Positions 1 through 29,891 of a stretch of 29,891 bases of DNA are shown here, piece after piece; position 1 is the first letter of the stretch, and every line of letters begins with the position of its first letter. This DNA comes from a virus: the IMG/VR virus record IMGVR_UViG_3300042516_003703, positions 1 through 29,891 of that record; one strand, 5' to 3'. Made by a program: the position numbers and the translations under genes. The notes beneath the pieces are model-generated. The model saw only the letters and a list, made by a program, of their open reading frames with translations. It was not told the DNA's origin and ran no database searches.

Positions 1-40
1 ATCAACATGACAGAGTGTTAAGTACTATCAACATTGTTAC

Positions 41-62
41 AAAAAAGGCCCCTTGCGGGGCC
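41..62 (-). terminator. Rho-independent terminator for the minus-strand gene
   Basis: GGCCCC (47-52), loop TTGC, GGGGCC (57-62) form a perfect 6-bp GC stem. On the minus strand it is followed at once by six T residues (complement of A41-46), the classic intrinsic terminator. It lies 9 nt past the stop codon of the minus-strand gene at 71-283, so it should end that transcript. On the plus strand there is no T-run after the stem, so it is probably one-directional. Confidence 0.75.
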
Positions 63-70
63 CGCTGTGG

Positions 71-283
71 TCAGGGAATAGTGTATCCACGGACCGGTGC
101 AATCCGGACTTCAAGATCGTACAGGGTGTCATGCAAGCGGTCATATTGGGCATCTTGTTCGGCCGTAAGGGGACCATATAGGTCCTCCAGGGCAGCAAGA
201 CGCCACGCAACCAGCACCACACGGCGCTGGGCTTCCATCCACGTAGGCCGGACGTTGCTGTGGAACCGGGTAATCGTGGGCAT
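71..283 (-). CDS. Hypothetical protein, 70 aa, minus strand
   Basis: The product begins MPTITRFHSNVRPTWMEAQR and is mostly helical and charged, with a middle stretch (about residues 24-58) rich in L, E, D, Y and R that could form a helical hairpin. I recognise no family. It is preferred over the overlapping 83-aa frame because its composition looks like a folded protein and because a good intrinsic terminator sits directly behind its stop. The Shine-Dalgarno is weak. It is transcribed away from the large plus-strand block, so it belongs to a separate, perhaps differently timed, unit. Confidence 0.6.
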   Translation of the reverse strand: MPTITRFHSNVRPTWMEAQRRVVLVAWRLAALEDLYGPLTAEQDAQYDRLHDTLYDLEVRIAPVRGYTIP

Positions 284-522
284 CGCATCTAGGGCGAACT
301 ACTCCCTAACTGTAGCCCACCAGCCACACATCCCGACCTCATGTCGCAACTCTTCACATACCTTTCTTTTTTTCCTACAACGTAAACTTTTGTGACAGGC
401 CTGCTTGATGGCTGCCGGAAAATTTCCCCCAATTTGACCTTTTTTATGGCCGAGTAGGGTGCAACATAGCGGCGTATTTATAGGTCTTAAAATCACTTAT
501 ATCTAGAAACGTGTTTATAAAA
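284..522. other. Divergent intergenic region, no convincing gene
   Basis: This 239-bp stretch separates the minus-strand gene from the first gene of the long plus-strand run, so it should hold promoters for both directions. On the minus strand 475-482 reads TATAAATA, identical to the T4-type late promoter core, but nothing else in the window repeats that motif. On the plus strand TTGACC (434-439) resembles a -35 box but lacks a good -10 at normal spacing. A GTG-initiated minus frame (299-496) is open but Cys-rich and unconvincing. Confidence 0.4.
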
Positions 523-2454
523 ATGCCTGTATCACCCCAGGACTTCGCCCTCTGGTCCGACCTCACAGGCAACCCCTACCCACAGACGCCAGCTGAGCGG
601 ATGGCTCTGGCGCCCCAAGTTTATCAATTCACTCGCAGCATCGGCCGCAGGGGCGGTCCTGCTATGAATCCAGTGCGACGCGCCGTTGACGTTGTTGGTA
701 AAGCTGCTCTGGCTGCAGGTGCTCTTGCCGGCGCTGCATATTTGGGAAGCAAATATCTTGGGAAAGAAGATAAAGAAGAAGAAGAGCTGCTGGTCACCCC
801 TCCAAAATCACCAGAGAAAACCACACCTACTGTTTCACAGGCTGTCGTTGCTCCTGCCGCGCAGTCGGTGACGCCCGCTGATTTATTTATTGAAGGGATC
901 GGTAAAAAAGAAACTTTTTCTGGACACCCTTCTTTTATTGAAGAAAGTGTTCGTGGCAGGGCGCAGATGTTCCTGGAGCGGATGGGTGTTGGGAAATTAG
1001 AACTGGACAACGAGCCCGCCATTGGGTCGACTATTGTTGAAGCCGCACCTGATTTGAACTCGCAAGTTGCTAAAAATTCTGGAGATGTAACTCAGTCGCC
1101 AACTTCAGATAATTACAATCAAGATGTTGTACTTAATCAAACTGAGGAGGCCCAACAGTTACGTGGTACAAACCCACAAAAACCGACCACTGTACCTTCT
1201 GAAGCAAAGCCAGCGACACAAAACGAGGTTATTACCTCAAGTCAAACTTTTTCTCCTGGGAACGAAGCAGAGCAATTAATCGGGCAAGGTTCTGCTCAAG
1301 CAGAGGAGGCTTTCCGAAAGAGTGCTGCTTATGCATTGATGAAGAAAAATTACCCTGGACTGCAGGATATTGAATCGCCTACGGATCCAGCTTCCTACGA
1401 AACTGCATCGCCAACACAAGCAGCAGAGACGCAAACGCCACCCATTTTAATGACTGGCGTCCAGCCATCTCCGCAGATGCGCGTTGCTAAAAACGTAGCA
1501 ACAGTAGAAGAGAGTCCAATTGCAGCAATGTCTACCCCCGCACCTGTAGATGTGGGAGCTGCATTGCGCAATAAAGGATTAAGCCTATCCAGCGATGAAA
1601 GCGGGGTACGGGTTGTTGGTAAACATGGGAATGAGTTTTATTTGAATCATCCATATTCTTCACATCCAAAAGCAGGCATCCGCCAGACAGCCTTACAGGA
1701 AGAACAAACCGCAAGGGCACTTTTGGCATCTGCTGGAGTGTCCCCTGAGCAAGCAAAGGATTATTGGTCGACAAAAATAAACGCGCTTCAAACTGGGTTT
1801 GAGCCTACACAGCAAGTAACTACTCCTGCAACTGCACCAGTTACTGCAGCTGTTGGTCCAGCAAGTGGTCCAACACTAAAAGAGATCCAGGAGCTGGATC
1901 AACAACTAGCGCTTACCCATGGAGCACGTGCCAGTGTTTCCCAGCGTCAGATGATGCGCGACCAAATCCTAAAGGATCGATATACCCAAGGTACCGGGGT
2001 TGCTGTAAGCGCACCGACAGAACAGCAAAATGTCATCGAGACTGTATCCCCTGGCCCCTATCGCGTTGCCGAGAAAGCTGAACAGCAAGATGTTGTGCCT
2101 GTAAAACAGAAATTATTTCAAAAGGCCGTTGAACGTCCTGCTGCCACTACTCGCGGTACACTCGAACATGCCCTTGCCGAGGCAGAAGAACAACGTGAAG
2201 GGATGCGGGACGCTCCTGCCGGAACAATTATCCACAATATCCCTACTGCAACAAGATCTGGCACTCGTCAAGTTAAGTTATACCCAAATCAGCAAGTAGG
2301 TGTTGTTTATTCTCATGACCCACACACCGAATACGGATATAAATCTGATCCTAGGTACTACGAGGAACTTAAGTCTATGTTGGAGCAAGGTGGATTCCAC
2401 CCTGGAGGGACTGCCTTTATTACCGCAGGCCGAAACCTTGGTTTGCTTTCTTGA
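523..2454 (+). CDS. Large low-complexity, probably virion-associated protein (643 aa)
   Basis: ATG at 523 is chosen over the in-frame GTG at 511. Residues 60-83 form an Ala/Gly-rich hydrophobic segment that could cross or insert into a membrane, followed by an acidic KEDKEEEE stretch. Residues about 90-300 and 410-560 are Q/T/P/A/E-rich and look disordered. A more ordered C-terminal part (about 565-643) has alternating aromatic and charged residues and ends in a GG/FITAGRNLG motif. I do not recognise the family. Its place at the head of a block of membrane-like and low-complexity genes just before the terminase suggests an internal or ejected virion protein, but that is inference. Confidence 0.75.
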   Translation: MPVSPQDFALWSDLTGNPYPQTPAERMALAPQVYQFTRSIGRRGGPAMNPVRRAVDVVGKAALAAGALAGAAYLGSKYLGKEDKEEEELLVTPPKSPEKTTPTVSQAVVAPAAQSVTPADLFIEGIGKKETFSGHPSFIEESVRGRAQMFLERMGVGKLELDNEPAIGSTIVEAAPDLNSQVAKNSGDVTQSPTSDNYNQDVVLNQTEEAQQLRGTNPQKPTTVPSEAKPATQNEVITSSQTFSPGNEAEQLIGQGSAQAEEAFRKSAAYALMKKNYPGLQDIESPTDPASYETASPTQAAETQTPPILMTGVQPSPQMRVAKNVATVEESPIAAMSTPAPVDVGAALRNKGLSLSSDESGVRVVGKHGNEFYLNHPYSSHPKAGIRQTALQEEQTARALLASAGVSPEQAKDYWSTKINALQTGFEPTQQVTTPATAPVTAAVGPASGPTLKEIQELDQQLALTHGARASVSQRQMMRDQILKDRYTQGTGVAVSAPTEQQNVIETVSPGPYRVAEKAEQQDVVPVKQKLFQKAVERPAATTRGTLEHALAEAEEQREGMRDAPAGTIIHNIPTATRSGTRQVKLYPNQQVGVVYSHDPHTEYGYKSDPRYYEELKSMLEQGGFHPGGTAFITAGRNLGLLS

Positions 2455-2543
2455 ACAATTCTGCTAAAGTAATTGTATTGAGGCACTTGGCTCCTGAAGT
2501 CAACAGAACTGCTATTTAATAAAAACGTACCAATTTTGTAAGC

Positions 2544-2747
2544 ATGACTGAGGGTGGGAACTGGATTCAAGGAGCTACCAGCAGAAATCCTGGCGCTTTT
2601 TCTAAAAAAGCGGAAGAGCAGGGGATGTCCACTGCTTCTTACGCCGAGCAGGTAACTAAGAACCCTGACAAGTACGATAAGAGTACAGTTAAGCAAGCAA
2701 ATTTGGCAAAAACTTTGTCCAAATTGCGGAAGGAAAAAGGTAAGTGA
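2544..2747 (+). CDS. Small basic protein, WIQ...NPGAF type (67 aa)
   Basis: The protein has an N-terminal GNWIQGA segment, a central NPGAFSKKAEEQGMS stretch and a lysine-rich end (LAKTLSKLRKEKGK). I recall small basic viral proteins of this layout, with Trp-Ile-Gln, then PGAL/PGAF, then AKTL.KLRK, from phages and large DNA viruses, but their function is unknown. It has no clear Shine-Dalgarno and follows an 89-nt gap, so it may have its own promoter or be read from the upstream transcript. A nucleic-acid-binding or virion role is possible because of the charge. Confidence 0.7.
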   Translation: MTEGGNWIQGATSRNPGAFSKKAEEQGMSTASYAEQVTKNPDKYDKSTVKQANLAKTLSKLRKEKGK

Positions 2748-2758
2748 GGTAACCGCAA

Positions 2759-3226
2759 ATGGTAACGCAACCATTTAGCAAGTCTTATGGGGGACCAGCT
2801 GAACAGGCTTGGAGACAAGGTAAACCTGCATATGCTGGAACTCTGGGGCCCTACCCATCATCGGCAACAGATCCAGAGTCTTTTAAGAATGGCTTTGTTG
2901 AAAAAATGCGTGCCAATCCAGGCAGTAAGAATTTTTACAATAGCAGTGTGTTTGGGAGTGATTCAGCGGTGCAATCACAGGCAAAGATTGACGCAGCATC
3001 TAAGACGGATCAGCCAAGTTTTGCTAGCCCTGAAAACAATTCATTTGCAAAGGATTTTGTAAGCAAGTATTCCCAAGCAATTGAGCGCGGGTTAGTAGAA
3101 GAAGACCGAGCGGTTACACGGGATGGATTAGCTAGAATAGCTTCACAATCAGCAACAGAAGGATCTTCGGAGCGAGATCCAAACACAACAAGTAAATTCC
3201 CTGGGGCAAGCGGAGCCAGTATCTAA
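2759..3226 (+). CDS. Hypothetical virion-type protein (155 aa)
   Basis: The start ATG is preceded by GAGGT (2746-2750), a good Shine-Dalgarno 8 nt upstream. The product is hydrophilic, Ser/Ala/Gln-rich and predicted to be largely disordered, with one short helical segment near residues 93-120 (FAKDFVSKYSQAIERGLVEE). No catalytic motif or membrane segment is visible. Its stop overlaps the next start (TAATG at 3224-3228), so the two are translationally coupled. I cannot name a family; it is probably a structural or internal protein given its neighbours. Confidence 0.7.
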   Translation: MVTQPFSKSYGGPAEQAWRQGKPAYAGTLGPYPSSATDPESFKNGFVEKMRANPGSKNFYNSSVFGSDSAVQSQAKIDAASKTDQPSFASPENNSFAKDFVSKYSQAIERGLVEEDRAVTRDGLARIASQSATEGSSERDPNTTSKFPGASGASI

Positions 3227-3780
3227 TGACAACATTTTCGATGACGCGACTGGCTGGCCAGTCTCTAGGTAATTTTTTAAAAGTAGCCAGTGGAGCTCTT
3301 TCTCAGGCTGTAGAAAAAGGTGTTTTGAATAAACTTGGGAACACTGAAGACTTTGTGGATTTACCTGGAATGGCTGGAATTATCGCACGCAATCCAGGAA
3401 CAGTTGCAAAACTTACTGGTGCGGCTGCGCCAGTCGCTGCACTTGGAGGTACTGCCCTTGCTGCCAATTTGGCTGGAAACCTTATGCAGCCTAGTTCAAA
3501 TATCTATGCACAGTCAGAATATTCACTTCCAGTTACTAAACAGAGCGCCGCTGTTTCGTATGCAAATCAGCAATATGTCCCTGGCGCATCACCAATGACA
3601 AACTCACAAGTAGGTGAAGCAATGTTAGAACAGCAGAAATTTCAACATCAATTGGATCTAATTCGAGCCCGACAAGCTTCAAGTATGGGGGGAGGGTCTT
3701 TACATCAAGGATTAAATCTTCAAGGGTATATGGATTCGGCTCAACGCTCCCTTAATTCACCAGCACCTTACTACGGCTAA
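3226..3780 (+). CDS. Hypothetical protein with one hydrophobic segment (184 aa)
   Basis: Residues about 62-88 (LTGAAAPVAALGGTALAANL) form an Ala/Gly/Leu-rich hydrophobic helix long enough to span a membrane. It is preceded by an amphipathic N-terminal region and followed by a Q/S/Y-rich tail with a short helix (MLEQQKFQHQLDLIRARQA). Start and stop overlaps with its neighbours show coupled translation. It is the first of several consecutive proteins here with small-residue hydrophobic helices. The family is unknown; a membrane-interacting internal virion protein is the working guess. Confidence 0.7.
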   Translation: MTTFSMTRLAGQSLGNFLKVASGALSQAVEKGVLNKLGNTEDFVDLPGMAGIIARNPGTVAKLTGAAAPVAALGGTALAANLAGNLMQPSSNIYAQSEYSLPVTKQSAAVSYANQQYVPGASPMTNSQVGEAMLEQQKFQHQLDLIRARQASSMGGGSLHQGLNLQGYMDSAQRSLNSPAPYYG

Positions 3781-3785
3781 AGCAA

Positions 3786-4250
3786 ATGGGATATTTTAAC
3801 GAGGGCACTTCCGGAGCGTCTTATGACTGGGGTAAAAACAAGGACGCATTTGATTGGGGGAACAGGTTTGACATTGACACCGTTAAAAACAAAGGTGGTG
3901 GCGGTAAAGCAGATTGGACAAAAGTAGCGCGTTTTGCTGGCGACGCACTTTCTGGTTTTGGCGGTAAAAATAAAGATCCATTTGGTAATGCTTACGGCAG
4001 GTTTACCCCAGGAGAGTTTGGTGGTGGCGGTGTTGGAAAAGTTACAGACAATCTGTCTGTGATTTTCCCTCAACAGTTAGGTCCCACATTTATTCCTGGT
4101 ACGTTTGGTGAAGAAGGAAAGTCAACAGGAAGCAGGGTTGCTGGTGGATTAGGAGGTGCCTTAAGTGGAGCTGCTACTGGTGCAGCATTTGGACCAATTG
4201 GCATCGCAGCTGGAGCCCTTATTGGTGGTGCTTCTGGTGCATTTGGTTAA
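3786..4250 (+). CDS. Glycine-zipper protein (154 aa)
   Basis: The N-terminal half is rich in G, D, W, K and F with repeated short motifs (DWGKNKD and DWGNRFD; GGKNKDPFG and GGGGKADW). The C-terminal 35 residues alternate Gly/Ala with hydrophobics (GGALSGAATGAAFGPIGIA), a textbook glycine zipper able to pack as a membrane hairpin. Such zippers occur in pore-forming and membrane-anchored proteins. In this position a role in genome delivery across the host envelope is plausible but not shown. There is no signal peptide. Confidence 0.75.
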   Translation: MGYFNEGTSGASYDWGKNKDAFDWGNRFDIDTVKNKGGGGKADWTKVARFAGDALSGFGGKNKDPFGNAYGRFTPGEFGGGGVGKVTDNLSVIFPQQLGPTFIPGTFGEEGKSTGSRVAGGLGGALSGAATGAAFGPIGIAAGALIGGASGAFG

Positions 4251-4291
4251 AGATTATTCCCTTTAAAATAACAATCAAGAGGATTTAAATT

Positions 4292-5137
4292 ATGTTGCTC
4301 CCACTTATTGGTGCCGGTCTTGGCGGTTACGAAGCCTATCGCAGGAGCGGTGGTAACATTGGTGCTACAGCGCTTGGTGCTGGGCTTGGAGCTGTCACTC
4401 CAGGGGCACTTCGGATGGCTGGAACCGCATTAGGAGCCAAACTCGCTGGTAGTACGCTTGCAAGTCAAGCGGGCTCTGGTTTGATGGGAGGTGCTGCACG
4501 TCTCGGCCAAGTTGTAGCTAATGCCCCTGGAACCGTGCAGGCTGGCGTTGCTGCATCTGCCGCTGCTCAGGCAGCAAAAGGAGCTCGCATTTTATCTAAC
4601 CCAGGTTTAGCATCTCGGTTACTCCCAGGTATGGCGGGCACACTAGCAGCTGGAACTGGCGTGCTTCTGGGCGCTCCTGCCTTAGCCGGCGCTTTAGCTT
4701 CTGGAGTCGCACCAGCTGCACAGACTGCCGCCAGGGGAACTGCCGGCCTGATGGCTGGTAACCAACCAAATGCACCACAGTACGACCCCAATGCACTCCC
4801 CGGTGGTTTAGGTCAATTCGGTCCTGTGTCTCCTTATGGTAACCCACTGGACATCATGAACCCTGCAGGGTATGGCGCTGGCCGCACTGCTGAGTCTGCC
4901 CGTGAAATCGACGCCCAGGTAGCTGCTCTGCGCAAGCTGAACCCTGAAATCTTTGCAGCGGCAGAAGCACGCTCCAAGAACGAATTCCAACGCCAACTGG
5001 CTGCTGCTGGCATCCGTCAGAATATTGCTACTAATGCAAATATGCTGGAGCGTAGCCAGCAAGCTGCTCAACAAATGGGGGTTAATGCCGCCAGCCAAGC
5101 CGGTTCTGCGCTGACTTCCCAATACCAGTACAGCTGA
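4292..5137 (+). CDS. Ala/Gly-rich hydrophobic virion-type protein (281 aa)
   Basis: AAGAGGA lies upstream of the ATG and gives a good ribosome-binding site. Residues 1-170 are extremely Ala/Gly/Leu-rich with several zipper-like hydrophobic stretches (LLPLIGAGLGGYEAYRRSGG at the start; around 110-150 a long membrane-like segment). Residues 195-281 become helical and charged (AQVAALRKLNPEIFAAAEAR then a Gln/Ala-rich helix). This resembles internal or ejected phage proteins that combine membrane-active and helical parts, but no specific family is recognisable. Confidence 0.75.
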   Translation: MLLPLIGAGLGGYEAYRRSGGNIGATALGAGLGAVTPGALRMAGTALGAKLAGSTLASQAGSGLMGGAARLGQVVANAPGTVQAGVAASAAAQAAKGARILSNPGLASRLLPGMAGTLAAGTGVLLGAPALAGALASGVAPAAQTAARGTAGLMAGNQPNAPQYDPNALPGGLGQFGPVSPYGNPLDIMNPAGYGAGRTAESAREIDAQVAALRKLNPEIFAAAEARSKNEFQRQLAAAGIRQNIATNANMLERSQQAAQQMGVNAASQAGSALTSQYQYS

Positions 5138-5139
5138 GT

Positions 5140-5700
5140 ATGGCCTACGACTGGAGAACATCGGGCACTTTTACAGGCTTCAATCCTGTAGCTTTTAGCC
5201 TTCCCAAAATCGCCGGCATGGATTTATCCTATGCCGGTAAAGGCAAGCGTGACACAGTTGTATACGATCCAAGCACAGCCCAAGGCTCTGCTGCTCTTAC
5301 CCAAAGTAAGCCAAAGGATAGTGCAATTCCATCTACAACAAGTATTGCCGATGAATACTCCAAGTTTTACGAAAGAATTGCCCCGTTAGAGCGTCAAAAG
5401 AGAATTGACGAAGCCCAACTTACCGCTGCGTTAACTCGCCAGCAAATGGCAGATTTGATGCCATACTTAAGTGCGGCAGGTTATGAGGCAACTGCACGTT
5501 CTTTGGCTGCTAGTAAATCCTTTGGCGCTTTTAAAGAACAGTTGCCTTCCAACGTTCAGAATATCATGGCGTCTAAACAAGCGCAGGCAACTTCTGCTGC
5601 TTCTGCAGAAGCCGCACGACAAACGGCCACGGCTCAGCAGCAATTAGCAGCTAAGGATTTTGCTGGTAAGTTCGCCGGTCAATATATTAGTGTCAGCTGA
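5140..5700 (+). CDS. Hypothetical helical protein (186 aa)
   Basis: It starts 2 nt after the previous stop. The N-terminal 60 residues are extended or disordered. From about residue 66 to 180 the sequence is Ala/Gln/Glu-rich and helical (IADEYSKFYERIAPLERQKR, later SAEAARQTATAQQQLAAKDF), consistent with long helices or coiled coil. It ends in a short GKFAGQYISVS tail. It resembles the helical half of its upstream neighbour in composition, so the pair may act together. Function is unknown; virion association is inferred only from location. Confidence 0.7.
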   Translation: MAYDWRTSGTFTGFNPVAFSLPKIAGMDLSYAGKGKRDTVVYDPSTAQGSAALTQSKPKDSAIPSTTSIADEYSKFYERIAPLERQKRIDEAQLTAALTRQQMADLMPYLSAAGYEATARSLAASKSFGAFKEQLPSNVQNIMASKQAQATSAASAEAARQTATAQQQLAAKDFAGKFAGQYISVS

Positions 5701-5749
5701 CGTACAATCAGCTTGGTATCTCAGTAACAACAAACAACACTAGTTGATT

Positions 5750-6238
5750 ATGGGCCGTTCCTCTCCGCCACCTCCTCCTACAATCGTTTACTCGCCGCCG
5801 CCTCCGCCGCCGCCCCCGCCGACTCCGGTTCCTACCCAGTCGCTGCAAACTCAGACTGCTCTTAATGAGGTTAGCGGGGCACAGCAACGATTGAATATGG
5901 AGTTAGGTGCGCAATTAGACCGTACCAATGCTGAGTTCTTTGCTGGTCAAGATATTCGTCGTACTCAATCTACTGGTGCGGAACAGCGTTTAGGGTACGC
6001 ATCACAAGGTGAGCAGGAACGAGCTAGTATTGGCGCCACTGGCGAGCAATATCGTCTAGGGTTAGGAACTGCAGGTGCAGAAGAACGCGCAACCACTCGT
6101 GTCAGCGGTGAAGAGCAGCGTAAGGGTATCGAAACAACCGGAAGTGAACAGCGGACCACAGACTTGCAGCAGGAGATGTTCCGGCGCTATAAAGAGAATA
6201 GAGATTACGAGCAGGCGCAAGGCCAGTACCGAACATGA
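5750..6238 (+). CDS. Poly-proline protein with 11-residue repeats (162 aa)
   Basis: ATG at 5750 is preferred over the in-frame TTG at 5744. Residues 6-10 are five prolines and 16-24 nine prolines, followed by a P/T-rich linker. Residues 75-140 are six tandem 11-residue units of the form (T/S/A/Q)G-x-E-(Q/E)-(R/Y)-x5, for example TGAEQRLGYAS and SGEEQRKGIET. The period of 11 suggests a right-handed coiled coil or extended amphipathic helix. The last 25 residues are charged. The stop overlaps the next start (ATGA). Translation of nine consecutive prolines normally needs EF-P. The family is unknown; it could be a fibrous or adaptor virion protein. Confidence 0.75.
   Translation: MGRSSPPPPPTIVYSPPPPPPPPPTPVPTQSLQTQTALNEVSGAQQRLNMELGAQLDRTNAEFFAGQDIRRTQSTGAEQRLGYASQGEQERASIGATGEQYRLGLGTAGAEERATTRVSGEEQRKGIETTGSEQRTTDLQQEMFRRYKENRDYEQAQGQYRT
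5972..6169 (+). repeat. Six in-frame 33-bp units coding an 11-aa repeat
   Basis: The units encode TGAEQRLGYAS, QGEQERASIGA, TGEQYRLGLGT, AGAEERATTRV, SGEEQRKGIET and TGSEQRTTDLQ. Position 2 is always G and position 4 or 5 nearly always E/Q. DNA identity between units is only partial, so the repeat is kept at protein level rather than being a fresh duplication. Confidence 0.75.
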
Positions 6239-6720
6239 CGGAATGGATTCAAGGTTTAACTGACAAAGACCGAGAATCCTTTCTTGCCTTTTGCAAACAA
6301 AGCAGCTCACCAATTCAGATGTACCTGTATGCCCGATTCCTCGGGTTTACAGGTACCATTGTCGAATGTGATGAATGGGGCAAGAAAGAGTACAAAAAGC
6401 GTAATTTTAATCAGATCTTGGAGATGGAAATTGATTCCATGCAGCAAGATATCTCCAAGTTAAGGGTTGCCATCGACAGAGGAATGGTAAAGCAGGACAT
6501 GGGTACTGCGAGAATTGCTATGTTGCAGAAAGAATTAAGAGGGGCAATTAAACAGATAAATGATGAAAAGGTATTAATGGATAAACAGGGTTTAATTCTT
6601 GCTGGTGCGGACCGTGCATTAAGGGAGATGCTTTCTATCTTCCGGGATGATCCCATCGAAGGCCCACTCCAAGAAGCATCGATGGGTGTGTGGACCAAGA
6701 TCTTGGCGGAAGAATCCTAA
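6235..6720 (+). CDS. Probable small terminase subunit (161 aa)
   Basis: It lies directly before terL, where small terminase genes usually sit. Residues 1-55 look like a compact helical N-terminal domain (MTEWIQGLTDKDRESFLAFC, then IQMYLYARFLGFTGTIVECD), which would suit a DNA-recognising domain. Residues 60-130 form a long heptad-like helix (MEIDSMQQDISKLRVAI and following), suited to oligomerisation. The size and this layout fit TerS proteins, whose sequences are too variable to confirm by eye. It overlaps the preceding gene by ATGA. Alternative: an unrelated helical virion protein. Confidence 0.5.
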   Translation: MTEWIQGLTDKDRESFLAFCKQSSSPIQMYLYARFLGFTGTIVECDEWGKKEYKKRNFNQILEMEIDSMQQDISKLRVAIDRGMVKQDMGTARIAMLQKELRGAIKQINDEKVLMDKQGLILAGADRALREMLSIFRDDPIEGPLQEASMGVWTKILAEES

Positions 6721-6727
6721 GGTTTAA

Positions 6728-6785
6728 TAGCTTAAGCTAGGGTCGTATCACCCCGATATGGGGTGGTATTACCCCAATGTGGGGT
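6728..6785. promoter_or_regulatory. Three consecutive palindromes spanning the terL start codon
   Basis: 6728-6739 is the perfect 12-bp palindrome TAGCTTAAGCTA. 6750-6764 is ACCCC-GATAT-GGGGT and 6771-6785 is ACCCC-AATGT-GGGGT, two copies of the same hairpin exactly 21 bp apart (two helical turns). The terL ATG (6777-6779) is in the loop of the last one and no Shine-Dalgarno is visible. They could be operator sites, a packaging (pac/cos) recognition site for the small terminase, or mRNA hairpins limiting TerL synthesis. Confidence 0.6.
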
Positions 6786-8321
6786 TATTTGATCTCCGTG
6801 GCGGGTACTTCTCTATATTCTGTATATCGACGCACAGCACGCGCTGCTGCAAAGCAACAAGTTGTAAAAAAAACAACAGACATTGACGTTGAACGGGCGC
6901 GGGTGGATTTTGCTTATTTCTGCGATGTGGTCGGGGACAAGCCACCAGCCACTCACCATAAGGAATGGCACCGCTACCTCTGTACTGGCAAAGATACTGA
7001 ATGCTTAGTCGGCATCGGTGGACCAAATATCGACATCTTGGCTCCACGTGGATCGGCAAAATCTACCATTTTGGGTTTATACACCGCGTGGGCAGTTGGC
7101 ATCCACGCTTTGCATAAAAAACCATTAAAGATTCTATATATTTCATACACAGTTGACGTTGCCCGCCCTAAGAGCGCAGCCATTAAACGAATAATCGAGG
7201 AAAGCAAGGCTTACAAAGAAATCTTTCCAACCGTAAAAATTGCTAAAGGTATTAATTCCAACGAATATTGGAGCATTGATTGGAAGTTTGCTGGGATTAA
7301 GTCGACTGGTGAGGAAGAATTTACAGTCTGCTGTGCCGGTCTAAAAGGCGCGGTGACTTCTAAGCGTAGCCACCTATGCATCATTGATGACGCTATTAAG
7401 AGTGCGGACGATATTAAAAACAGGGACATCCGTGTCGCCATGGAAGATAACTGGAACTCTGTTATCGTCCCGACCATGTTTGAAGGTGGTCGTGCTATCT
7501 GCTTAGGTACTAGATTTCGTCACGACGACATCCATAATTCAACTTTCACGCCAGCCAATGACTGGGTGCAAATTGTTCAGTCTGCCATCACTATAAATGA
7601 TCAAGGAGATGAGATCTCTTACTGGCCTGAAATGTGGTCTTTGGAATATCTACAGGATCGTAGACGCCAAGCTCCAATTGCTTTTAGCTTTCAATATCAA
7701 AATCATATTGTTCAGACCAGTGAGCTGTCACTCTCACCTGACCTAATTGTTAAAGGGGCAATTGCTACCCAGTTTGATTCTCTTGGTATTGGGGTTGACC
7801 TCTCCGCCGGTGTCAGGGAACGAAACGACTACACCGTCTTTGTCATGGGTGGTCGTGTCGGGGATAAAATCCACGTTATTGACTGCAAGCGCCTTCGCAT
7901 CATGGGCAATCTGGAAAAACTAGAAGCCATGATGGAGATGATGGAAGAATGGGGTGTTGTCCACAAAGATAAAAATCAATATTTCCCTACAGGCAGCAAC
8001 ATTGACGTTTGGTCAGAGGCGGTAGCCTATCAAGCTTCCTTGGAGGCAGACTTTAAGCGAATCTGTTTAGGTGATCATGGGTTGTACAACGTGAATTGGC
8101 ACGCAGTCAAAGGTTTTCGCGGGGATAAGGTTGCACGTTTCCGTGGCATTATGGGCCTGTTTGAACAGCGTAAAATTATCTTCAACAAATTCAGAAGGTT
8201 TGGTCCGTTAACCGATGAGATTGTTAACTTTGGTGTTAGCTCCCACGACGACTGCGTTGACGCCTTAGTATGGCTCTGTAATGGGTTGATGACCAGAGGA
8301 AAACTGGAGTTGGAGTACTAA
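6777..8321 (+). CDS. terL: Large terminase subunit (TerL), ATPase and nuclease
   Basis: This is the phage DNA-packaging motor. The Walker A-type motif APRGSAKST is at residues 89-97, the Walker B motif LCIIDD ends at D204/D205, and GTRFRHDD (about 242-249) fits the coupling/motif III region. The C-terminal RNase H-like nuclease shows GIGVDLSAG with D341 and SHDDCVDAL with D491, D492 and D495. At 514 aa it has the usual length. The start ATG sits in a hairpin loop without a Shine-Dalgarno; no in-frame upstream alternative exists back to the TAG at 6738. The residues needed for both activities appear present, so it should be functional. Confidence 0.93.
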   Translation: MWGYLISVAGTSLYSVYRRTARAAAKQQVVKKTTDIDVERARVDFAYFCDVVGDKPPATHHKEWHRYLCTGKDTECLVGIGGPNIDILAPRGSAKSTILGLYTAWAVGIHALHKKPLKILYISYTVDVARPKSAAIKRIIEESKAYKEIFPTVKIAKGINSNEYWSIDWKFAGIKSTGEEEFTVCCAGLKGAVTSKRSHLCIIDDAIKSADDIKNRDIRVAMEDNWNSVIVPTMFEGGRAICLGTRFRHDDIHNSTFTPANDWVQIVQSAITINDQGDEISYWPEMWSLEYLQDRRRQAPIAFSFQYQNHIVQTSELSLSPDLIVKGAIATQFDSLGIGVDLSAGVRERNDYTVFVMGGRVGDKIHVIDCKRLRIMGNLEKLEAMMEMMEEWGVVHKDKNQYFPTGSNIDVWSEAVAYQASLEADFKRICLGDHGLYNVNWHAVKGFRGDKVARFRGIMGLFEQRKIIFNKFRRFGPLTDEIVNFGVSSHDDCVDALVWLCNGLMTRGKLELEY

Positions 8322-8363
8322 GGTTAGAGTATTGACGATTTAAACTAAAGAAATCACTCGCCA

Positions 8364-8546
8364 ATGTCCACCAGCTATTACAACGTAGAGCTTGAGCAGG
8401 ACGCTTACGGTTCTGCTGTCATTCCACTTCCCGACGAGTTGTGCCATGATTTGGCACTGCAACCGAACGAAAGGTTTGAACTTGAAGTGGAGGATGACAT
8501 TATCACCCTCAAACGCCTTGCGGCTGGCTACGATATTGAAGAATAA
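8364..8546 (+). CDS. AbrB/SpoVT-type swapped-hairpin DNA-binding protein (60 aa)
   Basis: The pattern SAVIPLPDELCHDLALQPNERFELEVEDDIITLKR matches the AbrB/MazE-like layout: a short beta strand, IPLP followed by a helix, a Leu-x-(x)-Gly/Asn-(D/E) turn, then two strands ending in ITLKR. (The string spans residues 17-51.) Proteins of this fold bind DNA as dimers and act as transition-state regulators or antitoxins; no toxin gene is adjacent. It sits between terL and the portal gene, an odd place for a regulator, and may control late genes or bind the palindromes at 6728-6785. The fold call is from pattern only. Confidence 0.7.
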   Translation: MSTSYYNVELEQDAYGSAVIPLPDELCHDLALQPNERFELEVEDDIITLKRLAAGYDIEE

Positions 8547-8564
8547 TCAGACCTCTAGAAATCA

Positions 8565-10844
8565 ATGAGCGATAGTAGCAGTAAATCCGCCCTAGACGCT
8601 ATCCTCAAAGCGGTGGTAACCCGCGATGGTACAGGGGAGGCAGACACCATGCTGGTGAATGCACACCTGTCCCAAATGAAGATGTTTGGGATCCGCCAGG
8701 GGGTGGAGTTCTATCCTGAGCAGGATAATTTCGGCACGCAACGTTTCGACTTTATCCAGCAAGTAATTAAGTTCAACAAGCTAGACGCTAGGCTTGATTC
8801 CATCTGGGATCGTTTTCTTTCTTACGGGAAGGGTCTTTTTTACATTCGACCTACCAAGAAAACTTATCGTCTTTATTGGTTTGACAAGGACTCCTATCGA
8901 ACGTATTACAGTCCAGAGGGGGACTTAGAGGAGGTCATTATCATCTATCCGTATAAGGTTAAATCCACCCGAGGTTTTCAGGGTGTAGGCCTTTCCACGG
9001 ATAAGCGCTACATGCGTCTTCGTATTACTGCCACTGAGATCGAAGAGTATCACAGCGAACAGGAAATTACGTTTGACATGCCAACCATGGAGTTTGGCGT
9101 TTTTGACAAAAAGACGGTTGTCAACACGATGGAGTTTATTCCTTGTGTTGAAGTCTTTAACAATCCAGATGCCTTTGGCACCGATGGGGCCGGGGAATTT
9201 GAATGGATGGCCAACCAGATTCTGGCGCACGATGAGATGGTCAAGAACATCAGGGCTAACCTGTCGTTCTTTGGTAATCCAACCTTACTTTCGTCTCGCC
9301 CCAAGCAAGATATTATCGAGAAGGCGGATGGTGATGTTGTACAGCGTCCCAGTATTTCTAGCCAGTCTGGGTTCCAATCAGAGTTTTCTCTTTCCAGCTC
9401 GACGTATAAGCAAGATAACGTAACTCGTCAGCCACCTGGTTATATTGGTAAGCCAGGAACAGGCATGCGCGTGCCACGTGTGATTGCTAACCTGGAGCCA
9501 ACTGATCGTGTTGGTTTTATTACTCCAAATGCAGTAAGCACAGACCAGGCCCGATACTCGGAACAACTGCGCAGTGAAATCCGGCTTGCATTGGGTGGTA
9601 TTGACGACCTCAGTATTACCAATGTAACAGCTACGGAAATTAAATCGGCGTATGGACGAGTAAGTGCAACTGCAAAGAAAAAATGTTTGCAACTTTATAC
9701 CTATGGTATTTGCAAATGTTTTGAATTGATGGTTTTTCAGGAGGAGCAGATCTTCCGCAAGACACTTGCTTACGCATCTGGCATTAAGTATCCCGATCCT
9801 CCTGAAGATCTTGAGGATCCCGCCCAGCAAGCTAAATACGAAAAGGCTAAGGCTACTTACGAAAAGAAATTACAAAAGGCGATTTCTACAGCACTTGAGA
9901 CAAAAACTATTCCTGATGGTGTCTTGGGATTGGCACCAGATGGGGACAGAACTGTCTGCTGGCGTTGGATGGGTCCTGTTTATGAAGACACTGCACAAGA
10001 CAAACTTAATCAATCTATTTTTACTCGCAACCTTCAAGAGTTAGGTGTTGATAGCATTGAAGCACTGAAGTATTTATTCCCTTCGAAAACGGATGATGAA
10101 ATCGCGGGCATGCTCTCCGGTTTCCCATTCCGAATGGTAGGGGAAGTACAGAGGGCCTACTCCGCATTTATTGATCTCGTAAATCAAGAGATGCGGACAC
10201 CACATCCGCAGCAACCAAATCTCCCAATGGCTGCGGATCCGAGACTAGATCTCACCCCCTTCCTTTACCGAACTCTCGAAAGCCTACAAAAAGAGGTAAC
10301 CTATGCAGGCCGATACCGTAATGCCGACCCAATCGGCACCCCAAGTATCCCAGACCCAGCCGATCAGCTACGCGGCTCCCGTGACCCAGCAGACGGCGGC
10401 TCAGGCCCCGGCAGTTTCAACAACTTCCCAATGGGTGGCTCCTTACCAGCAGATGGCGGCCCCCGCCCCTCAAATGCAGGCCCAGATGGGGGTCCCCAGC
10501 TACCAGTCCAGCCCTACGCCGTCTTACCCCCAGGGGTACCAGGCACCCCCACAAGCGGCCCCACAAGCGGAGAATCCCTACAAGGAGGCGTTCAACCGGG
10601 TAGTGGGACTCCTGAGCTCGCCAGTTCAATTCCCATTCCAGGGTCAACAGTCGGCGCAGAGCCAAGCAAGCGTTCCGGCCAACTACAGTTCCCAGGTGGC
10701 TCCCCAATACAGCAACGCGGGGATGCCGACCTCTATGCCTGGGATCAACAGCAACCAGGCCTACTCCAACGGTTATTCCCAAACTTCTCAGGAAATCAGC
10801 CCCCAGCAACTCCTGGCAAACGGGGTAAGCGAAACAAGTCTTGA
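8565..10844 (+). CDS. Portal protein (759 aa)
   Basis: It forms the dodecameric channel for DNA entry and exit at one capsid vertex. The call rests on position directly after terL, length, and a portal-like core: residues about 60-125 alternate aromatic and charged positions (FIQQVIKFNKLDARLDSIWD, GKGLFYIRPTKKTYRLYWFD), followed by a region with repeated contacts and a long helical part around 330-470. Residues 580-759 are a Gly/Pro/Ser-rich tail unlike the core and are encoded in the same DNA as the start of the next gene in another frame. That tail is probably disordered and may have arisen by loss of an older stop. Confidence 0.8.
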   Translation: MSDSSSKSALDAILKAVVTRDGTGEADTMLVNAHLSQMKMFGIRQGVEFYPEQDNFGTQRFDFIQQVIKFNKLDARLDSIWDRFLSYGKGLFYIRPTKKTYRLYWFDKDSYRTYYSPEGDLEEVIIIYPYKVKSTRGFQGVGLSTDKRYMRLRITATEIEEYHSEQEITFDMPTMEFGVFDKKTVVNTMEFIPCVEVFNNPDAFGTDGAGEFEWMANQILAHDEMVKNIRANLSFFGNPTLLSSRPKQDIIEKADGDVVQRPSISSQSGFQSEFSLSSSTYKQDNVTRQPPGYIGKPGTGMRVPRVIANLEPTDRVGFITPNAVSTDQARYSEQLRSEIRLALGGIDDLSITNVTATEIKSAYGRVSATAKKKCLQLYTYGICKCFELMVFQEEQIFRKTLAYASGIKYPDPPEDLEDPAQQAKYEKAKATYEKKLQKAISTALETKTIPDGVLGLAPDGDRTVCWRWMGPVYEDTAQDKLNQSIFTRNLQELGVDSIEALKYLFPSKTDDEIAGMLSGFPFRMVGEVQRAYSAFIDLVNQEMRTPHPQQPNLPMAADPRLDLTPFLYRTLESLQKEVTYAGRYRNADPIGTPSIPDPADQLRGSRDPADGGSGPGSFNNFPMGGSLPADGGPRPSNAGPDGGPQLPVQPYAVLPPGVPGTPTSGPTSGESLQGGVQPGSGTPELASSIPIPGSTVGAEPSKRSGQLQFPGGSPIQQRGDADLYAWDQQQPGLLQRLFPNFSGNQPPATPGKRGKRNKS

Positions 10845-11325
10845 AGTTATTGATCATTTTGGCCCGGATGTTCCGGCCATCCTGAACAATTACTCTTGCC
10901 AGCTGGAGGATGCTCTGATTACAACCAACAGTCAGTTGATTGAGGCTGTTAATCTGCTGCAGGAAATGTCTGCTGAGCACAAAGCTTATGAGACCATCCT
11001 GACTGACCCGGATGTACTGGCAGACTACACTTGCGAGTTCTTCGGTGAAAACGGTCCTTATCCAATCCCCGATGAGGAGATTGGATATGTTCGTGCTCCT
11101 CAGGCTGTTGGTCAACAGTTCCAGCGCCCTGCTGCCGCACCTCAGCAGTTTGAACGCCCTCAAATGCCTGTTCCTCCGGCTCCTCAAGCCCAAGGAAATC
11201 CCGGCGATTTCTGGAACAGCTTTGGTTCCTTAGCTGAGCGTGACCCTGCTAATGCTTGGCGTTATCTGAATCAAGCTTCGACAAACCCTGAAGTGTTCCG
11301 CCAAAAACTCCTGGTAATGGAGTGA
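10303..11325 (+). CDS. Probable scaffold or capsid-assembly protein, overlapping portal (340 aa)
   Basis: The start ATG has AGAGGT (10292-10297) 5 nt upstream, a good ribosome-binding site inside the portal gene. Residues 1-180 are Q/P/A/S-rich and disordered and overlap the portal C-terminus in a different frame for 542 nt. Residues about 165-260 form an ordered, acidic helical region (VSETSLEVIDHFGPDVPAIL and following), then a second P/Q-rich linker and a short helical C-terminus (LAERDPANAWRYLNQASTNP). The position between portal and major capsid and the acidic helical, Q/P-rich make-up suit a scaffold. No protease motif is seen. Confidence 0.75.
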   Translation: MQADTVMPTQSAPQVSQTQPISYAAPVTQQTAAQAPAVSTTSQWVAPYQQMAAPAPQMQAQMGVPSYQSSPTPSYPQGYQAPPQAAPQAENPYKEAFNRVVGLLSSPVQFPFQGQQSAQSQASVPANYSSQVAPQYSNAGMPTSMPGINSNQAYSNGYSQTSQEISPQQLLANGVSETSLEVIDHFGPDVPAILNNYSCQLEDALITTNSQLIEAVNLLQEMSAEHKAYETILTDPDVLADYTCEFFGENGPYPIPDEEIGYVRAPQAVGQQFQRPAAAPQQFERPQMPVPPAPQAQGNPGDFWNSFGSLAERDPANAWRYLNQASTNPEVFRQKLLVME

Positions 11326-11378
11326 TATCAGGAATCTGAATAAATGGCATTTAGCTAGAAAACAACTAAGTGTTGCAC

Positions 11379-11408
11379 AAGGGAAAGGCGAAAGCTTTTC
11401 CCTTTTTT
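11379..11408 (+). terminator. Strong Rho-independent terminator after the portal/scaffold unit
   Basis: AAGGGAAAGGC (11379-11389), GAAA tetraloop, GCTTTTCCCTT (11394-11404) form an 11-bp stem with one G-T wobble, closed by a GNRA loop and followed by a run of T (11403-11408). This should end or strongly reduce transcription before the capsid region, so capsid genes need their own promoters. Confidence 0.9.
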
Positions 11409-11458
11409 ATTCAATGTTGATCTATAGAGTTTAAAATATTGGTTAATGGAGAATAATT

Positions 11459-11896
11459 ATGGTTTCCAAAAAAACTAGTGTAGGCGAAAGAGCCTCACAG
11501 TTTTTAGCTGGGATCGGTACAGCAGGGGGCGCTATTGGTTCGCCATCTTTAATTGCTTTTGGCGGCATGGACCTTGCCCAGCAAGTTCAGTTTGGTAATA
11601 CCGATGAATATGCAATGGTGCGTGGTGCTGGTGCCGGCCCTGTCGTAGGTGACCCCCGTGCCCCTCAGCCTGTAATGTCCCGCAATCTGGATGCTTCTTA
11701 TTTGAAATTAAATCTTCCGGGCTCTCCTTTGCCTGCAAACGGTTTGTTTACGGATCGCGCTGTTAAAGCAACTCAGATCACGCAAGATCAAATGTTAGCA
11801 AATGAACAGTTAATGCTGACACAGATGATGCCAATGCGGGGCCAACTTCCACTTGGTATTATTCCCCCACAACCCAAACAGAATGGTCGCCGCTGA
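11459..11896 (+). CDS. Hypothetical virion-type protein (145 aa)
   Basis: GGAG (11448-11451) lies 7 nt before the ATG. The N-terminal 45 residues contain a Gly/Ala-rich hydrophobic stretch (FLAGIGTAGGAIGSPSLIAF), the middle is Gly/Pro/Asp-rich, and the end has a Met/Gln-rich helix (QDQMLANEQLMLTQMMPMRG) followed by a Pro-rich basic tail. It is the first gene after a strong terminator and overlaps the next gene by TGATG. I recognise no family; location next to the major capsid gene suggests a minor head protein. Confidence 0.7.
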   Translation: MVSKKTSVGERASQFLAGIGTAGGAIGSPSLIAFGGMDLAQQVQFGNTDEYAMVRGAGAGPVVGDPRAPQPVMSRNLDASYLKLNLPGSPLPANGLFTDRAVKATQITQDQMLANEQLMLTQMMPMRGQLPLGIIPPQPKQNGRR

Positions 11897-12162
11897 TGGA
11901 CAAATCTAAAGCTAAAAAGGCTAAATCTAAAGCTACGAAAGCTAAAGCCAAGGCTCAAAATGCCGCTGCTGTGATGGCAGCTCAGGCCCAGCAGGCTGGT
12001 AGCGCTGCAATCAATCCTGAGATCCAAGCTTCAACGATTGCCTTGCAGCCACAGGCTGTGAATCCTTATCACAGGATGGGTGCTATGCCCCCAACCATGT
12101 ATTCTGCAGGCAATCTGGTCGGAGGAAATACTCTTCCTCTGACTTACAATCCCGAAGCTTAA
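11896..12162 (+). CDS. Small protein with Lys/Ala-rich histone-like N-terminus (88 aa)
   Basis: Residues 1-21 (MDKSKAKKAKSKATKAKAKA) are a Lys/Ala repeat like the tails of histone H1 or bacterial Hc1-type proteins and carry strong positive charge. An Ala/Gln-rich helix follows to about residue 38, and the last 45 residues are Pro/Met/Gly/Asn-rich. It is translationally coupled to the preceding gene and precedes the major capsid gene. Binding packaged DNA or the inner capsid surface is a reasonable guess from charge and place only. Confidence 0.7.
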   Translation: MDKSKAKKAKSKATKAKAKAQNAAAVMAAQAQQAGSAAINPEIQASTIALQPQAVNPYHRMGAMPPTMYSAGNLVGGNTLPLTYNPEA

Positions 12163-12184
12163 ATAACCGGGATTGATAAAGCAC

Positions 12185-12193
12185 TGCTATAAT
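12185..12193 (+). promoter_or_regulatory. Extended -10 promoter for the major capsid gene
   Basis: TGCTATAAT is a perfect extended -10 element (TG, one base, TATAAT). No good -35 box lies 16-18 bp upstream, which is normal for extended -10 promoters. It sits in the 111-bp gap before the major capsid gene and leaves a leader of about 70 nt. Confidence 0.65.
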
Positions 12194-12202
12194 TTTTCTA
12201 GT

Positions 12203-12240
12203 GGAATAAAAGTTCCATCTTGTAGAGGATTTTTGTCCTC
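12203..12240 (+). promoter_or_regulatory. Capsid mRNA leader with two small hairpins
   Basis: GGAA...TTCC (12203-12206 with 12213-12216) and GAGGA, loop TTTTTG, TCCTC (12225-12240) are short inverted repeats in the leader behind the extended -10 promoter. No T-run follows, so they are not terminators. They may protect the abundant capsid mRNA; function is inferred. Confidence 0.35.
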
Positions 12241-12273
12241 GGGTATCAGCTAAACCTACGCTGAGTAACCAAC

Positions 12274-13416
12274 ATGTTTATTGATAACGATTTCCCGAAG
12301 CTGCTGGGCGCGGAGCTGTACCGTCCCCACCCAGCTTATATTGTGGAAATGGCAGCTGAGCCTGTCGTTGTCCACGACTTCACTAAACAGCCCGGCCAAA
12401 CTGTTCAGTTAGACCGGTACCGTTTCTGGGGCAACCCTGGGACCAAGACTCAGCGTGAGCGCACCCAAGACCAAACGATTGGTACGGCCAACAGCCGCTC
12501 CATCGTTAAGGACAAGGTGCTTGTGTCTCTGCGTGAGTACACCGGCCCTGCTGACCCGAACAACTCCAACCTCCCGAGCACCTTTAAGATTGCTCGTGAG
12601 ACTCTGATGACCGCTCAGCGCCTGCTGCTGGATACCGGGAACCTTAACATGTTCCACCAGTCCATCGGTTCGCTGACTCTGCTGGACGACTATCGTCGCT
12701 GGCGCGATCGTGTCTTCCTCGACGAATTCTCGAAGTCCGAAGCTCGTGGTGCCGCCTCTGACAGCCAAGGTGGTTACTACTACCCCAACGGCAAGACCCG
12801 TAGCAGCTCCACCGCTCTGAACTCCTACAGCGCTACCGAATATGCTTCGGAGCGTTATAAGTTCAACGTGAAGACCGACCTTCTGGAAGTTGTCAAGCAA
12901 CTCCGGAAGCGTAACGTTCCTGTGTTCCAAGACGGTTACTATCGTTGTATTGCTGATCCCTCCTTCATGAAGGATCTGCGTGCTGACCAAGGTTTCCGTG
13001 AAGTGGCACGCTATCCTGGCATGGGCCAAGGCAACCCCCTGATGGGCGCCATGGGTCCTAACCAAGCCATTTATGGTGGTGGCCAGTACGGCCAAGCTCA
13101 GTTCGTTGCCGGCGAGCCGGTGATGCCTTCTGGCTTCGTTTTTGAAGGTGTACGTTTCTTCGAATCCACCAACTTTGCTGATAAGTCCATCACCGTCGAC
13201 ATTGGTGACGGCGCTGGCGCAGTCAGCCACACAACCCCTCCCGCGCTCTTCTTCGGTCCTCAGGCCGTTGGCGTGGGCATCGGTGGTCCTAACGCTCAGG
13301 TTCTGATCAACAACAACGACGACTTCAGCCGCTTTATCATTCTGATTTGGCAACTGTACGCCGGTTTTGCAAACCTGAACAAGGATTTCATCACCGCTGC
13401 TTTCACCATCGTTTGA
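12274..13416 (+). CDS. Major capsid protein (380 aa)
   Basis: This is the main shell protein. The N-terminal half reads like the N4 gp56-type major capsid group: RYRFWGNPGT, then QTIGTANSRSIVKDKV and SLREYTGPADP (about residues 50-95), and a long helical segment. The C-terminal part carries beta-rich stretches and ends NKDFITAAFTIV. Support also comes from its position after portal and scaffold, its own extended -10 promoter, and strongly C-ended codons typical of a very highly expressed gene. No decoration domain is fused. The HK97 fold is expected but cannot be shown here. Confidence 0.85.
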   Translation: MFIDNDFPKLLGAELYRPHPAYIVEMAAEPVVVHDFTKQPGQTVQLDRYRFWGNPGTKTQRERTQDQTIGTANSRSIVKDKVLVSLREYTGPADPNNSNLPSTFKIARETLMTAQRLLLDTGNLNMFHQSIGSLTLLDDYRRWRDRVFLDEFSKSEARGAASDSQGGYYYPNGKTRSSSTALNSYSATEYASERYKFNVKTDLLEVVKQLRKRNVPVFQDGYYRCIADPSFMKDLRADQGFREVARYPGMGQGNPLMGAMGPNQAIYGGGQYGQAQFVAGEPVMPSGFVFEGVRFFESTNFADKSITVDIGDGAGAVSHTTPPALFFGPQAVGVGIGGPNAQVLINNNDDFSRFIILIWQLYAGFANLNKDFITAAFTIV

Positions 13417-13430
13417 GGAGGTAACTAACA

Positions 13431-14240
13431 ATGGCTACTTACAAGTCAAACGCTGGCGCTATCCTGCAGCCCGGTAATCAAATCAACCGTCTCTCCGGCT
13501 TTAACGTCGAGGGTGTGTATGGTTGGCCTGGTGTTGAAGCTTTCGAACTGATCGGTTATGTGAAGATCAGTAACCTGGCAGCTGATAAGGCTTCCTTCAA
13601 GAGTTTTGACATTACTGTCCCTTCCCCAGATCGTCGTCCTGACGACCGTGTACGGGACAACCGCACTTCTCTGGTTGTAAACGCCAGCAGTGCTCGTCCT
13701 GCTTACGTGATCGGTGCTTCGATTGCCGTTGCGCAAGATTACACTGTTTCCGGCTTCCCTGCTGACCCTGTCACTGCCAATATCGGTGGTACTTCTACCG
13801 AACTTCTGGTGCTTGGTCCTAACAACGGTGGTGTGCCTTTTGGTATTCCTTCGTCCCAGGCGAACGGTCTGGCTGCTGCTACTTCCAGCATCACTGCTGC
13901 AAGCTCCCTGTTTGCTCAGGGCCTGAGTGGTACCACCGCTGCCGGTCTGCCCTTCCCCACCGTTGTCACTACGGCTGGTATCACTGCGGCTAACTTTGCC
14001 GACAGCCTGATGTATAAGGTGACCGCTGACACCACCTTCCGGGTGTTTAACGTCAACGCCATTACCGATACCTCGGTGAACGGCGATGGTATCTTCATCA
14101 GCCAAGCTGATTCGGATGCTGGCCGTGCCGGTTACCTGGTGTGCCGCGTGAACTACATCCGTCCCCAAACCGCTGTTGCCTGGCGCGATATTGAGGACAA
14201 GATTGACTTCGCCTCCCAAGTGGGTGGCGACGACATCTGA
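13431..14240 (+). CDS. Abundant second head protein, possible decoration or minor capsid (269 aa)
   Basis: It has the best ribosome-binding site in the window (GAGGAGGT, 13416-13423) and the same C-ended codon preference as the major capsid gene, which points to high expression. The product is beta-rich: an N-terminal part (AFELIGYVKISNLAADKASF, then an Asp/Arg-rich loop), a Ser/Ala/Gly/Thr-rich middle (about 110-185), and a C-terminal part with YKVTADTTFRVF and YLVCRVNYIRP. Co-transcription 14 nt behind the major capsid gene suggests a decoration, cement or minor capsid protein. No named family is recognised. Confidence 0.75.
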   Translation: MATYKSNAGAILQPGNQINRLSGFNVEGVYGWPGVEAFELIGYVKISNLAADKASFKSFDITVPSPDRRPDDRVRDNRTSLVVNASSARPAYVIGASIAVAQDYTVSGFPADPVTANIGGTSTELLVLGPNNGGVPFGIPSSQANGLAAATSSITAASSLFAQGLSGTTAAGLPFPTVVTTAGITAANFADSLMYKVTADTTFRVFNVNAITDTSVNGDGIFISQADSDAGRAGYLVCRVNYIRPQTAVAWRDIEDKIDFASQVGGDDI

Positions 14241-14297
14241 TTAGTGGCGTAGCAAAGTTAAGGTTGGTATTGTACTGATAGCTGTTATTTCTACGGA

Positions 14298-14738
14298 ATG
14301 CTTTATCAGTACAAACCAACTGGCGGTATCGTCGAAGTTGTTTCCAAGCACGGTGACGGTATCTTCATGTGTGTGGATTCTCAAGATGAGGTGATTTATG
14401 TCGAAGAAAACGACTTGACCCCTCATCTTGAAGCCACCAACGAAAAAATCCGGACAGAAGAGCGCCTGACCGCACAGCTGGAGTCAGAAGGCGTGAAACC
14501 TGCCAAACCAACAACACGCGAGACCTTCCCTATTGATGTAAGGATCAACATCAACACTGCTTCTGCAAGGCAAATAGCTGACGCACTTCCTGGAGTGGGA
14601 TTGAAAACAGCGCGGGATATTAAAGATCTGCAAACATCGATGCCCGGCGAAAAATTCCTTAAGTTAGAGCAACTCAAGTCGATTAAAAGAGTTGACTGGG
14701 AAGAAATCTTCAAAGATAACCTGGTTCGCGTTGAGTAG
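14298..14738 (+). CDS. Helix-hairpin-helix protein (146 aa)
   Basis: Residues about 1-40 are a small beta domain (YKPTGGIVEVVSKHGDGIFM, then EVIYVEENDLTPHLE), followed by a charged linker. Residues 83-110 contain ININTASARQIADALPGVGL-KTARDIK, the ComEA-type helix-hairpin-helix with the LPGVG turn that contacts the DNA backbone; the rest repeats the topology more weakly. It is placed in the head/connector region, where sequence-independent DNA binding could serve head completion or connector assembly. Alternative: a small DNA-metabolism protein expressed late. Confidence 0.75.
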   Translation: MLYQYKPTGGIVEVVSKHGDGIFMCVDSQDEVIYVEENDLTPHLEATNEKIRTEERLTAQLESEGVKPAKPTTRETFPIDVRININTASARQIADALPGVGLKTARDIKDLQTSMPGEKFLKLEQLKSIKRVDWEEIFKDNLVRVE

Positions 14739-14750
14739 GTAGAATAGGTA

Positions 14751-14798
14751 AATGCGTCGTGTTAATCTATTAATAGAGGTTAACCACCTCGACGCATT
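14751..14798. promoter_or_regulatory. Nested inverted repeats in an intergenic gap
   Basis: Outer arms AATGCGTCG (14751-14759) and CGACGCATT (14790-14798) are a perfect 9-bp inverted repeat. Inside, GTTAA (14761-14765) pairs with TTAAC (14780-14784), CTATTAATAG (14767-14776) is a palindrome, and GAGGT/ACCTC (14776-14780, 14786-14790) offers a competing stem. No T-run follows. It could be an mRNA processing or stabilising structure or a protein site between 14738 and 14810. Confidence 0.6.
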
Positions 14799-14809
14799 AG
14801 TATTCTGTA

Positions 14810-15289
14810 ATGCAACTCGATAGCTTCCTCAAATCCAAAGTACGCTGGCACCTGGGATACAACACCACATCGATCCCTGCTGGCGATTTAGCGAGGCTTG
14901 AGGAAGCTGTCAACAACATCCCAGATTCGTTCTGGTATAGCAAGATTGTCGAACAAATCAGTCGGTGCGACGAAGCAGAAAAGCGCACCGATATGACAGG
15001 CAGCGTGAACAATAACACAGTTCCTCGTAATCGTATCGAATCCATCGCTGGTGACGTTGACCGGACGATTGCAACATCAGATTTTAGGGACACGCTGAAA
15101 ACCTGGACGGCAATTTACATATACGAGACGGATCGACTAGCTCTCCATCTTTATGTACCCAATTACCGAAACCCCGAGCAAGCTCGGTATCGGTTCGATC
15201 GGGAAGGCTCTGAATTTATTCAAGCGCTTCCTGGCCCCGCTGACGTTGCTGTCGGCACTCGCCTTATGTTCGAAACCAACTTCCGTTGA
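14810..15289 (+). CDS. Hypothetical protein, possible head-tail connector (159 aa)
   Basis: The first 60 residues are helical (LDSFLKSKVRWHLGYN, LARLEEAVNNIPDSFWYSKI), followed by a linker and a beta-rich C-terminal half (LKTWTAIYIYETDRLALHLY and onward) ending in TRLMFETNFR. Small alpha-helical proteins coded after capsid genes are often head-tail adaptors, and the size fits, but I see no diagnostic motif. Its last 137 nt are shared with the start of the next gene in another frame. Confidence 0.65.
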   Translation: MQLDSFLKSKVRWHLGYNTTSIPAGDLARLEEAVNNIPDSFWYSKIVEQISRCDEAEKRTDMTGSVNNNTVPRNRIESIAGDVDRTIATSDFRDTLKTWTAIYIYETDRLALHLYVPNYRNPEQARYRFDREGSEFIQALPGPADVAVGTRLMFETNFR

Positions 15290-15920
15290 CGCCAAAGAAT
15301 ACAGCAAACTTATGTCTCCTTTGAACGCACAACAAATTGCATCTCTTCTTCAGCAACAAGGGTTTGCAAAAGACAAGATCCCAACGATGACAGCCATCAG
15401 CTTGGCTGAATCGGGTGGCCGCACGCAAGCATTCAATCCAAATGCTCAAACCGGTGATCGTTCTTATGGTTTGTTTCAAGTAAACATGCATGGGGGTCTT
15501 GGACCTGCCCGCATGAAACAATTTGGATTAAAAAGTGAAAAAGATCTTTTTAATCCGGAAACAAACGTTAAAGCTGCAAAGCAAATTTTAGCAAGCCAGG
15601 GTTTAGGGGCATGGTCCGTCTATAAAGGAGGACAGTACAAACAATTTTTACCGGAAGCACAAAAAGCTACAGCAGCTTTAGGTGATAAGCCCTCTCAACC
15701 AATCTCAGGGCAGCCTTCAGGAGCACCAGCGCAACAACCTGGTGGCCAAACATTTATTGTCTTTGCAGACCAAAAGAACAAACCCGAAGCTTTTCTTGGT
15801 GATTACATTTCCAACCTATTTGCTGGGAATACACCCAAAATCCAATCCAGTATCAATCCTGTTGCTCTTTTAACTCAAGCAGCATTCCAAACCCCTAATT
15901 ACCTGGGGGGTGAAATGTAA
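15153..15920 (+). CDS. Lysozyme-like lytic transglycosylase with possible signal peptide (255 aa)
   Basis: Residues 76-150 match the goose-lysozyme/SLT pattern: AISLAESGGR with catalytic-type E86, then SYGLFQVNMHGG (104-115) and NVKAAKQILASQGLGAWSVY. It should cut peptidoglycan. Residues 18-47 look like a signal peptide: basic KALNLFKR, hydrophobic LAPLTLLSALALC, then SVDA before KEYS. That part lies in the 137-nt overlap with the upstream gene; starting at ATG 15312 would remove both overlap and signal. Neither start has a clear Shine-Dalgarno. A Q/P-rich linker (170-190) leads to a C-terminal tail (about 192-255) shared with the next protein. Confidence 0.8.
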   Translation: MYPITETPSKLGIGSIGKALNLFKRFLAPLTLLSALALCSKPTSVDAKEYSKLMSPLNAQQIASLLQQQGFAKDKIPTMTAISLAESGGRTQAFNPNAQTGDRSYGLFQVNMHGGLGPARMKQFGLKSEKDLFNPETNVKAAKQILASQGLGAWSVYKGGQYKQFLPEAQKATAALGDKPSQPISGQPSGAPAQQPGGQTFIVFADQKNKPEAFLGDYISNLFAGNTPKIQSSINPVALLTQAAFQTPNYLGGEM

Positions 15921-16549
15921 TGGCAGAGCGCAGCATTGTTGACATTGGTAAGTTCCTGCAAAAGTACGGGTTAAAGGTTGGCGAAAACCCTGCATTTGGA
16001 GGGGTATCTGGCGGCCATGCAAAAGGTTCTTACCATTATGCCCCTGGTGGTGCCGCCATTGACGTAACCGATTGGCGGCCGGATGTTGCACCTGCTTATG
16101 AAGGCGGTAAACCAATTTCTTGGAAGCAACGAACAGGTGAGCTATCTTGGCGTGCAAAAAAACTTGGTGTGTTCAACGAAGCACTTGGTCCAGGAGATAA
16201 GGGTCACGACACTCACGTTCATTTGGCGCTGCCAGGTAAAAAGACAATTAGTGATCAACAGCTGGAATGGTTAGCTACTGGTCGAACCAAGGACCCGTCC
16301 GGTCGGCTAACCGACGTGATGCCTGGAGCGTCCCCTGCAACGGCTGTACAGCCACAGCAACCTCAGCAGCAGCCAGGTAATACTTACATCATCATCCCTG
16401 GTCAAGAGCGTTCAGGTACAGACAAAGATGCCTTTTTATCTGATTACATTGCCAGTATGACAGGGAAATCGCGAGGAATTAATTCTGGTATTGACCCTGT
16501 AGCTATTCTGTCCCAAGCAATGTTCCAAACCCCTAACTACTTGACGTGA
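15920..16549 (+). CDS. M15-like peptidoglycan peptidase (209 aa)
   Basis: The N-terminal domain shows GSYHYAPGGAAIDV (36-49) and HDTHVHLAL (96-104), matching the zinc-binding pattern SxHxxGxAxD...HxH of M15-type D-Ala-D-Ala/endopeptidases; likely ligands are H39, D48 and H99/H101. A Pro/Gln linker (about 135-150) precedes a C-terminal tail nearly the same as in the preceding transglycosylase (FLSDYI..., PVAILSQAMFQTPNYL). It starts in TAATG overlap with that gene, so the two hydrolases are made together. No signal peptide. They could be virion-borne or lysis enzymes. Confidence 0.72.
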   Translation: MAERSIVDIGKFLQKYGLKVGENPAFGGVSGGHAKGSYHYAPGGAAIDVTDWRPDVAPAYEGGKPISWKQRTGELSWRAKKLGVFNEALGPGDKGHDTHVHLALPGKKTISDQQLEWLATGRTKDPSGRLTDVMPGASPATAVQPQQPQQQPGNTYIIIPGQERSGTDKDAFLSDYIASMTGKSRGINSGIDPVAILSQAMFQTPNYLT

Positions 16550-16845
16550 GATTTGCTGCTGTTCCTGGATATGATCCTAGCTTCCCAGTGAAGTATGGCA
16601 ACCTGTACGGAGATGGCAGCCTCACAACGGCTGGTTTTTCTGACCCATTTAATTTGAAACGAACAGAAGAGCATATCAATTGTCCTCATGTTGTGGCGTA
16701 TAATGGTATTGAAGAGCCTAGGTTCCAACTCAACAATCCTGCTTACTACCGAGAAGTTATTCGGTCCCACAGCGATCCAGTACCTCCTGTGGCCTTGAGC
16801 CGGAATCCTACGCAAAGTGATTTTTATGGCGTATACAAAACCTGA
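16546..16845 (+). CDS. Hypothetical protein, GTG start (99 aa)
   Basis: The GTG start overlaps the TGA of the upstream hydrolase (GTGA), so translation is coupled. The product is Pro/Asn/Tyr-rich with little predicted helix (RFAAVPGYDPSFPVKYGNLY, then NLKRTEEHINCPHVVAYN) and ends DFYGVYKT. There is no membrane segment or known motif. The next gene begins inside its last 20 nt. It is probably a small virion protein; family not recognised. Confidence 0.7.
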   Translation: MRFAAVPGYDPSFPVKYGNLYGDGSLTTAGFSDPFNLKRTEEHINCPHVVAYNGIEEPRFQLNNPAYYREVIRSHSDPVPPVALSRNPTQSDFYGVYKT

Positions 16846-17056
16846 GTTACGAGAACGTTTAAAAAATCAAATTAAAGCAGGCTCTAAAGGTGGCAAACCA
16901 GGCCAATGGAGCGCTAGGAAGGCTCAACTTTTAGCTTTAGCGTATAAAAAAAGAGGTGGTGGTTACAAAGGAGAAAAAACAGAGGGACAAAAATCCTTGA
17001 AGAACTGGGGAGACCAAAAATGGATGACCAAAGACGAATACGAGAAGAAAAAATGA
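16826..17056 (+). CDS. DUF5872-like protein, N-terminal half (76 aa)
   Basis: ATG 16826 is chosen over GTG 16817 because family members start MAYTKPELRERL-like. The sequence KPELRERLKNQIKAGSKGG, then KPGQWSARKAQLLALAYKKR and GGGYKGEKTEGQKSLKNWG is the first half of a small basic family I know as DUF5872 in phages and other viruses. It stops at tandem TGA-TGA codons (17054-17059). The second half of the family is the next gene, in the same frame. Function is unknown. Confidence 0.75.
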   Translation: MAYTKPELRERLKNQIKAGSKGGKPGQWSARKAQLLALAYKKRGGGYKGEKTEGQKSLKNWGDQKWMTKDEYEKKK

Positions 17057-17080
17057 TGAACCCTATTTAATTTAAGAGCA

Positions 17081-17296
17081 ATGACTACAGACAAGGCAAT
17101 AGAACCTGGGAAAAAGAGCACCGAAAGGTATTTACCAGAAGCGGCATGGGCCAAGCTTTCTTCAGAAGAACGTCGCCAAACCGATGAGAAAAAGAAAAGG
17201 GGATCAAGGGAAGGAAAGCAATTTGTTGCTAACACTGAACGCGCCAAGAAAGCACGAAAAGCTGTTGAATTAGCAAGCAGGAGAAAAGGTAAATGA
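17081..17296 (+). CDS. DUF5872-like protein, C-terminal half (71 aa)
   Basis: The text TERYLPEAAWAKLSSEERRQ, then KKRGSREGKQFVANTERAKK matches the second half of the same family, normally fused to the KPELRERL part in one chain. Here it is a separate frame-matched gene, 24 nt after the first of two TGA stops. It has an ATG but only a weak Shine-Dalgarno (AAGAG). It is strongly basic and helical, ending ELASRRKGK, and overlaps the next start by ATGA. Either a genuine split gene or a pair restored by readthrough. Confidence 0.72.
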   Translation: MTTDKAIEPGKKSTERYLPEAAWAKLSSEERRQTDEKKKRGSREGKQFVANTERAKKARKAVELASRRKGK

Positions 17297-17589
17297 GAAC
17301 AGCTGGAGAAAAACTAGGTTATCTTGTAGGGCTTGATTTAAGCAAACTTCCTTATGAGGCCCCATTAAAGACAAATCAAGGTGATTTTCAGGCAACAGCT
17401 GGAGACCCCAATTTTCCAGGTGCTTACTATGCAGTAGGCAGTCGTTTGCCAAGGAGAAATTCTAAACAACTGCGCATGGCTGGGGACGTAATGAATTTAG
17501 ATTTAGTCCAGTCGTCAGGTACGCTCAACGCTCCTGCTTTGCCAGCTATTGGCTCAGCGGAAATGCGTACACCTGACCTCCCTCAGTAA
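17293..17589 (+). CDS. Hypothetical protein (98 aa)
   Basis: Coupled to the preceding gene by an ATGA overlap, with AGGAGA-type purines upstream within that gene. The product is mixed: a short N-terminal helix (MRTAGEKLGYLVGLDLSKLP), a Gly/Pro/Tyr loop (GDPNFPGAYYAVGSRLPRRN) and a Pro-rich end. No membrane segment, Cys motif or known domain. It closes this run of small genes before a gap with a likely promoter. Confidence 0.65.
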   Translation: MRTAGEKLGYLVGLDLSKLPYEAPLKTNQGDFQATAGDPNFPGAYYAVGSRLPRRNSKQLRMAGDVMNLDLVQSSGTLNAPALPAIGSAEMRTPDLPQ

Positions 17590-17598
17590 TATTGAGAT

Positions 17599-17626
17599 TT
17601 GCTTTGGTAGTGAATAAGTCTAGAAT
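17599..17626 (+). promoter_or_regulatory. Likely sigma70-type promoter
   Basis: TTGCTT (17599-17604), 16-bp spacer, TAGAAT (17621-17626) lie in the 60-bp gap before the next small gene. The -10 matches 5 of 6 consensus bases; the -35 matches the TTG half. It would drive the small basic genes and the two large virion genes behind them. Confidence 0.4.
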
Positions 17627-17649
17627 GTATTTAGGTCCAGATAAATTGC

Positions 17650-17847
17650 ATGTCCGGTAAGAACAAAATGCCTCCTGAGCTTTTGGCTCATTTCAAGAAG
17701 AAAGGTGAAGAGGGGAATGACGGAAAAAATCAAGATGACAAAATGCGACGGAAAGAAGCTGTCAAGAAAGCTCGCGTTAGAGTAGAAGAAAGAAGTAAGG
17801 AGTCTAAACGTGACCAAAAAGAAAAAGCTGGTAAAGCAGGCGCTTAA
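17650..17847 (+). CDS. Small highly charged protein, MPPELLAHF type (65 aa)
   Basis: It begins MSGKNKMPPELLAHFKKKGE and continues as an almost uninterrupted Lys/Glu/Arg-rich helix (KEAVKKARVRVEERSKESKR). Small viral proteins with the MPPELLxxFKKK start are common in cyanophage-like genomes to my recollection, with no known function. Its last 38 nt overlap the next small gene, whose ribosome-binding site lies inside it. Confidence 0.72.
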   Translation: MSGKNKMPPELLAHFKKKGEEGNDGKNQDDKMRRKEAVKKARVRVEERSKESKRDQKEKAGKAGA

Positions 17848-17953
17848 AAATCCAGAACTTTATACTCCTGCTGAGATTCAATATTTTAAGCACTGGCTGG
17901 CATTCAAGAAAAGGAAAAAACAAGAAAACCGAAAGGCATCTGCGCTACAATAA
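17810..17953 (+). CDS. Very small basic protein, 47 aa, GTG start
   Basis: This short gene is supported by AAGGAG (17797-17802) seven nt before the GTG, the best Shine-Dalgarno nearby. The product MTKKKKLVKQALKNPELYTP continues AEIQYFKHWLAFKKRKKQEN and ends with ASALQ. The layout, a basic start, NPELYTPAE, aromatic/hydrophobic YFKHWL, then a Lys/Arg tail, is one I recall from other phage small proteins. It accounts for the otherwise empty 17848-17953. A nucleic-acid-binding role is possible from charge. Confidence 0.75.
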   Translation: MTKKKKLVKQALKNPELYTPAEIQYFKHWLAFKKRKKQENRKASALQ

Positions 17954-17980
17954 TTTTTAAGAACACATAAGAGCAGATCC

Positions 17981-18769
17981 TTGTCCAGCTCATCTAGCAA
18001 CAAAATGCCGGCAATGGTTGACAGGCCGGCAACCTCGTCAACCTTGGTATCTGTCGCATCTGGGCAGTCTTTTTCTACGAGCCTGATTCCAACTGCTGTT
18101 GGTAACGCCACTAAAGTATTTGATGTGGATTCGTCATTGACGGACACCTCGATCAGTGGTGCCTATATCGACGAAATTTGGTTCCAATACAGCAAGAAAA
18201 CCAATATTTTTACGGACGCACAAGCGGCGGGCGTTGGTACGTATTCCGCCAACAGTACGACTGTAACTGTAACCCTTGCTGGTCACAATCTTCAGGTTGG
18301 TCAAAAAGTTTACCTAGATTACACCAGCTACAGCTCAGGTTCTCTTCCTGCCGATGAAATTATTACCGTCACCGCAATCACCCCAACGACATTTACTGGT
18401 GCGACGGCTACTTCTGTCTCTGGGCCTATTACTGGGAACGTCAGTGTTTACCAACCTGTTGATTTTTGCTTCTACTTGGTGACCACTGGCATCGTCACGA
18501 ATGTTAACCAGTTTTTCCCTTTGTTCACCGCCAGTATTCCATCAACATTTGACAATCAATATTTCAGCTTAACTGAAAAGAACATCCTGCCACTGATTAA
18601 CCATCCTGTAGTGCAGTCCGGCGCAAATTTTACCAGCGCTAACAGCACAACATCCCCCAAAATTCGTGGGTTAATGCTGCAGCGTGGTCAAGCCTTGTAT
18701 GTTGCCACCAATGGTTCAACTTCTTTGACCAATGGTTTTTACGTCGGCATTCAAGCTGGATACTATTGA
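17981..18769 (+). CDS. Beta-rich virion protein with one Ig-like repeat domain (262 aa)
   Basis: The start is TTG with AAGAG seven nt upstream; ATG 18005 is the alternative. The chain is almost all beta: an N-terminal part (FDVDSSLTDTSISGAYIDEI), an inserted module at about residues 85-155 (TVTLAGHNLQVGQKVYLDYT, ITVTAITPTTFTG), and a C-terminal part resuming with VDFCFYLVTTG and ending NGFYVGIQAGYY. The inserted module recurs three times in the next protein. The outer part could be a tail or decoration protein; no family recognised. Confidence 0.75.
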   Translation: MSSSSSNKMPAMVDRPATSSTLVSVASGQSFSTSLIPTAVGNATKVFDVDSSLTDTSISGAYIDEIWFQYSKKTNIFTDAQAAGVGTYSANSTTVTVTLAGHNLQVGQKVYLDYTSYSSGSLPADEIITVTAITPTTFTGATATSVSGPITGNVSVYQPVDFCFYLVTTGIVTNVNQFFPLFTASIPSTFDNQYFSLTEKNILPLINHPVVQSGANFTSANSTTSPKIRGLMLQRGQALYVATNGSTSLTNGFYVGIQAGYY

Positions 18770-18778
18770 TCTAAATCA

Positions 18779-21076
18779 ATGCCATTTGGAGTTGGTGGAT
18801 TCAACCCGTCGTCAAAATCGAACTTCAATGGTTTTTCCAAGGGTTTTGACGACGATAAGCAGTTCCGCAAAGTACCGGATTTTGTATTAGACGAAAATCC
18901 GTTTAAATTCACGCCAAAAGATCCTTCATTTAGAAGTCGAATCCACTTCTACGATCAAGATTCTCTGTGGGCGCGTTGGAGGCGCGGCTACGAGCTCTAT
19001 ACAATCACGCAGAGTGTACTAGGGTCTTTTGCCAATGAGAGGGCTTCTCGTGGCGACTATAGGATGTACTGTGCCTACCAGCAGTTTCCTGGAGTCTTCA
19101 TCCCAGCACGGGTATTTACGTTCCCCTCTACTAACGAAGAAATTGGCGAGCAGATGGTAGGGATGCGTGATACCAATGGCTTTAATTTTTATAATTTTGG
19201 ATTACCTATTAGGGCGGTAAGGTATTTAGGCGAGCCTGTTACTACTTCATATAGTCAGAGTGGCTCGTCAATTACAGTCTTTCAAGCTGATCATGGATTG
19301 CTTATTGGTGAGAATATTTACCTAGACTTTATGTCTGGCTCGGCAAGTGATGCTACGCTCCCAATTGTTTCAAAAACACAAAATACGTTTACGGTTACTG
19401 CTGGAGCAAGCCTGACGACAAGTGGGAATGTTACCTACTATTTGTCTACAGTTTTTAATGACGAAAGGTGGACGACTACAAGAGTCCGGCTGAGGTATCT
19501 GCCTACTCCTGTTTCATTTTTTGCTGGGGAACGTTTAGCTGATCGTGTTATAGAGCGTGACCCAGGGATTGCATCGACTTACACGCGCATCGGATCGTTA
19601 GTAACGATTAATTGTACTGCAGCGCACGGCCTTTCTACTGGCAATACGATTTTCATTGCAGTTATTAGCGGCCTTGTACAGTCTGGCCAGTACACCATTA
19701 CGGTAACCAGCCCCACTCAGCTAACAATTATAACAATTGACAGTGGAGCAACAACAGGAAGTCTAGTTTTGAGCAGGATGATTCCTGGTTATCGCTACGA
19801 CGATTATGTTGGTTATACGGTTAAAGGTACTGATGCCTCTACCAATGAAATTATTTTCCAACGAGATGACAGCTACGGGTCACGTACACCTAATGGGATA
19901 CCTGAGACTGTTATTCCTGCACACCGTGGCTTTGCTGTAGGACGCTTCCTGACGACTGAACTAAGATGGCAATGCTCATGCCAAGATTTTTCAAGACGCT
20001 CTGGTTACAGCCTTTTTGAAGAATTACGCAACCGTAGATTCCCTGTCACACCTATTACTTCCACAAAGCCAGGGCAACGCCTAAGTAAAGATGGAACTCT
20101 TACCAACGAAAGGGATCAAGTAGGTGTATTTGGAGACCTCGGCTACGTAACAGTCAATAATTTTTATCAACTTCCTGATTACAAGGATAAAGCGGAGACT
20201 TCGTTCCCAAACTTAATGTATTACCAGCTTCGTTGGTGTAAGCACATCTACGCAGCCATGTTCTCTTTGGTGCATGATGAAGGAAATCAGCCGATTGCTA
20301 TAGCAGCAAGGTATGTACAGTCAGGTCCAAATATTACCATAAATGCTTTAAATCATGGATTGCTAGTTAACACAAAGGTTGATCTAGATTTCACAAGCGG
20401 TAATGCTCTGTCAGGTCGTTACACCATTACTAGCGTCATTGATTCTAATAATTTTGTCGTCGTTTATCCATTCAGTGGTACAACTGGTGGATATTGCACG
20501 GTGAGTAATCTTACTGAACATGAATATGTAAATTCTTGGTTGCTGGAGCCCAGTGATAAGCCTATTGGGGACGACCTTGATACTTTTTATCGTAACTTTG
20601 AAAAAGAAAATAAGCGAGTGAAGTTAGCTGCAGAACGTTTGCTCATGATGCAGCAAGGTATGAAGTGGGTAGGAGGTAAGTCTATTATTGGAGCTCAAAA
20701 TCAACCCGAACAAGTAGCCAACTTTGACCCTCAACTTGTCACCATGATGATGACGGACGAGATAAGGAGAAATTCTTCGGGCGAGTTGGATCGAAACGGT
20801 ACGTTGCTGAATAGTACACAACGTATGACTGCAATGATGAATAAACTCTTGAATATTGATCCAACCCTTATTCAAGGCAATAAATTTGGGATGTTGAATG
20901 AACCTTTGGTTAATTACACCACCAATTTTCGATTCGGTATCATCCAAGGTGGAGAATATCTGAATGGTGCCCCGATCGAAGACCCGGCCACGGTAAGTGC
21001 TATAGAATGCAGTACATATAATCCTCTTACGGCACAGGATACGGTAGTTGATTCCGGTCCTTACATCAATACTTAG
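18779..21076 (+). CDS. Large tail or virion protein with three repeat modules and a SWIM-like motif (765 aa)
   Basis: The core (residues 30-150, 225-262, 335-505, 578-765) is interrupted by three beta modules at about 154-222, 265-332 and 510-575, each with HGL-x2-(G/N)-x3-(Y/F/D)-(L/I) and (Y/F)TIT or FTV. The core includes WQCSCQDF (C399, C401) and WCKHIYA (C487, H489), a CxC...CxH arrangement like a SWIM zinc finger with a long insert. The C-terminal region is helical (KENKRVKLAAERLLMMQQGM). Its size and place suit a podovirus-like tail nozzle or large tail protein, but that is inference. Confidence 0.72.
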   Translation: MPFGVGGFNPSSKSNFNGFSKGFDDDKQFRKVPDFVLDENPFKFTPKDPSFRSRIHFYDQDSLWARWRRGYELYTITQSVLGSFANERASRGDYRMYCAYQQFPGVFIPARVFTFPSTNEEIGEQMVGMRDTNGFNFYNFGLPIRAVRYLGEPVTTSYSQSGSSITVFQADHGLLIGENIYLDFMSGSASDATLPIVSKTQNTFTVTAGASLTTSGNVTYYLSTVFNDERWTTTRVRLRYLPTPVSFFAGERLADRVIERDPGIASTYTRIGSLVTINCTAAHGLSTGNTIFIAVISGLVQSGQYTITVTSPTQLTIITIDSGATTGSLVLSRMIPGYRYDDYVGYTVKGTDASTNEIIFQRDDSYGSRTPNGIPETVIPAHRGFAVGRFLTTELRWQCSCQDFSRRSGYSLFEELRNRRFPVTPITSTKPGQRLSKDGTLTNERDQVGVFGDLGYVTVNNFYQLPDYKDKAETSFPNLMYYQLRWCKHIYAAMFSLVHDEGNQPIAIAARYVQSGPNITINALNHGLLVNTKVDLDFTSGNALSGRYTITSVIDSNNFVVVYPFSGTTGGYCTVSNLTEHEYVNSWLLEPSDKPIGDDLDTFYRNFEKENKRVKLAAERLLMMQQGMKWVGGKSIIGAQNQPEQVANFDPQLVTMMMTDEIRRNSSGELDRNGTLLNSTQRMTAMMNKLLNIDPTLIQGNKFGMLNEPLVNYTTNFRFGIIQGGEYLNGAPIEDPATVSAIECSTYNPLTAQDTVVDSGPYINT

Positions 21077-21078
21077 CC

Positions 21079-21504
21079 ATGGCTGTTCAAATTCTTAGTC
21101 GCCGATCCAGCCTCCTTTTTGATAGGCCATATCCTATTCGTCTTGGAGTGGCAGAGTTGGCGGTAAACAACAATCCTGGAGACCCTGGGTTGTATTTTGC
21201 TGACAATACTGCTGGACCCTCTACTGGACTAATCAAAGTTGGTCCTACATTTATTGGTGCAAGCGCCCCAAACTCACCATCTGTTGGTTTCGCTTCTTAC
21301 AGTAAAGGTGAATCGTGGCTGGATACGTCTAGCACTTACATACACAAACTTTTTGATGGTACCACGTGGCAAACTGCTAAAGCCGTGGCGTCCCGGAGTA
21401 ATGGAAAACCTGTAAACCCTGTTGACGGCCAACTCCACTACGATAATCTAATTCCTGGTCTGTTTATGTATAACTCAACAACTGCCGCTTGGGTGGCGAT
21501 TTAA
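21079..21504 (+). CDS. Small fibre-type protein (141 aa)
   Basis: The segment RPYPIRLGVAELAVNNNPGD followed by PGLYFAD is the N-terminal signature of many phage fibres, where a short beta strand and turn dock onto the tail. The rest (SWLDTSSTYIHKLFDGTTWQ; QLHYDNLIPGLFMYNSTTAA) resembles short fibre modules reporting a displayed Trp-rich end. It starts 2 nt after the large tail gene and its stop overlaps the end of the minus-strand gene behind it by 4 nt. Confidence 0.75.
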   Translation: MAVQILSRRSSLLFDRPYPIRLGVAELAVNNNPGDPGLYFADNTAGPSTGLIKVGPTFIGASAPNSPSVGFASYSKGESWLDTSSTYIHKLFDGTTWQTAKAVASRSNGKPVNPVDGQLHYDNLIPGLFMYNSTTAAWVAI

Positions 21505-21752
21505 TTTTTAGTCGAATTCAAGATATGGTCTAAAATACGATCAAGTTTGTTGTGTACTCCTTGCATTTCACGCAGGAAATCTTCCTTCAACACGTAATCG
21601 CGGATTACCCGATCTTCTAGATTGTCCAGCCCTCGTTCCAATACTTCAAAGCGTTTATCTATCCTGCGATTGAAGTTGGACAAAGCTCTCGATAGACCTG
21701 CAAAGGCACCAACGCTACCAGAAAGCACGGCGACAATAGTTTCTATTGGCAC
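21501..21752 (-). CDS. Minus-strand membrane/coiled-coil protein, holin-like candidate (83 aa)
   Basis: GTG start (complement of 21750-21752). Residues 2-22 (PIETIVAVLSGSVGAFAGLS) form one hydrophobic segment; the rest is a regular heptad helix (RRIDKRFEVLERGLDNLEDR, then REMQGVHNKLDRILDHILN). One N-terminal membrane anchor plus a charged helix fits small holin- or spanin-like and other phage membrane proteins. It is the only minus-strand protein gene between 284 and the tRNAs, so it must have its own promoter, probably near 21776-21802. Regular heptads make a chance frame unlikely. Confidence 0.7.
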   Translation of the reverse strand: MPIETIVAVLSGSVGAFAGLSRALSNFNRRIDKRFEVLERGLDNLEDRVIRDYVLKEDFLREMQGVHNKLDRILDHILNSTKN

Positions 21753-21775
21753 TTTAGGACGTGTCTTTTCTTCTT

Positions 21776-21802
21776 ATTCTAAGGGAGTTAACAACTTAGA
21801 AT
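21776..21802. promoter_or_regulatory. Inverted repeat between divergent genes
   Basis: ATTCTAAG (21776-21783) and CTTAGAAT (21795-21802) are a perfect 8-bp inverted repeat around an 11-nt spacer that holds GTTAAC. It lies in the 155-bp gap between the minus-strand gene and the plus-strand fibre gene at 21908. It looks like an operator; on the minus strand it also carries a TAGAAT -10-like box. The remainder of the gap shows no gene. Confidence 0.5.
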
Positions 21803-21907
21803 GATTTGAAGGTGAGACCGTAGATCGAAGCGTGTCATGAATCTAGTGCGGATACATCTGCTGCTAGTAGTGACCTTGTAAAATTGATGTCACCTTAGGA
21901 TAGATTT

Positions 21908-22312
21908 ATGTCAACACAAGTACAATTCAGGCGCGGGAATACTGGCGAAAGCAATGTGTTTTCTGGTGCCGTAGGCGAAGTTACGGTTGACACAACCAAA
22001 AATACTTGCGTTGTCCATGATGGTTTAGCATTAGGCGGTTATCCACTTTTAAGGGAAGATGGAACAAATTCAGCATTGTCCCCAGGTTCTTTAACCAGCT
22101 GCGCCTTAAAATTTGCTAACGACCCTAATACAGGGATTATCAGCCCTGGTCCTGATCAGATCGCTATTGTTACTGGCGGTGTTACTAGACTTACAATAGA
22201 TTCGTCTGGTAGTGCTACGTTTGTCAATAACGTTTCCATTGCAGGCAATCTGACATTAACCGGAAATTTCACTTCTTCCGACAACCTCGCACTTATTGTT
22301 GCTCTAAGCTGA
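21908..22312 (+). CDS. Short tail fibre with tropism-determinant-type N-terminus (134 aa)
   Basis: Residues 1-52 (STQVQFRRGNTGESNVFSGA, GEVTVDTTKNTCVVHDG, GGYPLLRE) match the N-terminal beta-prism region found in Bordetella phage Mtd and many other fibres. Residues 68-110 contain ALKFANDPNTGIISPGPDQI and GGVTRLTIDSSG, a repeat also present in the next two fibre genes. No receptor-binding tip is visible; it ends NLALIVALS. It may be a trimming or truncated fibre that assembles with its larger neighbours. Confidence 0.8.
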   Translation: MSTQVQFRRGNTGESNVFSGAVGEVTVDTTKNTCVVHDGLALGGYPLLREDGTNSALSPGSLTSCALKFANDPNTGIISPGPDQIAIVTGGVTRLTIDSSGSATFVNNVSIAGNLTLTGNFTSSDNLALIVALS

Positions 22313-22313
22313 T

Positions 22314-22658
22314 ATGGCTAGTACATTCAGAATGGATACCAAGTCTAGCTTGGTTACCGATGCCGTCAGCAATCCTACGACAAACGTATTGACGGCAGCT
22401 TCTACGTCTACGCTTGTTTTGTTAAGTGTGATGGTGGCAAATAAATCCAGTAACAGCGCTAATGTTGATGTCTACTTGGTAACTACGACAGGCGACGATA
22501 TTTACTTAATCCGTAATGCTCCTGTGCCTGCAGGATCTTCTCTGGAGTTAATCAGTGGTAGCAAGGTCATCGTCGAATCCAGTGATGTTCTTCGGGCTCG
22601 TGCTGATACCAGTTCGGCATTGGACATCTCAATCAGTTATCTTGACCAAACTCCATAG
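22314..22658 (+). CDS. Small beta-sandwich virion protein (114 aa)
   Basis: The chain alternates Ser/Thr and hydrophobic residues (TSTLVLLSVMVANKSSNSAN, VDVYLVTTTGDD, GSSLELISGSKVIVESSDVL) and ends DISISYLDQTP, as expected for a single immunoglobulin-like or jelly-roll domain. Phages often carry such proteins as fibre accessory or decoration pieces. It starts one nt after the preceding fibre stop and is followed by a 73-nt gap without a gene. Family not named. Confidence 0.75.
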   Translation: MASTFRMDTKSSLVTDAVSNPTTNVLTAASTSTLVLLSVMVANKSSNSANVDVYLVTTTGDDIYLIRNAPVPAGSSLELISGSKVIVESSDVLRARADTSSALDISISYLDQTP

Positions 22659-22731
22659 TTCCTGGCTTTTAATTGACTGGAACGCCCCCTTGTACTGGGC
22701 CGGAATACAATAGAGGAAAAATAACGGTAAA

Positions 22732-23658
22732 ATGGCTTACATTGGAAATGACATCCAGGTTGCTTTTCCTAGCTACCGAATTATTGATGATATCAGCGGT
22801 AGTTTTAACGGAGTTCTAAAGACTTTTGCGTTAAGAATTAACGGTACTGCGCCTGTACCCTTCCCAATTAACCCACAGCAGTGCCTTATTTCTGTTAATA
22901 ACGTAGTGCAAAAGCCAGATCCAAGTGGCGCTACTGGCTTTAATCTTGTTGGTACAAATATTGTTTTTGCCTCAGCTCCAACTGCTGGATGGGCATTCTT
23001 TGGTACAGTTCTTGCCGGAGCTGATTACGTTAATGTAGGAGTGAATTTCCCAGATGGTAGTGTAACTGCTCCTTCAATTACTTTTGATGCTGATACAAAT
23101 ACAGGTTTTTACCGAGTAGGTGGAGATCAGATTGGCATTACTTGTGGTGGTGTAAATGTAGGTACATTCACCGCTTCCGGTCCAACTTTTCAAGTGCCTG
23201 CTGGCACGGTGATTTATACTGCCTGTAACACAGCGCCGACCGGCTATTTGAAAGCCAACGGCGCTGCCATTAGCCGCACTACCTACGCCACGCTGTTTAG
23301 TGCTATTGGTACCACCTACGGATCCGGCGACGGCTCCACCACGTTTAACCTGCCGGACCTTCGGGGTGAGTTTGTGCGTGGCTGGGACGACGGACGCGGC
23401 ATTGACTCCGGTCGTGTCATGGGCTCAAACCAAGCTCAGAGTTATCAGAGTCACACGCACTCAGTCAGTGATCCTGGGCACGCTCACTCCGATCAAACCA
23501 ACGACGGCACCGGAGGTGGGCAAGGTGGTGGTGGTGCCAATACAGGTACCCGGACAGTTTCTACGGGATCCAATGTAACCGGCATCAGCATCGGAAATAG
23601 CGGCAGCGCTGAAACCCGGCCTCGAAACATCGCCCTTTTGGGGTGCATCAAAACCTAG
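22732..23658 (+). CDS. Tail fibre with phage tail-collar domain (308 aa)
   Basis: The N-terminus MAYIGNDIQVAFPSYRIIDD and a beta region to about residue 105 are the fibre-attachment type shared with the next gene. Residues about 118-160 carry the D-(T/A)-NTGFY...GGDQIGI repeat. Residues 160-225 (PAGTVIYTACNTAPTGYLKA, then TTFNLPDLRGEFVRGWDDGR) are a collar domain. The His-rich SHTHSVSDPGHAHS and Gly-rich loop near 245-280 lead to ETRPRNIALLGCIKT, as in short tail fibres whose His residues bind metal. The distal part is much richer in GC (65% at 23341-23400) than the proximal part (37% at 23041-23100). Confidence 0.85.
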   Translation: MAYIGNDIQVAFPSYRIIDDISGSFNGVLKTFALRINGTAPVPFPINPQQCLISVNNVVQKPDPSGATGFNLVGTNIVFASAPTAGWAFFGTVLAGADYVNVGVNFPDGSVTAPSITFDADTNTGFYRVGGDQIGITCGGVNVGTFTASGPTFQVPAGTVIYTACNTAPTGYLKANGAAISRTTYATLFSAIGTTYGSGDGSTTFNLPDLRGEFVRGWDDGRGIDSGRVMGSNQAQSYQSHTHSVSDPGHAHSDQTNDGTGGGQGGGGANTGTRTVSTGSNVTGISIGNSGSAETRPRNIALLGCIKT

Positions 23659-23754
23659 ACGCGCTGACTTGTCTTTATACAAACCATGCACTGACCAACT
23701 GCACCGCTGCCCCTATGGTTGTAGCCTTTAAAATAAAAAAAAGTGCAGTAAGTT

Positions 23755-24786
23755 GTGGCGTATCTTGGTGTCCAACCTTTAAAAGGGCAGAATCGTAAAT
23801 TAGATGATATTTCCGCTGGTTTCAACGGCGGCAATGTCACGTTTAATTTAACGACGGGAGGTGCTGCGTTAACACCAGCGACAGTTTATCAGCTCTTTAT
23901 TTCTGTCGGCGGAGTACTGCAAAATCCTGGCATTGATTTTACGGTTGACGGGAACCAAATTACGTTCACAACAAGCCCAGCGGGCGGCTTAAGTTTTTTT
24001 GGGGTATATCAAGGGGACGCAATTGATGCTGTTTCAGTCAGTGATGGCGCGATTACTGGATCAAAACTGGCTCCAGGATTAACCGCTGCATTCGGTGCTG
24101 GCAGTACTTCTGCGCCAAGCATTGCATTTAATGGTGACACTAATACTGGAATTTATAGTCCCGCAGCAGATACTATCGGTTTTGTTGAGGGGGGTACGGA
24201 GCAGCTGCGTATTACATCAACTGGCGCAATTTCTCCGGGTTCTACAGGAACAAACACTGGTACAACTGGTCAGTCATTCATCAGTCAAGGTTCAAGTGCG
24301 CCCCCCATTTGGGCGAGTTCAATTACTTCTGGAACCGCTCAAAACACCACCAGCGGCACCGTAATCGACTTCACCGGGATTCCAAGCTGGGTGAAGCGGG
24401 TGACGGTGATGTTTAACGGGGTGAGTACGAACGGAACGAGCAACTGGCTGCTTCAATTAGGAAGTGCATCGTTTTCTAGCACCGGATATCTTGGTACAGG
24501 GAATGTCGTAGTCAGTGGTGCCGCGACCTCAGGTGCAAACTATACAAACGGTTTTGGCGTTAATTCTGGGAACAGTGCAAATATCTTGTACGGTTGCATC
24601 AGAGTTTTCAACATCAGCGGTAATTCTTGGGTTGCAGAGGGATCTCTGGCCAACTCGGCCAGTGTCAGCACGTTCTTTGTCGGAGGTTCAATCACTCTCT
24701 CCGGCACACTAGACCGCATCCGCATCACTACCGTTAACGGCACCGACGCATTTGACAGCGGCTCCGTAAACATTCTCTACGAGTGA
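23755..24786 (+). CDS. Tail fibre with receptor-binding-type tip (343 aa)
   Basis: GTG start; the N-terminus MAYLGVQPLKGQNRKLDDIS parallels the previous fibre (MAYIG..., DDIS.(S/G)FNG), showing the same attachment domain. Residues about 120-165 repeat the SIAFNGDTNTGIYSPAADTI motif. Residues 200-343 (DFTGIPSWVKRVTVMFNGVS, WLLQLGS, GTLDRIRITTVNGTDAF) form a beta domain I recall as a common distal fibre domain in phages. GC rises from 38% (24121-24180) to 55% (24361-24420) at that border. It probably contacts the host receptor. Confidence 0.82.
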   Translation: MAYLGVQPLKGQNRKLDDISAGFNGGNVTFNLTTGGAALTPATVYQLFISVGGVLQNPGIDFTVDGNQITFTTSPAGGLSFFGVYQGDAIDAVSVSDGAITGSKLAPGLTAAFGAGSTSAPSIAFNGDTNTGIYSPAADTIGFVEGGTEQLRITSTGAISPGSTGTNTGTTGQSFISQGSSAPPIWASSITSGTAQNTTSGTVIDFTGIPSWVKRVTVMFNGVSTNGTSNWLLQLGSASFSSTGYLGTGNVVVSGAATSGANYTNGFGVNSGNSANILYGCIRVFNISGNSWVAEGSLANSASVSTFFVGGSITLSGTLDRIRITTVNGTDAFDSGSVNILYE

Positions 24787-24834
24787 TTGTCTGAGATTAC
24801 AGTGGTTCCATAGTGCGTAATTTCAATTTCTGGT

Positions 24835-24865
24835 AAACTCCTAATTTTCTCCTAATTAGGAGTTT
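24835..24865 (+). promoter_or_regulatory. Inverted repeat sequestering the ribosome-binding site
   Basis: AAACTCCTAATT (24835-24846), loop TTCTCCT, AATTAGGAGTTT (24854-24865) form a perfect 12-bp inverted repeat. The Shine-Dalgarno AGGAG (24858-24862, 7 nt before the ATG at 24870) lies in the 3' arm. A second anti-SD copy CTCCT (24849-24853) could pair with it in a competing short hairpin with loop AATT. Both folds hide the site, so translation of the C39-like gene should be repressed until the stem opens. Confidence 0.7.
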
Positions 24866-24869
24866 ATTG

Positions 24870-25661
24870 ATGAACATCACGTCAAGGTCACAGACTTGCT
24901 TTAAAAAACAGCCTTTGTCATCAGAAAAGCTTTTACGCGAAGACAAGGCCAAGATAGCTCAAGGTCGTACTTTTAAAGTCAATCGCATTATTGAAAACAA
25001 AAACGGACACACACAAATCTGCTTTGGTGGATTAGGTGAATGGTGGGTAGAGGATACTCATTGGAACGGGCTGACCCCAGAAACTCCCATTCTCCCCTAC
25101 ACTCAAAAAGACGATTTAATCTACCTCCCAGATATTCCATATACTGGTCTAGGCTATTCTGACCAACCAGAAATAAAAAACACGCTTAGCTGCTGCGTCT
25201 TTTCTTGGCTGTCATACCTGGCACCGAGCAAGACAATGTATTTATCGGATTACATAAGTTTAGTTGCAAAGAACGATCATGGATTTATTAGGCACGCTAA
25301 TAAGATTTCTTTACGTGAGTTGGGATTGTCGATAACTTTTACTAGTTCTGCAGATGCTGAGGACATCAAAAAAGAACTAAAAAATGGGCGGCCAGTTATC
25401 ACCAACATTGCATATATTGGCCCTAGTACCTTGCCGTCAGGCTTTGGATATTATGTGCTGATAACAGGGTATACGAATACTGCATGGCTAGTTCAGGATC
25501 CAGGGGGGCAGTTAGACCTGATTAATGGCGGCTGGTTGGATACTGGTAGTCAATCAGGGAAAGATGTTCTTTACTGCTTTGAGCATTTCAATCCTAGGTT
25601 GTTTTACAATGGTGGCGCCACAGGTCACTGTTTTATGCGCCTTCGGAAAACCGAAGAGTGA
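24870..25661 (+). CDS. C39-peptidase-like protein with SH3-like N-terminus (263 aa)
   Basis: ATG 24870 is chosen over the TTG at 24867 because of AGGAG spacing. Residues 16-66 (LSSEKLLREDKAKIAQGRTF, GHTQICFGG, GEWWVEDTHW) resemble the small beta domain often attached to cyanobacterial C39-like proteins. Residues 104-225 follow the papain-like C39 layout: NTLSCCVFSWLSYL (C108/C109), a KNGRPVITNI strand, and YVLITGYTNTAWLVQDPGG. The catalytic His expected in G-H-(Y/F)-V-x2-x-GY is Tyr (GYYVLITGY, Y194), so catalysis is doubtful. It may be an endolysin or a wall-binding remnant. Confidence 0.65.
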   Translation: MNITSRSQTCFKKQPLSSEKLLREDKAKIAQGRTFKVNRIIENKNGHTQICFGGLGEWWVEDTHWNGLTPETPILPYTQKDDLIYLPDIPYTGLGYSDQPEIKNTLSCCVFSWLSYLAPSKTMYLSDYISLVAKNDHGFIRHANKISLRELGLSITFTSSADAEDIKKELKNGRPVITNIAYIGPSTLPSGFGYYVLITGYTNTAWLVQDPGGQLDLINGGWLDTGSQSGKDVLYCFEHFNPRLFYNGGATGHCFMRLRKTEE

Positions 25662-25701
25662 ATGCTTGTATATTTCAGTTTTGAATCCTTCTACTTGAAC
25701 G

Positions 25702-25908
25702 ATGAACACTTCCATTCTTGACCTAGAGAATTCGCTTAAAGCACAACTAGCCAGCTTGGCTGACGATATTCGTATTGCTGAAGCTTCTCTGATCTCCACA
25801 AAAGAGGGCTATCTAAAAGTACAAGGCGCACTTGAAATTTTGGACATCTTGAAAAAGAAAGTTCAAGACGATAAAACCGCAGATTGTAGCAGCCAAGAGG
25901 ATAATTGA
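25702..25908 (+). CDS. Small coiled-coil protein (68 aa)
   Basis: Almost the whole chain is one amphipathic helix (ILDLENSLKAQLASLADDIR, then EASLISTKEGYLKVQGALEI). The STKEGYLKVQGALEIL segment is a motif I recall from other cyanophage small proteins of unknown function. The tail is polar and includes one Cys. It lies one nt before the next gene and could be an assembly or lysis accessory; no more can be said. Confidence 0.7.
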   Translation: MNTSILDLENSLKAQLASLADDIRIAEASLISTKEGYLKVQGALEILDILKKKVQDDKTADCSSQEDN

Positions 25909-25909
25909 A

Positions 25910-26140
25910 ATGCTAGGCGAATTGAATCACGGTAGGCATCGAGCATTGGAATTACTGGCGGATCATGTCCGTGAGCCATCCCGTGAACTACGCCTTAACG
26001 CCATTATCTGTAATGTCACGGACGAAGATCTTCGTTGGGTGACTGATCGTGTCCATCACTGGCTCTTAAAACTACTTGAAGACGCTGACTATGACCCATC
26101 AGAAAATCTCGACGATCATTTAATCGGATTGACTGACTAA
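25910..26140 (+). CDS. Hypothetical small protein (76 aa)
   Basis: Mostly helical with many charged residues and three His in the first 20 (MLGELNHGRHRALELLADHV) and a pair later (RVHHWLLKLLEDADYD). It ends acidic. There is one nt between the previous stop and this ATG, so translation is probably coupled. A helix-turn-helix cannot be excluded but is not clear. It is the last protein gene before the minus-strand tRNAs. Confidence 0.65.
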   Translation: MLGELNHGRHRALELLADHVREPSRELRLNAIICNVTDEDLRWVTDRVHHWLLKLLEDADYDPSENLDDHLIGLTD

Positions 26141-26168
26141 TCTGGTCATGGATTTGGTCAATTAAAAG

Positions 26169-26242
<74 letters not shown>

Positions 26243-26328
26243 TGGTAGGAGCGGTGGGACTCGAACCCACAAGGTCAAGGACCAGCGGATTTTAAGTCCG
26301 CAGCGAATGCCAATTCCGCCACGCTCCC
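26243..26328 (-). tRNA. tRNA-Leu (anticodon UAA), CCA encoded
   Basis: Minus strand. Acceptor GGGAGCG/CGCTCCT (one G-T end pair), D arm GGCGGAATTGGC, anticodon stem GCGGA/TCCGC with loop CTTAAAA giving TAA, a long class II variable arm (TGGTCCTTGACC) and T arm GTGGGTTCGAGTCCCAC are visible. A CCA end is encoded at 26243-26245 and abuts the tRNA-Pro. It has no intron, unlike many cyanobacterial tRNA-Leu(UAA) genes. Confidence 0.95.
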
Positions 26329-26387
26329 AGGCAGTACAAGCATAGCGCATGGGGAAGGTGTATGCACCATATTTTTAGGTCAGGATG

Positions 26388-26401
26388 CATGAAAATTCAT
26401 G
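26388..26401. promoter_or_regulatory. Palindrome over the HNH gene start
   Basis: CATGAAAATTCATG has perfect 6-bp arms (CATGAA and TTCATG) around two A bases and contains the HNH start codon (26399-26401). It lies between the divergent tRNA pair and the HNH gene, so it may be an operator for one or both. Alternatively it is a chance AT-rich palindrome. Confidence 0.35.
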
Positions 26402-26806
26402 TTTCACGAAGACGACCTGCTTGCTGAGCTAATTGCCTTAACTCCTAAAATTGCAAGAAAACGTTTTCGAAACGCTATTTTTGAAGCCTGGGAATGGAAG
26501 TGTGCGTACTGTGAGCGTCAGCTGACTTCAAGTACTGCAACTATTGACCATATTGTCCCCAAGCACAAAGGTGGGCATAATACACGGAATAATCTGGCTT
26601 GTTGTTGCAATTCCTGCAACAAATCTAAGGCTAGCTCCCTACCTTTTGAGTGGTTTAAAGAAGGGCACCCCTTATACTCAGAGGAAAGGGTTAGTAGAAT
26701 TAAAGCTTGGTTAGAGCAGAAACCTTGCTCTATTAAGTTGACTTCTACAGAAAAAGCCACTCCATATCTTTGCCATGATTCCTACATCGGATGGATTGCA
26801 GCCTAA
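26399..26806 (+). CDS. HNH endonuclease (135 aa)
   Basis: The core WKCAYCERQLTSSTATIDHI carries the CxxC zinc pair (C35, C38) and the DH of the beta-beta-metal motif (D50, H51); GGHNTRNNLACCCNSCN gives the central Asn (N64/N65) and the second CxxC (C70, C73). A helical N-terminus precedes it and about 55 residues of unclear fold follow. HNH proteins serve as homing endonucleases or as packaging nucleases; here, next to tRNAs and far from the terminase, a free-standing mobile type seems likelier. The key residues are intact. Confidence 0.85.
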   Translation: MFHEDDLLAELIALTPKIARKRFRNAIFEAWEWKCAYCERQLTSSTATIDHIVPKHKGGHNTRNNLACCCNSCNKSKASSLPFEWFKEGHPLYSEERVSRIKAWLEQKPCSIKLTSTEKATPYLCHDSYIGWIAA

Positions 26807-26948
26807 AGTTCGCGCTAAGCCTGCCTCTGAATTTGTAGCAGATTTTGTTCGGAAGCTACAAGAGGGCCGTCAGCTTGCCCCTGGCGATGAAGCGTTGACC
26901 GGTAAAGTAGGCAGCACGATCAGTGATCGTAGCGAATATTATGTGTAG
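26775..26948 (+). CDS. Small hypothetical protein (57 aa)
   Basis: The frame starts ATG 26775 inside the HNH gene (32-nt overlap) and ends TAG 26946-26948. Product: MIPTSDGLQPKVRAKPASEF, a helix (VADFVRKLQEGRQLA), and a polar end (TISDRSEYYV). The composition is protein-like and it fills the 144-nt gap before the next gene. No Shine-Dalgarno is seen, so coupling to HNH translation is assumed. Family not recognised. Confidence 0.55.
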   Translation: MIPTSDGLQPKVRAKPASEFVADFVRKLQEGRQLAPGDEALTGKVGSTISDRSEYYV

Positions 26949-26950
26949 CC

Positions 26951-27223
26951 GTGGCTGATCGAGTCAAAGCAAAACGGTTAGCAAAGGAGCATATGCGTTG
27001 TAATAAGCCGCAGCGTGCTCCAGCTGGTGATACCCATAAGTGGGTCGTTAAGTCTTGTCATGACGGGGAAGAAAAAATCGTCCGTTATGGACGGCGTGGG
27101 TATGAGGACTATACCCAACATAAGGATCCTGAACGACGTAAGAACTTCAGGGCTAGAATGGGTTGTAATAAACCAATGGACAAAAACACTCCCAAGTACT
27201 GGGCATGTGAAGATTTGTGGTAG
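26951..27223 (+). CDS. Small basic protein, DUF5754-like (90 aa)
   Basis: GTG start 2 nt after the preceding TAG. After KWVVKSCHDGEEKIVRYGRR comes GYEDYTQHKDPERRKNFRAR and the end NTPKYWACEDLW. The order, a beta pair with conserved V-x-FG/YG, then (G/D)YED(Y/F)T-x-HKD-x2-R, and a terminal YWA...LW, matches a small viral family (I know it as DUF5754) found in phages and large algal viruses. Three Cys in this copy could pair. Function is unknown. It overlaps the region just before the Dps-like gene. Confidence 0.72.
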   Translation: MADRVKAKRLAKEHMRCNKPQRAPAGDTHKWVVKSCHDGEEKIVRYGRRGYEDYTQHKDPERRKNFRARMGCNKPMDKNTPKYWACEDLW

Positions 27224-27228
27224 CTTTT

Positions 27229-27699
27229 ATGGCAAAAATAGTCGCAGATAAGACAACTCCTTGCTACTGCCAGTTGGTTCAGTGCTTACGGGATTCGATG
27301 CATCTGTACCAGCAGACTTTGTTGGTGCATTGGAACTTAATGGGTGGTAAGTTTTATTCAATCCATAAACTGACCCAAGAAATCTACGAAGAAATGCAAG
27401 GAGGCAATGATACGATTGCTGAGCATATCAGATCGCTAGATATTGCCACTCCTAAAACAGTCGAGGATCTGACGTATTCCACGCTGTCTGCGATTCCGTT
27501 AGAAAATTGTTTTGCTCAGGAAGCAATCATTGCCCAGCTGGCGACTAACCACAACGTATTGGCCACTACTTTTGAAAATCTTGCGCAGATGGCAGAAAGT
27601 ATCGGGGACCAGCTAACTTTAGATCTTGCCGTTGAGCGCGGTCGCGTTCACAAAAAGTTTCAATGGCTGCTAAAATCAAATTTAGACTACAAAAAATAA
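27229..27699 (+). CDS. Dps/ferritin-like protein (156 aa)
   Basis: ATG 27229 is preferred to GTG 27217. The sequence LLVHWNLMGGKFYSIHKLTQ with EIYEEMQGGNDTIAEHIRSL is the Dps signature: H34 (in HW), H46, D61 and E65 match the inter-subunit iron site, while the usual first Asp (four residues after H46) is Gln (Q50). Later helices (ENCFAQEAIIAQLATNHNVL and QMAESIGDQLTLDLA) fit the four-helix bundle. Dps proteins oxidise and store iron and protect DNA from peroxide. In a phage it might shield DNA or scavenge iron during infection; loss of the Asp could weaken oxidation. Confidence 0.8.
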   Translation: MAKIVADKTTPCYCQLVQCLRDSMHLYQQTLLVHWNLMGGKFYSIHKLTQEIYEEMQGGNDTIAEHIRSLDIATPKTVEDLTYSTLSAIPLENCFAQEAIIAQLATNHNVLATTFENLAQMAESIGDQLTLDLAVERGRVHKKFQWLLKSNLDYKK

Positions 27700-27703
27700 T
27701 CCC

Positions 27704-28051
27704 ATGACAGTTAGCGCATTTTTCTCGGATACTGTTTTCTTCTACCCGACTGCTTTGACTGCGACTGGGACAACCACCAACTTGGATGTTGCCGTACAAG
27801 ATGTAGTTGCAGCTACAACGTTTGGTGTGCAAGTTAAGGTTGCATCGGTTGGAACCAACGTAGTAGTTCGTGTTGAAGGGAGCTTAAACGGAACAGACTT
27901 CTTTAACTTAGATGCTTCAGATAAGACTTTGACTTCTAATGGTGTTTATTTCTATAACTACACCGACAGGCCACTGAAAACTATTCGTGGTAACTTAGTC
28001 AGCATTAGTGCTGGTACTCCTACTGTTACATTTGTGATCTCCGCTAAATAA
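27704..28051 (+). CDS. Small beta-sandwich virion protein (115 aa)
   Basis: Composition and spacing of hydrophobics (NLDVAVQDVVAATTFGVQVK, NVVVRVEGSLNGTDFFNLDA, TIRGNLVSISAGTPTVTFVI) indicate one all-beta domain, similar in style to the 114-aa protein at 22314-22658. SLNGTDFFNLD resembles the core of carbohydrate-binding or fibre accessory domains in phage tails. It precedes two more surface-type genes. Family not named. Confidence 0.72.
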   Translation: MTVSAFFSDTVFFYPTALTATGTTTNLDVAVQDVVAATTFGVQVKVASVGTNVVVRVEGSLNGTDFFNLDASDKTLTSNGVYFYNYTDRPLKTIRGNLVSISAGTPTVTFVISAK

Positions 28052-28066
28052 AGCACAAGGCTTAGC

Positions 28067-28405
28067 ATGTCCATCCATCCAGCTCGCTACGATGACACTA
28101 TTCAACGTCGGGTTGTTTATGACCTAACGTTGCAATTTAGAGACTCAGAGGAAAAGTATATTGACCTCACTGGATGGACAGTTGCTGCGCAGATTTGGGA
28201 CAAATTAAGAACAACTAAATATGCTGATTTTTCGGTCACTTACGTAAACCGAGTCAATGGATTGGTTTTAATTGCGTTAACCGATACAGAAACAACTGCT
28301 CTTCCTGATACTTGTTACTATGATGTCTTGCTAACCGATACTACGGGAAGAAAAGAATATTATTTGGAAGGAACTTTTTACGTTGCAGAGGGGTACACGA
28401 CGTGA
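28067..28405 (+). CDS. Baseplate/tail beta domain protein (112 aa)
   Basis: The chain [20 protein letters not shown] (about 17-36), [11 protein letters not shown], then [20 protein letters not shown] and [20 protein letters not shown] follows the BppU N-terminal/Ig-like pattern seen in small phage baseplate and tail proteins: D-x-(T/D)-G-(W/Y)-x-(A/V)...(L/I)-x-(T/D)...YD(V/L)......(Y/L)(L/V)xG. Its stop overlaps the collagen-like gene start (GTGA), so the two products are coupled and may form one appendage. Confidence 0.75.
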
Positions 28406-29739
28406 CTTGCTGTGGCTCAGTTATTATAACCAAAAAAGATTGTACTGTCATTGTTGAAGTAACCTCGACAAAAGTTGTTGATGTTATTTCGGCAGGTCCC
28501 CAAGGGCCTATTGGTTTTACGGGCGCGACTGGTCCGGCGGGCCCGGCAGGGCCTACGGGGGTAGCTGGGCCCACTGGTACACAAGGCGCTACTGGCGTAA
28601 CAGGTCCAACAGGAGTACAAGGAATTACTGGGCCCACAGGTGACACAGGACCACAAGGCTCGACCGGAGCAACAGGTGGACCAGGCGCCACAGGAATTAC
28701 AGGTGCGACGGGGGTTATTGGTCCCACTGGCGCAACAGGCGTACAGGGTGTTACTGGTCCTATAGGGGTTAGCGGAGCTACTGGTATTGCGGGACCCACT
28801 GGGGCTACGGGGCCTCAGGGCTTCTCCTCTAGTATTTTTAAATACAAAGCAAACACAACTGCTACAAGTGGATATCCAGGTAATGGATATCTAATCTGGA
28901 ATAATGCACCTCAAACAAGCGCAACAAGTTTGCTTGTTAGCCATTTAACAAGTGAGAGCATTGATATTGATATTTTCCTTTCTCAACTAGAAAAAACCGA
29001 GCAAATTACTATTCAAGATCAAGGCGCTAGTTCAAATTATCAAATCTGGGAGATTTCAAGCACACCAACAAATACAAATCCTGGAACTTCAACAAGTTAC
29101 TGGACTTATCCAATTACCCTTGTAGCTTCTAGTGGAACTGGTACAACTGGTTTTGGTAACAATACAGATTTGTTCATTGCTCTGACGAGTGGAATACAAG
29201 GTGCTACTGGTGCCACTGGTATTCAAGGTGCTACTGGTGCCACTGGTATTCAAGGTCCAACTGGACCACAAGGGCCCATTGGTGACACTGGTGCTACAGG
29301 CCCACAGGGAGTTATAGGCCCACAGGGAGTTACAGGTCCACAGGGAGCGACTGGTGTCACTGGACTTACAGGTGCTACAGGTGCTATAGGGGCAACTGGG
29401 CCTATTAGTTCGCCACGCGCCAACCCGGCAGGCGCTACTAGTGGAACGCTGACCCCCAATGGCAACACCACCGATCTATTCGAAGCCGAGGGATTAACTG
29501 GCGCGATCACATTGGCCGCACCAAGCGGTACTCCAGTAGATGGCCAAAAGCTGCTGATCCGAATCAAAGACAACGGTACCGCGCGCGGCATCACCTGGAC
29601 GACCTCCTCTGGTGCTTACCGTGCCATCGGCATCACGCTGCCCACGACAACGGTGATCAGCAAGGTCACCTATGTGGGCTGCGTCTACAACGGCACTGAC
29701 CTGTTCTGGGACGCCGTGGCCACCGTCACGCAGGCATGA
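28402..29739 (+). CDS. Collagen-like fibre protein with two Gly-X-Y tracts (445 aa)
   Basis: GTG start. A short beta start ([20 protein letters not shown]) leads to 37 uninterrupted Gly-X-Y triplets (residues 32-142, rich in GAT, GPT, GPQ), a globular beta domain (about 143-263, [20 protein letters not shown]), 24 more triplets (264-335), and a distal beta domain (336-445, [20 protein letters not shown] and [14 protein letters not shown]). Such triplets form trimeric triple helices in phage fibres. The distal domain is 62-67% GC while the middle is 38%, so it was likely acquired separately. Probably a host-contacting side fibre. Confidence 0.88.
29200..29253 (+). repeat. 27-bp tandem repeat in the second collagen tract
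   Basis: A 27-bp unit coding GATGATGIQ occurs twice, identical at DNA level (29200-29226, 29227-29253). Close by, an 18-bp unit beginning GGCCCACAGGGAGTTA occurs twice with a third variant copy starting GGTCCACAGGGAG (about 29299-29352). These look like recent slippage products that change stalk length without shifting frame. Confidence 0.85.
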
Positions 29740-29891
29740 GCGCCATGAAGATCGACTTTGAGTTCACCACTCCCTACGGCGTGTTCCGCGACGCCCTCTA
29801 TCTCGATGACGAGCATCAACTCACCGAGGCCGAAATCAACATCCTGAAGCAGGAGCGTCTTGACAACTGGCTCCAGGCGATTGAGAACCCT
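29736..29891 (+). CDS. Truncated gene at the right edge (52 codons visible)
   Basis: The ATG at 29736 overlaps the collagen gene stop (ATGA); an in-frame ATG at 29745 is the alternative. Visible product: [40 protein letters not shown], then [12 protein letters not shown], open to the window end. It is compact, acidic and helical after a beta start. Small proteins of this size behind fibre genes can be fibre chaperones, but I do not recognise this one. GC is high (62% at 29701-29760), like the distal fibre domain it follows. Confidence 0.7.

Follow-up and report, generated by a model that had tools for sequence, protein, structure and literature searches.

A long out-of-frame overlap, selected in both frames, between the portal gene and a probable scaffold gene in relatives of Synechococcus phage S-EIV1

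The stretch of DNA analysed here (the window, 29,891 nt) is a 29.9-kb virus record from IMG/VR (IMGVR_UViG_3300042516_003703), kin of Synechococcus phage S-EIV1, whose relatives form a widespread group of cyanobacterial viruses. Its head module runs from the gene of the terminase large subunit (TerL) through a small ORF, the portal gene, a downstream ORF (dORF), a terminator-like hairpin and two small ORFs to the major capsid gene (Table 1). The last quarter of the portal gene doubles as the first half of dORF, the next head-module gene, shifted by one base (+1 frame), and the two ORFs have 542 nt in common; both ORFs and the overlap lie where the preliminary description of this DNA had placed them. 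The hairpin directly 3' of dORF is strong and sets portal and dORF apart, as a unit, from the genes on the capsid side. Long open frames also run on the minus strand opposite the capsid gene and its downstream neighbour (12409-13431, 340 aa; 13446-14219, 257 aa), likely as an effect of composition.

Table 1. Features of the head module in the window
Feature	Position	Strand	Evidence or remarks
Terminase large subunit (TerL)	6777..8321	+	phrog_38 E=3e-76, Pfam Terminase_6C
Portal gene, 759 aa	8565..10844	+	core, residues 1-579 (8565-10301); C-terminal tail, residues 580-759
Conserved nucleotide element GTTGATAGCATTGAAGCACTGAA	10047..10069	+	in portal core
SD-like stretch AAAGAGGT	10290..10297	+	portal codons 576-578, upstream of dORF ATG; putative function
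dORF, 340 aa, probable scaffold	10303..11325	+	first 180 residues within portal gene, +1 frame
Dual-coding overlap, 542 nt	10303..10844	+	both frames open and under purifying selection
Intrinsic-terminator-like hairpin after dORF	11379..11404	+	11 pairs, then T run
Major capsid protein	12274..13416	+	phrog_1357 E=1e-17

Several lines of evidence support the product of 8565-10844 as the portal protein: i) the ORF matched phrog_20475 at E=8e-206, a family labelled only as virion structural protein; ii) it gave a weak profile match to the portal family phrog_104 (E=0.008); iii) the gene follows TerL in the head module, with one small ORF between; iv) in Foldseek the 24 best matches of its AlphaFold model, which is of low confidence (mean pLDDT 43), were portal or portal-tail entries (E down to 2e-5, TM below 0.3). 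A PDB sequence search with the portal protein found nothing. The tail of ~180 residues is Gly/Pro/Ser-rich, carries conserved residues and a basic C-terminus, and is mostly coil in the low-confidence model.

The overlap is marked in the window by its start and by its composition. AGAGGT (10292-10297) stands 5 nt ahead of the dORF ATG, and GC is 63.3% at 10381-10440 against 38.3% at 10021-10080, so that the spacing and GC figures of the preliminary description were reproduced on recomputation. By part, GC is 61.1% in the overlap, 46.3% in the portal core and 50.7% in the unique part of dORF. When the amino acids of the window's portal tail were resampled synonymously with the codon usage of the core, the +1 frame was fully open in 45% of the resamplings; openness in one genome alone thus proves little. 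Over 16 representatives resampled in this way, the median chance of an open +1 frame given the portal tail was ~7%, and that of an open portal frame given the downstream protein ~0%.

Among 50,697 phage records S-EIV1 was the sole match, and IMG/VR yielded hundreds of relatives. The whole overlap was measured in 204 sequences, counting the window and S-EIV1; they fall into ~87 clusters when grouped at 95% identity across the overlap, and they comprise clade A near the window (n = 63), clade B near S-EIV1 (n = 80) and a third set, clade C (n = 61). The relatives were the 80 closest loci per viral-contig search, a sampling by which remote relatives may be missed. For clades A and C the queries were the portal core alone and the first 109 residues of the core alone; as these queries lack the tail, the searches were unable to select for it.

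Across the overlap both frames were open in all 204 sequences of the three clades, while the third frame was open in none. Overlap length ranged from 506 to 644 nt and was 2 mod 3 in every sequence, and all of them shared one ATG as the start of dORF, preceded within the portal gene by an SD-like stretch that reads AAAGGAGATG in clades B and C and AAAGAGGT in most of clade A. The preliminary description had asked where the portal stop lies in homologues: none of the 204 sequences had a portal stop near 10300, and none had the extra codons interrupted by stops. Among the matches listed there was no relative that lacked the overlap. A scan of genome contigs gave four loci, two of them usable, and both had the overlap. 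An extra locus outside the 204 (L073), tried as an exception, was rejected as one, since its frameshift sits in the portal core and its overlap (527 nt) is unbroken; another (L165) was left out for breaks in the core. Four S-EIV1-like contigs (L163, L164, L165 and L166) were binned in bacterial MAGs, including Bacteroidetes and Puniceicoccaceae, which may reflect binning error or a host signal.

Codon-position variability, which had been proposed as a check, was lower at the wobble positions of both frames within the overlap than outside it. In clade A, pairwise differences at codon positions 1, 2 and 3 were 0.10, 0.05 and 0.46 in the portal core but 0.21, 0.09 and 0.18 for the portal frame of the overlap, the portal wobble differences falling from 0.46 to 0.18. 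The wobble of the dORF frame was the most variable position of the overlap, yet it varied about half as much as in the unique part of dORF (0.22 vs 0.47). We then classed each possible change by its effect in both frames, over independent pairs of neighbouring sequences, with a sham portal frame placed over the unique part of dORF and a sham +1 frame placed over the portal core as controls. For clades A, B and C respectively, portal-frame NN/SN was 0.38, 0.53 and 0.42 against 1.15, 1.36 and 1.41 for the sham, and dORF-frame NN/NS was 0.23, 0.28 and 0.20 against 0.64, 0.70 and 0.80 for the sham; such ratios are biased (sham values of 0.64-1.41 rather than 1) and carry meaning solely by contrast with the controls. 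As the ratios lay far below the sham in every clade, purifying selection acts on both frames throughout the three clades, and more strictly on the dORF frame. Doubly silent changes occurred at about the rate of ordinary synonymous ones, which means that a low mutation rate does not explain the pattern, and the ordering of the classes was unchanged with transitions alone. Moreover, the two products have conserved residues over the same nucleotides at 44-55% overall identity. A chance open frame was ruled out by the conservation (204/204 and L073) and by the selection measured against the sham frames. Thus the long out-of-frame overlap of a portal tail and a scaffold-like N-terminus, first proposed from the window, is genuine, whereas the accompanying suggestion of free drift in one of the frames is contradicted. 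Both frames of the overlap are almost certainly functional.

What the downstream protein does is suggested by its position and anatomy rather than by homology. Its gene sits between the portal and major capsid genes. The first half is Gln/Ala/Ser/Pro-rich, and in an AlphaFold2 model of low confidence residues 1-94 are disordered and helices span residues 190-234, 236-247, 300-313, 315-325 and 329-338; a conserved short helix, NPYKEAFNRVVGLL (residues 92-105), lies within the mostly disordered arm. The unique half is acidic, and the short, helical C-terminus ends in KL[LFM]VME in aligned members. Known scaffolds have a similar gene order and a similar anatomy of disordered arm, helices and acidic part. 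We therefore regard dORF as probably a scaffold. Both frames could also be functional with dORF encoding another head-module protein, e.g. an internal virion or head-completion protein, a possibility that we hold to be real if smaller. It draws on the two further small ORFs between dORF and the capsid gene and on the result of the homology searches, in which dORF had no Pfam, PHROG or PDB match and no fold match (the PDB sequence search gave insignificant matches only). Scaffolds diverge fast, however, so that the want of a match is weak evidence against a scaffold, and the order portal, dORF, capsid speaks against another kind of protein, as does the combination of disordered arm, helical middle, short helical C-terminus and acidic unique half.

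On the order of origin, we lean slightly towards a new dORF N-terminus overprinted on an older portal tail, a weak preference that comes from codon usage and from the stop-codon simulations. Nearness in codon usage to the other genes of a genome is a criterion that has been applied to the age of overlaps (PMC8227390). By this measure the portal tail was nearer to the phage's other genes than the N-terminal half of dORF, both in the window (-0.027 vs -0.096) and in S-EIV1 (-0.046 vs -0.126), a contrast of about two standard errors that is confounded with composition. The reverse history, in which dORF is older and the portal gene lost its stop and ran into it while both frames are functional, is somewhat less plausible to us. 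It would fit the greater conservation of the dORF frame in the overlap, and the matches listed included no relative whose portal tail is free-standing; against it stand, both weakly, the closer codon usage of the portal tail and the resamplings, in which a portal frame of 180 codons was almost never open given the downstream protein. A search for an overlap-free outgroup gave a single further phage terminase match, MW202426, which is too remote (21% identity) to polarize the change.

Readings in which a single frame is used fare far worse. That dORF alone is used, with the portal ending at about residue 579 and its tail untranslated or dispensable, would suit the stronger constraint on the dORF frame and the low-complexity, mostly coil prediction for the tail, but it is highly improbable given that no sequence has a stop near 10300, that portal-frame NN/SN is 0.38-0.53 against 1.15-1.41 for the sham, that the tail has conserved residues and a basic C-terminus, and that, with the downstream protein fixed, chance hardly ever leaves the portal frame open. 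Equally hard to credit is use of the portal frame alone, with dORF starting later, as in the S-EIV1 record (192 residues later), and the open +1 frame a by-product of a tail rich in Gly/Pro/Ser: the 45% of open resamplings in the window are offset by the median of ~7% over representatives, dORF-frame NN/NS is 0.20-0.28 against 0.64-0.80 for the sham, the ATG and SD-like stretch are present in 204/204 sequences, and the later Met of S-EIV1 is recognised in just 114 of 189 complete dORFs.

It is thus very probable, judging from the sequences, that both genes are real, that the 542 nt are translated in both frames and that dORF starts at 10303. Ribosomes would read the portal gene from 8565 to 10844, and separate initiation in the +1 frame, directed to 10303 by the SD-like stretch in portal codons, would yield the 340-aa protein, so that one message may give two products. 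The 340-aa product would be a head-assembly protein, most likely a scaffold. In known portals the C-terminal regions point to the interior, and for this reason we would place both low-complexity arms inside the procapsid, i.e., the portal tail of ~180 Gly/Pro/Ser-rich residues with a basic patch at its end and the Gln/Ala/Ser/Pro-rich arm of dORF. Selection keeps both readings, the dORF frame more strictly, and the length of the overlap shifts by whole codons only. A bolder proposal, which we consider rather unlikely, is that the portal tail and the scaffold arm encoded by the same DNA act together in the procapsid, e.g. in recruiting the portal into the shell, and that expression of the scaffold is under cis signals within the portal gene.

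A conserved nucleotide element lies in the portal core, ~250 nt upstream of the dORF start. In portal codons 495-531 (10047-10160) synonymous variation was nearly absent from clade A, dipped sharply in clade B and fell mildly in clade C; synonymous heterozygosity there was ~0.1-0.15 vs 0.5 expected, with the reduction chiefly at 10047-10069. The sequence of this part, GTTGATAGCATTGAAGCACTGAA, is common to the three clade consensuses, save that clade C differs at one or two wobble bases, and the window and the scanned S-EIV1 sequence each have a single copy. Three candidates were rejected: an RNA structure, as there was no covariation among 14 predicted pairs; a sigma-70 consensus promoter, as there was no match; and another ORF, as all other frames have stops in most sequences. 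The element may be an internal cis signal for dORF.

S-EIV1 (KJ410740; AHV82224 and AHV82225) is of the same lineage, with a portal core 58% identical to that of the window, and it has the same overlap (554 nt) with the same start. Its record annotates AHV82225 from an internal Met, and the overlap is thus unrecorded: over KJ410740 59287-60264 (L081 13739-14716), AHV82225 misses 192 N-terminal residues that lie in the portal gene. The capsid region of the record is apparently misannotated as well. The S-EIV1 capsid gene (record 60859-61989, +) is 70% identical to that of the window, and KJ410740 60784-62010 (L081 15236-16462) has it covered by a minus-strand hypothetical protein, AHV82227, and a truncated plus-strand one, AHV82228.

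In phage lambda the start of the scaffold Nu3 lies inside the upstream head gene C, as the start of the probable scaffold does here, but the nested protein is in the same frame rather than +1. Myoviridae sp. ctsTn925 (MW202426) has a similar order of TerL, portal, small ORF, 302-aa ORF and capsid, yet its TerL is only 21% identical and its portal gene overlaps the next gene by 4 nt. Out-of-frame overlaps of the phiX174 type (PMC8227390) are alike in that one DNA encodes two proteins in shifted frames, each of them under selection; the present case differs in belonging to a tailed dsDNA phage (the S-EIV1 genome is 79 kb), in being terminal rather than internal and in joining two head-module genes. 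Among viruses at large, long out-of-frame overlaps are a known feature (PMC8227390, PMC4875738), and no prior report of a portal/scaffold overlap, or of an overlap in the S-EIV1 lineage, was found in the literature searched, the S-EIV1 genome paper aside.

The S-EIV1 lineage of tailed dsDNA phages therefore carries an old, lineage-wide, long out-of-frame overlap between a pair of head-module genes, in which selection is measurable on both frames. The S-EIV1 record truncates the downstream protein, and other records of the lineage probably do so too. As an isolate of S-EIV1 exists, both the order of origin of the two frames and the reason for keeping the overlap are testable.
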